DNA of 64,000 nt from Stentor roeselii (Eukaryota > Ciliophora > Heterotrichea > Heterotrichida > Stentoridae), in contig RSEH01000024.1 of assembly GCA_006503475.1 (NCBI GenBank), positions 153,244 through 217,243 of the forward strand, read 5' to 3'. The notes beneath the pieces were generated by a model. That model ran no database searches. It had not been told where the DNA came from and saw only the letters and a list, made by a program, of their open reading frames with translations. Each line of letters opens with the position of its first letter. The stretch's first letter is position 1. A program made the position numbers and the translations under genes. Below, piece by piece: positions 1 through 64,000 of this stretch.

Positions 1-47
1 AAAAATCAGGAATTTTCACTTTTTTAAGAGTTTTCTTTACCACTCGA

Positions 48-3000
48 ATGAGTCTCAAGCTTAATGGCCGGTATAAAATGACTGAAGAGCTCAAACAACC
101 GCTAATCAAGCCGCTTGAATCTCACTTTTCAAATGATCATCATCTTGTACTGCCTGAGCACGAGCTTCATTCAGTTCTGCAGGACATTCATAAGACTGAC
201 AAGTCACTTCGAGGCCATACTAAAAAAGTCACGACTTTGGCAATCATTGGCAACGATTTCATTGTTTCAGGCTCGAAAGATCAAAGGGTCAAGGTCTGGT
301 CTTTGAAAGACCATCAAAAAGTCATCACTTTTAGAGGACATACGGGAAAAGTCAACTCTGTGGCAGTTGGAATGTTTTTAGTACATCATGGAAATCTGGA
401 AAATGCTGAGGTTTTTAGTGCTTCTGATGATCGAACTGTTAAGAGATGGAAAGCGCACTCGCCTTCAGAGGTTACAACTTTTATTGGACACTCTGAAGCT
501 GTTTTGTGTCTTGATTATGATAGAGTCACTCAGAGACTTGCTTCGGCTGGAGCTGACAAGCAGATCATAATTTGGGCCAGGGAACGTCCAGAAATTGACT
601 ACTTTTTATTCGAAGTCGACCCAGATCGAATAGATATCAAAGATCCTCGTGCTCATGAAAACAGCATAAATTGTTTGAAGTTTTTTGACTGTGGAAGAAA
701 ACTAGCAAGTGGTTCAGAAGACCTGAGAGTAAAAGTCTGGAACTTAGAACACAAAAGTCTCGCTTATTCAATAGAAGATCACGATGGTCCAGTCCTTTCA
801 ATCGACATCTTCAGGCACATCATCGCAGTGGGGTGCCGTTCAGGGAGCATCTTCATCTGGGACAATAAAAAGCCTATAAACCACTTCAACTCAAAAGAAA
901 CCAGCGAGATCCATTCATTAAAATTCAGCAAGTCCGGCAAGTTCCTTGTTTCAACAGACAGTGGAAAGTTTTTAACGATCTGGAACTTAGAAAAGCACTC
1001 AAAAGAAGCAAGTCTTTTCGTCCATAATGAAAAAGTAAACGCTCTTCACATAAGTGACGACCAGACCTTTGTAGCAACAGCTTCAAACGACAACTCAATC
1101 GGCATTTGGCAGCTGAAAAGAAGTCTTGAACTTGTCACCTTGAGTCATCACAGTGGACCTGTCAATTGTTTGGCTATCAGCGACTGTCTCAGTTCTTTTG
1201 TCACCGGATCAGCTGATCGGACTTTAAGAATCAGTAAAAATGGAAGACATGATGACCGGCAAGTCTTGAAGACCTTTGAAGGAGAAGTCACTTGTGTCGC
1301 TGTTAAAAATCGACTCTGCATCGCTGGATGCGCAAAGGGAAGTATCAAGCTTTTACACCTGGACAGTCAAAGCCATGGACCTGAAATTCAAGATGAAAGA
1401 GTCCCGAAAACTGTGGATATTGACAAATATGGAAAATTTGCTGTTGTTGGGTTTAAAGCTTTGAAAAGTGATAAACTTGGAGTCGTGAAACTTTTTACAA
1501 CTGAAAATTTAGAAGAAATTTCAAGTTTTGAAGTAGAAAAGTCAGTGAATGCCGCGTTAATTTTTCATAATTCTGAGAATTCAGTTATTGTTCTTGCTGG
1601 GACCTCGAATGGTGAGGTGCACATGTGTGAAGCTAATAGCGTTACCAGGTCCAGTCGAGTACACGAGCTGAAAATAACAAGTCTTCAAGTGAACGAGTCA
1701 AAATCCCTTCTTTATTCAGGTTCCTGGGACCAGTCAATAAAAGTCCTTCGACTTTCCGACCTTTCTGTGAAATCCACTCTTTTAAACCACTCTAAAGTCA
1801 ATTCTTTAAGTCTCAGTCTCAGCGGCAAACATCTGGCAGCAGGTCTTGAAGATGGACGAGTAAAAGTCTGGAACACAAGCGAAGCCCGAGAAGACTTTTC
1901 TCTTCGTCTTCATCATTCTCCAGTGCTAAGCACGTCTTTCGCCTTTAAAGACCGATTTATCATCTCAGCTTCTTTCGACTCAAATGTGAAGATTTGGGCG
2001 ACTCATGAGAAAACTAGTCAAAAAGTACTGAAAGGTCTTCATTCTCGAAGTGTTACTTGTGTGACGACGACTCCTGATGGGAAAACTGGGCTAAGTGCCT
2101 CAGAAGACGGGGAATTAAAGAGCTGGAGGATGAGTGATCATGAAGTCATCGCGCATTTCGCAATTCCTTGCAAAAATCGACATGGATCGGTGAGTGTCTT
2201 GACAATTGCAGTGAGTCCTGATGGGCAAAAGGTGATTGCGGGTTGCAGTGATAAGAGGATTTATGTTTTTTTGATGGAAAATTCTAGTGATAAACCTTTT
2301 AAAGTCCTCACTGGACATGTTGGAGAAGTCAATGTTTTAAAGGTTCTTGCTGATAATGATACTGTTTTTTCATGCTCCTCTGATGGCACTCTTCGAAGAT
2401 GGTCTATTGAAAAGGAAGACGAGTTGAATGTTATGCATGCTTCGGAAGAGTCAGTCACTGCTTTAAGTATCAGTCATTCAAGTGTTTATCTTATTGTTGG
2501 AGACTCGATGGGCAGGGCGGTAATGATAAATTCTTTGCATTTTTCAGTTATTTTTAGTGAAAAGGTCTCGAATTCCATGATTTCAGCGGTTCTTATTACT
2601 AAAGATGACCAACTTGCTGTTATCAGTAGTAGAGATGGAAAAATTCATGTATGGAATTTGAATAGTCATTCGTTGATGTACTCTATTCAGTTGCATAAGG
2701 AAGCTATCAACTCACTGGCGCTTAGTAGCTGCTGCAGATATGTTTTTACAGCATCGGAGGACAGGCTGATTAAGATCTGGAATATTCAAGAGCAATATGA
2801 AGAAATTCAAATCAAGGCGCATTCAGAAGCTGTCACTTGTATCTATATTAACCCTATCAATGGACTTCTCTTGTCAGGCAGTCGTGACGAAAGCATAAGT
2901 CTTTGGATGACCAAAGACAAATTCTCAGAAAAACGACTAACAGGTCACGACCGTCAAGTTTTCGCATTGGCAGTAAGTTCCAATTACGTAGTTTCAGGAA

Positions 3001-6000
3001 GTGCCGATCAAAAAGTGATAATCTGGGACTATCGAACATTAAACACAGTGGCAATCTTAAACAACCTAAATGATCGCGTCTTAGCTCTCAGCTTTTCAGA
3101 CGACTTTCAAATGATTTTCATCGGACTGGCCAACGGAGAGGTTTGGTCTTGCATATTACCCAGTTATGACTTGACAATTATCGGAAAACATTCAGAAGCT
3201 GTCAGTTGTCTCATTGGCTATAAAGAAAGGAAAGTAATTTCAGGGTCAAATGACCAAAGTATCGTGATTTGGGACACAGAAAAGCAAGACTCACCAATTT
3301 TTACAATGAAAGAACATCGACAAAAAGTATCAGCTCTTGCTTATAACGGTCATAGTGAGTTACTCGCTTCAGGATCTGCTGATAAACAGATAATTCTTTG
3401 GAATCTCAATAAAATGAAAATAAAAGCAAGACTTGCAGGACATACTTTAGATATCCAGGCCTTAGCTTTTACCCAAGAAGGAGACTTTTTAGTTAGCGGG
3501 TCGAATGACAAGACTATAAAGATCTGGAATGTAAAAGAAAAACAACTGCAAAGTTTTTTTGACACCTGGCATCCTGTCATTTCTTTAATAATCACTCGGG
3601 ACTCCCAACACGTTCTTTTCGCCCTGGCCAACCAAGAGCTTCAAGTGATTTCTTTGAAACAACACTCAGGAAGTATCGGCTTCAAGAAACTAAACTGCAC
3701 CATCAAAGCACTTTGCCTTGGTGATGATGAGGAAAAGTTGTTCATTGCTAATGACTCTCCAAGTTTAATTGTGACTGACTTTAAAAATAAGCTTAGGTCT
3801 TTGGGAGTCCCTTCTCAGACTTATGATAAATTTTTAGAAGATGAGACTAAAAGTTTGGTACCTGCGAATTTGAATAATTTTCAGAGTTTTTTGAAGTTTT
3901 ATAATATTTTTTACTGTCTCAAACATCAGGAGTACTCGAAACTTTCGCCTAGTTCTTATGGAGTACAAGTTTCTAAGCATAATTTTACGTTTACTCACTT
4001 TTTGTGCTATTTTGGACAGGGAAAAATACTCAAGGCGTTAATTGGACCGGAGTTTGTGTTGAGACCTGATGGATTTGGACATTCTGCTTTTTATTATGCG
4101 ATTAGGAGAAATGACCAGGAGTCGGTTGATGTTTTGCTTGAGTTTGTTGTTGGACTTAGTTTGGATTTCACCAGGTCGGCTTATTTTACTACTTTTTATG
4201 CGATTCAGAAGGATTATTTGATGATTATTCAGAATTCTAGTCAGTTTTTACCTGATTTTCTTAAAAGTTTGATGTACGAAAGAGAAAAAACCTATGCTCA
4301 ACCCAAAGAGTCTTTACCCATCACAATTTTCAGTGAGTTTCAGCTGATTCCAAAGCAAACCTTCCCTTTAAAATTCATCCACCGTGATTCCACCTCAAAA
4401 CCAAGTAAAACCTTCAAAAACCTAAAAGAAAAGCAATTAAAATTCCTAACAAGTCCCTTAAAAGTGCCTCATTTAAACGGTACAGCAGCAAGTTTATCAC
4501 TATTACAAACAATATCAGACAGTGAAGACGATTCAATCTTCCAAACAAACTTCATAAAATACTACATAAACTACAAATTCCAGTCCCTACGATGGTTAGG
4601 TTATTTTTTGGCCTTGTTACTAATAACCAACCTGCTTCTAATCATTGCTATGATAAGTTCAGAAAGCTTTAACTTTTTAGTCTTTATTTCATTTTTAGTT
4701 GTCAACAGTCTGCTATTTTTATGGGAGCTGGTTCAGATAAGAGCTGGTAAAATCGACTACTTCCGCGACCCGATGAATGCAATTGACGGTACTCGACTGG
4801 TGATCACAGGACTTTGGGTAGCTTTCGAAGTTTTCTTCGAACGAAATGTTTACCTCACCTGGGCCATGGTCTTCGTTAACCTTTTCAGAGGGTTTTACGC
4901 TTTGAGGGTCTTTGAAGGCACTCGAGTTTTCTCGAAACTACTGGAAAAGTCTTTTAAAAATATTGCAAGTTTCTTGGTGGTCTTTGTTTTTTGCACTGTT
5001 TCACTTGGACTCATGGTTTTCATTACCTCGCCTTCAGACCCGAATCATCAGGAAAAAGTTGAAATTACTTTTAAGAACTTGTGGATGGATCCTTTCGAAC
5101 TCATGCTCGGCATTCGTGAGTTTCATTCTGGAGAAGTTAGTTTGGCTTATTTCGGGTTTTTATTTGTAAGTGTTTTGAATTGGATGATTTTGATGAATAT
5201 CTTGATTGCAATTTTAGCTGATACTTATGACGAGTTCTTGACGAACAGGGAGATTATTGATACCAGGGAAAAAGTGCAGCTTTTAGTTGAAATTGAGCAG
5301 GTTTGTTATTCTTTTGCGAGGAAAAATGACTCATTGAACTACCTGCATATTTGTGATGAAGTGTCTAGAAAAGGTCGCCAATGGAAAGGAAAACTTGCTT
5401 TCATTCAAAACCTTATTCAAAAGATTTCCATTACCGAGCCAGTGAAATCTTCAAGTGGCTTAAAAGGCTTAAGTCCAGACTTCACCTCACGTTTAGAAGC
5501 GATTGAAGAAAAAGTTCAAAGCTCTTCTATTAAAGTCCAAAATGAACTTGGAAAACTTTCTCGAGTGATGAAAACTTCAGCAGGTGTCGACGACAATCAT
5601 TTCCGCGCAAGTATTGAAAGTTTCACTGATCGCCTTGCAGCTGCTGCGCGAGACTCCATCTTGATCAGAGACGCTCCGGGTACTGAAGACTTGGATAATA
5701 AAATTGGTGAGATCAATGAAGTCATGAGTGAAAACTTCAGGCAAAGTACTATCGCCATGAAATCTGTTAAGGATGACATGATGAAAATTTCTGATAATTT
5801 AAAGAAAAAAAATGAACATCTCAGGAAAGAAAATGAGTTTTTGTCTAAACAAATAGAAGACCAACTTGTGAAGAACCGGAAAAAAATCGATGATTCTATT
5901 AAAAGTAAAATTGAGGAAAAAATGACTACTTTGGAGATGAATATTCAAAATAAAATCAATAATACTATTGGAACTATTGATAAGAGAGTCGCGGAGACAG

Positions 6001-6092
6001 TAGAAGACTCTGAAGTTCATATGAAAGAATTTATCAATAAAGAACTCGCTGACCTGAAAGAGTTCATAAGGACAGAAATACAAAGTGAGTAA
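48..6092 (+). CDS. WD40-repeat / TRP-like ion channel fusion protein
   Basis: A protein of 2014 aa. Roughly residues 50-1250 are a long run of WD40 repeats, seen as repeated SGS.D..IKIW / LASGSADKQIILW-type blocks. Around 1310-1380 there is a weak ankyrin-like stretch. Residues about 1500-1730 hold about six hydrophobic helices, ending in NILIAILADTYDEF, which resembles the S6 end of TRP/polycystin-type ion-transport domains. The tail (about 1900-2014) is charged coiled coil. The likely role is a membrane cation channel with a large cytoplasmic WD40 sensor or scaffold; ion selectivity cannot be read. ATG codons at 48 and 78 are both possible and the frame stays open to the left edge, so the true start may lie outside. 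It converges on the DJ-1 pair with a 34 bp gap. The architecture is directly visible; the channel function is inferred. Confidence 0.85.
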   Translation: MSLKLNGRYKMTEELKQPLIKPLESHFSNDHHLVLPEHELHSVLQDIHKTDKSLRGHTKKVTTLAIIGNDFIVSGSKDQRVKVWSLKDHQKVITFRGHTGKVNSVAVGMFLVHHGNLENAEVFSASDDRTVKRWKAHSPSEVTTFIGHSEAVLCLDYDRVTQRLASAGADKQIIIWARERPEIDYFLFEVDPDRIDIKDPRAHENSINCLKFFDCGRKLASGSEDLRVKVWNLEHKSLAYSIEDHDGPVLSIDIFRHIIAVGCRSGSIFIWDNKKPINHFNSKETSEIHSLKFSKSGKFLVSTDSGKFLTIWNLEKHSKEASLFVHNEKVNALHISDDQTFVATASNDNSIGIWQLKRSLELVTLSHHSGPVNCLAISDCLSSFVTGSADRTLRISKNGRHDDRQVLKTFEGEVTCVAVKNRLCIAGCAKGSIKLLHLDSQSHGPEIQDERVPKTVDIDKYGKFAVVGFKALKSDKLGVVKLFTTENLEEISSFEVEKSVNAALIFHNSENSVIVLAGTSNGEVHMCEANSVTRSSRVHELKITSLQVNESKSLLYSGSWDQSIKVLRLSDLSVKSTLLNHSKVNSLSLSLSGKHLAAGLEDGRVKVWNTSEAREDFSLRLHHSPVLSTSFAFKDRFIISASFDSNVKIWATHEKTSQKVLKGLHSRSVTCVTTTPDGKTGLSASEDGELKSWRMSDHEVIAHFAIPCKNRHGSVSVLTIAVSPDGQKVIAGCSDKRIYVFLMENSSDKPFKVLTGHVGEVNVLKVLADNDTVFSCSSDGTLRRWSIEKEDELNVMHASEESVTALSISHSSVYLIVGDSMGRAVMINSLHFSVIFSEKVSNSMISAVLITKDDQLAVISSRDGKIHVWNLNSHSLMYSIQLHKEAINSLALSSCCRYVFTASEDRLIKIWNIQEQYEEIQIKAHSEAVTCIYINPINGLLLSGSRDESISLWMTKDKFSEKRLTGHDRQVFALAVSSNYVVSGSADQKVIIWDYRTLNTVAILNNLNDRVLALSFSDDFQMIFIGLANGEVWSCILPSYDLTIIGKHSEAVSCLIGYKERKVISGSNDQSIVIWDTEKQDSPIFTMKEHRQKVSALAYNGHSELLASGSADKQIILWNLNKMKIKARLAGHTLDIQALAFTQEGDFLVSGSNDKTIKIWNVKEKQLQSFFDTWHPVISLIITRDSQHVLFALANQELQVISLKQHSGSIGFKKLNCTIKALCLGDDEEKLFIANDSPSLIVTDFKNKLRSLGVPSQTYDKFLEDETKSLVPANLNNFQSFLKFYNIFYCLKHQEYSKLSPSSYGVQVSKHNFTFTHFLCYFGQGKILKALIGPEFVLRPDGFGHSAFYYAIRRNDQESVDVLLEFVVGLSLDFTRSAYFTTFYAIQKDYLMIIQNSSQFLPDFLKSLMYEREKTYAQPKESLPITIFSEFQLIPKQTFPLKFIHRDSTSKPSKTFKNLKEKQLKFLTSPLKVPHLNGTAASLSLLQTISDSEDDSIFQTNFIKYYINYKFQSLRWLGYFLALLLITNLLLIIAMISSESFNFLVFISFLVVNSLLFLWELVQIRAGKIDYFRDPMNAIDGTRLVITGLWVAFEVFFERNVYLTWAMVFVNLFRGFYALRVFEGTRVFSKLLEKSFKNIASFLVVFVFCTVSLGLMVFITSPSDPNHQEKVEITFKNLWMDPFELMLGIREFHSGEVSLAYFGFLFVSVLNWMILMNILIAILADTYDEFLTNREIIDTREKVQLLVEIEQVCYSFARKNDSLNYLHICDEVSRKGRQWKGKLAFIQNLIQKISITEPVKSSSGLKGLSPDFTSRLEAIEEKVQSSSIKVQNELGKLSRVMKTSAGVDDNHFRASIESFTDRLAAAARDSILIRDAPGTEDLDNKIGEINEVMSENFRQSTIAMKSVKDDMMKISDNLKKKNEHLRKENEFLSKQIEDQLVKNRKKIDDSIKSKIEEKMTTLEMNIQNKINNTIGTIDKRVAETVEDSEVHMKEFINKELADLKEFIRTEIQSE

Positions 6093-6126
6093 TTAGTTAG
6101 ATAATCAGTCATTAAAATCCTAAATA

Positions 6127-6708
6127 TTAAAGATTTACTCTCGTCCCTAACAACTTCAACAGCTCTGCCAACACCCTCGGATGAGCAGACCAACCCGGTG
6201 CAGTGACAAGAAATCCATCAACCATGACTTCATCTTCACGCATCTCAATATACTGTCCTCCTGCAAGAACTACTTCAGTGCTACAGCCTGTGTAAGTCGT
6301 GCATTTCTTTCCATTTAAAACTCCAGCAGCAGTTAAAACTTGCATTCCATGGCAAATTACTGCAATAGGCTTCTGACTCACTGCGAAATGTCGAGTGATC
6401 TCTAAAACTCTTGCGTTTAAACGAATGTATTCAGGAGCTCGTCCTCCTGGAATTATCAAAGCGTCGTAGTCTTCACCCCGGATCTCGTCAAATGACGCGT
6501 TTAATGTGAAGTTGTGTCCTGGCCTCTCGATGTATGTTTGATCGCCTTCGGAATCGTGCACTGCTGTTCGGATCTTTTCACCTGACTTCTTGTTTGGACA
6601 TACTGCGTGCACTGTGTGGCCAAGCATTTGAAGGGATTGGAACGGAACCATCAACTCGTAGTCTTCGACGTAGTCACCTGCTAGGATTAGGATTTTCTTT
6701 CCTGACAT
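6127..6708 (-). CDS. DJ-1/PfpI family protein, copy A
   Basis: 193 aa, one DJ-1/PfpI domain covering the whole protein. The nucleophile elbow reads AVICHGMQ with Cys119 followed by His120, and an acidic residue is supplied by GDYVEDYE near the N terminus. The block [18 protein letters not shown] and the GHNFTLNA motif resemble plant DJ-1d-type proteins, which have glyoxalase III or related stress activity. The enzymatic role is inference from family. It is a tandem duplicate of the gene at 6897-7478 on the same strand, 188 bp apart; the first 52 residues are identical. Copy A differs mainly in the C-terminal third. Confidence 0.9.
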   Translation of the reverse strand: MSGKKILILAGDYVEDYELMVPFQSLQMLGHTVHAVCPNKKSGEKIRTAVHDSEGDQTYIERPGHNFTLNASFDEIRGEDYDALIIPGGRAPEYIRLNARVLEITRHFAVSQKPIAVICHGMQVLTAAGVLNGKKCTTYTGCSTEVVLAGGQYIEMREDEVMVDGFLVTAPGWSAHPRVLAELLKLLGTRVNL

Positions 6709-6896
6709 TATAGAGGATTGATATTCTAGAAATTAAGATTTGGGTTTAGGATTGAAGGATGGAGAGTTGATTGGGAAGGGAATTTTTAGTTTTTTTTGAG
6801 GAGAGATTAAATTTTATGATAGAAACAGTCTCACAAAATTAAAGATCCAGCTGACCTAAAACATAAAAAATACCTCAAAAAACAAATACTAAATAT

Positions 6897-7478
6897 TTAA
6901 AGTTCAACCCTAGTCCCCAACAACTTCAAAAACTCAGCCAACCACTTCGGATGAGCAGGCCAAGCCGGAGCAGTAACAAGTTCTCCATCAACAACCGCAT
7001 CATCAACAGCAATCTCCAGATACTGTCCTCCAGCCAAAGTGACTTCAGTGCTGCATGCGGGATAAGCAGTGCATTTTTTTCGATTCAAAACTCCAGCCGC
7101 AGCCAACAACTGCAGTCCATGACAAATAGCAGCAATCGGTTTATGACTATCTGCGAAATGTCGAGTAATCTCTAAAACTCTTGCATTTAAACGAATGTAT
7201 TCAGGAGCTCGTCCTCCTGGAATGACAAGCGCGTCGTAGTCTTCACTCCGAATCTCGTCAAAAGTCGCGTTTAACGTGAAGTTGTGCCCTGGCTTCTCGG
7301 AATAGGTTTGATCGCCTTCGAAGTCGTGCACTGCTGTTCGGATCTTTTCACCTGACTTCTTGTTTGGACATACTGCGTGCACTGTGTGGCCGAGCATTTG
7401 AAGGGATTGGAAGGGAACCATTAACTCGTAGTCTTCGACGTAGTCACCTGCTAGGATTAGGATTTTCTTTCCTGACAT
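6897..7478 (-). CDS. DJ-1/PfpI family protein, copy B
   Basis: 193 aa, full-length DJ-1/PfpI domain with the same N-terminal block as copy A. The catalytic motif is AAICHGLQ with Cys119-His120, and GDYVEDYE is conserved. Likely a cytosolic stress or glyoxalase-type enzyme; the reaction is not provable from sequence. Upstream lies a 1.4 kb gene-poor stretch, so this copy probably carries the ancestral promoter while copy A is transcribed from the 188 bp spacer. Divergence between copies is concentrated after residue 110, for example in the loop after the nucleophile and in residues 153-165, suggesting changed substrate preference or relaxed selection. Confidence 0.9.
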
Positions 7479-8910
7479 TTTAATGGATGGGGATTTAATT
7501 AATAGTTGATGTATTTGGAGTAGTGATTATTATTTTTTTTAAGGTTTTTTTAGAAAATTTATGGGGATAAGGGAGAGTTAGTGAGGATTGACTTGGAATG
7601 AGGAAAATTGTGTGTTTAAAGCATTTATGAGTTCATTTCTGAATTATTTATAATCTATTCAAAGTCAGACAGTTTCACTCATCTGGCACAAAAAACATTT
7701 AATTATTAGAATCCTATTGCACTTTCATGCTTAACACTTTTAGTCTCTCAGAAGAAAAGAACTTTCAATTGATTTACACTGTTCATCGGCTTATAAAAAT
7801 TGATCTCAACAAAAAGATATAGAATCCCAGGAATTTTTTGGTTTTTTAGAAAGGGTAAGGAGAGTAAACATTCTGACAGAAAAAAGGCATGTCTGGAATC
7901 TGAAAATTAAAGAATTTGAGATATTTAATAGTAGATATTTTCTTTGGAGTCTTTAATCATTCTCATATTTACTAAAATACTCTAGTATTCGAATAAACCC
8001 TTCATTTGAATATTAATTTTTCTTTAACATCTACAGATGTCCAATAGTATTAAATAGTTAAAATTAGAAATAAAGCTTTATTCAGTCACTTATCATTAAT
8101 CTTTTAATCTCATATATCAGGGGCCACTAATTATAACTAATCTAATTTAAGGTTTAAGTTTTCTTAGCCATTTGGTAGATTGATGTCTTGATTGATGATA
8201 TCCGGCTACTATTCTTTTGGTTAAATTATCAAAAATGTACACTTCTGTCTCTTACAATCTGAAAAAATATTACATTCTTGTAAAAAATACTTGCTTCTTT
8301 TATCATACACTCTAATTAAAAAAACCTTGTTTTTTGTTACCAACTATATATCTTAAACAGACTCGATAAAAATTACATTCTTTTTGATTTTACTTCCTTT
8401 TTATCAATCACGATAATTGAAAGCCTTAGGAGCTTTTTATGAGATACGATTATCTTATAAGGATTACCGATTTCAATGCAAAATTCATTTTCATTACCTC
8501 TATTAACATTTTGGTAGTTCACTGACTGATATAATTGATTATTAAATGATTCAGATGAAATATTAGGTGCTTTTACTTATTGATTTTACCAGGTTCAGTA
8601 GATACAGGTTTAGCGAAGAAATTTTTTACCACTCTCTTAACTATTACTCTCGGTTGATTTGGTTTAACTGAAAATTTTTTACACTTATACTGAAAATTAC
8701 ATTTGGCTGATTTATTTTTGCTACATTTTTTTACTATTCTACTGAAAATTACAGTTGGTTCATTTACCTTCACTGAATTAACTTTATTATTCTTTTATTT
8801 CTTACAACTGTTTTATATCGGGTATCTTCAGGTGGTAAATTATTCTAATAAGGTTCACAGCTTTTAGTACATACCTGGTAGTCGAATATCAACTTTTATC
8901 TTTTACAAGC
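7479..8910. other. Gene-poor stretch with degraded coding remnants
   Basis: No intact gene is visible. On the minus strand several short frames look like former coding sequence: one near 8420-8560 (FCIEIGNPYKIIVSHKKLL), one near 8220-8330 (FLQECNIFSDCKRQK), and one near 7690-7830. Between about 8590 and 8770 three imperfect repeats of about 53-60 bp can be read on the minus strand, each giving P-x-V-I/N-x4-V-K-K/N, but not all in one frame. These remnants lie directly downstream of the zinc-finger gene at 8911-9525 and may be its decayed C-terminal part. No family recognised. Confidence 0.4.
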
Positions 8911-9525
8911 TTATCTAAAAAACAGCCTTTTATGATTCACCTGAATAACTTTTGCAATCTTTTTACAAATACAAATAAAAGTAAAAGCTTGATCATGAGT
9001 TAAAGTAATATAATCAGCAAAATCAACATTATAGGAAAATTGCTTAAGAAAAACCTTAGCAGACTCTTGATCTATAAAAGTTCCTACAGGATTATAAGAA
9101 TATCCAGGTCCTTTTTAGCACCTACCATAAACCACTTTAAAATCCTTCTCAAAAATCATCTTTGCGGAATCAACAATTTTTGATATTTGGAACTTGTCTA
9201 TATTCACCTCTTGAACATCATATATAGACATCGCCAACCTGCTTGATTCCTTCAAGGATTTTAAGGTTTTATGAGAGACTTTCTGTATTTCTTTGATGAG
9301 TTTTTCAGTTTCGGTCAAAATCTGCTGTCTCATCATGTTATACTTACTCATAATCATCGAATGATTAACCTGTCTTATTTCTTCAGCGGAAAGTTTCGTA
9401 GGCTGATGCCCGTCTAAAGTCATGTGCTGGCCTGAGTGGATTTGGCAAAGGTAAGTTGAACTAGAGCATTCTCTGCATATAGCCCAGATAGCTGGAGTGC
9501 TACAGTTCCTTATACAGCAACTCAT
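8911..9525 (-). CDS. B-box-like zinc-finger protein with one 15-nt intron
   Basis: 199 aa after removal of the intron at 9111-9125. The N terminus is a Cys/His-rich finger: MSCCIRNC, CRECSSSTYLCQIHSGQHM, similar to B-box fingers, followed by an alpha-helical region (residues 45-100). Without splicing the frame stops at GRC*; with the 15-nt intron removed it reads VVYG-GPGYSYNPVG..., hence VVYGPGYSYNPVG, and runs on to LFFR and a TAA. Cys-finger genes of the same style occur at 25632 and 63934. Coding remnants continue beyond the stop, so the C terminus may be truncated relative to an ancestral protein. Function unknown; protein-protein interaction or ubiquitin-related roles are typical of the family. 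Confidence 0.65.
9111..9125 (-). other. 15-nt intron in zinc-finger gene
   Basis: Minus-strand sequence GTAGGTGCTAAAAAG. It contains the only stop codon interrupting the frame; removing it joins TAT-G/GA-CCT. Has GTA at the 5' end, A at position 10 and AG at the 3' end, as in the other introns here. Confidence 0.7.
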
Positions 9526-10216
9526 TTTATAAAAATGAAGAAAATAGTTAGATTTAAGTTAATTTTCAAGATGTTTATTTACTTATCTTTGACTTTTAAC
9601 TATGAACTGATAAATATAGAATAAGTGTTTTTCTAATGGAAATGTGGATAAAGCTATGATCGTAGATGTAATGATTTATTCACTATGATAGAAATTAGTA
9701 GTTGATATTGAATAAGGTTTCTTTTAGAACACTTTTATTATCTAAAGTTTTGATTTTATAACTTGGATTTATAACCTAGTGACTTTGAATCACTTAAGTT
9801 TGAATCTTTAGTATTGACCGAAATGCTGAAGACTTGTGATAAGGTTGCAGCTTCGATTAAATACGCTCTAAAATAAGGATATAAGTATAATTTTGTATTC
9901 AATATTTGGATTTGTCTTACTTGAAATCATCCTTTTATCTTCGATTAAAAAATTCTCGCAGATATAGTTTTGATAGAAATTCTTTCTACTTTGGTAGATG
10001 GCCAGAAGTTTATGTTCTTGATTTAGTTTGATACAGTGAGATATTCAATAGAATTCAGATGAAATAAGATTAAAATAGTTTACAATTTCTTGATTCTTTA
10101 TCCCTATTAAATAAAAAATTATGAATCACCCAATATTCAATTCCCAACTTCAACTCTAATAATAAAACCATCCCAATTCAACAAACCCAAACCATATAAA
10201 TCCTTACCTCAATAAT
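9526..10216. other. AT-rich intergenic region
   Basis: About 690 bp between two minus-strand genes. I see no convincing frame, RNA gene or repeat. The proximal part of both flanking genes' control regions must lie here. Confidence 0.5.
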
Positions 10217-11608
10217 TCACCTAGTTACAAGTTTTCTATTAGCAAATTTCTCCTCCAAAAAAGCAGTAATATCATAAATACCAAGAGCCTTAGCAAGTGA
10301 CTTCTGACTTCCTAACTGAACAGCAGTGCTAACTCTTGGTAGTCCTTTAACAGCATTCCTATGAATCCTAAACTCACTACTCGATGTCTGTAATCTTGAG
10401 TTAATATTAAAATTTGTAATCTCCCTTCTTTTATTAACTTTCGCTGGGTCCAAAGGCGTGATTCTATGATATTCCTGAAGCACAGGCCTAGGAAGTGCTC
10501 CACTATTCTTAGAACGTTCCGTAAAAAGCAAGAAACAAGAATCACAAACCAAAGTTTGTTTACTTAAAAACAACGGATTATTCCTCATTTTCTCAAAAAC
10601 AACAGGATTTATCTGCGGGTCGATTTTTTGAATAAGTTCAGGAATTTCATTACCATTGTTAACTTCGACGATGATTCGATAAGAAATCTCGCACATCTTG
10701 TCTACTTCCATAGGAAGAGAGCAATTTCGACAAAGAACAGTTTTCTGAAGTGCCATAGCTGACTGAGGCGCAAGTGAAAACTTATGAATGTTGACAGTCT
10801 CAGGCAAGTGCAGGTCAGGGTCGATGTTGATAGGATTAACGATAAGTTCTTCAAACTTATTTTTTCTACGAGTGAGTTCTGAAGACCTTTCTAGAAGATT
10901 ATCTCGACATCTAACTGAGCAAGCCCTTACAAGCCAAATACGTCCATCTTTTGACTGTTTGAAATAAAGCACCATTCGAGATATCTCTAATTTGTTGCTT
11001 GTTACTTCAGAGATATGTCGAGTAAATCTTGAAATCAAGGAATAAAGATTTTCTTGAAGCTTTTCACTGCAGACTTGTTTTGTCTCACAGTGAAATTCCT
11101 CGCCTTCAAAAGTAACAGCTCGCTCGTAAAGGTCGAATCGGGTGTCGAACAGGTTTTTTTTATTTTCCCTGACTTCGAAAAAGATGAACTTTTGCATCCA
11201 AACAACTTGAATCATTGAATTTTTTGTTCCTTTTGGATCGATGAACTTCTGTAAGATTCCTTCATTTGACTTTTTTCGTGAGTAGAGGAAATGGTTGAAG
11301 TTCTCGAGGTTTAGAAATTCGACGATTTTCTTGGAATGGTCGATGTACATGAACCAGGCGACTATCTCGCTTTGAGACACGTTTTTTGTGAAGAATTCTT
11401 TGATTATGTCAGTTTTTAACTTGTTTTGAGAACGCTTTTTTATTGAACCGTCTTTTGAAGTGAAGTACCAGAAACGTGGTTGTTGGTATTTGTAAATCAC
11501 TGTGTCGGGTAAGAAGAAAAAGTGCTCTGAGATGTCTGGGTTCGCCTTTTGCCAGGCAAAATGGTAAATTATGTCGAGAAGGCCGTCTTCATCAAAGTTA
11601 AATGCCAT
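10217..11608 (-). CDS. Conserved hypothetical protein with split CxxC pairs
   Basis: 463 aa, family not recognised. The N-terminal half is rich in aromatic residues (FAWQKANPD, FWYFTSKDG, VVWMQKFIFFEVREN). Two CxxC pairs about 60 residues apart (CRNC near residue 290 and CDSC near 355) could form one split zinc ribbon. The C-terminal 100 residues are basic and probably disordered, ending in a short helical segment. Start chosen at the first ATG, just downstream of an AT-rich spacer. Stop is TGA. A zinc-stabilised structural or axonemal protein is possible but unproven. Confidence 0.75.
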   Translation of the reverse strand: MAFNFDEDGLLDIIYHFAWQKANPDISEHFFFLPDTVIYKYQQPRFWYFTSKDGSIKKRSQNKLKTDIIKEFFTKNVSQSEIVAWFMYIDHSKKIVEFLNLENFNHFLYSRKKSNEGILQKFIDPKGTKNSMIQVVWMQKFIFFEVRENKKNLFDTRFDLYERAVTFEGEEFHCETKQVCSEKLQENLYSLISRFTRHISEVTSNKLEISRMVLYFKQSKDGRIWLVRACSVRCRDNLLERSSELTRRKNKFEELIVNPINIDPDLHLPETVNIHKFSLAPQSAMALQKTVLCRNCSLPMEVDKMCEISYRIIVEVNNGNEIPELIQKIDPQINPVVFEKMRNNPLFLSKQTLVCDSCFLLFTERSKNSGALPRPVLQEYHRITPLDPAKVNKRREITNFNINSRLQTSSSEFRIHRNAVKGLPRVSTAVQLGSQKSLAKALGIYDITAFLEEKFANRKLVTR

Positions 11609-11754
11609 TTAATTTGAAGGATTATTGATTTTTTAGAAGTTTCTTCTGAAACAAGACAATTGTTGAAGATTTTTAAGATTTTTTTTAATTATTCTTCAAC
11701 AAGGTTCAAGTTTTCTTATCTTTCATCAGCGCTGTTAATCAATAATTATCTCAT

Positions 11755-12084
11755 CTAAAATATTTCACATGTTTCTGAAGACATCGAAAGGCAACAACTC
11801 GGAATCGGTCGATCGGAGTCAAAAATTGATTCATTATTTCTAACTTCACGACTTTTCCAGTCGATATTCGAGACAAACTCTTCATTGTCGCTTCGAAATT
11901 CAACGATTTCAGACCCTTGAGAAATAAACGACTCCTTCTTCACGTTTCCCTGAAAATCAACTTCAAATCGATGAGTTTCATAAAAAGTGTTGCTTGTCTG
12001 GCAGTTCCGACCTGAGTCCATCTGAGATTTGCGCTCGTCAAGACTTGCGTTATCCCTCAGGTCATCTTTACTTCGATCAGTCAT
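11755..12084 (-). CDS. Small hydrophilic hypothetical protein
   Basis: 109 aa, very rich in Ser, Asp, Glu and Arg and without hydrophobic segments, so probably disordered. Begins at an ATG (MTDRSKDD) and ends with MSSETCEIF. It lies between two minus-strand genes (56 bp from the importin-like gene, 146 bp from the 463-aa gene). Codon use looks like its neighbours. No family recognised; may be a real small gene or an exon of a larger one. Confidence 0.5.
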   Translation of the reverse strand: MTDRSKDDLRDNASLDERKSQMDSGRNCQTSNTFYETHRFEVDFQGNVKKESFISQGSEIVEFRSDNEEFVSNIDWKSREVRNNESIFDSDRPIPSCCLSMSSETCEIF

Positions 12085-12140
12085 ATTAATAAATAAGTCC
12101 TAGTTATAGCGGTAAATCTAAAGTTTAAATTTTAAGATTT

Positions 12141-13607
12141 TCAGTGATTTTCGATGTTTTCTTTTATTTCTAAACGTGTTGGCTCGAATTCTGAAATGAT
12201 TTTTTCTTTTAGAGTGAATGGAATGTTGAAGTTTAACATTGATTTCGCAGTTAAACAACACTCGTAGAGGAGGACTATGTCGTCTCTTGATGATTTGAAG
12301 ATAAAGGATATCCAGAAGAAGACTCCTTCGAAGTTTTCAACGAATTTTAAGGATTTTCGGAGAAATTCGAGACCTTTTTTGTAGATGAATTTTAAATTTG
12401 GGGGTGGGATTGAATGGTTTTTTAGGATTTGGCTTAGGACTTCTTCGGTTTTTAGGTCTTCGTTTGATGTGTTTTTGTTTACTCTTGGAAGTAGAGAGAG
12501 AAGTGACAGGCTAATATAAAGCTGGTCAAATGGAAGACTATGCAAATTTGGTACCAAAGAATAAACCTGATCCTTACACTCAGGATAAAGTGTCAAAACT
12601 GTAACAAGTAACTTTTTAATACAATTCTCTTCCTTCTTCCTGCGCAAGACCTCAAAATACTCCCCATTATTCCAAGTTTGCCAAAAATTTTCAAAACTTA
12701 AAAAACTCGAAGTTTTCTGCAAAATATTCAAAGCAAATCCTTTTAAAAGTCCAGCAGCTTCATCATTAGTTTCAATGATTTGCCTGATATTATAAACGAC
12801 CTGCCTAACCAAAGCAAAGTACTTATCCTGTGTGATGTCAACATTAGTAATAATTGTGTAGTTAACCTTAAGATACTCCTCCAGTATCCTCTGAGTGAAA
12901 AGAGCTGGAAAAATATTTTCAATCAGATTCAAGCCCTTGAGTACCACCCTGAGCCTTCCTTCTCCATTCAGAGTATTAAGCAAACTATCAGACTTCCCCA
13001 AAAGTTCTAAAATCATTTCTGGGTCTTTCTTGACAGTTAAACTTTTAATGATAATCTTATCAAAATCCTCAGAATTAACAACATTCCACAACGGTCTTAA
13101 AAATGGATAAATCCTTAAAATCCAGTCTCTAAACTGTCGAAATTTTGTCCTTCTTTTAATCTGAGTCTTGATCAGAACTTTTAACACCCTGATGTCAACT
13201 TCATTCAAATTCCAGGCCTTTTGGTCAAAGTACTCTAAAAGTTCAGGCCAAGTCTCATAAAAGTCGAACTTGCTGACTTGTTCCAAGCATTGAATCAAAT
13301 GATTCACCCATGCGGGGTTTGGAGTAGTCTGCAAAAGTTTGAATAATAAGAAAGACTTTACTCTGGACTTCTGGTCTTGGGTGATATTTGATGAGCTCTG
13401 CAAAGCTGATGAGTGCCATTGACGAGTTATCACAGATTTCGCCAGGATCAGTGAAAAGACTTGCAGTTGGACATCTGGGCTTGATTCAAATGTGCTCAGC
13501 AGAGGAAGAAGAAGATTTCCTGAAGATTCTAAAGAGTTTAATTCAACCTCACTTGGAATACGAAGACTGGCATCTGGACTTAGCGCATGTCTCAGCAGGT
13601 CTTCCAT
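12141..13607 (-). CDS. Importin-beta/exportin-like HEAT protein, short
   Basis: 488 aa, all alpha-helical repeats. The start (LLRHALSPDASLRIPSEVEL) matches the usual N-terminal helix pattern of importin-beta-type karyopherins, where a bundle of partial substrate is added to a 'SPD...R..AE..L' helix, and WVNHLIQCLEQVSKFDFYETWPELL resembles the 'FP.W.eLl' helices of the first HEAT repeats. Typical importins have 850-1100 aa, so this one is about half length: either a genuinely short family member or a C-terminal loss. It is divergently arranged with the PH/papain-like gene with only 20 bp between the start codons. Role in nuclear transport is inferred. Confidence 0.65.
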   Translation of the reverse strand: MEDLLRHALSPDASLRIPSEVELNSLESSGNLLLPLLSTFESSPDVQLQVFSLILAKSVITRQWHSSALQSSSNITQDQKSRVKSFLLFKLLQTTPNPAWVNHLIQCLEQVSKFDFYETWPELLEYFDQKAWNLNEVDIRVLKVLIKTQIKRRTKFRQFRDWILRIYPFLRPLWNVVNSEDFDKIIIKSLTVKKDPEMILELLGKSDSLLNTLNGEGRLRVVLKGLNLIENIFPALFTQRILEEYLKVNYTIITNVDITQDKYFALVRQVVYNIRQIIETNDEAAGLLKGFALNILQKTSSFLSFENFWQTWNNGEYFEVLRRKKEENCIKKLLVTVLTLYPECKDQVYSLVPNLHSLPFDQLYISLSLLSLLPRVNKNTSNEDLKTEEVLSQILKNHSIPPPNLKFIYKKGLEFLRKSLKFVENFEGVFFWISFIFKSSRDDIVLLYECCLTAKSMLNFNIPFTLKEKIISEFEPTRLEIKENIENH

Positions 13608-13627
13608 TAATCGGCTTATTATTTAAT

Positions 13628-14644
13628 ATGTTTGATGATGATGACTCTTGGATACAAAGTGATGAAGAAGATCACTTCCCAAAGACTTGCCCTGATTTAC
13701 TTTGGAATGACTTGATTCAGTCCAGCCAGAAGTCAGGGTGGTTGAAGAAGATGTCTCGAGGTATCATCAAAAAGAACCTGCTTCAGAGGTGGTCTTATAG
13801 ATTCTTCGCTTTGAACTCTCATAAGCTTTTTTTATTTAAATCACCTGAATCCAAGTTTCCTTGTGGAGTTATTGATTTTGATCAAGTGCAGATCTTTTTA
13901 ACTCGTGAAGAAAATAAATTGATTTTGAATCCGAGTAATGGGGCGAATTTAATGACTTTGAGATTGTATGATGAAAGTGAATTGAATTTGTGGCAGGAAT
14001 GTATTTTGTCGGTTATTTCTAGATCTAAAGGAACTCAAGAAGGGAAAATTGCACTGGGGAAAAAACAGAAATTTTGGAAATTTGAGAGAATTTGTGAATT
14101 TGATTTCTTGGAAGCGGCGGATACAGGTGACCTACTGCTTATTCGAAGCGAGACACTAGCTTCTAAAATCAGCAGAACTTTCATCAAAACTCACGACCGC
14201 ATCGCACTAATCCTAAAGTACGTAAACGGAAAAGTAGCCTTATTCGAAAAAAACCAATCAGGAAAAACTGAAATCCTCCTTTGGGATGATTTTTTAAAAG
14301 ACTCCTCAATTTCCAGCACCCTAAATATCTTTTGGAGAAGACTAAACGTAGAAAAAACCGACGAAATGATGATTCAACTCGAAGAATTCGTCCAAAACAC
14401 CAGAACTCAAGATTACTCCTCAAACCTAAATCCAGCCCTTCAAAGCGAAAAGGTAAAACTCGACGTTTCTCTATCATTTTCAGCAGATCTCATCTCAGAA
14501 GCCTATAAAGAAATGGGAATTCTCAGTAAAGAGTTCTCTCAAAAGCAATACATTCCTGAAGACTTCAGTAAAAACAAAGATCTAATCTTCGAACAAGGAG
14601 CAAGTCTCGACCGAGAACTGCTGATCGACTTCGACATTGATTAA
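13628..14644 (+). CDS. PH domain + permuted papain-like (YiiX/NC-type) protein
   Basis: 338 aa from ATG 13628 (the frame is open further upstream but would overlap the divergent importin-like gene, so the downstream ATG is preferred). Residues about 34-130 form a pleckstrin homology domain (GWLKKMSRG, RWSYRFFAL, ending in the conserved helix Trp ELNLWQECI). From about 165 follows GDLLLIRSETLASKISRTF, typical of circularly permuted NlpC/P60 or YiiX-like folds, with a core strand IALILKYVNGKVALFEK. In this family the catalytic His usually stands in a D-H-V/I-A context; here it reads H-D-R-I-A, so the His position appears to be Arg. Probably membrane-lipid-binding via PH; the enzyme may be inactive. 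Its TAA shares two bases with the stop of the convergent CH-domain gene. Confidence 0.75.
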   Translation: MFDDDDSWIQSDEEDHFPKTCPDLLWNDLIQSSQKSGWLKKMSRGIIKKNLLQRWSYRFFALNSHKLFLFKSPESKFPCGVIDFDQVQIFLTREENKLILNPSNGANLMTLRLYDESELNLWQECILSVISRSKGTQEGKIALGKKQKFWKFERICEFDFLEAADTGDLLLIRSETLASKISRTFIKTHDRIALILKYVNGKVALFEKNQSGKTEILLWDDFLKDSSISSTLNIFWRRLNVEKTDEMMIQLEEFVQNTRTQDYSSNLNPALQSEKVKLDVSLSFSADLISEAYKEMGILSKEFSQKQYIPEDFSKNKDLIFEQGASLDRELLIDFDID

Positions 14645-16434
14645 ATTACTGAACCATTAAAAGTCTTGTTAAACTTCATCAAAGCAAAAATCGTGTTTTG
14701 ATACAACCTGTGAATCTCCTTCAACAACTTCCGAATATGTTCCCCATCACCTTCTAGAACTTTACTCTCAATAAAACAATTCCCTATTCCAAATGCTGAC
14801 TTTTTCTTCAGCACTTCAAATGCAACACTAACATTTTTCGCAGCAGCTGCAGAAGTTTTAAGATTTTTTGAAACTCCAGGAAATTTTTTACTTTCAAGTT
14901 TTTCTAAAATTTCACATAAAACTTCTCCATTTTTAAATCTGCTGATTTTTTCTTGGGTTAAGTCCAAGTCTTTCGGAATTTTTACTCCGATTTTTTCGAT
15001 CCAGTCAAAAGTGGAAAGATTTTTTTCTGATTGTTTTTTTAACTTTGGACTGATATTTCCCATGCTTGTGTCGAAGGAGCTTCGAAAGTTGGAGGCTGTT
15101 CGATAGGCGACTGGTGAGCTGGTTCTTGAGTTTATCATTGATTTTAATTGGAGGCTTTTTTCTGGACTTAGGTATACTGAGTTAGGGTTCCATAGAGATT
15201 TTTCTTCTGAGTAGCTGATGCTGAAGTTGAGTTGTTTTCCGTAGAAAGGACCGTCTGAATGGTAGTCTTCTCCTATTTTTCGCGGAGGGAGACCTGCACT
15301 GAATCGGTGAAGGTCTTCGAGTAATGAGGTTATGTAGAGAGTATTTGATTTTAACACTTGTTTTGGCTCCCATAGGTAACCTTTGGACATTTCTGGTTGT
15401 GATTTTAAGATGTCGAAAATTTGTTCTAGGTTTTTTAAACAGTCTTGGTCTGAATTTGGAAATTTTAAATGTTCAATTTCAACTTTTAGTATTTTTTCAA
15501 CTATTTTAATCAAAATAACTCCAGTTTTCATAGCTTTGCAAAGACTTAAAAAGTTTTCAGGGTAAAACTGAGTAAAAGGTTTGAGTCCAAAAACCCATTT
15601 AAAAACTGAATGTTGTAAATTTTTTATTTCAGCAGGTGAGTAAGGAAGTCCTAAGAACTTGTCTTTATTTTGAAAGGTTTTCATGATTTTTCCAAGTAAA
15701 ATCCAGACATTCTGTTCTTCCATCAGTTCTTCAATAGTGACTCCTCGGATCTCATCCTTGACTACAAAGACAACAGTTCTGATGTTGTCCCAAACTTCTT
15801 CCATGTTCTGAGGATGAGAAAAATACTCAAATTTTTCCTTTACTTGATTCAAAACCTTGGCAAGAAGGACTCCGTTTCGCATCGGGTCTCGCATTTGAGG
15901 AAGTCCTGGACGGATCAAGTAACTTAAGCCCAGGTCGTCGAGCCAGGAACGTATTTGACTTGTTTCGACCTTGGCTATCACTTCTCGCTTTGATGGGGAT
16001 GCGAAGTTGGAGTACTTGGAAACTTGTCTTAGGGGAACTGAGGTCGGCCTCATTATGTTTGAGGACTTTGGACCTGATGGCTTGTTGTAAAATCTTTGGA
16101 TGTCGGATAATAAACCCCAGATGGTTTCTTCGTCGCCGTGTAAAATTGGATCGTAACTCCATAAATAATTGCTTTGAAATTTTGGGAAACGACGGAGGTA
16201 CTCAAGACCTTGTTTCAAATTAGCACGACAAGCAGAAAAAGTCTTAGGCGATCTATGAAAGCCTAAACTGCAACTGCGACCTTCAATCTTTTCTATTATT
16301 CTGCAAATCAAAGTGCCATCAATGCAGTGCTGTGGAACTTCATCCAAGGTGCAACTAACAAGTCGAAGACCCATGAGCCACTCGTAGGTATCTTGCAAGG
16401 CTGAAGAGAAATACTGAAAACTTTGCTTGGGCAT
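14641..16434 (-). CDS. Calponin-homology repeat protein
   Basis: 597 aa. Four CH-like units can be read: about 5-115 (WLMGLRLVSCTL, DGTLICRIIEKI), 160-245 (SWLDDLGLSYLI, NGVLLAKVLNQV), 270-375 (WVFGLKPFTQFY, TGVILIKIVEKI) and 475-580 (WIEKIGVKIPKDLDL, NGEVLCEILEKL). Each has the CH pattern W...L.....l...dG..L..ii..i, and units end in LL.dihrfY. Linkers are Ser-rich. Such proteins bind actin or microtubules in ciliates and flagellates; which of the two cannot be told. Convergent with the PH gene (stop codons overlap at TTAA 14641-14644) and divergent from the LRR gene (196 bp). Confidence 0.75.
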   Translation of the reverse strand: MPKQSFQYFSSALQDTYEWLMGLRLVSCTLDEVPQHCIDGTLICRIIEKIEGRSCSLGFHRSPKTFSACRANLKQGLEYLRRFPKFQSNYLWSYDPILHGDEETIWGLLSDIQRFYNKPSGPKSSNIMRPTSVPLRQVSKYSNFASPSKREVIAKVETSQIRSWLDDLGLSYLIRPGLPQMRDPMRNGVLLAKVLNQVKEKFEYFSHPQNMEEVWDNIRTVVFVVKDEIRGVTIEELMEEQNVWILLGKIMKTFQNKDKFLGLPYSPAEIKNLQHSVFKWVFGLKPFTQFYPENFLSLCKAMKTGVILIKIVEKILKVEIEHLKFPNSDQDCLKNLEQIFDILKSQPEMSKGYLWEPKQVLKSNTLYITSLLEDLHRFSAGLPPRKIGEDYHSDGPFYGKQLNFSISYSEEKSLWNPNSVYLSPEKSLQLKSMINSRTSSPVAYRTASNFRSSFDTSMGNISPKLKKQSEKNLSTFDWIEKIGVKIPKDLDLTQEKISRFKNGEVLCEILEKLESKKFPGVSKNLKTSAAAAKNVSVAFEVLKKKSAFGIGNCFIESKVLEGDGEHIRKLLKEIHRLYQNTIFALMKFNKTFNGSVI

Positions 16435-16630
16435 TATTTGAAATTATTTCAATAAGAAGATGCCCAAAACGAAGAAAAAAAAAATTCAACTTTTGCATAA
16501 ATTTCATAAAACATAAAAACCCTAAAAAAAATATTTTTCTGTTAATCAGAAAATTTTCAATTCTTTAAAGCATCTCTTAATCTTAGTTAAAAGATAATAA
16601 AACTACATCATTCATTAGTTCATATTTTAA

Positions 16631-19549
16631 ATGTATAAGGCGGAAATGCGGGAAGAGCCAATTCACGATTTTTCAAACAGTTCTCTTCAGACCCTTCCAA
16701 AGCTAGCGAATTCAGTGAAATCTTTAAAAGCCGACAACAACCAAATCACATCTCTGACAACTTTACCCTCATCAGTAGAGTATTTATCACTAGTCAAAAA
16801 CAAAATCGCGTTTTTAGGAACTCTTGAATCAGTAAGTGAGAACCTTCACTACCTTGACCTTAGCTTCAATCGTCTTATTTCATTGGAAGGTCTTGCGACT
16901 TGTCATTCACTCCAAGTATTAAAACTCAGCAACAACTACGTCGGAGATGACCAAGTCTTTCATTTGCAAGGCCTGAAGGCCTTGAAAGTTTTAGACATTT
17001 CTCATAATCATTTAAGAGACAGACGCTTTTTGCAGGTTTTGAATTCTTTGCAGGCCCTTGAAGAACTTTACAACAGCTCGAATGATTTTTCTGAGTGGAA
17101 AGTTCAGAATACTTGGAAGTCGATGAAAAAAATAGTTCTTGACTCGAATAAAATAAGAAAAATTGAGTTTTTTAGTGATTTGCCTTGTTTGAACTTGCTC
17201 AGCTGTCGAGAAAATAATGTTTTGGGTGTTGTGGGTATCAGTCATTGTCCTGCTATTACTGAAATTGACTTGTCGGCGAATGACTTGAATGAAGTTTCGG
17301 ATGAGTTTAGTGAGTTGAATGTGCTTAAAAGGGTTAATTTCAGGAATAACTCACTCACTACTTTGCCTAAGCTGAGTTATGTCGAGGTTATTGATGTCAG
17401 TCATAATACTTTGCTTAGTATTTTGAGTCTGGGGAATAAGGTTCGGGAATTGAATGTTTCTCATAACTCGATCTCACAAATTCCGAGTCTTCCTAATTTG
17501 GTTTTTGGAGACTTTTCTTATAATCGGCTTACTGTGATTAGTGGTTTGGAGGAAAATCAAAGAATTGTTTCGATCAATTTGGCTCATAATTTACTACTTG
17601 CCAGTCCAATTTCAATCTTGAATTCACTTCAAAGAAATCTTGGAATGAAAAACTTGAATATTGAAGGACTAGACTTGCCTCCTGGCTTCCTCGAATCAAT
17701 TTTTGAAATATTTCCTGAAATTGAACATTTTAATGGACAAGTAGTCACCAAATCAGACTATAAAAAAAAAAGGTTCAGCTCAGTCTGCGCTTGGGACAGC
17801 CTGAGTAAGTCGAAGCTTTTTCCATCATGTCGAAGTTCATTAGCGGAAATTGACAAAAACATCGGAAAAAATCCATCGGCTGAAATTTCGATTTTTTCTG
17901 ACTACAAGTCTGGAGGATCTCTTACATCTTCAATCAACTCAAAGAAAAACCTAGAATCCAAGTACCTAGCCCAAGATAGCGAATACGAACTACTGGCCAA
18001 AGAACTTGACATAAACAAAAGAATAAGAAACCTTGAACAAAAAACCAGATACCTCGGCGATTCTCTCATTTCCAAAAAAAGCAATTCTGAAGTACGAGTC
18101 AATTCCAGTAACGCCTTAATTTTCACGGATAAAGACCTAAACGATTCACTAATATCAGTAAAAAGTGTAAAGGATGAAAAAATCTTCTCAAAACCGATGA
18201 ACCATTCAGAATCTCTAATAAAAAACAGAGTAACTCCTGACCCAAACCCTAAAAAACGTTTAGAAAATGCAGAAAGTTTCCCCTTCAATTTAAAAACGCT
18301 AGAACTTAAATCAAATCCTGAAGAACCTCATAAAAAAATCTTAAAAACCCATGAACAAGAGTCAAAAAGATCCCAAGTCGTTAAAATAAACTTATCGCCC
18401 GCTTCAAACCAATCAAACATCAGGTCTTCAACGCCTCTGAGCTCTCAAAAGTCTTCAAAGCCTTTAGAAAAGTCCAGTTCAGACCTGATCACATGCAAAC
18501 TGCCTTCTCCAACTTCAGACTACAGTCCTCTCTTATCCACTCCTTTTGAAAAGCCTTCCAAGCCATTAGAAACACGTTTAAACCCTGAAAAAAGAAAAAC
18601 AATAGAAAAAGACGATTCAACAATTTCATTTGAAATCTCAAACGACGCTTCAAAATCAAAAGAACCGGTCAAGTTCATATCAGACAGTTCTCGAAAATCA
18701 AAATGTTGCAAACATTGCTGCAGGAAGCGTAAAAGGTCAGCGAATGTCCAAACGACATTAAAGAACATGTTAAAACTGGTAGACCAGGGCACTTCCCCGA
18801 TGAACTCTTTGATAAAACTCTCGCCGATCAAGTCATCGAGGCCCGGAAGTGATAATCCAGAAGTTCTCAAACTTGACTATGAAAAATGCCCGACTCCAAT
18901 CAGCAATCGATCTTTCATGACTGACGTCCCGTCATCCAATCGAAATAAGTCCTTCATTGACGACCGAGACTCAAAGGCCTTAAATTACAAAAGGTCCTCA
19001 ACTCCACTTCTCAGCAATAGAAACCTTCCACCTCGGCCTAAAGAACCTGAAAGTGTTCAACTCTTGAATTATGCTTCTACTCCTCCTAGACCGATACTCG
19101 CCTCTGAAGCAAATTCTCCTGTTTTATGTAGTTTGAACCCTAAAGGAACTGAATTTTTTTTAGTTTCTCAGCTTTTTGCTGGTGATGGGAAAAATGTTGC
19201 GGAAATTATAAAAACTTATACTTTTTTACTTCAGAAAAATTTAAATGTTGGAAGATCTGATAGCTTTTTAGGGAAAATTCAGGAAAATAGAAATTTTTTT
19301 GTGTTTTTTAAAGGTGAACAGGATGATGTGGAAATTATTTGTAATAGTCCTGATGGGTTTAGAACTTTTGTGGACCCTGAAAAAAGAGAACTGGTTGTTT
19401 TTAAGGATTTTAGAGATGTTGATTGTGATGGATGTGTTTTGGTTGCACTTGCAAATGGTAGAGGTATGAATTTGGTTAAAAATAATGTTTTTAGGTTGAC
19501 GAGGGATTGTTTGATTGTTCCTGTGTATCTCGTACAATTTTGTAATTAA
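16631..19549 (+). CDS. SDS22-like leucine-rich repeat protein
   Basis: 972 aa. Residues about 15-345 are leucine-rich repeats of the SDS22/protein-phosphatase-regulator style (LHYLDLSFNRLISLEGL, LKVLDISHNHL, VRELNVSHNSI). A long disordered, Ser/Pro/Lys-rich middle (about 380-810) contains one small basic Cys cluster (KCCKHCCRKRKR, near 690). The final 140 residues return to folded sequence (GTEFFLVSQLFAGDGKNVAEI ... IVPVYLVQFCN) with no domain I can name. Probably a scaffold, possibly axonemal or phosphatase-linked. Codon use and spacing fit neighbours. Confidence 0.8.
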   Translation: MYKAEMREEPIHDFSNSSLQTLPKLANSVKSLKADNNQITSLTTLPSSVEYLSLVKNKIAFLGTLESVSENLHYLDLSFNRLISLEGLATCHSLQVLKLSNNYVGDDQVFHLQGLKALKVLDISHNHLRDRRFLQVLNSLQALEELYNSSNDFSEWKVQNTWKSMKKIVLDSNKIRKIEFFSDLPCLNLLSCRENNVLGVVGISHCPAITEIDLSANDLNEVSDEFSELNVLKRVNFRNNSLTTLPKLSYVEVIDVSHNTLLSILSLGNKVRELNVSHNSISQIPSLPNLVFGDFSYNRLTVISGLEENQRIVSINLAHNLLLASPISILNSLQRNLGMKNLNIEGLDLPPGFLESIFEIFPEIEHFNGQVVTKSDYKKKRFSSVCAWDSLSKSKLFPSCRSSLAEIDKNIGKNPSAEISIFSDYKSGGSLTSSINSKKNLESKYLAQDSEYELLAKELDINKRIRNLEQKTRYLGDSLISKKSNSEVRVNSSNALIFTDKDLNDSLISVKSVKDEKIFSKPMNHSESLIKNRVTPDPNPKKRLENAESFPFNLKTLELKSNPEEPHKKILKTHEQESKRSQVVKINLSPASNQSNIRSSTPLSSQKSSKPLEKSSSDLITCKLPSPTSDYSPLLSTPFEKPSKPLETRLNPEKRKTIEKDDSTISFEISNDASKSKEPVKFISDSSRKSKCCKHCCRKRKRSANVQTTLKNMLKLVDQGTSPMNSLIKLSPIKSSRPGSDNPEVLKLDYEKCPTPISNRSFMTDVPSSNRNKSFIDDRDSKALNYKRSSTPLLSNRNLPPRPKEPESVQLLNYASTPPRPILASEANSPVLCSLNPKGTEFFLVSQLFAGDGKNVAEIIKTYTFLLQKNLNVGRSDSFLGKIQENRNFFVFFKGEQDDVEIICNSPDGFRTFVDPEKRELVVFKDFRDVDCDGCVLVALANGRGMNLVKNNVFRLTRDCLIVPVYLVQFCN

Positions 19550-19945
19550 TGAATTTGATTATTAATTTAGGAGTTTTAAAAGAGTTTTTAAGTGTTTTTG
19601 ATTTTCTTTGGGATAGGTGAATGGTTTTTGAGGTAGAAAAATGATTTTTTTAGATGGGCTGTTTATAGCAGGGATTTTGAGAATTTTGTAGAAGACTTTC
19701 AATATTATTGGAAATTATTTAGTTGATTAGATTTTTCATAATAATTAGGAAAAGTTATCATTCAACTCTCTTGATATTTATGCATCTTTAGAATAAATAA
19801 ATCTTTAAATTTAAATCAATCAAATAATTTTATCTAATCCCCAAACCTATAAACTAAAAAAATCATCCTTCATCCATTAAAAATCCTCAAAACACCCAAC
19901 ATATATTAAAAATCCCTTAAAACCCAAACCATAACCTCCCTATTA
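19550..19945. other. AT-rich intergenic region, tandem genes
   Basis: About 400 bp between two plus-strand genes, longer than most spacers here. No frame or RNA gene seen; presumably the 3' end of the LRR transcript and the CDPK promoter. Confidence 0.5.
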
Positions 19946-21508
19946 ATGGGATTTTGCTGTTCAAAAGAAATAAATAATCGCCAGCCAGGATATTCCCAAC
20001 TAATCTCAGTATCAACAATATCAAAATCCGCAAAGTTAGAAAACATCCACAAAAAGTTCCAATTCTCCCGAGTGATCGGTTACGGTGTATTCGGAACAGT
20101 GCGGGAAGCCTTTAAAATTTCATCAACTCTGACATCCGGCGAGCTTCGTCCATACGCAGTGAAATCGATAATCAAATCAAAAGTAGAGCGAAAACTAGAG
20201 CTTCTCCGTCGCGAGCTTGAAATCTTAAAAACAGTTGACCATCCAAACATAATCAAACTTTTCGAGGTTTACGAAGATAAAAAATATCTTCATCTAGTAA
20301 CCGAGTTATGCACTGGAGGAGACCTTCTGGACCATCTTCTAAAAAAAGGTCATCTCTCTGAAAAGGAAGTCCTTTCTTTCATCTACAAAACCTTGAGCGC
20401 GATTCATTATCTTCACAACTTAAACATCTGTCATCGAGATATAAAACCTGAAAACTTGTTGTTGTTCTCTGAAGACTCAGATGATTTGAAACTAGTTGAT
20501 TTCGGGATGTCTAATTTCATGAAAGAAGAAGACCTTTCTACTTTTGCAGGAACTCCTTATTATATTTCTCCAGAAGTTATTCAAGGGTGTTATGGTCGTG
20601 AGTGTGATGTCTGGTCTTTAGGAGTTTTGACTTACTTTTTATTATCAGGTCGGCAACCTTTTCATTCAAGTTCAGTTCCTGAGGTTTTTTCCAACATTTT
20701 AACAGGAAACTTTTCTTTTAACTTCCCAGTCTGGGATAATATCTCAGTGATGACAAAAGACTTAATCAACAAAATGCTTACAGTCCATCCCTTATCACGT
20801 CTTTCAGTGACCCAGGCTTTAAAACACGAAGTATTTCTCCAAAACCTAGAAAACTCAAAAATAAAGCCACAGGTCTTCACAAGTCTTAAGAAATTCAAAG
20901 CTCCTAGCAAGCTCTGGCAAGAAACAATGACAATTTTCGTGAAAAACTTCACAATTGGCCAGATAAATCTTTTAAATTCAGCTTTCAATGAAATCGACCA
21001 AGATAAGACAGGGTGGATCACAGCGAATGATATTTTAATTGCGATGATGAAAAATAACTGCAACTTGGCTTATGAGGAATTCGCGAAACTTGTTAGAAAT
21101 ATTGAATATATTGGAAAAGGAAAATTGAATTATTCACAGTTTTTAGTTGTTGCTATGGATAGGAAGAAGGAAATTAATGAAGAACAACTTTGGATGCTTT
21201 TTAAACATTTTGATTTGGATGATAATGGAAAGATTAGCATTGAGGAACTTAGATATGTCATGGAAAAGTCAGGGTTTGGCATGAGTGATGGAGAAATTGA
21301 TGAAGTTATTGAGGAGTTTAAAGTTAGAGCACCTCAGGCTATGAATTTTGATGAGTTTTTAGAGTTTATGAGATGTGTCACTGATGAAGCTGTTAGTGAA
21401 ATCGCGTCTTTTAGGGGAACTAGAAGGACTACTCTTAAACAACATTATACTACTATTATTAGGAAGTCGTCAAAAGATGTGATTTTTGAAGCAAATTCTT
21501 TGCAGTAG
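19946..21508 (+). CDS. Calcium-dependent protein kinase (CDPK)
   Basis: 520 aa. Starts MGFCCSKE: Gly2 with Ser6 suits N-myristoylation and Cys4/5 palmitoylation, so plasma or ciliary membrane anchoring is likely. Kinase domain about 36-290 with all key motifs: Gly-rich loop GYGVFGTV, VAIK-type lysine in YAVKSIIKSK, HRDIKPENLLL, DFG in LVDFGMSNF, GTPYYISPEVI. An autoinhibitory/junction segment precedes EF-hands; the first (EIDQDKTGWITANDI) and third (DLDDNGKISIEELRYV) have canonical Ca ligands, the second and fourth are degenerate. Family knowledge: Ca binding relieves autoinhibition, phosphorylating Ser/Thr targets. Ends in TAG. Confidence 0.95.
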   Translation: MGFCCSKEINNRQPGYSQLISVSTISKSAKLENIHKKFQFSRVIGYGVFGTVREAFKISSTLTSGELRPYAVKSIIKSKVERKLELLRRELEILKTVDHPNIIKLFEVYEDKKYLHLVTELCTGGDLLDHLLKKGHLSEKEVLSFIYKTLSAIHYLHNLNICHRDIKPENLLLFSEDSDDLKLVDFGMSNFMKEEDLSTFAGTPYYISPEVIQGCYGRECDVWSLGVLTYFLLSGRQPFHSSSVPEVFSNILTGNFSFNFPVWDNISVMTKDLINKMLTVHPLSRLSVTQALKHEVFLQNLENSKIKPQVFTSLKKFKAPSKLWQETMTIFVKNFTIGQINLLNSAFNEIDQDKTGWITANDILIAMMKNNCNLAYEEFAKLVRNIEYIGKGKLNYSQFLVVAMDRKKEINEEQLWMLFKHFDLDDNGKISIEELRYVMEKSGFGMSDGEIDEVIEEFKVRAPQAMNFDEFLEFMRCVTDEAVSEIASFRGTRRTTLKQHYTTIIRKSSKDVIFEANSLQ

Positions 21509-21771
21509 ATTTGGATGGAGTAGGGTAATAAGATTCGATTTTGAGGGTATGTTAAGGATTTTTAACAATATTAAATCGTTTTAATGGAATTGGAAATGAG
21601 ATTTTAGATGTTTAAAGTGGAGATTTTTTTTAAGTAAGTGAATGATTTGAAGTTTACTATCAAGGATAACTTAAATCCATCCAATATTCTGTATAATAAA
21701 AAATTTGAACATAAATAAATCATTCAATCTTCATCAATCCCAAAACATTCAATAATAATTCCTATTAAACA

Positions 21772-22464
21772 CTATCTAGTCAATTTCGTTACTTTCATGT
21801 TTTTAAAAGGACTTGCAAACTTATTCGGAATAACCTGAGACCTTTCAAGTTGAGCGACGACATCAACAACACGAGTGATCATTCCCTCAGGTTTATCCTG
21901 CAACCTCAACAAAAACTCATCCTTACATACCAAATCCTTCCCCTGAGTAAAATGTTTAAAAAGCCTACATTCAAGACTTTCGACCCTTTCTTTCAAATAA
22001 TTCTGCCAATTTCTCAAACTTTCTTCCCCTTTTTCCCTAATCACAAAAGAAACAATAACATTAACAGATCCTCTAACAACATTTTGAATGATTTTTCTTA
22101 CATCCTGCGCACTAAGCACATCTTCAACCTTCTCGTCAAAAGTATACCAAAGACTTTCCCCCTTCTGTAAATCATTTCCACTGCTTAAAACAATAAAAAA
22201 ACATCGAAGTCCCTTTAAGTCCAATTTCGAATCCCCTCCAAACTGCGACTTAATCAATTCTTTCAAAGTTTCATTCAGGTTCTTTTTTGAACAACGAGAA
22301 AAAAAACTTAAAGCCGAGTCAAAATTTTCAGCTTTTGACACTCGAGCCATAATTCCTTCATAAAAATCTGCAGAATGACTGGAAAAGCCGAGATTTTCTT
22401 CAATTTTCAGAACTTTTTGCGCTTCTGGAGACTTTTTCTCACTTCCTGGCTGTCGACATCCCAT
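21772..22464 (-). CDS. Hypothetical protein, weakly EF-hand-like
   Basis: 230 aa, predicted helical. One acidic loop (GGDSKLDLKGLRCFF, near 90) looks like a degenerate EF-hand, and a second helical pair follows (SAQDVRKIIQNVV). Starts MGCRQ, but Pro at position 6 makes myristoylation uncertain. The family is not recognised. It faces the FYVE gene head to head with 41 bp between start codons, suggesting shared control. Convergent with the CDPK gene across 263 bp. Confidence 0.65.
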   Translation of the reverse strand: MGCRQPGSEKKSPEAQKVLKIEENLGFSSHSADFYEGIMARVSKAENFDSALSFFSRCSKKNLNETLKELIKSQFGGDSKLDLKGLRCFFIVLSSGNDLQKGESLWYTFDEKVEDVLSAQDVRKIIQNVVRGSVNVIVSFVIREKGEESLRNWQNYLKERVESLECRLFKHFTQGKDLVCKDEFLLRLQDKPEGMITRVVDVVAQLERSQVIPNKFASPFKNMKVTKLTR

Positions 22465-22505
22465 TTTTATGTCGACATGAGTAATACAAGGAATTGTCTA
22501 TTATT

Positions 22506-23135
22506 ATGGGAAATAAACTCCCGCAGGACTTGGTGAATGCGGAAAGAACGAAATTGATTCGTTTTGAAGGTGTTTTTTTACGGAAATGTTTACCTTTTGA
22601 TGGATTTTCAGCGATGAACAATGAGAAAGACTGGGAAAAAGCTGTTGTTTTAATTCACCAGTGCAGGTTAGAATGCAGGGTGCATGAGAATGTGGAATCA
22701 GTTCAGATTAACCCTGACTTTATTCTAATAAGCCAGTCTTCAAGCACGACTGAAGTAGTCGTCGCTTTGATGGCTGAAAAAAAAATTTGGAAATTGCAAA
22801 CTTCAAGTCTTCGAGACTTTTTAGACCTGTCAACTTTCCTCATTCATTCAAAAGTGCCGACTTGGTCAATGTCTCCAGTTTGCCAGGGCTGTTCTAAAGA
22901 CTTTTCACTGGGAGTAAGAAAACATCACTGCAGGAATTGTGGAAAAGTCACTTGCAGTCAATGCACAGTCAAACCTCGATTTACCTTTGAAGGGTTCTCC
23001 AGGATGAAAAAAGTTTGTAATAGTTGTTTACTGCTAATAAATTCGCAAATTTCAATAATTAGAGAGCTAAACCGGAACTTGATGTTTGATGACTTTTCAA
23101 ATAAAAGTGTACTTGGAAGAAATAGTAGAAGTTGA
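22506..23135 (+). CDS. FYVE-domain protein
   Basis: 209 aa, start at ATG 22506 (MGNKLPQD). The C-terminal third is a FYVE finger: CQGCSKDFSLGVRKHHCRNC followed by GKVTCSQC and CNSC. The basic R/K-HHCR patch and RFTFEG strand are the PI3P-binding signature, although the WxxD motif is not canonical (WSMSPVCQGC). The N-terminal part resembles a small PH-like sandwich (IHQCRLECRV...). Likely recruited to endosomal or phagosomal membranes. Its TGA abuts the stop of the convergent 828-aa gene with no spacer. Confidence 0.85.
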   Translation: MGNKLPQDLVNAERTKLIRFEGVFLRKCLPFDGFSAMNNEKDWEKAVVLIHQCRLECRVHENVESVQINPDFILISQSSSTTEVVVALMAEKKIWKLQTSSLRDFLDLSTFLIHSKVPTWSMSPVCQGCSKDFSLGVRKHHCRNCGKVTCSQCTVKPRFTFEGFSRMKKVCNSCLLLINSQISIIRELNRNLMFDDFSNKSVLGRNSRS

Positions 23136-25622
23136 TTATCTGCTACTTTTAATTAATTTACACTTCTCGTGGGTGGATAAAGTTCTTCGTTTTACTCGTT
23201 TTTGGATGATTTTGTTGATTTTTTCACGGAAGAGTTTTTTGTGCTTGATTCTTTCTAGGTCTGTCGTTGTCAGATTTTGAGGAGAGGCCCGGGTTTTAAT
23301 TTCTTGAACGATTGAGAAACTTTTCATGTCTTCTTGATTTCTTAAATCACGTTCTTGAAGAAAAAGTGTTTTTAATCTAAAGCGTTCTTTGTTATCCTCG
23401 TCAATCTGACTGTCTGAGTAGAGATAAGTCGAAAGACGTCTTTCAAAATAAGGAGATTTTTTTACTTCTGGCCAAGATACTTGAATAGGCTGAGGCTTCA
23501 CCTCAATGTCCTTGAAGAATTTCGAAAGAACTGACTTCAAGTCCTCCTCTGGACTTTGGGGAGTAGAAGGAATGGCTTTTGTTTGAAAAAAATTTAAAAT
23601 TGTTGAAGAAAGACTTATTTTTAAATTTTTTTCATTTTTTTCCTTTTTTGGGTCTTGATACTCGATTAGGTGTTTTAATAGGTGATGCGAAAGGTTCTCG
23701 ATAAATCGAGAACTTGCAGAGATTAATGGAAGTAAAAATGAAAAGTTCTTCTTGGGATTTATTGTTTTGCTACGATTTATCTGCATTTGAGATCGGCGAG
23801 ATCGCTTTATTACTTGTTGTTGATTTAAAGTAGGGAAAAATAAGGCTGAACTGTTGGAATGGGGCAGAAATTGGGAATCTGTTGAAATTGAATTTGATTC
23901 TCGATGGTCTGGCTCGGATTGAAGCCTTTTTGAAGAGATTTCAGATAAAAATTCTAAATGAGATGGTTTTTCAGGGATTGAAAGAGATTTTTCAGAGATT
24001 GATGGAGTTTTTTCTGGATTTGATGGAGTTTTTTCTGGATTTGATGGAGTTTTTTCTGGATTTGATGGAGTTTTTTCTGGATTTGATGGAGATTTATCTG
24101 GAATTTTTGAAGAAAATCGTTTAGTTGTCTTGATTTTTGTAAGGATTTCTTGTGTTGTTGTATTGAACATCTGTAAATACTTACCTTTTTTTTCTGGTTT
24201 TTTTGTAAGGTTTGGGTTTGAAAATTCTTTCGGGTTTTCTTTCAGTTCTTCGATAAATGCTGAAAATTTTTCATTATCGAAAACTTCTGAGTTTTCATTA
24301 TGTTGCAAAAAAATCTTCCATAATTCTTTTAGTTTTTCGTTAATTGCTAGGTCAGTCTTAAGATTTTTTTTATGTTTAGAGGATCGTGATATATCTGGTC
24401 TTGGAGATTGGGTTTTACTGCTTCGGGACTTGGAAACTGGCTCAAGTTTTTGCATTAAAAAGTGTGATTTTCTAGGAAATTTATCAAAAACTTCTTGATT
24501 TTCTGTGTCTTTACCAAATTTATGATTTCTTGAAAATTTATCAAAAACTTCTTGATCTTCTGTGTCTTTACCAAATTTATGTCCTCTTGAAAATTTATCA
24601 AAAACTTCTTGATCTTCTGTGTCTTTACCAAATTTATGTCCTCTTGAAAATTTATCAAATACTTCTTGATTTTCTGTGTCTTTGCCAAATTTATGCTTTC
24701 TTGAAAATTTATCAAAAACTTCTTCATTTTCTGTGTCTTTAGCAAATTTAAGACCAAACTCTTCTGTTTTTAAATGAAAGTTCGGATTTTCAGAGAATTT
24801 CTCAGATTTTTCATTGTTTTCTGTGTTCTCTACCAAGTTTTTTTCCATGTTTTTCTTGTTTCTTGATGTTTCAGCTGTATTTTTCAATGTTTTGTAAGTT
24901 TTTTCCTTAGAATTTTCATGATTTTGTCTTAAGTTTGAACATGATCTGGTGTTTGGGTTTGGGGTCGGTCCTCTTGGTGGGTCGATTATTTGGAATGGAG
25001 ACCAGGCCCTGATATCAGAAGTTGTTTTTTTCGAGGGTTTTAAGAAATTTTCGCTTTTCTTAACATTCTGAGATTCCCAAGGATCGAAATCATTTCTATC
25101 CCAAATTATTGTTGCTCTTTTCAAGCTATGTGTTTTTTTAGCTTCTTCTTTAGGCTTTGATTTATTTTCCATTAAACTCTGAATGAATTTCGAAAACTCT
25201 TCGAAATTTTTTAACTCTTTATTTTGAAACTTCTTTAAAGCAAATTCCAAATCAACTTTATTCAAATGTAATAGCCTTTTTGTCCTCTTCTCATTCAAGA
25301 CCGTTGTAGACTGAATTGGTAAAAGTCTTTTAGAACTTTGTAGTAGGTCTTCTTTCGACTCACTTTTAAATTTGACTAAATTTAACGAAAATCTCGCAGT
25401 TTCTTCCGAGCAGGTCTCAGGAAAAACTTCAACTTTTCTAGTCTTCAAGATTTTTCTATTCAAAACCGACTTGTTTCCGACAAGATTAGCTTTAAAAGGT
25501 TGCAAAGGAGAGAATCTTCGATATTTTTGATGATCTTTAGAAAGAGCTGTCTTCTGAGTAGATAAAGTTTCAGTTTTGTTTGAAAGAAAAACTTGCAAGT
25601 TGTAATCTAGAGAATTTTTCAT
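23136..25622 (-). CDS. Long low-complexity protein with tandem repeats
   Basis: 828 aa, Lys/Glu/Ser/Asn-rich and mostly disordered. Contains about five copies of a 19-residue unit (FGKDTENQEVFDKFSR plus G/N/K-HK) encoded by 57-bp tandem repeats, and five copies of PSNPEKT encoded by 21-bp repeats. The rest has no recognised domain. Both ends look conserved (RYRRFSP-type basic start; helical C terminus KHKKLFREKINKIIQKRVKRR). The stop directly touches that of the FYVE gene. Possibly a structural or cytoskeletal protein; repeat number may vary between alleles. Confidence 0.75.
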   Translation of the reverse strand: MKNSLDYNLQVFLSNKTETLSTQKTALSKDHQKYRRFSPLQPFKANLVGNKSVLNRKILKTRKVEVFPETCSEETARFSLNLVKFKSESKEDLLQSSKRLLPIQSTTVLNEKRTKRLLHLNKVDLEFALKKFQNKELKNFEEFSKFIQSLMENKSKPKEEAKKTHSLKRATIIWDRNDFDPWESQNVKKSENFLKPSKKTTSDIRAWSPFQIIDPPRGPTPNPNTRSCSNLRQNHENSKEKTYKTLKNTAETSRNKKNMEKNLVENTENNEKSEKFSENPNFHLKTEEFGLKFAKDTENEEVFDKFSRKHKFGKDTENQEVFDKFSRGHKFGKDTEDQEVFDKFSRGHKFGKDTEDQEVFDKFSRNHKFGKDTENQEVFDKFPRKSHFLMQKLEPVSKSRSSKTQSPRPDISRSSKHKKNLKTDLAINEKLKELWKIFLQHNENSEVFDNEKFSAFIEELKENPKEFSNPNLTKKPEKKGKYLQMFNTTTQEILTKIKTTKRFSSKIPDKSPSNPEKTPSNPEKTPSNPEKTPSNPEKTPSISEKSLSIPEKPSHLEFLSEISSKRLQSEPDHRESNSISTDSQFLPHSNSSALFFPTLNQQQVIKRSRRSQMQINRSKTINPKKNFSFLLPLISASSRFIENLSHHLLKHLIEYQDPKKEKNEKNLKISLSSTILNFFQTKAIPSTPQSPEEDLKSVLSKFFKDIEVKPQPIQVSWPEVKKSPYFERRLSTYLYSDSQIDEDNKERFRLKTLFLQERDLRNQEDMKSFSIVQEIKTRASPQNLTTTDLERIKHKKLFREKINKIIQKRVKRRTLSTHEKCKLIKSSR
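24000..24105 (-). repeat. 21-bp tandem repeat inside the 828-aa gene
   Basis: Five near-identical 21-bp units (plus strand GATGGAGTTTTTTCTGGATT) at steps of 21 bp from about 24001; each encodes PSNPEKT on the minus strand, the fifth diverged. Confidence 0.9.
24463..24760 (-). repeat. 57-bp tandem repeat inside the 828-aa gene
   Basis: Five units of 57 bp; for example TCAAAAACTTCTTGATC recurs at 24541 and 24598. Each encodes 19 residues of the FGKDTE...FDKFSR block. The third and fourth units are the most alike, indicating recent expansion by slippage or unequal exchange. Confidence 0.9.
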
Positions 25623-25631
25623 AAACTATTA

Positions 25632-26534
25632 CTAAAAATCCTCACATATTGATTTTACTACTTCTTCGAAGAAAAGTTGAACTGATGACTGGTCTTTTAA
25701 ATTAAGCTCGAAATATTTAGCTGAGTAGTTTGAAGAAATGTTTTGGCTTTCTTCTTTAGTCAGAGCTCTTTGGTACTTTTCTAGCATGTCGAATCGGGTT
25801 CCGATTAGAAAAAGGTGAACTTTTTTTTGGATTTCTTTCTTGGCTTCTTGGACCAGGGTATCAAGCGAATACAAAGAGCTCTGATTAGTTAAATCAAACA
25901 AAAAAATCATTCCTTTTGCTCTAAAAAAGTAAGTATTCCTCAAAGAAACTTTAGCATTCGAAGGAATCACTGAAAGACTAACCGATACTCGATGCTGTTT
26001 ATATTTAAAAGTCTTACTCAGCCTTCCCGATGCAAAAGATTCTCCCGTGAACAATTGACTAAACCCTTGTTCTAAAGTTGACTTCCCAGTGTTTTTATCT
26101 CCAGCGACTACAAGTTTGACAGACTTTAAGCTTATAATCTCATCTAAACCCCTGCTTTTCTCAATTTTTTCCGTTAAACTGAAGCTTTTTCGATGTTTCG
26201 TTCTAGGAAATCCAGAATTAACTGTCATCATTTTTTTCAATTTATCGATTTTTTCATTCATACTTTTGAAGTGCTCGTCTCTGATGTGTTCAAGTCTTTT
26301 TATCTGTTCAGGGATTGGAATGTTTAAAGTATTTTTTGTTGAATCTTGGACATCTTGATGTGCGTCGATCATCATTCCGATTAGAGGATGCTCAAGATTC
26401 ACAGTTCGATGTCCTTTCGTGGAATTTTTTTCGAGGCTTTGATGAGCGGTGAGACAAGTGCCACAAAGTTTTTTTTCTTGGCAAACACAAATAAAACAGA
26501 AGTGCTGTCGATTGCAGATTTCACATTTTTCCAT
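25632..26534 (-). CDS. Zinc finger fused to divergent Ras-like GTPase
   Basis: 300 aa from ATG 26534 (MEKCEICN; the frame extends upstream but the Cys finger begins here). Residues 1-60: B-box-like finger (CEICNRQHFCFICVCQ, CGTCLTAHQSL, GHRTVNLEHP). A short helix follows, then from about 140 a small-GTPase fold: P-loop GDKNTGKST, hydrophobic strand GMIFLFDLTNQSSLYSLD, and G4-like GTRFD in place of NKxD. The G3 motif (DTAGQE) is missing: the corresponding strand reads SVSLSVIPSNAKVSLRNTYF. A GTP-binding regulator unable to hydrolyse GTP normally, or a pseudo-GTPase, is inferred. Only 9 bp separate its stop from the start of the downstream 828-aa gene. Confidence 0.8.
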   Translation of the reverse strand: MEKCEICNRQHFCFICVCQEKKLCGTCLTAHQSLEKNSTKGHRTVNLEHPLIGMMIDAHQDVQDSTKNTLNIPIPEQIKRLEHIRDEHFKSMNEKIDKLKKMMTVNSGFPRTKHRKSFSLTEKIEKSRGLDEIISLKSVKLVVAGDKNTGKSTLEQGFSQLFTGESFASGRLSKTFKYKQHRVSVSLSVIPSNAKVSLRNTYFFRAKGMIFLFDLTNQSSLYSLDTLVQEAKKEIQKKVHLFLIGTRFDMLEKYQRALTKEESQNISSNYSAKYFELNLKDQSSVQLFFEEVVKSICEDF

Positions 26535-26716
26535 GATTATTGAGTGCAGAAGAATTTTTTTAGGAATTATTAAAGATTTAGTGATAAATATCTCCAATTC
26601 TACTATTTTGTAAATATCTACAAATAAATCAATCCAAACCTCTAATATAACTAAAAATTAATCCACTATAACTTTATACTGTTGACTAAATCATCAATTT
26701 CTTATAAATCAACAAG

Positions 26717-27184
26717 ATGGAGATGGACATGAATATGAGCATGTGTATGGACATGACGATGAAGATGCAGATGACGTTTTACAACGATAAGAACTTCATG
26801 CTTTTCTTATACGAGTAACCTCTACACAGTTGGCACGTTCAAACAACTGAATCTTACATCTACAGCCTCGTTCTTCTTTTTCTCTTTTCCATAGTAGTCG
26901 AATTCACTCGAGTACTTCTCGGAAACAACGTCGGTGACCAGTTAGGCCAAAGTTTTGGAGAAGGATTTTCAGGCAGAATAATTCGTGGAATAGTAAAAAG
27001 TGTTGTTTTCTTTTTAACTATTTGTGGATGCTACTTGTTGATGTTAGCTGTGATGACTTATAGCACCGGGGTTTTCATTGTTGTTTGCATTGGAAGTAGT
27101 CTTGGGTATATGGCTGGCAAGGCTTTTGAAAAGCCTCAATTAACTTTAGACAACTCTTATTCATTGCATATGATTAAAAGCTAA
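26717..27184 (+). CDS. Ctr-type copper transporter with 15-nt intron
   Basis: 150 aa after removing the intron 26815-26829. Met-rich N terminus (MEMDMNMSMCMDMTMKMQM) is the copper-scavenging ectodomain of Ctr/SLC31 proteins. TM1 is SLVLLFLFSIVVEF; TM2 contains the diagnostic MxxxM as MLAVM; TM3 contains GxxxG as GSSLG. The splice joins FLYD to WHVQTTESYIYSL, restoring the usual 'F..W.v.t...y..S' region before TM1. Family knowledge: forms trimers importing Cu(I). Convergent with a small minus-strand gene, with overlapping stop codons at 27181-27184. Confidence 0.93.
26815..26829 (+). other. 15-nt intron in Ctr gene
   Basis: GTAACCTCTACACAG. Without removal the frame ends at LYE*; with removal it continues as LYDWHVQTT into the transmembrane domain. 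Confidence 0.9.
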
Positions 27185-27471
27185 CTATTACTTAAATTAT
27201 CGTAGTAACAGTCCCAGTAGTTGTTTACTGATTCTATTTCTTGCTCAGGATTTTTCAACTTACGAGCTTCTTCTAATTCAGAGAAATATTTCAAGCATTT
27301 CTTATGAGCCAATGACGGGTCAATGTTAAAAACTCTCTTCAAGTTGACTGACTTGACTAAAAAAATAGTCAAGGCAGAAATCGAAAGATATTTCAAAAAA
27401 ATCACTGAAAGTGTTGAAAAATTTTTTTCCATTATTTCAAAATTCTTATTGAAATACTTAAACTTTTCCAT
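27181..27471 (-). CDS. Small single-TM protein, unrecognised
   Basis: 96 aa from ATG 27471. A hydrophobic helix about residues 26-46 (LKYLSISALTIFLV) is followed by a hydrophilic tail with a Cys/Lys helix (HKKCLKYFSELEEARKL) ending NYWDCYYDNLSNS. The TAG stop overlaps the TAA of the copper transporter by two bases. Head-to-head with the GTPBP gene (46 bp). The tail resembles coding sequence more than an antisense shadow, and the size suits a mitochondrial or ER membrane subunit, for example of the inner-membrane respiratory complexes; this is a guess. Confidence 0.6.
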   Translation of the reverse strand: MEKFKYFNKNFEIMEKNFSTLSVIFLKYLSISALTIFLVKSVNLKRVFNIDPSLAHKKCLKYFSELEEARKLKNPEQEIESVNNYWDCYYDNLSNS

Positions 27472-27517
27472 GTATAAACAAGTAAAACCCACCAAAACTC
27501 TTGTTATAATAGAATTA

Positions 27518-28831
27518 ATGGAAAAATGCTCAGACGATATCAGAATCGCTGTGATTGGAAATGTTGATTCTGGGAAATCAACACTTGTCGGAGTACTTAC
27601 TAAATGTGTTCAAGATGACGGCAGAGGACATGCTCGTAGTCTTGTTTTTAACTTCGCTCATGAACAGGCAAATGGCAGGACATCGAGCATTGCACAAGAA
27701 ATCATGGGATTCACTTCTAATGGGCAACAGGTCGTACCTGAAAGAGTCAGTGAATCGAAAAATAAAAGCTGGCAACCGATTGTTGAGAATTCACAACAAC
27801 TTATTACTTTTTTGGACTTGTGTGGACATGAAAAGTATTTAAAAACTACGATTTTTGGATTGGTTGGACTTATTCCGGATTATGCTATGATTGTGATTGG
27901 AGCTAATATGGGACTTACTCGCATGACTAAGGAACATATTGGATTGGCCATCAGTCTAAAAGTCCCCATATTCTTCGTGATAACAAAAATAGACATCGCT
28001 CCAAAGAACGTATTCGACAGCACCTTAGAACTTCTTCACAAAATAATGCGAAGTCCAGCAGCAGGTAGTCGTATGCCGATGCAAGTGACAACTGAAAACG
28101 TAAGCGACTTAGCGAATCTAATAGAAGGTAAAGTGTGTCCAATATTTACAGTATCAAACGTGACAGGCGAGAACATTCCATTGTTAAAAACCTTTTTATC
28201 CCATTTAAAGACTCGAGTTTCAATAAACGGCATGTTCGCCTCAAGTGAAGCTCCAGCCGAGTTTCTAATCGACGGTGTCTTCATGGTAACCGGTGTAGGG
28301 ATGGTAGTTTCAGGCATAATCCGCGCAGGAACAATCCACTTAAACCAGCCGATGTTCCTCGGTCCAGACAGCACAGGTTCTTTCAAAGCAGTCCTCGTGA
28401 AAGGCATTCATCACAAGCGAGTCCCAATCGAATCAGCTACTTCAGGACAGTCAGTTTCTTTAAACATTAAAACCGTCGCAAAAAAAGAAGTCCTTAAAAA
28501 AAACTCCTACAAAAAAGGCATGGTCCTTATTGATAAAGACCTTTGTCCTGAGACTGTCTGGGAGTTCGAAGCGGAAGTCGTCATCTTGCATCATGCGACC
28601 ACCATTCGCCCTAACTATCAGCCTATTATTCACTGTGGAGTTGTCAGGCAAGCGGCAAGTGTCGTTGAAATGTCGAATGAACTCCTGAGGTCAGGCGATA
28701 AAGGAATCATTAAGTTTCGATTTGCTTATCATCCGGAAATCATGCACCCTGGAATGCAAATACTTTTTAGAGAAGGACGGACTAAAGGACTTGGAGAAGT
28801 CAGAAAAACTATTCCTATTAGAGTTGAATAA
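27518..28831 (+). CDS. GTPBP1/2-type translational GTPase
   Basis: 437 aa from ATG 27518 (MEKCSDDIRIAVIGN). An upstream extension of the frame overlaps the divergent small gene and is not conserved-looking. G1 is GNVDSGKST, G3 is DLCGHEKYLKTT, G4 is TKID. The HEKYLKTT and GVMTRMTKEH-like segment (NMGLTRMTKEHIGLA) are characteristic of GTPBP1/GTPBP2 (and archaeal relatives) rather than EF-1A. Domains 2 and 3 follow (VFMVTGVGMVVSGIIRAG; HCGVVRQAASV). Family role: ribosome or mRNA-decay linked elongation-factor-like GTPase. The vertebrate-type N-terminal extension is absent. Only 11 bp from the next gene on the same strand. Confidence 0.9.
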   Translation: MEKCSDDIRIAVIGNVDSGKSTLVGVLTKCVQDDGRGHARSLVFNFAHEQANGRTSSIAQEIMGFTSNGQQVVPERVSESKNKSWQPIVENSQQLITFLDLCGHEKYLKTTIFGLVGLIPDYAMIVIGANMGLTRMTKEHIGLAISLKVPIFFVITKIDIAPKNVFDSTLELLHKIMRSPAAGSRMPMQVTTENVSDLANLIEGKVCPIFTVSNVTGENIPLLKTFLSHLKTRVSINGMFASSEAPAEFLIDGVFMVTGVGMVVSGIIRAGTIHLNQPMFLGPDSTGSFKAVLVKGIHHKRVPIESATSGQSVSLNIKTVAKKEVLKKNSYKKGMVLIDKDLCPETVWEFEAEVVILHHATTIRPNYQPIIHCGVVRQAASVVEMSNELLRSGDKGIIKFRFAYHPEIMHPGMQILFREGRTKGLGEVRKTIPIRVE

Positions 28832-28842
28832 AAGATATAAAT

Positions 28843-29907
28843 ATGAACTACTCTCGAATGGACTCCTATAACACTGACATCGCGTCTAGAAGTGAAAGCA
28901 TGATGAGTGGGACTAGCTTTTCAAGTGGATTTGAATTGCCTGTTGATCGCACTGCTTATCTATCGGATAGCTCTTGTACTTGTTGTGGAAGCTGCTTTGA
29001 GGATGATTTTTCTGATAGGAAACATTGCACTTTTTGCTATCGGGGAGTTTGTGAAAGCTGTCTCTCAAAGCAAAGTGTCCACCACGAGAAAGGCCCAAAC
29101 ACCCCAATCTGCGAGAACTGTTACGAAAAGCAACTAACAAAAGGGGTAAACCTCTTAGAGCGTCTCCGTTCAGAAATCGAGGAACTAAAAGAAAAATTCG
29201 GCCACGAAAAAAGAGCGACCCAAAACGAGGCGAAGCTAAAAATGGAGCTTGAAGACGAGCTCGAAAAATTAGTCTCATCCGAAAAAGACAAAGAAAACAG
29301 CGTCTTAAAAGAAATCTACCTTCTTCGAGAAGCCAACTCAAAACTCGAAAAAGAAGTCCTTCTACTCGAACTAGAGCAGAAAGAAAAAGAAGTCGAATGC
29401 AAAAACCTCGAACAAAAAATAAAAAACGTTCAAGAAGAAGCAGAAAGTCTAAAAGCCAAATATCACAACACCCAAAGCACCGAGTCTCTAAAAGAAGCTC
29501 TTGAAAAAGCCCGCGAAGAATACGAAAAACTTAAAAGCGAAGTGGAAAATAATGAAAGTCAAATCCAAAGCTCAAAAGCTGAAGAACTTGAACTTGAACT
29601 AAAGAGAGACAAGTTAAGAGAAGAACTTGTTAAAGCTGAGGAAAAATTCGCTGAACTCACTCAAAATGTTCGAGAAAGTGAAAACGAGGAACTTCAACAA
29701 CGAGAGAAAATTCAACGACTTGAAGAAGGAATCAGTATTTACTCCAGAAGAGAAAGTTCCAGCTTTATCAACCTGAATGAAAGTAAGTTCGCGATTGAGT
29801 ACAACAAGTTAAAACAGCAGATTGAAGAACGAAACCAAACAATTGACAAGCTGAAGAATGAGATTCAAAGATACGAGACCAACAGCACTTTTTCTATTGA
29901 GTCTTAA
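28843..29907 (+). CDS. FYVE-like zinc finger plus coiled coil
   Basis: 354 aa. Residues about 45-100 form an eight-Cys finger (CTCCGSCFEDDF, HCTFCYRGVCESC, CENCYEKQ) of the FYVE/RING-related class; the basic patch is weaker (DRKHCTFC), so PI3P binding is uncertain. Residues about 110-350 are an uninterrupted Glu/Lys coiled coil. The layout recalls EEA1/rabenosyn-type tethers but inverted in order. Its TAA shares two bases with the stop of the convergent gene at TTAA 29904-29907. Confidence 0.8.
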   Translation: MNYSRMDSYNTDIASRSESMMSGTSFSSGFELPVDRTAYLSDSSCTCCGSCFEDDFSDRKHCTFCYRGVCESCLSKQSVHHEKGPNTPICENCYEKQLTKGVNLLERLRSEIEELKEKFGHEKRATQNEAKLKMELEDELEKLVSSEKDKENSVLKEIYLLREANSKLEKEVLLLELEQKEKEVECKNLEQKIKNVQEEAESLKAKYHNTQSTESLKEALEKAREEYEKLKSEVENNESQIQSSKAEELELELKRDKLREELVKAEEKFAELTQNVRESENEELQQREKIQRLEEGISIYSRRESSSFINLNESKFAIEYNKLKQQIEERNQTIDKLKNEIQRYETNSTFSIES

Positions 29908-30938
29908 TAGTTTAGCTGTGTCAATAGCCCTGTTTCTGGCTCCAGGCTTTCCTTGTTCCGGAAAGGGAAGAGTTTTTCATAGAGCATCATGAGGACCTGC
30001 TCGTTACTTATCAGAAGTTCTAAAATTCTTCGCTTATCAGCAGGACTGAAATTTTCCGTCTTTGGACTTGGCAGGAGCTTTGACTTCAACCCGAATTTTT
30101 GAGTTTTTAATGACTTGGCTCGACGATGGCCTACTTCTTGTTTGACTTCTTCCACACAGTCTAAAAATAAAGTTTCCATTTCACTTTTTTCTGTGAATTT
30201 TGAACTTCGCATTACTGAAAAAGTCCTCATTTTTCTTCTTTCATTTGAAATTATGCTTTTGTAATGACGAGTTGCATGCTCGAAGTGCTTTTCTTGTTTT
30301 TCCATTAAAATTTCTAGTTCTTTGTAAAGTTCTGTGTCGGTTTGGTCGTATTTGTTGAGAAGGTCTTCGATTAGCTTTCCTGAAGTGGATGAAGCGATGA
30401 AAGGAAAAGGTTTTGATGAAGGACTTGCTTCGTTTATGCTTTTTTCGCCGACTGAAGCTTTTGACTTGAGTTTTCGCTTGGTTGACTTGAGTTTTGATTT
30501 AAAATATTTGACGTCTTGTTGAAGTTCGTTGTTTTTCGCTTTTAAGACTTCCAAGTCGTTTTTAAAGTCTTCAGTCACTGATTTCAAACGTTGGGATTCT
30601 TGCTTGTACCAGTCGATTGACTGTTGAATGCGCTTTTTCTCTTCGTGAAATCGCTGGTTTATGTCTGTGCTGTTTGCGGCTTTTTTTAACTGGGTTATTT
30701 GGCTTTGAAGGTTGAAGATCTGGTATTTGAATGCGTTTAGGTAGTCTTTTTCGTGCTTTTTTAATACGTTTTCTAAGTCTTCTGGAAGACTTTGCATTTG
30801 CTGCTTTATTAGGGATCGGAATGCGTCGATTTGGTCTTGGGTTGGTGAGTCTTTTGATTTGCTTATGTCGGTTATGAAGGATTTGTCGGGGTTTATTGAT
30901 GGCAGGTGAAAGGAATCTTTTCTTTGTCTTTCTTCCAT
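29904..30938 (-). CDS. Coiled-coil protein, unrecognised
   Basis: 344 aa. Coiled coil about 40-160 (LKKHEKDYLNAFKYQIFNLQ, NELQQDVKYFKSKLK), then a basic linker, a helical segment (LIEDLLNKYDQTDTELYKEL) and a conserved-looking C-terminal helix (RRILELLISNEQVLMMLYEKLF). No family recognised; a basal-body, axonemal or centrosomal protein is plausible from composition only. Convergent with the FYVE-like gene with overlapping stops. Confidence 0.7.
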   Translation of the reverse strand: MEERQRKDSFHLPSINPDKSFITDISKSKDSPTQDQIDAFRSLIKQQMQSLPEDLENVLKKHEKDYLNAFKYQIFNLQSQITQLKKAANSTDINQRFHEEKKRIQQSIDWYKQESQRLKSVTEDFKNDLEVLKAKNNELQQDVKYFKSKLKSTKRKLKSKASVGEKSINEASPSSKPFPFIASSTSGKLIEDLLNKYDQTDTELYKELEILMEKQEKHFEHATRHYKSIISNERRKMRTFSVMRSSKFTEKSEMETLFLDCVEEVKQEVGHRRAKSLKTQKFGLKSKLLPSPKTENFSPADKRRILELLISNEQVLMMLYEKLFPFRNKESLEPETGLLTQLNY

Positions 30939-31050
30939 TTAATTTAATTGTCATTTGAAGAAACAAAGCAATCAAATTGAAAACAATCTAATTCAAATCA
31001 AAAAACTACACCAAACCCACCCAGATCCCAAAATGATTATCCTATTAGTA

Positions 31051-31527
31051 CTAAGCCTGGTCCTTCGCAGCAGCTTCAGGCTTGTTTTCCTGAGGAGCAG
31101 CTTCATCTTCATCTTGCAGCTTATTCCTAAGCTAAATGTCACTTACAGTGAAAGCAAAAACAATATAAAGAATTCCAGTCAAAGCCGCAAAAACAAAGAT
31201 AATAATCCTCCACCATACCGAGACATCCATGGAAATAGTAGCAATGCTGCCTGAACCTTACAAAATGAAATAAAGACCTTTCCCGAAGTACTTTTTCAGA
31301 AATGAGAAGTAAAAAGCGAACCTCGGAATAGGAAATTCACATAAAATCCCTGTAATCCCAAACAAAATATAGTAAATGGCCATCATGAACTCAATAGGCC
31401 CTGAAATTCTCGAATCAAACATGACAAAGTCCATAATTCCCAGAATTGCGATTCCCGCTCCAGACAAAATACTCAAGATTTTCATCAAAATCGCGAAAGC
31501 CTTATCATCAACAGTCTGCCCGACCAT
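31051..31527 (-). CDS. COPI-associated / TVP15-like Golgi membrane protein, two introns
   Basis: 148 aa from ATG 31527 after removing 15-nt introns at 31247-31261 and 31132-31146. Four hydrophobic helices: ILSILSGAGIAILGIMDFVM, EFMMAIYYILFGITGIL, YFGKGLYFIFIATISM and IIIFVFAALTGILYIVFAF, with CEFPIPR between helices 2 and 3. This pattern, including the lyilfGi...cEf segment, matches the COPI-associated (TVP15) family of small Golgi membrane proteins. The tail is acidic and Ala/Glu-rich. Without splicing the frame stops after GLYFIL. Identification from pattern, moderately sure. Confidence 0.8.
31132..31146 (-). other. 15-nt intron 2 in TVP15-like gene
   Basis: Minus-strand GTAAGTGACATTTAG; removal joins FAFT to LRNKLQDED and avoids the in-frame TAG. 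Confidence 0.85.
31247..31261 (-). other. 15-nt intron 1 in TVP15-like gene
   Basis: Minus-strand GTAAGGTTCAGGCAG; removal joins YFI to FIATISMDV and avoids an immediate TAA. Confidence 0.88.
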
Positions 31528-31603
31528 ATTATTATAATCCAAACACCTAAAATATTCTAAAAGATGCAAAGTCTATCTTCCATTTAATTTTCCCTCTATA
31601 AAA

Positions 31604-32515
31604 ATGAACATTTCGATCAGTTGCCAAGGATCATTTCTCTTCGAATTAAACCAGCTGATTAAAGTCGGTTATAAAGTTCCAGACCTCTGCCTGATCTTTC
31701 AAGAGTCACTACTGATCATTTCTGACCCTTCTAAAGACTCATCTCTTCCAGGGTGGATCGAGTTAGACCCAAGCGACAGGTCCTGTTTCGAAAGCTACTC
31801 TATAAAAACACGCAGTTCTAACAACCGAATCGTCCTAACATGCAAACAGGAGAGTTTAAGTCAGTCTCTGGAAGCCTGCAGTGTTTTGCCGGGAACACAA
31901 GTAAAGATCGGCTTAAGTGAAATCGGTCAGCAGGCCTGTCTGGTGTTCCAGTCGACAGTCCCTGAAGAAAACGAGTCATTTGTTTATGAAAAGTATGTCG
32001 AAGTCACCATCGAAAAAAGAGCCAGTCAGAAAATCCCTGAAGTTCCCAAATCGATTGAATGTGAATTGATCAGCTTGTTAAAAATTCAAAGTCTCATCAG
32101 CCCCTTCTTGAAAAACGACTCGTTTATGCAGGTCTGCCTCACTGTTGAAGACTGTCATGTATGTAAAGCGAAGGACTCGAGAGATCTTGACTTTGTCTTT
32201 GGTTGCAATCACAACAGGAAGAACTTCGTTATGCCTGAGAAGGGAAAACTTATTTTAGTATCTAGAGAAACTACTTTGTTTCATATTATCAGCAAGTTCT
32301 TAGGCCTTCCGTTACAGAAGGGACAATGCAGTTTGTATAATATTCAAACTGTAGTCAGAAGTGGCGATTTCGCTGAAGCTCTTCAGAAATGTGTGAATTT
32401 TGGCTCGGTTAGCACAGTTTTCGGAATTCAACATGAAGGCGACATTGTGATCAGCGCCTCTCGCAGGGGTGGACTGGTTTTAAGAGTGATTATCCCTGCA
32501 CAGCTGGATTTATAA
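31604..32515 (+). CDS. HUS1: HUS1-like 9-1-1 checkpoint clamp subunit
   Basis: 303 aa. The order of blocks follows HUS1: a first strand/helix (LNQLIKVGYKVPDLCLIF), W-x-E-L segment GWIELDPSDRSCFESY, helix QESLSQSLEACSVLPGTQVK, PIKV-like strand YVEVTIEKRASQKIPEVP, and the C-terminal LVLRVIIPAQ, where HUS1 ends in FFIPA. A PCNA-like double fold is consistent with the length (family about 280). Expected role: with RAD9 and RAD1 loaded at damaged DNA to activate ATR signalling. Identification is from motif order, not strong identity; other clamp-like proteins are possible. 17 bp upstream of the next gene. Confidence 0.65.
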   Translation: MNISISCQGSFLFELNQLIKVGYKVPDLCLIFQESLLIISDPSKDSSLPGWIELDPSDRSCFESYSIKTRSSNNRIVLTCKQESLSQSLEACSVLPGTQVKIGLSEIGQQACLVFQSTVPEENESFVYEKYVEVTIEKRASQKIPEVPKSIECELISLLKIQSLISPFLKNDSFMQVCLTVEDCHVCKAKDSRDLDFVFGCNHNRKNFVMPEKGKLILVSRETTLFHIISKFLGLPLQKGQCSLYNIQTVVRSGDFAEALQKCVNFGSVSTVFGIQHEGDIVISASRRGGLVLRVIIPAQLDL

Positions 32516-32532
32516 CAGGTAAGATTATTAAT

Positions 32533-33645
32533 ATGGAAATCATGGCTTCTTCTAAATGGCTTCATTGGGTGTTTTTTTTATTGATTTCTGGATTTTTTAC
32601 TTTTATTGTTCTTTGCTCGTCGATTACTCCAGATGAATTTATTTTTAATAGCTTTTCGATGAAGGCTGGAAAAGATTTCTTGAATTTTGAGGTTGAGAAA
32701 ATGACTAGTTTTAATCAGGTTCTGGTTGTGGATGTTTTGGTTTGTTCAGAAGAAAAGGTTTGGAGCATTCTTGTCGTTCAAGCCAGTGAACGGCTTCAGG
32801 CTACTCATGGTGAGGTGGTTTGGAAAGATGAAAAAGAAGGGATTTTCGAGTGTGAGGAGAAAAGATGGGTGGTAGAAAGGGTTAGGTTTAGAAAGTATTT
32901 TATTCATTTTGGAATCGCTGCTGATTCTGTGACTAGGATCAAAATTGGATTTGAAAACCCTGAATTTGTCAATTTTTTTATTGTTGTTAGAGGTTTTGTT
33001 TTTATTGTTTGCTTTTTTAGTTGCTATTTGGCTTTTAGGTTTAGTTTTGTACAGTTGAGAAGGGGGAAGTGGGTGTTGATGCTTAGTTTTAGTTGTTTGA
33101 TTTATGCTTTTCCGTATAAACTTGGGTCTGTGATGTGGAATTTTGAAATTTGGAGGTATTTTGAAGTGATTTCGAGGGGGGGGTTTTTATTTGTGTTTTT
33201 TTCGTTTATCAAACCTGAGAAGCCTTTATCAGTTAGGAGGAATATTTTATTTTATATTACTGTTGTTATTTTTACGTCTTTAAACATATTGTCCCGTGCC
33301 TATCTCCCCATCACTTTATTTTTCTTTATACTTCTCAGTCTTTTCTTATATTCATTTTACCTCGACAGACTAAAAAGAATAAAAAATCTTTCACCTGAAT
33401 CTAAAATCGATTTACTAGTCGAGCTATTCATGGTAGTCTTCATAACCCTAGGAGTCCAATCCGGCCTCTTCAGCGAATTAAGGAATAACCCAAGCCTAGA
33501 AACATTATCCTTCCTACTGATCATTACTTTTCTTCTCTACATTCAATGGAGTATCAAATTCTTCGAAAATTTCCTACCCAAAACCTTAAACTCATGTGAA
33601 AGCGAGATGATTTCCATTCCACCTTCTCTTCAAGTTTCATTTTAA
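32533..33645 (+). CDS. GOST-type seven-TM protein (Wntless/TMEM181-like)
   Basis: 370 aa. One N-terminal hydrophobic helix (LHWVFFLLISGFFTFIVL), a luminal/extracellular beta-rich domain of about 120 residues, then about six to seven membrane helices from about 153 to 355 and a short polar tail. This layout, a single TM, soluble domain, then a 7TM bundle, is that of the GOST family (Wntless, TMEM181, GPR107/108). Function would be sorting of cargo between Golgi and surface; the cargo is unknown. Assignment from topology. Confidence 0.6.
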   Translation: MEIMASSKWLHWVFFLLISGFFTFIVLCSSITPDEFIFNSFSMKAGKDFLNFEVEKMTSFNQVLVVDVLVCSEEKVWSILVVQASERLQATHGEVVWKDEKEGIFECEEKRWVVERVRFRKYFIHFGIAADSVTRIKIGFENPEFVNFFIVVRGFVFIVCFFSCYLAFRFSFVQLRRGKWVLMLSFSCLIYAFPYKLGSVMWNFEIWRYFEVISRGGFLFVFFSFIKPEKPLSVRRNILFYITVVIFTSLNILSRAYLPITLFFFILLSLFLYSFYLDRLKRIKNLSPESKIDLLVELFMVVFITLGVQSGLFSELRNNPSLETLSFLLIITFLLYIQWSIKFFENFLPKTLNSCESEMISIPPSLQVSF

Positions 33646-33657
33646 CTATTCTAACTA

Positions 33658-34089
33658 TTAATATGTCGACCCTTCATTAGGTTGAGGGAGTCTTTTATTA
33701 GCAGCAGAGTTCATTTCTTTTCTCAATTCAACAAGAATAGTTTCCATTGAAAAAGAGTTGTTCCAGTTCCCAAGTACTCTGAAAGAGCCTGGGTCAACAT
33801 TTCCATTGCTTTGATTTACACAACTCATGTTGATCCTTGTCAGGAATCTCACTCGAGGAGCTTCGTTTGGATAGTTCGGCCCGCAGTAAATGCCGATCGA
33901 GTAAAGGCGGCCTTCGTGACTACCTCCTGGTGGACCTTGGATCATACCTGTCCAGTTAGTTAAAGTATTATCGTCACCTCTTTCTAAACCGTAGCTTACG
34001 TTCGGGTCGCCTAAACCTTTCTCTCCTTTTTCTAACTCGTCTAGTAGTCGGAAGTTTCGGGGTACTACTTAGATTTTACCTTGAGACAT
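33658..34089 (-). CDS. Ubiquitin-conjugating enzyme variant (UEV1/MMS2) with intron
   Basis: 138 aa after removing the intron 34065-34079. Begins [20 protein letters not shown], as in MMS2/UEV1, followed by [35 protein letters not shown] and [18 protein letters not shown]. The usual active-site Cys of E2 enzymes is absent (NWNNSFS region), as expected for a variant. Role: partner of UBC13 in making Lys63-linked chains for DNA-damage tolerance and signalling. The intron follows the third codon, so unspliced reading loses the N terminus. Confidence 0.95.
34065..34079 (-). other. 15-nt intron in UEV gene
   Basis: Minus-strand GTAAAATCTAAGTAG. Splits codon 4; removal gives [11 protein letters not shown]. 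Confidence 0.92.
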
Positions 34090-34129
34090 ATTGTTTATAA
34101 ACCCCTTAATCTAGTTCCTATCTTACTTA

Positions 34130-34672
34130 TTAACCGTATACTTTCTTGGTCATGACCTTATAGAAATCGTCAGGTCCGATCTCAGTCTTGTCTCCAGCGA
34201 CTCTCTTAATGGCTTCCAACAGCTCATCTTCAGTCATGCTTTCTCCCAATTCCCTAGCAACTCTTGTAAGATTCTTGACATCAATGACTCCTCTTCCATC
34301 ATCAAAAAGAGCAAAGATTCTATCAATTCCATCTCTTGAGCTTCTGTTTCCAAGTCGAGCATTGATATGGGCAAGGAAGTCGTCAAAAGTGATGGCAGCT
34401 CCGAGTTCTTCAACTCCTGACAAGAGTCTAAAGATGGTCTGAGATCGGTCATTGCCCAAGGAAGCTAAAGCAGCATTAATTTCCTTGGGATCAATAGTTC
34501 CTGAGTTGTCAGAGTCGAATAAATCAAAGGCTTCTTTAATATCTTTGATTTCTTCCTCGGTCAGGGTCAAGGCGTCGTCAGGGCCTCGCTTGTCAGGGGA
34601 TTTGCCCCTTGAGGCTCCTCTTTCCTTTCCTTTGAACTGGGCTTCTGAGAAGTACTTGGTCTTCCTTGACAT
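34130..34672 (-). CDS. Centrin-like EF-hand protein
   Basis: 180 aa: basic N-terminal tail (about 30 residues) and four EF-hands as in centrin/caltractin. The first is canonical ([19 protein letters not shown]), the second and fourth degenerate, the third reduced ([21 protein letters not shown]). The ending KKVYG fits centrins, which end in K-K-x-aromatic. Heterotrichs use centrin-like proteins in contractile myonemes and basal bodies, so a cytoskeletal Ca sensor is likely. The degenerate later hands suggest only the N-terminal lobe binds Ca well. Confidence 0.85.
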
Positions 34673-34979
34673 TTATAACCATCCATATTTTAAATTTTGA
34701 TTAAGACTAAAGAAATCAGCACAGATGACAAGGATCTGTCACTTGAAACTTGATGGAGATTGAAAAGACTTGGAAAGAAGGAAGATTCAAAAATTTATCT
34801 TGGACTTTGATAGTAATTTTTAAATATTTAAAAAAATATTCAAGCAGTTGAGGGTTGAATTGAAAAAAAGTGGATTTTAGAAGATTTTTAGAGATTTTTG
34901 AAGGGTTTTTTATTAAGATGAAGGATGAGATTATCTTCCATTTGCAAGTAAAGGAAAAGTTTTAGGAAATAATAAGGTA
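34673..34979. other. Divergent intergenic region
   Basis: About 305 bp between divergent genes; no frame or structure noted beyond T-rich tracts. Confidence 0.5.
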
Positions 34980-35657
34980 ATGAATGAAGTGCTAAACAGA
35001 ATACATCAAAGTAACCTGACCTCATTTTTCAAAGACGAGTCTCAAAACAAGTTGATGAGACACAAAAAGATCTACAACTTAAAACTTGACTACCTGACTC
35101 AGTATAAACCGTCACTTAAATCTTTAAGGCAAAATTTTCAAAGTGAGTCAAAAAAGCCAAAAGGCCATAAATCGATCTTTACAAATGACAGCTTTGATGA
35201 CCCTTTAACCCGAACCTTCATCATTCACGAGCAGTCCACCAGTTCCCCTATAATCGAAAAAAAAATATTTTTCAGCAAAAGTCCCAACAAAAACTCAAAC
35301 AATTCCTTTCACTTCTTCAACCTCTCCAACAACGACAGAAGACGTGTAAAAAACGAGCAAAACCTGAAAAAGTTTAAAGATTTTCGAGTTTTTTCTAAAA
35401 ATTCTTTAATTTCACCGAAAAATGTCTTTGTCGAGTCTCCAAAGATCGATAAAAATCAGCTTCGTCACTTGAAACAAGTGCGAAACATCAAGTCATTTAA
35501 ACACGAGCCAGAAATGAGGAAAATCGAGGAAAGACCAGCAGTTAAAGTAGTTCCTTTGATGATTTCCCCAATTCGCATCGACGTGCATTTGAAGAAAATA
35601 AGTGACGGGACTATTAAAGGTTGGGACAAGTTCCCATCTACAGATTATTTCACCTGA
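34980..35657 (+). CDS. Basic Ser/Asn-rich hypothetical protein
   Basis: 225 aa, strongly basic, mostly disordered, with Ser-Pro sites (SPIIEKKIF, SPNKNSNN, SPKNVFVESPK) that could be phosphorylated. No recognised domain. Tightly upstream of the formin gene on the same strand (29 bp). Start at ATG 34980. Confidence 0.6.
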   Translation: MNEVLNRIHQSNLTSFFKDESQNKLMRHKKIYNLKLDYLTQYKPSLKSLRQNFQSESKKPKGHKSIFTNDSFDDPLTRTFIIHEQSTSSPIIEKKIFFSKSPNKNSNNSFHFFNLSNNDRRRVKNEQNLKKFKDFRVFSKNSLISPKNVFVESPKIDKNQLRHLKQVRNIKSFKHEPEMRKIEERPAVKVVPLMISPIRIDVHLKKISDGTIKGWDKFPSTDYFT

Positions 35658-35686
35658 TTAAGATTAATTAACTAATGATCTTATAA

Positions 35687-38600
35687 ATGGGGAACAAACC
35701 GACTCCAGACCAAAAAATCGATTTAAGCTCAGTGAACATTCAGCGAAAATGCACTTTGATGTTATCCAAGAAACAAGAAATTCCTCAGTCAATCGAATCA
35801 CCTCTGATCCTTGAGGAGTTTCAAACAAAGTTAGAACAATTAGCTCTTTCAAAGGAACAAAAAAATTGGCTTCTTTCTCAGCCAGTTGAGGTCAAATGGC
35901 ACTTGTTGTGCAGGTATCACAAGGAAGAAAAGAAAATGACTTCAAAAAATTCTGAAAACGCTGCCACGATCATCGACGAGCTTAACCAGAACCCGACTCT
36001 TCCTGGACTTAAAAAAGTCTCCAGCTGGTTGGAAAGTTCATCTAAGAAAAAAACAGAACAATTCATTGATAAAGGAGGAATCGACGCACTTACCAATATT
36101 TTAATTGTTGTTCAAGAGATTTCAAAGAAAACTAAAGAACTTGCCAGGGTGCAAGAAATTGTAAAGTGCATATTTTTAGTCAGTTCTTATGAAATCGCAT
36201 TGGTTGACTTGGCATATGAAGGCACTATTGTTGGGATACTTACACTCACCATGACTGAAAATTCAGAGATTTTAACTGAAATGACTATGCAAATTCTTGA
36301 AAGACTCTGTTGGTTGGATAACAACGCCTATGGATTAGTCCTTAATTCACTTGAAGTCTTCGCACTTGAAAAGTCTCTTAAAAGTCGCTTTGACTTCATT
36401 TTGAACTGGCTTCAAAGGGAAAGTTACAAGTCTAAACTCATCGCAATGAGTCTCATTAACACCCTGGTCGAAAGTCCCACAGATGAAATGATCAGAAAAA
36501 AAGTAAGAAAAGAATTCGCGGAACTTGGAATTCGAGAAATTCTAGAAAAAATCAAAAATAGTCTTGGAAATCTTCTTACTTTTGGAGAGTTCTCGATTGT
36601 CAAAAAAGATATCAACAAGAAGAAGAAAAAAGCTGAAAAAAAAGACTTGGAAGAGAAAAAAGATGTTGATAGGGCAAGGTTTAACACTGCTGATCCTTCA
36701 AATAAGGCGAAAGGCAAGTCAAAGAATGTGGATCCTGATAATGTCGTCATTGGAAGAACGCGGAGGTCTTTTTTACATACTTTAGGACAAGAAACATCAG
36801 GCTCTGCTCTTGTTTCTAGCAGTAAAGAAGGTCAAAACGCTTTTGAAGCCTTTATGAAAGCTGCTCAACACTCAGAGGACAAAAGGATTGAAGTGATTCA
36901 AGAAGAAGAGTCAGAAGAAGAAGACCTTGATGAAGTAAAACAACTTCTTCTTGCACAAGTTTTACTTTTTCTTGAGAATTTAAATGAAAATGTTGAAAAT
37001 CCTGTTGAAGTCTTGCAAATTCTTGCAAAAAATGCAGATGCTGCAAGTTGTTTCGATATTTTTCAGATGTTTTTAAAGCAGCTCACTTTTATCCCCCCAG
37101 AGAAAGTCGCTGCTGAGAAGATTTGGAAGACTTTTTACGAGATGAGCAAAAGGGTCACTATGAACTTCGCTGGAGAGATCAAGAATGGATTTGAACTTGA
37201 CCTTAATGAAATTGCTGAAGGGCAGAAGGAACTTATTGAAAAAATTCAATTGTTAGAGAGACTTGAACAGAACTTGCTGGCAAGGGATAAAGAAATTGAA
37301 AAGGTGAGGAAGGAAAAGTATGAGATTGAAGAAAAATATGAACTTTTGGTTAAAGGGTCTGGGAATCAGATTGGTTTTGGAAATGGTGATAGTAATAGCA
37401 GTCATTTTGATACTGCTGATTCGAATACTTTGATTTCTCAGGGTTCGAGGCAACCTCCTCCCCCTCCAGGTGGAGCTTCAAGGCCTCCTCCTCCACCACC
37501 TACTGGAAATTCAGGATCTTTAGCTCCTCCCCCTCCTCCAGGTGGGGCTCAAAAGCCTCCCCCCCCTCCACCTCCTAGTAGCGCAGGATCTTCTGCACTT
37601 CCACCCCCGCCTCCAGGAAGCGTAGGATCCTCAGCTCCTCCCCCTCCTCCAGGTGGAGCTCAAAGACCTCCTCCTCCCCCTCCTCCAGGCGGAGCTCAAA
37701 GGCCTCCTCCCCCACCTCCTCCAGGTAGTGGAGGATCCTCAGCACCTCCCCCTCCTCCTCCAGGCGGAGCTCAAAGACCTCCTCCGCCACCTCCTCCAGG
37801 TGGTGCTCAAAGACCTCCTCCTCCTCCCCCTCCCGGAAGTGGAGTATCCTCAGCACCTCCCCCGCCTCCTCCAGGTGGAGCTCAAAGACCTCCTCCTCCT
37901 CCCCCTCCAGGAGGTGCTCAAAGACCTCCACCTCCCCCTGGAAGTGGAGGATCATCAGCTCCGCCGCCTCCTCCGCCAGGCGGAGGCCCAAGAGCGCCAC
38001 CCCCGCCTCCAGGAGGTGCACGTGCACCTCCCCCGCCTCCTGGAGGTGCACGGCCACCTCCTCCCCCTGGAGCTGGCGGTTCAGCACCTGCTCCACCATC
38101 AGGTCCAGGAGTTCCAGCAGCTCCAGCAATAGTTCTTCCAACAAAAGCGAAAATAACCCCAGCAGCGCCAATGAAATCTTTATTCTGGAACGTGATTCCT
38201 CCAGCACAGTACCAAAAATCCTTATGGAAAAATCTAGACGACTCTAAAGTGAAACTAAACATCGAAGACCTTCTGAAGCACTTTTCACAGAAAAAATCAG
38301 CAGACAAGCCGACAGAGGCAGTGAAAGAAGAAGTGAAAAAAGTAGAAAAAATTTCATTTCTGACAAAAGAGAGAAAACAAGCAGTTGAAATAATTCTCGG
38401 AAAGTTGAAGCTTTCCAACTCTGCAATAATCGAAGCTCTTTTAGGCTGTGATCGTTCAGTTCTAACTGATTCCAGTTTAATTTCCTTGAAAGCCGCGTTG
38501 CCTGACGAGACCGAGTTCGGTTCAGTGAGTGGCTACGAGGGTGATGTGGACCTGTTAGCAGTATCTGACCGTTTTTTTTACTCACTGATAAAGGAAGTCC

Positions 38601-39514
38601 CTGCTTACAAATTCCGAGTAGAAGGACTTTTATTCACTTTTACAAACAAAGAACTAGTAGGCGAACTAGACTCGAAGGTAAAGATGGTTGAAAACATCAT
38701 CATTCAGCTGAAAAGTAACAAGAAGTTGATGAGAGTCCTTGAAACGATCCTTGCAGCAGGAAACTACTTAAACGGAACCAGCGCTCGAGGTGGAGCTTTC
38801 GGGTTCACAGTGGATTCTCTGTCAAAAGTGATCGACATGCGAGGACAAGACGGAAAAACGACTCTTCTCGACTACCTGATCAGCTTTTTCGATGCCTCTG
38901 AGCCTGAAGTCCTTCTCTTGAAGCAGGAGTTCTTAGATATTGACTATCTCTCTAAATTGCCACTATCGCAACTCACAACTGAACTAAATGAAAACAACTT
39001 GAAACTAGTCGCAATTCGAAAAGCCATCGAATCACAGTCAAATCGAGTTGTTGATAAGTCAAAAGCTGTACTTTCACCGTTTTTCGAACAAATCGATGCA
39101 ACTTTATCGGCTATTCGAAAAAGAATAGAAGAAATCGACCCTAAATTTAAAGAACTCTGTGAACAGTACTGTATTAACCCGAAAGATGTGAAATTTGAAG
39201 AGTTTTGTGAAAAATTTGCTGGATTTTTCAGAGCTTTTGATGATAATCAGGTGAATTTCAAGAAGATGAGGGAAGAAAATGAGAAAAAAGCGAGAATTGA
39301 AGCTAGGAAAAAGGCTCCTGCTGCTTCTCGTCCTGTTTCTGCTATGCATGGTGTCGTTTCACTTGCTAATGCCAAAGCTCTTGCTGATGACTTGAGGGCT
39401 AAAAGACTTGCGAAGGGAAACAATGAGAAACTGGCTCCAAGTATCGCGAAACCTACAGGAAGCATGATCCAAGCGATTAATTCAAGGAAAATGAGTGTCT
39501 TGTCACCTGTTTAG
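35687..39514 (+). CDS. Formin (diaphanous-related type)
   Basis: 1275 aa. Residues about 55-500 form an armadillo-like N-terminal regulatory region (VKWHLLCRYHKE; WLESSSKKKTEQFIDKGGID) as in diaphanous-related formins, followed by a coiled coil. FH1 spans about 587-812: proline runs of five to eight separated by GGAQR/GSGGSSA, which should bind profilin. FH2 spans about 825-1185, with the hallmark GNYLNGTSARGGAFGF and LDDSKVKLNIEDLL. A basic tail follows; a clear DAD is not seen. Starts MGNKP. Role: nucleates and elongates unbranched actin filaments. The FH1 DNA (37450-38110) is built of near-identical repeats, so length may vary. Confidence 0.95.
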   Translation: MGNKPTPDQKIDLSSVNIQRKCTLMLSKKQEIPQSIESPLILEEFQTKLEQLALSKEQKNWLLSQPVEVKWHLLCRYHKEEKKMTSKNSENAATIIDELNQNPTLPGLKKVSSWLESSSKKKTEQFIDKGGIDALTNILIVVQEISKKTKELARVQEIVKCIFLVSSYEIALVDLAYEGTIVGILTLTMTENSEILTEMTMQILERLCWLDNNAYGLVLNSLEVFALEKSLKSRFDFILNWLQRESYKSKLIAMSLINTLVESPTDEMIRKKVRKEFAELGIREILEKIKNSLGNLLTFGEFSIVKKDINKKKKKAEKKDLEEKKDVDRARFNTADPSNKAKGKSKNVDPDNVVIGRTRRSFLHTLGQETSGSALVSSSKEGQNAFEAFMKAAQHSEDKRIEVIQEEESEEEDLDEVKQLLLAQVLLFLENLNENVENPVEVLQILAKNADAASCFDIFQMFLKQLTFIPPEKVAAEKIWKTFYEMSKRVTMNFAGEIKNGFELDLNEIAEGQKELIEKIQLLERLEQNLLARDKEIEKVRKEKYEIEEKYELLVKGSGNQIGFGNGDSNSSHFDTADSNTLISQGSRQPPPPPGGASRPPPPPPTGNSGSLAPPPPPGGAQKPPPPPPPSSAGSSALPPPPPGSVGSSAPPPPPGGAQRPPPPPPPGGAQRPPPPPPPGSGGSSAPPPPPPGGAQRPPPPPPPGGAQRPPPPPPPGSGVSSAPPPPPPGGAQRPPPPPPPGGAQRPPPPPGSGGSSAPPPPPPGGGPRAPPPPPGGARAPPPPPGGARPPPPPGAGGSAPAPPSGPGVPAAPAIVLPTKAKITPAAPMKSLFWNVIPPAQYQKSLWKNLDDSKVKLNIEDLLKHFSQKKSADKPTEAVKEEVKKVEKISFLTKERKQAVEIILGKLKLSNSAIIEALLGCDRSVLTDSSLISLKAALPDETEFGSVSGYEGDVDLLAVSDRFFYSLIKEVPAYKFRVEGLLFTFTNKELVGELDSKVKMVENIIIQLKSNKKLMRVLETILAAGNYLNGTSARGGAFGFTVDSLSKVIDMRGQDGKTTLLDYLISFFDASEPEVLLLKQEFLDIDYLSKLPLSQLTTELNENNLKLVAIRKAIESQSNRVVDKSKAVLSPFFEQIDATLSAIRKRIEEIDPKFKELCEQYCINPKDVKFEEFCEKFAGFFRAFDDNQVNFKKMREENEKKARIEARKKAPAASRPVSAMHGVVSLANAKALADDLRAKRLAKGNNEKLAPSIAKPTGSMIQAINSRKMSVLSPV
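37450..38110 (+). repeat. FH1 proline-coding repeat array
   Basis: Irregular tandem repeats of CCTCCTCCCCCTCCAGG-type units alternating with GGTGGAGCTCAAAG, encoding polyproline and GGAQR. GC-rich island in an otherwise AT-rich window. Confidence 0.9.
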
Positions 39515-39549
39515 TATATAATGTTTATGGTTTTGCTTCTATTTTTTAA

Positions 39550-41031
39550 TTATTCTACTATTTCCGCATTGTTTTCTAAAGCTTGGATAGTTTCTAGGTC
39601 TCTTGGTCGCTTTAAGTCTTGAGGATTTTCTACATCTTCTTGAACTTTGTGCTTTAACACAATGTAAAACCTGCAGTTTTGACTAAAGTCCTGAATATTC
39701 CATACCTCGCAGTAAAGTTCTTCTTCAACATTAAGCATTCTAAGAGTTTTCAAGGCATTTTTCTCATAAATCTCTAAAAACTCTTCTTCAATTCCTTCCC
39801 CAGACTCAAACAACAAAGAATCATTTTTATACAAACTCGGTTCTTTAAAATTGAGTTTATTGATTAAAACCTCTTGAATAAACTGTGCTAAAGTGACCTT
39901 ATCAAAATCAACAGTTTCAACCCATTTTCCACTAGAACAAACAAAGCACTAAACATTCCTTACACTATCATTTTTTTCCTCCAAAGCAGTGGGAAAAATA
40001 TACTTATTATGAGATCTTGACTCTTGAACCCAAACAGCTCCAAAGTTTTTCCCTCCATTCAAAACTTTAATACCTTCAATAACCTGAAGTCCAGCAACAA
40101 TCGCATTAGTACTTCCAATGGCAGGAATGATATTCCCTGCGATTTGCTGCACTTTATTCATACTCTCAAGACCAATTGAAAAGTTAAGAGCTCTTAAGTT
40201 CGAGACAGAAGACACGAAATGAACTGCGAGGTTGTCGTTTTTGTCAAAAGGCGATGGAGGCCTTGACTTGAGTGAAGAAAAAGTGAAGTGAAAGGTGTTG
40301 ACAAGTTGAAGATATGAAAGAATTGAGTACTGGTCTTTGTATAACTGGCTCTCGACTTCTGATGGGAATGTCAAAGGACTTGCTTGAGCAGGCAGGTCTG
40401 AGTTGAACAGATGGTTGAAGAGCTCGATTGGGGAATTTTGTTTGAAGGAACTTAACTCGGAAAGAATGTTTGAAGGGTCTTCTGGACCGAATAATGCCTC
40501 GTATAAGTATTTTCCCCAGGCAATGCAGTGGACTATTAGTGAGGGAGTTGATCTTATTGTGCACACTGGGTATTGCTTTGGAGATTGCTTAGGCATGCAG
40601 TCGTAACAGAGGGACTTTTTCGGAATGTGCACTGTCACTTGACCTGTCTTGCTTTGGGTACCTGCGTCGATGAAGGTTTTGCCTAGGAATACACAGTTTC
40701 GGTTCACGTATCTTCGAGCTCCTAAGTTGTCAAGAGCATTAAAAATCAGATCAAAACCTTCAAAAAAATCAGTCTTCAACTTAAAAATATCTTGATGCAT
40801 TCCTTGTATTTTCACATCAGGTCTTAAACTACTAATAACATTAGCAGCAACAAGTGCTTTAGGCATTCCCACATCACATCTCTTAAACAAAAACTGTCTA
40901 TTCAAATTCGATTTATCAATAAGATCCAAGTCCACCACAGTCAAATCATCAGCTCCAGTAAGTACAAGAGTTTTCAGCAGTTCACATCCAATCCCTCCAG
41001 CCCCAACAACTAAAATCTTTTTATTTTCCAT
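39550..41031 (-). CDS. UBA2: SUMO-activating enzyme subunit 2 (UBA2) with 15-nt intron
   Basis: 488 aa after removing the intron 39949-39963. ATP-binding fold starts VVGAGGIGCELLKTL and includes DLDLIDKSNLNRQFLF. Zinc-site CxxC pairs are CYDC and, after the splice, CFVC. The catalytic Cys lies in YPVCTIRSTPS, and the crossover motif HCIAWGKYLYEALFG follows, as in UBA2. The C-terminal part beyond the intron holds a ubiquitin-fold-like domain (ETVDFDKVTLAQFIQEVL). Shorter than animal UBA2 (about 640), lacking most of the C-terminal tail. Acts with AOS1/SAE1 to charge SUMO onto UBC9. Confidence 0.93.
39949..39963 (-). other. 15-nt intron in UBA2
   Basis: Minus-strand GTAAGGAATGTTTAG. Removal joins KNDS to CFVCSSGKWVET and so restores the second CxxC. 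It lacks the A at position 10 found in the other six introns. Confidence 0.9.
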
Positions 41032-41103
41032 GAAATTATAACAAATCCATTCAAGGGGCCTAATTACATCAAATATCTAAAAATCCAACAATTAAAATAT
41101 CAG

Positions 41104-43155
41104 CTACTTCCTTTTAATATCTAAAGGCATTAAAGCCCTATGCTTTTGAGGCTTTTCTGTAAATCCCAAACTGCCTTTCCCGTTGTAAGGCTTCGGCAAG
41201 TTCGCACTTGGTGCAGGTGAAATGTTTTCATGAAGGGCTCGATAGTTATCTTCAGTCTGGTCAGAAAAATAACCTTGAGGCTTTCTTGACTCGTAATATT
41301 TTTTCGCTGCATCTTGAAACACTACTACTTTTTCTTGCACTGTTTCTTTCAGCTGGTTTCCTGAAATTTTAGGAAAAAATACGCTTTTGTGTTGAACTGC
41401 AAAATTAGGAAATTTCCAGACTTTATTGATTTCATCAAATTTTGACTTTTCTCTGACTTTTCTAACTTCTTGTTGAGGAATGATATTTTTAATGACAGTA
41501 AGCAAAAATTCATTTTCAACTTGTTTCGCTCTACAATTTTCTAAAATTTCTTCTTTTTCCAGTTCAAACTCATGGTTCAAGTCTCCTAATTCAGCGACAG
41601 CAGCTTTACACTTGACTTTAAGTTGTTTGCTGACTTTTCTTAAATCTTCTAATTCTTCCTGCATATTCGCATATTCTTTTTCCCTGATCTCAATTTCTTC
41701 TTCTTGTTTTTTGAAAGCATCAAGTAACTTTTTTTCTTTTTTCTTCTGCCTTCTAAGTTTTTTTCTGTATTCCTTTTGAGCGACAAGTCTTTCACGAGTT
41801 GCTTTATCAAGTTCTTCCCCGCCTTGAATGAGTTTGGCCTGGATTTCACCCATCATTTGATTGAGCTGAGTCTTTTGATGAGTTTCTTCAACTGATTCGC
41901 CGAGTTTTTTAAGGTTTTTTGTGAATCTTCTTGAGGCTCTTCTGATGGGCTCGTCGATTTCTTCAACGTCATCAGAATGTTCGGGGTTCTTTTTGTTTCT
42001 TTTAACTGGAACTTCGACGTATTTTTCGATGACCCTGTCAACGAAGATAGGTTCGCCTTTAGACTGTTGTTCAAGAAGTTTTTTTAGTTTTTCTATTTCT
42101 TCGGCGTATTCTCGAAGCATCGCGTCTTTTGGGTCTTCGTTGATTTTCGGCTTGTTTTGGATGAACTTGGCACGACTGGCATATCGAAGTGTGCTCAGAC
42201 TTTCGTCGTAGTTGTAGTCGGCAGGCGAAATGACTGCAATCATCAAGGTCTTTGTGTTGCCTCCGAGAGAGTCTTGCAGGAGCATTGTCAGTTTGGAATC
42301 TCGGTAAGGAACATGGCCACCTTCTACCAGTGCATTGATAACATTTCCTAAAGCACTCAGCGACAAGTTGATTTTAATCGCTTCCTTCAGCCGATCCCCT
42401 TCAGCTCCAGTTTTTTTCTGCCTTTCCGATCCAGCCAAATCAACCAAATTAAGTTTCCCAGCACGAATCAAGTCCTTTCCTCCCTGTTTAACAGAAGTTT
42501 CAATATAAATCGTGAAAATCGCATGAGACCTAGAACTCGTATCATTCATTTTCGTCTTCTGAACGATTCGATGCTTATTCCCGTTTTCCATGGCAGTTCC
42601 AATATCAGCAATAGACTTAACGGTAAAAAGTTGCAAGTTCTTCACAAATATTCCTCGATCTTTACTTTCTTTCAGTTCAAGTTTGACATTAGGGTCATAT
42701 TTAAGTAAATCCCTGATTTCTTCATTATAGATTTCAATATACGAGCATCGAACCAGAAAGATTTTATCTTTCTGAGCTTCTGAAATACATCCAAAAATAT
42801 GTGCAAAAGAATTCGGAATAATTCCTCGTTTTTCAGCATCCGTAGGAACCCCAAGCATTGTGAAGGTCTTTCCGCAGCCTGTCTGGCCATATGCGAAGAT
42901 CGTCGAGTTGTAGCCTTGCAAAGTTGACTCTACCAAAGGATATGCGGACTCATCGTAAAGCTGTTGTTGAGTAAAACTCTCGTCGAATACTGCGTCATAC
43001 GCGAAGGTCTTCGGAAGGCCTGACTTGTTGTCTGAAATCGCGACCTGGTTAATGCTTCGGTCGAAAGAAACAATTGAAGCATTGCCTCGTTCTTTCTCAG
43101 TGTTCGACAAAGGCCTGCTTCGAACGACGACTTTCACTGTTTCAGTGTTAGACAT
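41104..43155 (-). CDS. Kinesin-2 family motor
   Basis: 683 aa from ATG 43155 ([16 protein letters not shown]). Motor domain about 6-345: P-loop [13 protein letters not shown], switch [12 protein letters not shown], switch [22 protein letters not shown]. The segment [17 protein letters not shown] and the neck sequence [20 protein letters not shown] are typical of kinesin-2 (KIF3/FLA10), the anterograde intraflagellar transport motor. Coiled coil about 360-590, then a small globular tail. Head-to-head with the MKT1-like gene, start codons 29 bp apart. Confidence 0.95.
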
Positions 43156-43184
43156 TAAGTTTATTGTTAAATAAATGCTTATAA

Positions 43185-45185
43185 ATGGAAATCCTGCGCG
43201 AGGTCCTTTCTTATCTGCAAGAGTTGAAACTTGTTCATACTTCTCAACTCTCTGAACTTCGGCCACTTGTCGCTGTTGACGGGGAGTCTTACATTCAGAA
43301 CATGCTGCAAGAAGACTTTTATTCGCAGGTTCTCGGAGGATGCAACTTTACACTCAAGTCGCATTTGACTTTCGCCTTGCGCAAGTTCAAAGAGAAGGGA
43401 ATCACTCCAGTCTTCATCTTTAACGGAATTCCTTTGAGGACTGAGACTGCTGTCATTGCCAAAAGGTACAAACGCTCGCAGAAGCTCTGGGAAAAAATGA
43501 GTAAGCATCAAGGAGTCGATATTGAAAAAATTCTGATTAAACAGGAAGTCGCTGGCTTTGAAAACCTCAGAGAAATTTATTCTATTGTTAGGGCTGAAGG
43601 TGGAGAAGTCATGAAAGCACCGAGTTACTCAGGGTTTCAACTTGCTCATCTGGAAAAAAATGTCGCTGCTGTCATGGGCTCTGTTGATTTATTGTGTTTC
43701 GGTCTGGGTAAAATCGTTTTAGAAGTCGACTTTGAAGGAAACAGCTACTCTTATATCCTTGCAAGTGATGTCTTTAGAGAACTGAAAATCAGTCAAAAAC
43801 GTTTTTCAGAAATTTTAATCAGTAAAGGCCTGTGGACTGGTAAAAAGCTTTTGAAAACTCCAGTAATTGAACTGCTGCAAGAAGGGATTCTTCAAGTTCC
43901 TGAGAAAGAACAACCAGAACTAGAAAAATTTTACAATCTTATCGATTCAGAGTTTTATCTGAGTAAAGATCTGGAAAAAGTGCATTTCAAGTCACTTGCA
44001 GAAGTTCAAAATCTCTTTCCCAGTAAAAATCAAGAACATCTCTTCTACGCGCTTTGTCTTCTGCCACTTTCTTCTAGTCTTCTTTCAGCCTTCGTGAAAA
44101 AAGTTGACGTGATGACTCCTCCAGTGGCGGACTCTTTGAAGTACCGTGCATTGGTGAGCAAGTACAAGCCGATAATGAGGAAAGTTTACAGTGTTCTCTT
44201 TAATCTATTTGAAAACCCTTCGCCCGGGACTATTCGTGGAATAAAGACTTTTTACTGGTACGACGAAATTCAGCCTTTTCAACTTGACTTTGAAGTAGTT
44301 AAAGAGCTAAACTTTTCAGCGATTTTAGAGAAATTCGAAGTTTCTGGCGAGAAAAACGTTGATATCCAAAGTGTCTGCAAGTTTCACATAGCTCTTTGGA
44401 AGGAGGCCAAAGAAACCTTTTCAACTCTCAGGACCGGGCCTGACACTTACAGGTTAAAAACACTAGAAACTCTGAAACTAAAAATCTTTTTCAAAGTCTT
44501 TCATGCAACAGGCCTGATAGGCATCAACTTCGAGCCGACTTTATTCGAATACATTTTAACCCTGTCCAATCCTGTCTTTCAAAGTCAGATTCTCGTCATT
44601 TTAGAACTGTTGAAACTCGGGCTACTTGACTGGAAATCAATGAGTTTAATCAAGGTCCCTGAAAGTGTCTTGAAAAAAATAGCACCTGACTCGGATGATC
44701 AAGCAAAGTTGATTTCTCGAGTTTGTTCTTTAGTCCCTGCAACTCTGAGTCATGATACCTGGACTTCCTCAGTCGACCATGACTTGGCACAGTTCTACTC
44801 AATGACGAGTCACATCTCAAAAGTCCATTCTTACCTTTCAGAAGTTTTTCTGTTGGAAGAGTTTATCTCAGGCCGAGTGGAGATAAGCAACTCGAGTGTC
44901 TCAGAGTATTTGAATCATCTTCAGCTGGTCCCGCTTAATAGTGTCATCGTCGGAATCCTTGTCAAAAAGGTCCTGGAGGGCAAGTCCGTGGTCGAAATCA
45001 CGAAAGAAATTCCTCAGGCCATCGACATTGTCGCAGATTTGGAAAAAGCCTGGTGGTTCTGGAAAGAGTTCGTGAATGTCCTCTGGCTACTCACTAAAGA
45101 CACTGATGACGTCAGAGGACTGCTGGACCAGGCTAGTAAGAAGTTTAAGACTACTTTGATTAACTCTGGAATTCACGTAATTTAA
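43185..45185 (+). CDS. MKT1-like XPG-fold protein
   Basis: 666 aa. N-terminal third is an XPG/FEN-type PIN fold ([56 protein letters not shown]), but the cluster of catalytic acidic residues is incomplete, as in yeast Mkt1. The rest (about 290-660) is helical and corresponds in length to the MKT1 N and C domains. Family role: post-transcriptional regulator interacting with poly(A)-binding-protein-binding factors. Starts 29 bp from the kinesin-2 start; 18 bp upstream of a coiled-coil gene on the same strand. Confidence 0.8.
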
Positions 45186-45203
45186 CTCCTTAGGTATTAT
45201 TTA

Positions 45204-46043
45204 ATGCATAAAACTAGCTCCAGTTGGGATCAGGAAGGCTTCACTGCGACTTTAACAAAACTTAGGAACTTGCAGAAGGAATTCGAGTCGAAGCAGGACT
45301 ATGGGGAAGCGAATAAAATAGAAGAACAGATCCAGAAGGTCAAACTCAGTCATCGCATCAAGACTGTTAGAAAACTCAGAATGGTGCAGAGGAAGGAAAG
45401 ACACAGCATTGACTTAAAATACCAGAAAGATAAGCAAGACTTTCAGGAGAACTGGGAAGATCGCATTAAAATGATCAGTGATAAGTTTAAATGTCAGAAA
45501 GAAGAACTGCGTGATCGACATGCCACTTTCATTGAAAAGGAAAAAAAAGACTTGGAAAAAAACGTTCCTTTCATTTTTAAGCCTTCTTCACAGCTTCTCA
45601 ATCTCATTGCTTGTAAGGAAAAAGCTGTTTTGGCAAAGAAGTATAAAGAAGCACAGAAAATGACTCAAGAAATACAAGAAACTCTGGAGTTTGAGAAAAA
45701 TTATTTTGTTGAACAGAGAAATGCTAAGATTAACAAACAACTTAACATTTTTAAAGCGAAACTTGAAAAAGAAGTCGCTGCTCTTGAGATTAAACAAGAA
45801 ACTGAATTGAGTGAGATTAAAAAAATCATGGATCTTGAAAGGGAAGGAATGGAAAAGAAAGTAGAGAATATTTGTAGGGAACTAGAAAATGCACAGAATA
45901 TTCAGGTTAATATTGTCAAGGGACTTCATACTACTAATGCGGGCAGGCAGAGTCCTGCCAAACCTGGTAGTGCCAGGGATCAGTCATCTAGCAGGTTTTC
46001 TAACTCTCGAAGGGCTTCACCTAAGCCGAGGATTGTGAAGTGA
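45204..46043 (+). CDS. Coiled-coil protein
   Basis: 279 aa. Nearly all charged helix (about 10-240), with a conserved-looking core (VPFIFKPSSQLLNLIACKE) and a Ser/Arg-rich tail (RFSNSRRASPKPR). A UVR-like helical hairpin is visible near residues 25-60 (FESKQDYGEANKIEEQIQ). Family not recognised; composition suggests a basal-body or axoneme component. Confidence 0.7.
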   Translation: MHKTSSSWDQEGFTATLTKLRNLQKEFESKQDYGEANKIEEQIQKVKLSHRIKTVRKLRMVQRKERHSIDLKYQKDKQDFQENWEDRIKMISDKFKCQKEELRDRHATFIEKEKKDLEKNVPFIFKPSSQLLNLIACKEKAVLAKKYKEAQKMTQEIQETLEFEKNYFVEQRNAKINKQLNIFKAKLEKEVAALEIKQETELSEIKKIMDLEREGMEKKVENICRELENAQNIQVNIVKGLHTTNAGRQSPAKPGSARDQSSSRFSNSRRASPKPRIVK

Positions 46044-46239
46044 TTATTTAATAATTTAGAATTCCTGACAGTTATTTAATAAAACCTCAAGATACTCTAT
46101 CAATCAGATTATTTTATACTGCATTATTAAATCATTCAAGTAATTAACAAATCAATTACTTAACATTCAATCATCACAAGAAAAACCAATCAATTAACCC
46201 AAAACCTGAAAAAATCTCAGTCTAACTCTAACCCCTTCA

Positions 46240-46884
46240 TTAAAAAGTCTTATCTATCATACTAAAAATGCTAACCTCATTCAATCTCCACAACTTCTCT
46301 CCAAAGGTCATGGCAGGTTTCAAATAATCAGTAGGTTCATTTAAAACCAAAGAACTTTCCTCAACTTTCGTCTGCCCAGTCTGCTGTTTTTGTGAAAAAT
46401 TCAAAGAAAAGTTGAATTTTTGCACCTTCTTCAAAGGTACAGTATTAGTCAAACAAGCAGTTGAGTAAATCTTAAATTTCGACCGAGGAGAAATTTCAAT
46501 GACCTGTGGCTGATAAATCCTAAAAACTCGACTTTCCCGATTTTCCTTCTTCGGCGAGCTTTGAGGTCGAAAGCTTTGAAAATCTTTCCTTTTTCTAGAC
46601 TGAGGTTTAGTAGTTTGAACTCGAGTAGTTTTTTCACTTTTCCCTTCTTTTTTCCTATTTCCTATTTCAAACTGAACATATTCCTTCATGAATTCCGGAA
46701 GAGTTTCTTGATCCCTCTGGAAGGTTTCCTTGATTTCAAGTTTTTTCCTATCCAGGGTGTTATTTTTTTCATTCAGTCTATGCACAGGGCGAGTTTCTGT
46801 CAGTCCTCCAGGCAAGACCATCAAAGTTTTAGGTGTGACAGGTTTGAAAGTTTGAAGCACAGGGCGATTTTTTCCAATATTCAT
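46240..46884 (-). CDS. Basic hypothetical protein
   Basis: 214 aa, Lys/Arg/Gln-rich and without hydrophobic core apart from the C-terminal MTFGEKLWRLNEVSIFSMI helix. N terminus contains KPVTPKTLMVLPGG. No recognised domain. Head-to-head with the next gene, 17 bp between start codons, the shortest divergent spacer in the window. Confidence 0.6.
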   Translation of the reverse strand: MNIGKNRPVLQTFKPVTPKTLMVLPGGLTETRPVHRLNEKNNTLDRKKLEIKETFQRDQETLPEFMKEYVQFEIGNRKKEGKSEKTTRVQTTKPQSRKRKDFQSFRPQSSPKKENRESRVFRIYQPQVIEISPRSKFKIYSTACLTNTVPLKKVQKFNFSLNFSQKQQTGQTKVEESSLVLNEPTDYLKPAMTFGEKLWRLNEVSIFSMIDKTF

Positions 46885-46901
46885 TTTCCTAATAAACAGT
46901 T

Positions 46902-47393
46902 ATGAATACTTACAAGGAAGAAGGCTACGAAAACCCTTATCGATACGGTGCTCTTGTCGGTAACTGGGTGGAAGAACGATTCGGGAAAGAACTAGCTTCC
47001 AGGAACGACCCCAGGTCCCATTTTACGACGAGTTACCAGGCGAATCACAGTAAAAACAGCACAGTTCACAATGCAGAGCCTGCCGCTGTTGAACCTGAAT
47101 TCAACCCAAGCAAAGTTTCTCAGTCCGGGGTGGACCGTCACTTGTTTTTCGGTCACGGAGCAGTTCAAGACGAGTTCGAAAACCGAGACCTTCGATCGAC
47201 TTATGAACTGAGCATGTTGAGGAAGATTCCAGCTCATGTGACTGTTCAAAGCAAGTTCATTCCGCCTCCTCTGCCTGAAAAAGACTCAGGTTCAGTTGAA
47301 GAAGTTGCTGGAGGGCCTCGAAAGCCGAAGGCGTATCATGAGTTCACAAAACGATGCGACGCGACTTTTAACAAGGTGGGCTTCAGGAAATAG
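46902..47393 (+). CDS. Small Tyr/Phe/Pro-rich hypothetical protein
   Basis: 163 aa. Repeated motifs of ordered aromatic residues without a hydrophobic core (ENPYRYGALVGNWVEERFG, PRSHFTTSYQANH, RHLFFGHG, AYHEFTKRCDATF). Small proteins with such extended, aromatic-rich sequences are common among microtubule inner proteins of cilia; this is only a resemblance. Ends 17 bp from the convergent EF-hand gene. Confidence 0.65.
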   Translation: MNTYKEEGYENPYRYGALVGNWVEERFGKELASRNDPRSHFTTSYQANHSKNSTVHNAEPAAVEPEFNPSKVSQSGVDRHLFFGHGAVQDEFENRDLRSTYELSMLRKIPAHVTVQSKFIPPPLPEKDSGSVEEVAGGPRKPKAYHEFTKRCDATFNKVGFRK

Positions 47394-47410
47394 TTATGTT
47401 AGTGATAAGA

Positions 47411-47845
47411 TCAGAGATCTAATAGACCTGAGGATAGTTCTCTTATTGACACTCGGCCTGAGTTTTCACTGTCGAAGTCCTTGAAAAGACGTTCTACTTC
47501 TTTTGGGGAAAGACGGTCGCCTGAGGAGCAAAGCGCTTTTTTCAACTCGTCTAAAGTTATCAGGTCGTCTTTTTCACTGGAAAACGAGTTGAAGTACTCA
47601 GAAACTTCTTCTTTTGAAAGGTCGGATAACTTCTTGCATTGACCTGCAAGACGTGTGAATTCTTGAAGGTCGATGTAGTTCCCGTTGATGCAAATCGCGT
47701 TTCTTGTCAGTTCTTCTAATTGAGACTCAGTCGGAATGAACCCAGCAACACGAAGTCCTTTGCCAAGATCAGCTAATTTCATTTGTTTCGAGTCGTTTCG
47801 ATCGAAAGTGTTGAAAACATCTTCAAGTTTAGACCTGCCGTCCAT
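47411..47845 (-). CDS. Calmodulin-like EF-hand protein
   Basis: 144 aa from ATG 47845 (MDGRSKLEDVFNTFD; the upstream codons would overlap the PP2C stop). Four EF-hands: hand 1 TFDRNDSKQMKLADL, hand 2 degenerate (CINGNYIDLQEF), hand 3 SSEKDDLITLDEL and hand 4 canonical DSENSGRVSIREL. Closest in layout to calmodulin/troponin C or centrin-like sensors. Lies 13 bp downstream of the PP2C gene on the same strand. Confidence 0.8.
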   Translation of the reverse strand: MDGRSKLEDVFNTFDRNDSKQMKLADLGKGLRVAGFIPTESQLEELTRNAICINGNYIDLQEFTRLAGQCKKLSDLSKEEVSEYFNSFSSEKDDLITLDELKKALCSSGDRLSPKEVERLFKDFDSENSGRVSIRELSSGLLDL

Positions 47846-47858
47846 GATTATTACGCAA

Positions 47859-49169
47859 TTAACAATTAAAGAAAACAACTACAAACGTAATGTCATCAAC
47901 GACGCAGTCTTCTCGTGTCCAGGACTCAACTGCTTTTTTCATAAGAGCGTCGCAGGCCTTTTCAACGTCTTTGCTTTCATAGAACTCAGAAACGATTTTA
48001 ACACATTCAGCACTTTCAATGAACTCCCAGATGCCGTCAGTAGCGACGACCAAGAACTTGTCAGTGGGTTCTAAAGAGTGAATCACGATGTCTGGCTCGC
48101 TGATGACTCCGGCCATGGAAGCGACTAAGTCTCCGAAGGCTCGAGACATGGCCAGTCCTGGAAGCTGCTCATTCAAGAGCCAGACTCGGTCAGGGCCAAC
48201 GAATTCTCCAGTTTCTTCACGGAAGGGCTCCACTCGTCCCCCTGCGACTTGGATTCTTCTTTTTTCGTCGATGTTGGAAGGCTTGTGGTCTTGTGACAAG
48301 TCGACTGGAAACCATCTCTCGTTGAACTTTCCAATCACAGCACGAGAGTCTCCTAAATTACAGCAAATACAAAGTTTTTCACGGAGAAGAACTGAAACAC
48401 AAGTCGAGCCTGAGTAGTTCAAATCGATGGTCTTTTTATTCACTAAAGCTTTTTGGGTGTTTTTGTAGCCTTCTTTGAAGGAATTTTCAAGGCTTGCCAG
48501 GTACTCGACTCCGAATTTGAAGTCTGATGAGTTGCTTGGAAGAAAAGATTCGATCAGCAGAGGAAGCTGCTTTTTGATGAAGGAAGAAACTTCGTGTCCG
48601 TAGGGACCGTGCCCGTCCATCACTGAGATAAACGTCTGGTTTTCACAGTTGCCGAAATTGTGAATCACGCAAAAGTCGTCCTGGTTGTTCGGCTTCGTCT
48701 TACCGTTGACTGACCCGGTTTTCGTCCTGAAAGACAAGTTTAAAGACGATTTTTTTACTCTGTTTAAAGATTTTTTTGACTTTTTTCGTGATTCGCTACG
48801 TTTTTTTATTTCCAGTAGTTTTGATGGCGCTTTCAAAAGTTTTTTGCTTGGTGAGGACTTTTTAGGTGAAAAGTTGAAAGTTTTAGACTCGGATGAAAAG
48901 TTTGATGTGGTTTCTGAGTGTTTTAATGACTTGCCTTTTAGTTTTGGCTTGGAAAGTTTACTTCTGGATGTAGAACTTGTTAGTTTTTCGTATGATTTGT
49001 AAGGGTTTTTTGGGGCGGAAGCCGGAATGTAAATTTGTTGCAACAGGTCTCGACGAGAACTGGGAGTCGAGGCTTGTTTAACGAGTTTGTTCAGTTCTTT
49101 GAATGAGAAGTTTTTGCACTTTGAAAGACTGGCTGAGGTTTTACATTTTGTTTTATGTTCCTCGTCCAT
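47859..49169 (-). CDS. PP2C-type protein phosphatase
   Basis: 436 aa. A Ser/Lys-rich N-terminal extension of about 150 residues precedes the PPM catalytic domain. Metal and catalytic motifs are complete: NQDDFCVI, VMDGHGPYGH, NLGDSRAVIG, SQDHKPSN, LAMSRAFGD, VVATDGIWEF and VDDITFVVV. Mg/Mn-dependent Ser/Thr phosphatase; targets unknown. The extension, rich in SKSKLKGK-type basic runs, could localise it to the cytoskeleton. Confidence 0.95.
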   Translation of the reverse strand: MDEEHKTKCKTSASLSKCKNFSFKELNKLVKQASTPSSRRDLLQQIYIPASAPKNPYKSYEKLTSSTSRSKLSKPKLKGKSLKHSETTSNFSSESKTFNFSPKKSSPSKKLLKAPSKLLEIKKRSESRKKSKKSLNRVKKSSLNLSFRTKTGSVNGKTKPNNQDDFCVIHNFGNCENQTFISVMDGHGPYGHEVSSFIKKQLPLLIESFLPSNSSDFKFGVEYLASLENSFKEGYKNTQKALVNKKTIDLNYSGSTCVSVLLREKLCICCNLGDSRAVIGKFNERWFPVDLSQDHKPSNIDEKRRIQVAGGRVEPFREETGEFVGPDRVWLLNEQLPGLAMSRAFGDLVASMAGVISEPDIVIHSLEPTDKFLVVATDGIWEFIESAECVKIVSEFYESKDVEKACDALMKKAVESWTREDCVVDDITFVVVFFNC

Positions 49170-49247
49170 TGTTATAGTTAAAAATCTGGTTTTGAAGAGA
49201 ATTGGAAATTACTTTGAATGATATGATTTGGGATTTAAGATTAAATA

Positions 49248-49670
49248 ATGGAAAATAACTTAGGGATCGTCGACTTTTTACCTCAGGCTGAAAAGGTGTA
49301 CCCGACGTACATCAACAAGGGCTTTGAGTTCAACCATCTCAAATTAATTGGGCATCTCAGGTGTCTTGATTGTGATGATGAGTTCGCCATCGACCAGGCT
49401 GACTCTTACATGTGTCGAAAGGTGCATCAGACTGTCAGTCGACTTGCCAATAAGGGCTGGGATGATAAGGAAATTCTTAGGGAATGTAAGAGAATTTATG
49501 GAAATGAAGTTCTTTTAAAACACTATGCTTTCGATCCTCCTATTTTGGTATGAGTTAAGCAGAGCTATAAAGTTTGGTTCTTCTTCTATGCGGCTTACTT
49601 TGTGAGATCTAAGTATTTCCGTATACGATGGGAAAAGATGGTCAAGTACAAGAAAGATAAATACTATTAA
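49248..49670 (+). CDS. CcmH-like cytochrome c maturation protein with intron
   Basis: 135 aa after removing the intron 49548-49562. The core GHLRCLDCDDE contains the LRCxxC thioredoxin-like motif of CcmH/NrfF, followed by the helix VHQTVSRLANKGWDDKEIL and the YGNEVLLK segment, in the order expected of CcmH. The second exon adds a membrane helix (KVWFFFYAAYFV) and a basic tail, where CcmH proteins also have a TM anchor. System I haem attachment to mitochondrial cytochrome c is known in ciliates (CcmF in mtDNA), so a nuclear CcmH is expected. Act: reduces apocytochrome Cys pair. Confidence 0.75.
49548..49562 (+). other. 15-nt intron in CcmH-like gene
   Basis: GTATGAGTTAAGCAG; removal joins FDPPIL to SYKVWFFFY and restores the C-terminal membrane anchor. 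Confidence 0.9.
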
Positions 49671-49687
49671 CTTTTCTAATAATCCTT

Positions 49688-50341
49688 ATGGCCAGCCATA
49701 AATTCGATGAAATCCTTCTTGAAAAACTAGCAGACGCAGTAATAAATACAAAGGAAATAAAGGCTTCATCTTTACAAGCCATATGCCTTGCAAAAGATTC
49801 AGAGATTCTGAAACTAGAGGCAAAAATCGACCAACTCAATGCAAAGTTAAGAGAAATCCATCTAAATAGTTCTCGAGTCCTCCAAAAAATGTCAGTGGGA
49901 GTTCAAATATCCCAGTCAGTGAACAGCGAAGAACTTTCCCTGCTCCATCAAGAAAACCAAGACATGGCGAAAAAGATTCAAGAACTTGAAAAAAACTTGT
50001 TCAGGTCCGAATTGAAGTGCATTGAAATGAACCAAATGATTAAATCTTGTTATAACGAAGTTGAGTTGTTTGATGAACCTGATGAGGAAGCAAAGAATAA
50101 ACATCGAGTTATTAGTGTCATTGAAACTGAAATCAAAAGCAAGCATCGGTCGAACTCGCAGGAGGATAAAATTACTCCTGGACCTGCGAGTAATAAGCTC
50201 AGTTTGATGAACTTTATCAATTATAAGTCAAAATTAACTGAAAATCCCAAAACTCCGACACAGAAAACACCTGCTGGTCCTTATAATTTTCAGTCTTCTG
50301 GGAAAAAAGGCTTTAGATCCCCTGTGCATAGGTATAATTAG
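49688..50341 (+). CDS. Coiled-coil protein, unrecognised
   Basis: 217 aa. Coiled coil about 35-115 (LKLEAKIDQLNAKLREIH, LLHQENQDMAKKIQELEK), then a disordered Lys/Pro/Thr-rich tail (TPTQKTPAGPYNFQS). Starts 17 bp after the CcmH-like stop. It is the last intact gene before the decayed region. Confidence 0.65.
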   Translation: MASHKFDEILLEKLADAVINTKEIKASSLQAICLAKDSEILKLEAKIDQLNAKLREIHLNSSRVLQKMSVGVQISQSVNSEELSLLHQENQDMAKKIQELEKNLFRSELKCIEMNQMIKSCYNEVELFDEPDEEAKNKHRVISVIETEIKSKHRSNSQEDKITPGPASNKLSLMNFINYKSKLTENPKTPTQKTPAGPYNFQSSGKKGFRSPVHRYN

Positions 50342-50694
50342 AAGAATGATTGTGGAAGTAATAATAATGTTAATGTGAAACAGATAAAACATTTATAGTT
50401 AAATTGAATGCCATTAGTCTTCAAAGCTTAAAAAAAGGTATTTACATTTCATCACTCAAGATGATAACAATAGGTTGTATCCTAAGACTCATCAGGATCA
50501 GTTACTTGTAAAAGACACTCTTCCAAGCATTTTCTTACTAAATTTGGGTTGAAGTAAAAAAAAGTTATGCTGAAAACGCCGTGTTTTCCAATATCAGCAT
50601 TTATAAATTAAATCAATGATTTCTTTTGAATTTCCTAAAATTTTCATAGTTTCTTCTTAATTTCAAAATAGTGAGATAAAAAAAGTTTATTCAA
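50342..50694. other. Start of decayed region
   Basis: No intact frame. On the minus strand near 50480-50560 a short stretch (NPNLVRKCLEECLLQVTDPD) looks like the end of a lost protein. Confidence 0.35.
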
Positions 50695-51213
50695 ATGAAT
50701 AGAGAATTCGAAGATCACTTCATCAGTATTTCAAAGACCAGCTAGATACCGTTAAAAACAAGAAATACTAGAGTTCATAAAAAATCAAGCAATTCCATAG
50801 TCTTCATCTCAAACCTGAACTCATTCCTAATAAACTAGTTTAAAAAACCTGGTAATAATTTCAGACACACATATAATGTGAAAAGCTGAAATGAAAATCC
50901 AGGCTGGAAACTAGGGAAACCAGTTCACAGATTTAATAATTTTGGCAAACTCATCTTAAATTTTTCAAAAATATCTCTCTTTTAGTTTTGCAAAACGAAA
51001 ATTTCAAGTCCTGTCAAACAAGTAAAGCGAGAAGATCAACACACAATTAAAGGTACCTCACATGCAATACCTAGTAACCTTCCAAAGGCCGATAACGTGC
51101 AAAAGCATCTAAAAATATGGAAAGTGCTTAATGCAACTCAGAAATTCTTCAGAATTGATCTGGTTTACAGTCACAAACTAAGATTAATAAGGAGAGGTAC
51201 CTTCCGAAGGTAA
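50695..51213 (+). pseudogene. Degenerate frame, unidentified
   Basis: From ATG 50695 a single plus-strand frame runs 172 codons to TAA 51213 with four internal stops (TAG, TAG, TGA, TAG) and no frameshift. Chance would give about three times as many stops at this base composition. The second half (VQKHLKIWKVLNATQKFF) looks coding. No 15-nt GT-AG intron removes the stops. Unknown protein, probably a dead gene. Confidence 0.4.
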
Positions 51214-51702
51214 AGAAATGAGTGAGTTGTACAAAGCAATTGATTATTCCTATCTCATCGAACACTGAATTTTCACTATAGTTTTTCGCTCATGGTCTCT
51301 CGTTCAAATTAAAGGAAGGGTAAAGATTTAAACAACAAAGATAGCAGGAGACTTTTTGGATTTTTTTTATTGGCAACCACTCAAAGTCATGGTTAAATTT
51401 TTCATTATCCTGTGACAGAGACAAATTTTTAAGAATAAAGAATATATAGAAAGTATAAAGACAGACAGAAAATTATCAATAATTAATCTAGCAGAAGATA
51501 ACTTTAGTCGATAGGAAATACTTTGTATCACCGATACAACTTTGATGACACAAATATTATAAGTTTCGAATATATGTCAATTATGAATTGGTATTATTTT
51601 CGGGATATTGTCTTATCAATTATATTAGTTTGCAAATCTTCAACTCTTACAATATCTTAACTGATAATCATGAAAGATATAAAATAAAAATAAGCTTTTA
51701 AA

Positions 51703-51909
51703 ATGTTTAGCGATATCTTGAGTTCTGGATTGAAAATGTTTTTTGAAGATTTAAATCATGAAGAAGGAATCGATAATATGATGATTAAAATGTATAAAAA
51801 TTTATTTATAGGCTATATTACATATTTTATAATGCTCAATACAGTTATAGCTACATTTCCACTGACTCTATATATAGGTATTGAAAACACAAAATTTATA
51901 AAGACTTAG
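51703..51909 (+). other. Short open frame, doubtful
   Basis: 68 codons from an ATG, with a hydrophobic second half (YITYFIMLNTVIATFPLTLY). Isolated in decayed sequence with no recognised family. Could be a chance frame or a fragment of a membrane protein. Confidence 0.25.
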
Positions 51910-52069
51910 AAAAATCATTTTACTGCATAAATGAACTAAAAATAAAATTTTAAGTAACTCAAATATTAATCTACTGAAGAGAACTACATAGATTTAATAT
52001 ATATAGACATGATGACTATGAACTTATGAAGGCTTATCATAATATTCCCAACAGTGAGCAAAGACTTGA

Positions 52070-52555
52070 AATAGAATCAATTTATCATTGATTCCAAAAT
52101 ATGTTTTATGTCTTAAAAATGAATTTACTTTTATCGTTAAGACTCCAATGGTGGAGTTATTTTAATCGAAAGAATTATTTTTCAGTTAAAAAGCAAAAAA
52201 ACAAAAGGCTGCTTTACTAATTGTAATCAGACACGAGCTATGCCATTTAATATGGATTATATATGGTGTAAAGGCATTTACTGTAGAATCACCAGCAACC
52301 TGCAAATCAGTTAAAAAAGATGTTGAAGAAGTCTTCGATAGAATGGTTCATGTAGATTTCACTGAAGATGCAAGTTTTTACATAAATGGACTAACAAAAA
52401 AAATTTCACAAAACCAAATTCTTGATTCTACTAAAGTCAATTAGCTGTTTCATACAAATGATGAGATAAGAATCTGGAAAAAAATGAATTGGTTAGATAT
52501 TGTTCCAAGAAAGAAGTTGTGCAATTGGAGATATCTTATTATCCTTAGTAATTAA
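52070..52555 (+). pseudogene. Relic with HELCH metallopeptidase-like motif
   Basis: A plus-strand frame of 162 codons with three internal stops (52163, 52187, 52442). It contains ALLIVIRHELCHLIW, a helix with the HExxH zinc-peptidase signature, followed by coding-like sequence (SVKKDVEEVFDRMVHVDF). An alternative frame just upstream (NGGVILIERIIFQLK) may belong to the same gene, implying a frameshift. The family could not be named. Confidence 0.45.
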
Positions 52556-52713
52556 TGTAAAATTCGGTAAAATACGAATAGTAATTTATTATACTATATA
52601 CACTTATAAAATAAAGAACTTTTCAATAAATTTTTCATCTCTAATTATATTTCCAAACACCAAAACACTATAACATAGCCTTAACACTAATCTCCATTAG
52701 GATCTACTTAAAC

Positions 52714-53880
52714 TTAGAAAGAAGAAGAAGTTTTAATAGTCCTATCAAGCTTATCCATTAAATTCACCGATTTTTCACTAGCATTACTACAGAGAATTTT
52801 GAGTATTAGCTATCCTCTGCTTCAAACGAATCATCTTAGTTAAAACCTTTTCTTCTTTTTAAAAAAAAAAAATTTTTTTCATAGTACTCAAGAGATTTAT
52901 CAACTCGTTCAATTTAATGAATGATAGGGTATGTGTATTCTTCCTCAAAAAGTGCATCTTTGATCTCGAACTTTTGCAAAGCCTCACTGATTATTTCTTG
53001 TCCTCTGATGGACGTGCAGCCTATAAACGAGATCCAGGTTTCCAAGTTTGTCCCATTTATTTACCCATATTATTAGCTAATATTTCTTTCTGATCAATCC
53101 ACCTTATTTAAGGTTCATTTGATGGTCTCCGCCTTGGTGAATGCGATGTCAAGTGCTATCTGGTTTTTTATCTTTGATTGACTTGTCAACCTTTAGAATG
53201 ATCAAGCTTCACACTATTTTATAGCTGATGATAGAAATGCTAGGTGAAGAGGGGAGAAATCTTCTTTGCTTGAGTTTTTAATTCTTCGCTCCTGACTAGA
53301 AGCAACATTTCGGTGCCCACCTGGCTTTCAAAATATGCCATGTGCAGAGGGGTCCGACTATTATTGTCTTTTTCACATAGGAAATATTGAGAAGCATAAG
53401 TAGACCAAGATTCCTTCGAAACCATTTGAGGTTGCAATGTGATCAAGCAATGCACATTCGCATCCTTCCTCCAAAAGTCCCCGCCTAACGAAATAAGTTC
53501 CTGTAAAAGTTTCTAAATCCTTGGTAACTTCCTAATATGTTTAACAGCACACATCAAGTGAGTGAGCTTTTCTCTTCCGGCATTCTGGTTCAGCATATAT
53601 TTGATTATTTCCTTATTCTTCAAAATAACCTTCTTGAACTAATTCAGATTTCTAAAAACTCCAACAATACGATTCTTTTACATCACAACCATAAAAATAT
53701 TATAACCCGAAGGTTCTTTCAGCGAAATCAGTAGGACAGAATTGTTCTTAAGTATCGAAGTATTCTCCTGGACATTGATAGTCTGCATCTAAATGCTCAA
53801 CGAGACCTTGATTCATGTCCTGCCTTAATTTTATAACCAACCTGATGTTATTTATGTATAATTTAAAAGATATCTAACAA
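52714..53880 (-). pseudogene. Ankyrin-repeat protein relic
   Basis: Minus strand, pieces in several frames. Clearest is DNNSRTPLHMAYFESQVGTE then MLLLVRSEELK, an ankyrin repeat (TPLHxA), continuing as AKKISPL. Upstream near 53560-53640 another repeat-like piece (VILKNKEIIKYMLNQNAG). Downstream a coding-like tail (EALQKFEIKDALFEEEYTYP; MDKLDRTIKTSSSF) ends at a TAA (52714). Several stops and frameshifts are present, so it is dead. The original protein may have been a channel or signalling protein with ankyrin repeats. Confidence 0.6.
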
Positions 53881-53890
53881 GGAAAAGGTG

Positions 53891-55158
53891 ATGATCGTCT
53901 TCGAAATTAGTAAAAAGGAAGTTGTGAGTCCTCAGACTGGACTTAGCAAGCTTCTTGAGCTTTTTACTTGAAATACAAGTTTTGGGTTAGTACGAACTGC
54001 GAAATTATAACTCTTAACCGCCTCGCTGATGCGGATTTGTTTGTTGTCCCTGCCCCAAGAGAGTTGTTCAGCAACGAAGAGTTAGACTCGGTAAAATTTA
54101 TTTGTAGAGTAGAGGAAATGTGCTGGTCCTGTTGGAGAAGGCAGAGAGAACAAGTTGAAGACAAATTTCAATTAATTGCTTGAACAGTACGGGATATTTG
54201 GCAACACTACTCTGTAATCAGGACTATTTTCAATCGAAAGAACTTTCATCTGAAGGAATGTCTTGTTTCCAAAGGAATTATTAATAAGGAAATCTCCAAC
54301 TTTGAAAGTTGAAACAAAGGGCAAGGGAAATGTGGTGTCACATTTACTGAGAGATGACTGTACAGACCTTGAAGACGAACATAGAAGTTTTTCTTTTGCC
54401 TACACCTTCGGTTGTACTCTTAAATTCAAAAGCTAAGCATTCTTCTTCTGTCAACCGACGCGTTTTCCTACCCTTTGAACCGTCCATTCCAGCGATTTAC
54501 ACTTCGAAAGCTCGGAAAAGCCGTTTGATGGTCCTGGTCTCCTACCATGTTCATTCGGACAACTAAATCGAAGAGAATTCCAAACTGCAGCAATCCTTCT
54601 CAAACAGCTGCTGACCTACGACCTTGATCTAGACCTGGGCCTTGAAGAAGACAAGGTCCTGCAGGACTTTCAGTGATTTCCGAAATTCAATCATTTCAGA
54701 ACAGTTAAAAACTGTCTCCAGATTTCAGAAGGTCTGTCAAATAAATTCAAAGTCTTTTGATATGTCATTGTTAAGTTCGACACCGACATGATCCCTGAAG
54801 CATCAAGCTCTATACGGAAATGAATGTGAAAAAGAAGCATTCACTTTGATACATCCTCAGTTCTAAACCCCTTTGCCTTTAATCACTCAACAGTCTTTCC
54901 ACCACCCTCAAAGAACCACAAGATCCGAATCTTGAACTCTCGACTTGGATGACGACTTCGCGAGTGAAAAGGTGAAACTTGACATAATAAAAAAAATATA
55001 ATGATGAAGATGCCGAGTTTTACATCTGCAAATGCGGCGATATCCTTGGAATCACCCAGCAAATCAAAAGACTAAAGTTCGGATATGGTGGCGAAAACGA
55101 TGCGAATGCCGTTTTACATAAATTTTGGTGGATTGGTTAAGTTCAAGAAAATGATTAA
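53891..55158 (+). pseudogene. IFT52: IFT52 pseudogene, nearly full length
   Basis: Plus strand, broken into pieces by several frameshifts and stops, but collinear with IFT52 over its whole length. N-terminal piece MIVFEISKKEVVSPQTGLSK; then KFWVSTNCEIITLNRLADAD and LFVVPAPRELFSNEELDSVK (GIFT domain, PRE-x-F motif); then FLPFEPSIPAIYTSKARKSR with LMVLVSYHVHSDN (human: PLNRPILAFYHSKN..GKLAVLGSCHMFSDQ); C-terminal SEKVKLDIIKK and DEDAEFYICKCGDILGI (human: EEDLEFYVRKCGDILGV). At least one lesion is a single-base change in a poly-A tract near 54990. Intraflagellar transport complex B component elsewhere in the genome is expected. Confidence 0.85.
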
Positions 55159-55199
55159 TTAAAATTATTGATAAGATGATTAAGTCTTCTCAGCCAAAT

Positions 55200-55640
55200 A
55201 ACGGGTTGTTTCCTGTTTCGAAGTTTAAACGTTTCGGGATATTTTCCCTGCTTTAGAATTGAATTTGGAAGATTTGGAACTAGAATGAGGAAAACTTTAC
55301 CTTTGATGTATAAAGGCTTTCTTGAAGTATCTTGTTTAGGTTTTGATGAAAGGTCTAAGAGATCATATTTAACTTTCGTGTTAAATAGTTGGGATATGAC
55401 TTTTTTTATGATTTTACTTGTCTTGGTTTTAGCTCTGTTGGAGTTTGATTTTTTGGATCACTAGGAAAGAGTCTTTTGGAGTTTCTGCAAAGAATGGGGA
55501 ACGGGGATGGCCGAATCTGAATTTTGAGCTTCTGCTTGGGCATCTCGAAAGGAAAACTAAAAATTTATTGAGTTTTTGTACTTGGTGCAGACTTGAAATT
55601 TTTTTCAATAAAGTTCTTTTACATTAATGGTCTTTTCAAA
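55200..55640 (+). pseudogene. Unidentified coding remnants
   Basis: Two plus-strand pieces look formerly coding: a membrane-like one (YLTFVLNSWDMTFFMILLV, about 55355-55460) and another near 55500-55600 (LNFELLLGHLERKTKNLL). They lie in different frames with stops between. No family recognised. Confidence 0.35.
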
Positions 55641-55739
55641 CTGTGATCCCTTTTATTAGTCGATTCATTGATATTTAAATCTAGTTTTTCTATTTAAAAT
55701 CAAAGTCTTCCTCTTAAGTCATGACTTTCGTTCAAGTTT

Positions 55740-56548
55740 AATGCCTCGAATCAAAACACAAGCTAACTAAATCTTAAAGGAGGTTCGACATTGTTCCAAG
55801 AATCTTTTCGACCAACTTTATCATACTTTTCCTAATTTCCATCATAATATGGATCGTATAGTTCAGATATCGTCATATATTCATGAGACAAAGGAAAACG
55901 AGAGTTTCTACACATTTAAACTTTTCTCCCTGATAACAGAATTTTCAATAAGTGACAAAGCCAATATGCAGAGAACAACTTTATTAATATGATGGTCTCG
56001 TTTCAACTGTTCGGCAAATCCGATTTCTTTGTGATAAATGATCATCGCATCTTTAAAGAGTTTGTGCTCTAATAACAAAGTGACCTAAGGACTGACAATA
56101 TCTTGGCATAAACCTAAAGCCCATATTCATCAGTAATCAAGTTGATAGTGAGTGCATTAACTTATTCCTCATCTCAATGATCCTTAGCACAATGTTCAGC
56201 AGCCATGAACGAGTACATCCTTAGAGCCTTTTCGCCATTTGACTGATACTGAACATTTAGACAGCTTTTTCAGTGCCTTGCAGATACTTAGAGTAATTTT
56301 CACTCCTCAATGAAACAATAGCGAGGTTTTCAAAGATTATTCCAGCTGCCCAGCTGTGAATAATTTTAACACATTCATCATTTCACTAACTTTTTCTAAT
56401 AATTGTTGGCCCCATCGACGTTTGGACTGAGTAGGCTTTGGCAGCGGATTCGAAATTGACAGCAGAGTTGCACAGTCGAGTTTGGCCTTAAAGAGGCCAG
56501 TTTTCATTCCTTTTAACCCTTTTTGTACTCTGAGTCTCAGTCGGCCAT
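55740..56548 (-). pseudogene. Gamma-SNAP (NAPG) pseudogene
   Basis: Minus strand, broken by many frameshifts and stops but collinear with gamma-SNAP. From ATG 56548 (MAD*) come MKTGLFKAKLDCA and SAVNFESAAKAYSVQ (human gamma-SNAP: LKTGFLKWKPDYDSAASEY, GKAAVAF); then IIFENLAIVSLRSENYSKYL; then YSFMAAEHCAKDH; then LLLEHKLFKDAMIIYHKEIG and FAEQLKRDHHINKVVLCILA (family: rrFdEAalsiqkEk...cykkt); final ELYDPYYDGN-EKYDKV. TPR-like helices are recognisable throughout. Gamma-SNAP is a partner of NSF in membrane fusion; an intact copy elsewhere is expected. Confidence 0.75.
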
Positions 56549-56559
56549 TATTAGAAGAA

Positions 56560-57260
56560 GCTTATAAAAATAAAAAAGTGTAAAAGGTAGGTCCTTGACC
56601 AGCACACTTCCAGTGATGTCTAAAAACAGCATCCCGTGATGCTTCATTCTTTTGAAAAGCTTTTCAGATATTAGACTGTTTTTGTTTCCCTATTTTCACG
56701 GCGAAGAACTCTGCAAGTTTCTTGCGTCTCGTCGATGAAGTTGATGAAAGGGTCTAATGGTTTCAGAAGGATAGAGATCCACCTTCGTATCGACAGTCTT
56801 AACTGACTCAGATCTGGAGTTCTTTTGTTCACCTGTGAGCACCCACTTGGATCAGTCGGTCAAGTCTTTTTTTTCTTCCAATAGTCGTCGACTACTCTTC
56901 GGATCGCACTTGAATGACAGAAAACCAGATCGAGTACATCTGAGGATACTCAAGCATAAATCTTAAGTGACTGTCACCAATATTTCAACGATTTGCAACA
57001 ATATGCAAAAGGTGGTTCGAATGGGAACTCGCCGACTTGCTTCCTGAAATGTCTGACAGCTTTTTCGTAAGTGCGGACATAGAACAATTCAGAGTCTATC
57101 ACTTGAAGCCATATCAGGAAGTAGCTTTTAGTTTCTGGTTGTCTAAAGTGCAGATCACCTTATCTTGGTAGACAATCTAAGCAAAGACAAACTCATTTAA
57201 ACCCCCTCTGAATTTGAAATTCCTGTAGTCTTGTCTCGCACGTTCATACATCGAAATGCC
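56560..57260. pseudogene. Unidentified relic, strand uncertain
   Basis: Coding-like pieces occur on both strands. Plus, 57015-57170: WFEWELADLLPEMSDSFFVS. Minus, same area: IDSELFYVRTYEKAVRHFRK, and further on KHHGMLFLDITGSVLVKDLP near 56600-56680. Stops and frame changes interrupt both. I favour the minus strand, because pieces continue over a longer distance. No family named. Confidence 0.35.
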
Positions 57261-57849
57261 TGACCTTGGAATTAATTTATAAAAAGTTATGGTAGCTTAA
57301 AATTGAAGGAAGAGACTCGGAGAAAAGAGAATTTAATTAAAGGTCTAAGGTTAACTTGATTATAGTTGGGTTGCATTTCAAGAAGGACGGCATCACATCA
57401 TCTGAGCATTTATAGATTATTTTGTTGAAGATGAGGTGATTGGTATTGAACCTTGGATCCTGAAGATTATATTTGATGGAATGTGTTTAAAGCAATTTGA
57501 GCTTTTTTTTGAGAGCAGAACATAGAGAATTATCATTAATGTTTATGTTAGGTTAAATTTCTTTTGAATATGGTAATCAAGTTTAGCTTTTTGGGTTTCG
57601 AGATATTTTAGTGTAATGATGTGATAATCGGAGGAATTAGGATACTGTAATAAATATATTTTTTATCAATTTAAAGTTTTTAAAAAATTATTATATTCTC
57701 TTATCAGATAAAATTATAAAGCGATCAATCAGAATTGATTTTAATTCCTTTCCTACAAATACACTAGTAGCAATTAATCGATTTAATATAAATTTTAATT
57801 TTTCTATATATTTACCAAATCTATAACCAACTTTTTCATAAATATAAAA
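57261..57849. other. AT-rich intergenic region before GTPase cluster
   Basis: No coding frame seen. A TTTTTCTATATATTTAC element about 40 bp before the ATG at 57850 resembles the element found upstream of the other GTPase copies. Confidence 0.5.
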
Positions 57850-59166
57850 ATGGAAACTGACTTTGACTTCAGTGTTGTTGTTATTGGAATGAGCGGATCA
57901 GGAAAATCTGCATTTCTGAATGCTCTGAAAAACTATTTGGAAGATCGTTCTCCTGAAAATTTTATTAACGCCTTTGATTCAAATTCTAGAACTATTGATA
58001 TTGAAAAAAAACTTAAATCCGAAATAGTGATCTCTCAACATAATGGCAAAAAATATTTACTTATAGATACTCCTGGATTATGCGATACAAGCGGAAATCT
58101 CATAAGTAAAGAAGAAAACGCAAAGATTATACTGAACAATCTTAGAAACCTTAAATATATAAATGCAATTATATATGTTAATAATAGCACCATATGTAAA
58201 GTTAATAAAGAATTTCGAGAAGCTGCCTTATTAATGCTAAAATTTTTGGTTGCTGATGTTAGAAAAATAACTTATTCAGTATTTACTTTTAGTTCAAATC
58301 AGCTATTTATGGAGGATGAAGATGTAGAAAAAGATATTAAAAAAGTAGAGAAGATCTTAAAATTTAAAACAAATCCCGAAAACATAGTTAAAATAAACAA
58401 TATCTTCTTCAATTTATCACAAGAAAAAATAATGAATTATTTAAAAGTAGTTACTATGAAATGGAATGAATTTAAAGAACAAAAAATAGCTACTATATTG
58501 CAATTGATAGAAAGAGAAAGAGTGGAAACTAATCAATATGAATTATTCGAGGAGTTTATTTATTCAATAATGGAAAATATTACTAATTGTGCCAGGAACT
58601 ATTATAATCAAAATTGTGTCAAGAATCAGAATTTAATTACTAGTAATTTTACAAGTGCAGAAACTGATAAATCAGAAGAGGAGGAGACAGTTCAAAAGCG
58701 TCTCATAGATACTCCTGGGAAAAAAAATTATTATTGTAGACGTTGTGAAAGAAATTGCTGTGAAAATATTGGATTATTTGGTGGATTTAAGTCAGCAATA
58801 TTAAAGGCTCTTAAATCTAAATGTGAGATATGCAAATGTAAAAATGCGTTTCATATTATTGGATATAAAGCATTTAGTGAAATTACTGAAGATTTAATTG
58901 AAGTCAAAGAAAATAATGAGAAAATTCTTACCCAAGTATATTTAGATCCCGAAACAATAAATAATATTATTTATAATACTGCAGAAAGTATAAATGAGAT
59001 AGAAAAAATTATCCCAGAATACTCAGTTAGAGATATTATTTCTGAAATCAAATCAATTAGTTTAGAAGAAGTGCAAAATCACCAAGAAAATTCATTATCT
59101 TATGAACAAGTGATTATCGATGTAATCAATCAACTCGAAAATTTTCTTATCAGCAAAATTAGTTAA
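57850..59166 (+). CDS. AIG1/GIMAP-like GTPase with Cys-rich zinc motif, copy 1
   Basis: 438 aa. Septin/AIG1-type GTPase: G1 GMSGSGKS preceded by hydrophobic VVVIG, G3 DTPGLCD, and the linking helices of the AIG1 class (NLRNLKYINAIIYVNNST). The G4 motif is not canonical (FSSNQLF). From about 293 a Cys-rich region: CRRCERNCC ... CEICKC ... H, likely a zinc site; many fish, mollusc and protist AIG1-like proteins carry such a region after the G domain. C-terminal helices follow. Codon use is more AT-rich than in the genes before 50 kb. Likely a membrane or immunity-type GTPase; role unknown. Confidence 0.8.
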   Translation: METDFDFSVVVIGMSGSGKSAFLNALKNYLEDRSPENFINAFDSNSRTIDIEKKLKSEIVISQHNGKKYLLIDTPGLCDTSGNLISKEENAKIILNNLRNLKYINAIIYVNNSTICKVNKEFREAALLMLKFLVADVRKITYSVFTFSSNQLFMEDEDVEKDIKKVEKILKFKTNPENIVKINNIFFNLSQEKIMNYLKVVTMKWNEFKEQKIATILQLIERERVETNQYELFEEFIYSIMENITNCARNYYNQNCVKNQNLITSNFTSAETDKSEEEETVQKRLIDTPGKKNYYCRRCERNCCENIGLFGGFKSAILKALKSKCEICKCKNAFHIIGYKAFSEITEDLIEVKENNEKILTQVYLDPETINNIIYNTAESINEIEKIIPEYSVRDIISEIKSISLEEVQNHQENSLSYEQVIIDVINQLENFLISKIS

Positions 59167-59209
59167 AAATTGATAAACACAAAATAAAGGTTTTATTTTA
59201 TAATTCTTT

Positions 59210-59226
59210 GAATATTCTATATTTTA
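59210..59226 (+). promoter_or_regulatory. Conserved upstream element, copy a
   Basis: GAATATTCTATATTTTA, 23 bp before the ATG of the broken GTPase copy at 59250. The identical 17-mer recurs at 59612 and nearly so at 60185. Confidence 0.5.
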
Positions 59227-59249
59227 GATAAAAATTTAAGTTAATTATA

Positions 59250-59330
59250 ATGGAAAGAAGTATGTTTAAGATGAGGTTTGATTATTTTGCTATCCCTTTA
59301 GGATTATCTGATATTTTTATTCGATAAATT
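59250..59330 (+). pseudogene. AIG1-like GTPase relic (5' end)
   Basis: Reads MERSMFKMRFDYFAIPLGLS then degenerates and stops. Compares directly with the intact copy 2 start MERMPNYDFCAIVLGLSG. The P-loop Gly/Lys is lost. Nothing of the rest of the gene is recognisable downstream. Confidence 0.7.
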
Positions 59331-59611
59331 ATTTGCTTTGAGTAACCTTACTCTAGCAATACTGATCACTAGATTATTTTAAAGTCAAGAGCAATAATAA
59401 AGCAAAATATGACCCTTGATAAATTATCAAGCCTTGAAACTAAGCACGAAAAAATGGAATTAAAGGCTATAAAATATTTAAAGTTTATAAAATCGATTGC
59501 TCTAATTCTTAAATATTCAATTGGGTAAGGTTCAGACTCTTATCAAATGTGAATATTCCTCAATAATGAATATAGTAATAGAGACATAATTAGAAGAATT
59601 TTTTAAAATTT

Positions 59612-59628
59612 GAATATTCTATATTTTA
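59612..59628 (+). promoter_or_regulatory. Conserved upstream element, copy b
   Basis: GAATATTCTATATTTTA, identical to copy a; about 50 bp before the second broken GTPase start. Confidence 0.5.
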
Positions 59629-59674
59629 AAAAAATATGTATAAAGTTATAAATATATAAATATATCTTACATAC

Positions 59675-59800
59675 CTTCTCATGATTACTATGCTATAGTT
59701 TTAGGTTTATCAGGTTCTGGAAAATCCTCTTTACTTTGCACTTAGTATAATTATCTAAAAGATTAGGACATATATTTCAGAAATTTCTAAATACAAATAT
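59675..59800 (+). pseudogene. AIG1-like GTPase relic with intact P-loop
   Basis: Reads HDYYAIVLGLSGSGKSSLL then CT* YNYLKD* DIYFRNF, parallel to copy 2 (DFCAIVLGLSGHGKSALL, YNYLSGN). The P-loop GLSGSGKS is still perfect although two stops follow within 20 codons, so decay is recent or the fragment was copied. No clear ATG. Confidence 0.75.
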
Positions 59801-60184
59801 AGGAAAATTAAAGAAATGCTTGATTGCATTATTAATGATGACTATTTTAGTTTAGATTAATAAATTTGATTCTAAATATGTTTTTAAAGTTCAACTAAAT
59901 GTTAAATTCGCTTAAATGAAGTCTAAACTAACTAAAAAAGTCATTTGATTATTAGAATAGGTACTTATTATTATTTGTATTATAATTCTATAAAGTTTTG
60001 TAAACAATTTCTTATCCAGGATTAATCTATATTTTTGTAAAAAATATAATATAATTATAAAGGTATAGATATGTTATCGATTTTTTCATATTAAAATCCA
60101 CACATTAATAATTATATCATTGAAGTATTCACAGCGGAACTTATGCTTATTAGTATCATAAATACATTGTTAATAGTTCTCTAT

Positions 60185-60200
60185 GATTATTCTATATTTT
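60185..60200 (+). promoter_or_regulatory. Conserved upstream element, copy c
   Basis: GATTATTCTATATTTT, 15 bp before the ATG of intact GTPase copy 2; matches copies a and b at all but one position over its length. Confidence 0.5.
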
Positions 60201-60215
60201 TTGTAATAATAAATA

Positions 60216-61421
60216 ATGGAAAGAATGCCGAATTATGATTTCTGTGCTATAGTTTTGGGCCTATCTGGCCATGGAAAATCTGCACTACTTAATTCTTTGT
60301 ATAACTACCTCAGTGGGAACTCTCCAGGAAATTTTGAGAATCCTTTTCTTGTTAGTGGAGGATCAGAGAGTTGTACCAAAGCAGTTGAATATTTTTCTAT
60401 TAAGAGTATCCACGACCAAAGAACATATCTCTTCATAGATACTCCAGGCTTTGATGATACGGAAGGAACTGTATCAAGAGAAAATGAAACCTTAAGAGAT
60501 ATAAAACAAAATTTAAACAAAATAAAAAAAATCAATGCTGTGATTTATGTTAAAAATATTACAGTAAATAGACAAAATGAATCATTCAGAAAAGCTTCAT
60601 CTTTGATACTTAGAGTTTTAAATAATGATATCAAAGAAATATCAATTGCAGTACTAACAAATACGGATAAAATTTATGATATTTTATGTGATTCTGATGA
60701 GGGAAATGGTAGATATATCAATCCATTATTTGAACAGACAAAAATTATGTTTGATGAACGTAGGATTTTCTGTGTTGACAATAAAATTCATAATTATACA
60801 AAGAGTCAAATACAAAGCAATGCGACTAGGTTTAATCAATATTGGAATTCATTTTGTCCTGAATTAAGCCCTATTATAGAATCAATCAAGCAAAAAGAAA
60901 TTCAAAATACAAGGGCACATCAAATTAATGAATTTGAACTACGAATATTAAATAAAATTAATGAAACTGAATCAATGATTAAAATTATTGAAGGAACTAC
61001 ACGTGGGTATGGTAAAAAAAAATCCAACAACCTTCATTATATTTGTAATGAATGCTTCAAAACTTGTATCAATAATCCTGGTAGAGTAAAAAGGTTTATT
61101 TTATCAATAAAAACATTCTTTAAGAGGAGTTGTGATGAATGCAATCATAAGTGCAATAATCATCAAAGTGATTATTATTATTGGGAATTAGAATATAAAT
61201 TCAATAATACTCAGAAATCAAAGAGTTTTGTAAAACAAAATAAAAGTGAACTAAGAAATTATTATGAAGAATTAAAATGTGAAATAAAAATATTGAAACA
61301 TATAGAGCCGGATTATGATATAATGAGTTATATTTTAGACCTTTCTTTTGATAAGAAAGGAAAAATTTATGAGTTTATTCAAAACATCCTGGACGATAAA
61401 CCATATCCATATAAGAATTAA
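60216..61421 (+). CDS. AIG1/GIMAP-like GTPase with Cys-rich zinc motif, copy 2
   Basis: 401 aa. G1 LGLSGHGKSALL, G3 DTPGFDDTEGT, a G4-like TNTDK, and AIG1-type helices (NLNKIKKINAVIYVKN). From about 274 the Cys region CNECFKTC ... CDECNHKC ... H precedes YYYWELEYKF; spacing differs from copy 1 but the two CxxC pairs are kept. C-terminal helices end near DDKPYPYKN. Compared with copy 1, conservation is in the G domain and the Cys pairs, so both are probably under selection. Family roles elsewhere include membrane association and innate defence; in ciliates unknown. Confidence 0.8.
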   Translation: MERMPNYDFCAIVLGLSGHGKSALLNSLYNYLSGNSPGNFENPFLVSGGSESCTKAVEYFSIKSIHDQRTYLFIDTPGFDDTEGTVSRENETLRDIKQNLNKIKKINAVIYVKNITVNRQNESFRKASSLILRVLNNDIKEISIAVLTNTDKIYDILCDSDEGNGRYINPLFEQTKIMFDERRIFCVDNKIHNYTKSQIQSNATRFNQYWNSFCPELSPIIESIKQKEIQNTRAHQINEFELRILNKINETESMIKIIEGTTRGYGKKKSNNLHYICNECFKTCINNPGRVKRFILSIKTFFKRSCDECNHKCNNHQSDYYYWELEYKFNNTQKSKSFVKQNKSELRNYYEELKCEIKILKHIEPDYDIMSYILDLSFDKKGKIYEFIQNILDDKPYPYKN

Positions 61422-63329
61422 TAGAATTATTAGAATTAATAGAGTTATTTTAATTTTAAATATGCAATATTTTGATGAATCAACCAAAAACTTGAATTTG
61501 GTCTATTAAGACGGCTACTTAACTAGAAGAATTGATAAAAATTTCGAATATTATAGATATTAAATAGCATATATTTTATACCTGTCTCACAATTTAATAT
61601 ATAAACATGAATTGATTATCATCTTGATAGGAAGTCTTGATAATTTCTGAGCTTAAAATTCACAATAGATTAAAAATTACCAATCATAACTATGCAGGCG
61701 AACTAATAAGGACTTTTAGGTTATATTGATATATATTTAAAATAAAGACTATTCTGAGTGCGATCTTTTAGATTTATTTATGAATATGATGAACATTTAA
61801 AACATAGAGGACTAAGAGAACTATATAATTAAGCCTATCTAAACTATCTTAAATGCAATCCGTATATTTAAAAATCATTAAAACTTCAATAGTAAATTAT
61901 TTAAAGACAGTTAGTTGATAATAGTTGGTATATCTAATTAACCTTTTCGATTATAGTAAATTTTATGAAATATAAAAATGTAAAAAACAATCTACTAAAG
62001 CCAGAAAGATCAGATCGTTCCCATAAGTTTATTACAAACATTATTAAACTTTATTGGTTTTTTAGAAAATTTTATTTCTATGAAGATTTTTCATATAAAA
62101 AGAGTTAATAAACGAAAATGAAGCAATTGGAGTATCTACAAAATGACTTGGATATTGATAATTAAGGTTTTTATTATAATCAACTAAAGCAAATACTTAA
62201 AAATTTTAGACATAATCAACCGAAAAATTAATAAAGACCATATTTGTCTGGAGTGATTATCATAATTATGCTATTCGAGCTGAAAACACGATAGAACTTC
62301 ATAATAATTAAATATAAGGAAAATATAATTATTATTATACAGAATTAAGTCATTCAAGCTCAAATAAGTTTCTTAAAATCAAGAAAATATTTTAAATATA
62401 CTTAAAATCCATTGATAGTAAAAAAAGAATCAAAATCTATCAAGTTTTAAGTTGGTAAAGTAAATTTTATTACCAAATTTACAAAATTTAATATAAATCT
62501 AGTAACTTATTGAGTTCTGTTAAAGTTACAATGTTTTTTAAGACATGTTGTGTAAACCTGCTATCATTCTAATTTTTTCATATACCCTCCTCATTTCATT
62601 CTATTATCACATACTCTCTACCTTATGATTCATACCTATCGTTTTTTATGTAATAGTTTTTTTAAATGGATGGGAAATAAAGTGAAAACTTACATTTAAA
62701 ACTTGAAAAGGGGTAGTCATCCCACCTAGGATTTTAACACTTTTGTTTTTATTTTTGCTTATTATACTGGAAAAGGTGGAGTCGTCATAACACCCCAAGT
62801 TTATTAATACTATAAAAGATTTGCTTAAAAGAAAAATTTTTAAAAGACTAAGTTGTTTAAAAATAAGAGAGTATTAGAGAATTAAATATATGAAGAAAGA
62901 GATGAACTAAGATTCTATTAGTTTATTTTTTTTATTTAATATTGATCACCAGAATCAATTGTTTATGGAAAAAATGGAAGATAGATAGATTGAAGGAATG
63001 AGAGAGACTGGAATGTTTTAACAAAAAGTTATGAGACTGAAATAAATATAAAGGCTGAAGAATGTATATAGAAACTGAAGAGATCAGATATAATTTAAAC
63101 TTTTGCAAAGGATGAAGTACTAACCTGAAGAAATATATTGAAGGGATGTTTTAGCAAAAAAAAAATTAGAGAAAGAGTGATGAGAAAGAGAGACTGAAAT
63201 TATTAGATTAATTAAATAAATGAGAAAGACACTGAAGAAATAATTGAGACTTTAGGGATGAGAGGTACTCAGAAATAAACTTTGATTAAATATAAAATAA
63301 AGATTTGAAAGCGAAATCTCAGACCTGAT
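61422..63329. other. AT-rich region with possible GTPase relic
   Basis: No intact gene. Near 62320-62390 the frame KYNYYYTELSHSSSNKFLKI resembles the segment after the zinc motif of GTPase copy 2 (DYYYWELEYKFNNTQKSK), so a further dead copy may lie at about 61950-62450. Near 61770-61850 YDEHLKHRGLRELYN also looks formerly coding. After 62500 only purine-rich, AT-rich sequence is seen. Confidence 0.35.
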
Positions 63330-63907
63330 GACTTCAATAAACGAACTCATCGGAGTCTTAATAACAGCTGCGATATGGGTAAGTGGTTAGTCATCTGATC
63401 ATTCGACTGTAAAACACAATAAACTGTAAGGAATTTTCCCAGGCAAGAGCCAAGACATCTGGAAGTGTAACTGGGAAGTAATTCTCTGCCACCTGCCAGA
63501 AAACTTGAAGTCATTGAGAGCCCAAGAAGTAGTCGCAGCTGTAATTCTCATTGAAAAAGATGATCCTTCAAAAAGGATCCAAAAAGTTCTGAAACGTAAG
63601 GTTTCAAAGGCAAATATCTCAAAAAACCCTCAGAAGTCTCAAGTCAGTCACCAAGGCCCTAGACGAAACACGACTCAAGGCCTCAGCAAAAAGGAAGTCA
63701 GCAAATAGGTAAAATCAAATTTGAAACTGGTTTTTCATGTTGCAGGTGATTCTTTCAAACCTGTTCTTACAGGAATTCTTTAACGCATGCGGATGGGGAT
63801 CTCTCTCAGTTATCAACAGACTGGAAGGTTACGCTAAGTTAGTTCATGGGGTTCATAAGAACCCAAAAACACTTCTTATTCATATTTTCTTCCATTTTAA
63901 ATCTTAG
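63330..63907 (+). pseudogene. Unidentified relic before right edge
   Basis: Plus-strand pieces in two frames: about 63334-63708 (GKSQDIWKCNWEVILCHLPE, NLKSLRAQEVVAAVILIEKD, then a basic tail ending EVSK*), and 63743-63907 (QVILSNLFLQEFFNACGWG, SLSVINRLEGYAKLVHGVHK, ending in a TAG). Stops at 63390 and 63426 interrupt the first. Codon use is less AT-biased than the surroundings, supporting former coding function. Family unknown. Confidence 0.4.
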
Positions 63908-63933
63908 AATTGTAGAACTTTGATTATAATAAA

Positions 63934-64000
63934 ATGAAATGTCAAGTCTGCTCAACCCAAGCTTTCTTCATCTGTCACTGCTCCAATGCTTATATGTGTA
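63934..64000 (+). CDS. Zinc-finger protein, 5' end only
   Basis: ATG at 63934 begins MKCQVCSTQAFFICHCSNAY, running off the window after 22 codons. The spacing C-x2-C-x7-C-x-C resembles the fingers of the genes at 25632 (MEKCEICNRQHFCFICVC) and 8911. Partial by truncation of the window, so downstream domains are unknown. Confidence 0.6.
   Translation, partial: MKCQVCSTQAFFICHCSNAYMC

Follow-up and report, generated by a model that had tools for sequence, protein, structure and literature searches.

The question raised by this locus is whether two GTPase genes that stand beside at least one decayed relative in the genome of Stentor roeselii are working members of a family that gains and loses copies, perhaps for recognition or defence, or are themselves turning into pseudogenes. 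The window (the whole 64,000-nucleotide stretch analysed, part of contig C161) carries both genes close to where the contig ends, in AT-rich sequence. The first, g1 (57850-59166, + strand), is an open reading frame for a septin/AIG1-like GTPase of 438 amino acids and the second, g2 (60216-61421, +), for one of 401; both close with TAA and have a C-terminal Cys module. The P-loops read from the translations are GMSGSGKS in g1 (57886-57909, +) and GLSGHGKS in g2 (60258-60281, +), and the Cys/His modules lie at 58735-58854 (+, residues 296-335) and 61044-61163 (+, residues 277-316). A sequence-only reading had described two intact GTPases here, and this is borne out: the reading frames have exactly the ends it gave, both proteins exceed the Pfam AIG1 cut-off and both have the Cys-rich module. 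The G1 P-loop (GxxxxGKS) and the G3 motif DTPG are present in both, and the P-loop residues G13, G18 and K19 are invariant across the family alignment A1. At the G4 [NT]KxD position we read, by eye, TNTD in g2 and TFSS in g1, with no recognisable [NT]KxD motif in g1. The standard genetic code was adopted because the 23 listed genes close with TAA (16), TAG (5) or TGA (2); a ciliate code reading TAA and TAG as Gln was ruled out. Structure models were unusable, with a mean pLDDT of 33.5 from the single sequence and 44.0 from a two-sequence alignment.

Both genes belong to a block (56165-63311) that recurs at C11:140943-149244 with approximately 90% identity; its GC content is 0.274, against 0.375 for positions 1-50341 of the window. 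Gene order and orientation are the same over 7 kb in the two contigs, and g1 and g2 are open in both; an internal stop first suspected in the g2 of C11 turned out to be its natural stop. On either side of the block homology stops and unrelated sequence follows. Contig C11 ends in a heterotrich-type telomere that is 2.3 kb away from its block, the only case of telomere adjacency among the contigs examined. These alignments establish that the block was copied between two contigs and that one copy is telomere-adjacent. Might the two blocks instead be alleles, or alternative versions of one macronuclear region, rather than a segmental duplication? The shared gene order would fit, as would the many alternative telomere addition sites of the heterotrich Blepharisma described in the available part of PMC9942806. 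However, the homology ends on both sides in unrelated sequence, a divergence of 7-10% is high for alleles, and the 5' part of the block is also found on a third contig (C338) at 81%; we hold this reading to be very improbable.

The window closes within the start of a dispersed repeated gene (63304-64000, +), Cys-rich at its beginning, inside which the contig ends. This tail recurs near contig ends, and its interpretation as a subtelomeric repeat was set aside: the copies on C102, C42, C429 and C372 have no telomere repeat in the sequence read, and the C102 frame looks, by eye, like a gene with WD40-like repeats further on. For these two reasons the contig ends at the tail copies are better explained by assembly breaks in a repeated gene. 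Family genes on C338 and C233 also lie <0.5 kb from a contig end, with the same doubt between assembly break and telomere.

Between g1 and g2 lies a remnant, psi-A (59671-59757, +), detected by tblastn. Its roughly 29 codons include an unaltered P-loop (GLSGSGKS), and the sixth codon after this motif is a stop. With E 3.6e-4 for a database size of 44 Mb, and 3.2e-4 in a second run, it is certainly a dead copy of the g2 type. Its counterpart in the other block (C11:144870-145644) still has fragments that match g2 residues 1-91 and 222-353 (tblastn E 5e-10 and 5e-9), with an extra piece reaching 145747 at only E 0.8; 731 bp of this counterpart, directly after the psi-A part, are absent from the window. 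By this comparison, the dead copy has decayed further in the window block than in the C11 block. At least two dead copies had been proposed from the letters, of which psi-A stands beyond chance. The second, at 59195-59330 (+), has a start region like that of g2 (FDYFAIPLGLS), but it is weakly supported: near 59249, shuffled peptides scored as well in 18/2000 trials against g2 and 120/2000 against g1, shuffled DNA in 15/500 and 153/500, and tblastn with 22 family proteins gave no match there at E<=1. This resemblance may be due to chance.

A dead copy alongside g1 and g2 is what would be seen if the block were a neutral duplicon, recently released near a chromosome end, in which both genes are becoming pseudogenes and are open only for lack of time. 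Several differences between the window and C11 copies point the same way. Coding divergence (95/1314 sites in g1 and 113/1197 in g2) is about equal to non-coding divergence (373/4572). The dN/dS is 0.79 for g1 (bootstrap 0.51-1.36) and 0.92 for g2 (0.57-1.56), neither different from 1 (Fisher p 0.34 and 0.80); an older family pair, C338/C233, has a dN/dS of 0.30. The 64 amino-acid changes in g1 fall inside the neutral range of 62-77. The G3 motif, which normally carries Gly, reads DTPR in place of DTPG in the C11 copy of g1, and this copy may be failing for that reason. The open frames of both genes in both blocks argue against neutrality, since simulated neutral sequences remained stop-free in only 14/5000 cases for g1 and 11/5000 for g2, while 12.9 and 11.8 frameshifting indels, respectively, would be expected from the 45 such indels in 4572 non-coding sites. 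The G domain also has fewer changes than the neutral number in both pairs (24 vs 33.9 expected in g1, 23/2000 as low; 34 vs 43.9 in g2, 43/2000 as low), which marks it as weakly constrained. We consider a neutral duplicon unlikely. The comparison of the two copies establishes that the frames have been kept open, with amino acids being replaced at 0.8-0.9 times the silent rate and the G domain as the more constrained part.

Does this apply to a family rather than to one block? At least 13 intact genes in the genome carry the module, and there are several broken copies elsewhere. The tree places g1 and g2 in an old, divergent clade of their own (99/99); it also has a clade of ten rows from AT-rich contigs and a four-row clade (100/99 each). 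Eight module-less proteins of the same genome that score with the AIG1 model (24-38 bits, no better than g1 and g2) fall together on one side of a branch (100/99), apart from g1 and g2; no proven AIG1 or GIMAP sequence is among the rows. In viral contigs and prokaryote genomes, tblastn with a profile and with a single protein, a kind of query that reaches close relatives only, confirmed no relatives. Birth-and-death turnover, as the sequence-only reading proposed, is thus supported within this genome by the copied block, the one certain dead copy, the lineage-specific clades and the further broken copies; the tree displays lineage-specific expansion rather than a set of single-copy genes. From turnover we can at most infer a defence or recognition role for g1 and g2.

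The pattern of the module is C-x2-C-x3-C-x21-C-x2-C-x1-C-x4-H in g1 and C-x2-C-x3-C-x21-C-x2-C-x3-C-x2-H in g2. The first halves are identical, and therefore the Cys spacing, said to differ between copies, does so only in the second half. The Cys region of both genes is a shortened form of the module found in 13 intact genes, in which six columns (C, C, C, C, C, H) are invariant in 11/11 aligned modules, the rows having been picked for carrying it. The module probably binds zinc. No known zinc-finger family was recognised for it in Pfam (best E 0.0099, in one of 11 members), the PDB gave no match at E<=1, and of the papers listed for an AIG1 zinc module none was relevant, judged by the title and the beginning of the abstract. 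Its seven ligands are spared between the window and C11 copies, which for either pair taken alone could be due to chance (0.09 and 0.13).

Faster change in the Cys region than in the G domain had been predicted, and this is so for the nonsynonymous changes of g1 (odds 3.4, Fisher p = 0.0002), whereas g2 shows no such difference (p = 0.33). With the region taken as ~291-345 in g1 and 271-325 in g2 for these tests and for the neutral counts, g1 has 15 changes vs 8.9 expected (39/2000 as high) and g2 has 13 vs 11.4, and by both tests the g2 Cys region is no faster than its G domain. Over residues 286-350 the dN/dS is 1.59 for g1 and 0.69 for g2. The Cys region of g1 thus appears to change faster than neutral while its Cys/His ligands are kept, an effect that is modest and seen in a single gene of two with several regions looked at. 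This excess, together with the turnover of the family and the telomere-adjacent copy, would suit immune or recognition proteins that evolve fast because selection diversifies them, with a role like that of GIMAPs or plant IANs and the Cys module as sensing surface. We find this rather improbable, as the excess is uncorrected for the number of regions examined and as mating type, genome rearrangement or endosymbiont control would look alike. A bolder form, in which the metal-held C-terminal module of a telomere-mobile GTPase cassette serves for variable recognition by diversifying the residues between the Cys/His ligands, while these ligands and the G domain are kept, seems quite improbable; if true, a unicellular predator would possess intracellular sensors whose set can be renewed.

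What kind of GTPase is involved? Above the Pfam cut-offs, g1 matches MMR_HSR1 (38.4 bits), Septin (30.5), AIG1 (30.1) and ATP_bind_1 (27.8), and g2 matches AIG1 (35.8) and MMR_HSR1 (29.4). The AIG1 model (PF04548, curated cut-off 27 bits) also exceeds its cut-off in 8/14 control prokaryote genomes, so this match alone is weak evidence; the g2 of C11 is absent from the 20 matches of the model in this genome. AIG1/GIMAP proteins are characterised by an AIG1 'conserved box' and a C-terminal coiled coil or membrane anchor. Of the 56 PDB sequences matched by a profile of 11 family members, the top seven are septins, followed by Toc34-type chains and GIMAP4 (E 0.002) and, more weakly, by translation factors, a dynamin-like protein, FtsY and Der; g2 alone had no match. 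Among solved structures, the G domain of the family is by profile closest to the septin/Toc34/AIG1 group. The label 'AIG1/GIMAP-like' is fair for that group as a whole, but the AIG1 match is unspecific, and g1 and g2 stand in the tree apart from the eight other AIG1-scoring proteins.

The explanation we prefer, to which we give an even chance, is that g1 and g2 are lineage-expanded GTPases of this septin/Toc34/AIG1 ('paraseptin') type with a C-terminal helical region and a probable zinc module, copied as a block between contigs with frames held open. By analogy with septins, Toc34 and GIMAPs, GTP-bound G domains would pair by their nucleotide faces and assemble on a membrane, and the metal-held module, the fastest-changing part in g1, would contact a variable partner. 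In a protist that feeds on microbes, the likeliest task, as a guess, would be to recognise or handle an internal membrane, for instance around a food vacuole, or intruders inside the vacuole. A dN/dS near 1 is also given by relaxed constraint, which weighs against this explanation.

Several known systems resemble this one in part. Septins are the PDB proteins to which the G1-G3 region aligns best, whether g1 or the family profile is used, and g1 exceeds the Pfam Septin cut-off. Unlike in septins, the g1 match spans residues 4-96 only (profile 2-87 of 280), a full septin domain is absent, and the Septin model does not match g2 at E<=1. Toc34/Toc159 proteins are likewise reached by the family profile, but over only part of the G domain, and to our knowledge a plastid context is not to be expected here. 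The available part of PMC11238149 groups TOC34/TOC159 with AIG1/GIMAP as 'paraseptin' GTPases. The AIG1/GIMAP/IAN family (PF04548) shares the G domain, by the unspecific match above, and our family shares tandem clustering with lineage-specific expansion and loss with snail AIGs (PMC7053062), Entamoeba AIG1 (PMC5884625) and plant IANs (PMC12845241), as far as the available parts of these papers describe them. GIMAPs are defined by a coiled coil in the available part of PMC7053062, whereas g1 and g2 have a Cys/His module instead; the same source calls the role of AIG1-type GTPases uncertain, especially in invertebrates. The literature searched for ciliate or Stentor AIG1/GIMAP proteins yielded nothing beyond work on septin origin. 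In Tetrahymena, according to the available part of PMC6564038, pericentromeric and subtelomeric regions hold young duplicated genes with higher Ka/Ks (LRR and other families), and the domain categories of species-specific genes include P-loop NTPases. Our young duplicates with raised Ka/Ks are similar, but the main text as available mentions neither AIG1 nor GTPase, and telomere proximity applies here to C11 only. Expansion and loss of AIG1-type GTPases were already known from plants, snails and amoebae in those sources. The block copy on C11, with different flanks near a telomere, is new. It provides a small, testable ciliate case, with one block in two copies whose divergence can be measured, one dead copy caught at two stages of decay, and a defined module that varies around ligands that stay fixed.

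Two GTPase genes lie intact on the forward strand of the window, g1 at 57850-59166 (438 aa) and g2 at 60216-61421 (401 aa), with ends exactly as proposed in the sequence-only reading. Above the Pfam cut-offs, g1 matches MMR_HSR1, Septin, AIG1 and ATP_bind_1, and g2 matches AIG1 and MMR_HSR1. The AIG1 match is unspecific evidence, because 8 of 14 control prokaryote genomes also contain a match over the cut-off of this model (some match is found in 13 of the 14). In the Stentor roeselii assembly it gives 20 matches, 15 over the cut-off; the latter include g1, g2 and the g1 copy on contig C11, and the C11 copy of g2 is absent from the 20. A single-sequence PDB search with g1 returned septins and one ABC ATPase (0.097), and the same search with g2 returned no match. 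A profile of 11 family members matched 56 PDB sequences: septins ranked first and Toc34-type proteins next, GIMAP4 scored 0.002, and other GTPases were matched more weakly. On these sequence matches, g1 and g2 are best called GTPases of the septin/Toc34/AIG1 group, for which the name 'paraseptins' has been used (PMC11238149, in excerpt).

Behind the G domain, these proteins and their relatives carry a C-terminal Cys/His-rich, putatively zinc-binding module. Six module columns (C, C, C, C, C, H) are invariant in 11 of 11 aligned family members, rows that were picked for carrying the module. A fuller form, roughly NTxC-x6-CHxxC...CxCM...CxxCxC-x4-HxH, occurs on contigs C338, C502, C334 and C74, and that of g1 and g2 is shortened. 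Cys spacing had been said to differ between copies; this holds for the second half of the module but not for the gap between the halves, which is x21 in both genes. In the MAFFT alignment a gap brings the second Cys of the window genes into the CH position, and an ungapped reading would match it to an earlier C/H. No Pfam model passed its cut-off over the module region of the full-length proteins scanned, the module alone reached 0.0099 at best against Pfam, and it had no match in the PDB. Similar modules probably occur behind G domains in other protists and fungi.

The family was collected with five protein queries and Pfam family searches of the assembly (44.4 Mb, 522 contigs), and ORFs were read; as the searches score the best candidates alone, family counts are lower bounds. 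Intact module-bearing genes number at least 13: two on C161 (the contig of the window), two on C11, five on C74 and one each on C334, C338, C233 and C502, the modules of C74:49375 and the C233 gene being read by eye outside the 11-row alignment. The module is lost or worn in C74:104757 and in a two-unit ORF on C358, and C494:132877, C74:47632 and C74:65563 are more distant members. The two-unit ORF (C358:2424-5288) is a single frame of 954 aa with tandem family units, the first without the P-loop Lys (GASGKGMS). Interrupted or dead copies lie on C74 (86538, with one stop; 821-2037), C358 (11462; 13109, with 22 stops; 17756; 19657) and C502 (12220; 13136-14463); for those mildly interrupted, tiny introns instead of decay are possible. 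The 70-kb stretch C74:40000-109829 (24.5% GC) is rich in P-loop proteins: some are GTPases of the family, others are smaller, and in six, of 575-1059 aa, the P-loop is an inner one. Three of these six were scanned, with none over a Pfam cut-off. At C338:182612-186323, three tandem Cys-rich genes, RING-like by eye, stand directly before the contig-end family GTPase.

In a tree of 29 rows, which we rooted on eight AIG1-scoring proteins that lack the module, a branch (100/99) separates these eight from the rest. One clade (99/99) unites g1 and g2 with their counterparts on C11, a second (100/99) holds ten rows from AT-rich contigs, and a third (100/99) holds four rows from C338, C233 and C502. 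The forks linking the clades are weaker (85/89 and 88/95), and the place of C104, which has a long branch, is unsure. Identity between g1 and g2 is 29%; judged by sequence, they are old duplicates and the recent event is a block copy.

This block, window 56165-63311, is duplicated at C11:140943-149244 with order kept, about 90% identity and unlike flanks on both sides. Its non-coding part differs at 373 of 4572 aligned sites and by 48 indels, among them 731 bp and 396 bp present only on C11; the 5' part is also found on C338 at 81%. Block GC is 0.274 versus 0.375 for window positions 1-50341, and g1 and g2 are compositional outliers among the listed window genes (third-position GC 0.19 and 0.20 versus 0.25-0.46 in the other 21). 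The 7.5 kb at 50342-57849 hold no ATG-started ORF of >70 aa, though the rest of the window is gene-dense; within them, 55201-57641 recurs on C338 at 81%. The window also holds a tandem pair of 193-aa genes (6127-6708 and 6897-7478, reverse strand), which by eye we take to be DJ-1/PfpI-like.

The C11 copy of g2 has its stop 2279 bp away from the telomere, and the contig ends in (GTGTTAGG)n, a permutation of the CCCTAACA telomere repeat of the heterotrich Blepharisma (PMC9942806, in excerpt). This repeat and the standard stops of the window genes (TAA 16, TAG 5, TGA 2; n = 23, hand-listed) make a heterotrich-type ciliate using the standard genetic code likely. The window (C161:153244-217243) stands at the end of its contig, where a repeated WD40-like gene follows the block and the contig breaks off inside it; proximity of the block to a telomere is therefore seen for C11 only. 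Since telomeres can be added at many alternative sites in Blepharisma (PMC9942806, in excerpt), the C11 end may be one of several. The WD40-like gene, of which the start lies at 63304-64000 (forward strand; Cys-rich, with the repeats further on), belongs to a dispersed family matched on 28 other contigs, including a 62-bp overlap on C11. On 17 of the 28 a known contig end is no more than about 4 kb from the match, and at several copies the contig stops 629-707 bp past it; the family is probably a cause of assembly breaks.

The sequence-only reading had counted at least two dead copies, of which one, with a perfect P-loop, stands (59671-59757, forward strand). It retains about 29 codons, with a stop soon after the P-loop, because the 731 bp kept on C11 are missing. 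Between the two intact C11 genes lies a g2-type dead copy with stops and frame changes, whose pieces cover g2 residues 1-91 and 222-353 at 144870-145644, with a weak extra piece to 145747; the part between residues 91 and 222 was not found there. The two remnants are a single dead copy that has decayed to different degrees on the two contigs. The second candidate, near 59249, comes down to a short similarity to g2, equalled by 18 of 2000 and 15 of 500 shuffles, and has no similarity to g1 (120 of 2000 and 153 of 500 shuffles were as good).

Between window and C11, NG86 dN/dS is 0.79 (0.51-1.36) for g1 and 0.92 (0.57-1.56) for g2. As NG86 may inflate the ratio in AT-rich genes, neutral simulations with the block's own non-coding spectrum served as a second yardstick. 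Only 14 of 5000 (g1) and 11 of 5000 (g2) simulations stayed free of stops, and 12.9 and 11.8 frameshifts would be expected under neutrality; it is unlikely that the frames are still open by luck. The g1 nucleotide alignment has one 1-nt gap with an opposite gap in the same 300-bp bin, and both copies have 438 codons; the g2 copies differ by a single internal codon and at the end of the gene. Amino-acid change in g1 is not below neutral overall (64 changes versus 70.2 expected, 62-77); g2 has 72 versus 82.5 (74-91). A weak constraint is present in the G domain, with 24 changes versus 33.9 expected in g1 and 34 versus 43.9 in g2, uncorrected for the regions compared. The Cys region has 15 changes versus 8.9 in g1 (39 of 2000 simulations as high, likewise uncorrected) and 13 versus 11.4 in g2. 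Compared directly with the G domain, a check proposed earlier, the Cys region shows a significant difference for g1 (p = 0.0002) but not for g2 (p = 0.33; both uncorrected). A control pair, C338/C233, gives a dN/dS of 0.30 at a much larger dS (0.49).

Septins, Toc34 and GIMAPs pair in a GTP-dependent manner and assemble on membranes. By analogy, the G domains of g1 and g2 may pair on GTP and assemble on a membrane, while the metal-held C-terminal part would supply the partner; a role in recognition of food vacuoles or intruders is a guess. GIMAP oligomers have been described (PMC5884625, in excerpt). AIG1-type genes are reported to expand, to form tandem clusters and to be lost in Biomphalaria (PMC7053062), Entamoeba (PMC5884625) and plants (PMC12845241), and in Tetrahymena the regions close to centromeres and chromosome ends are described as nurseries of young genes (PMC6564038), each source in excerpt. 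What is new here, beside these systems, is the Cys/His variant, its presence in a heterotrich-type ciliate and a copied block whose divergence can be measured.
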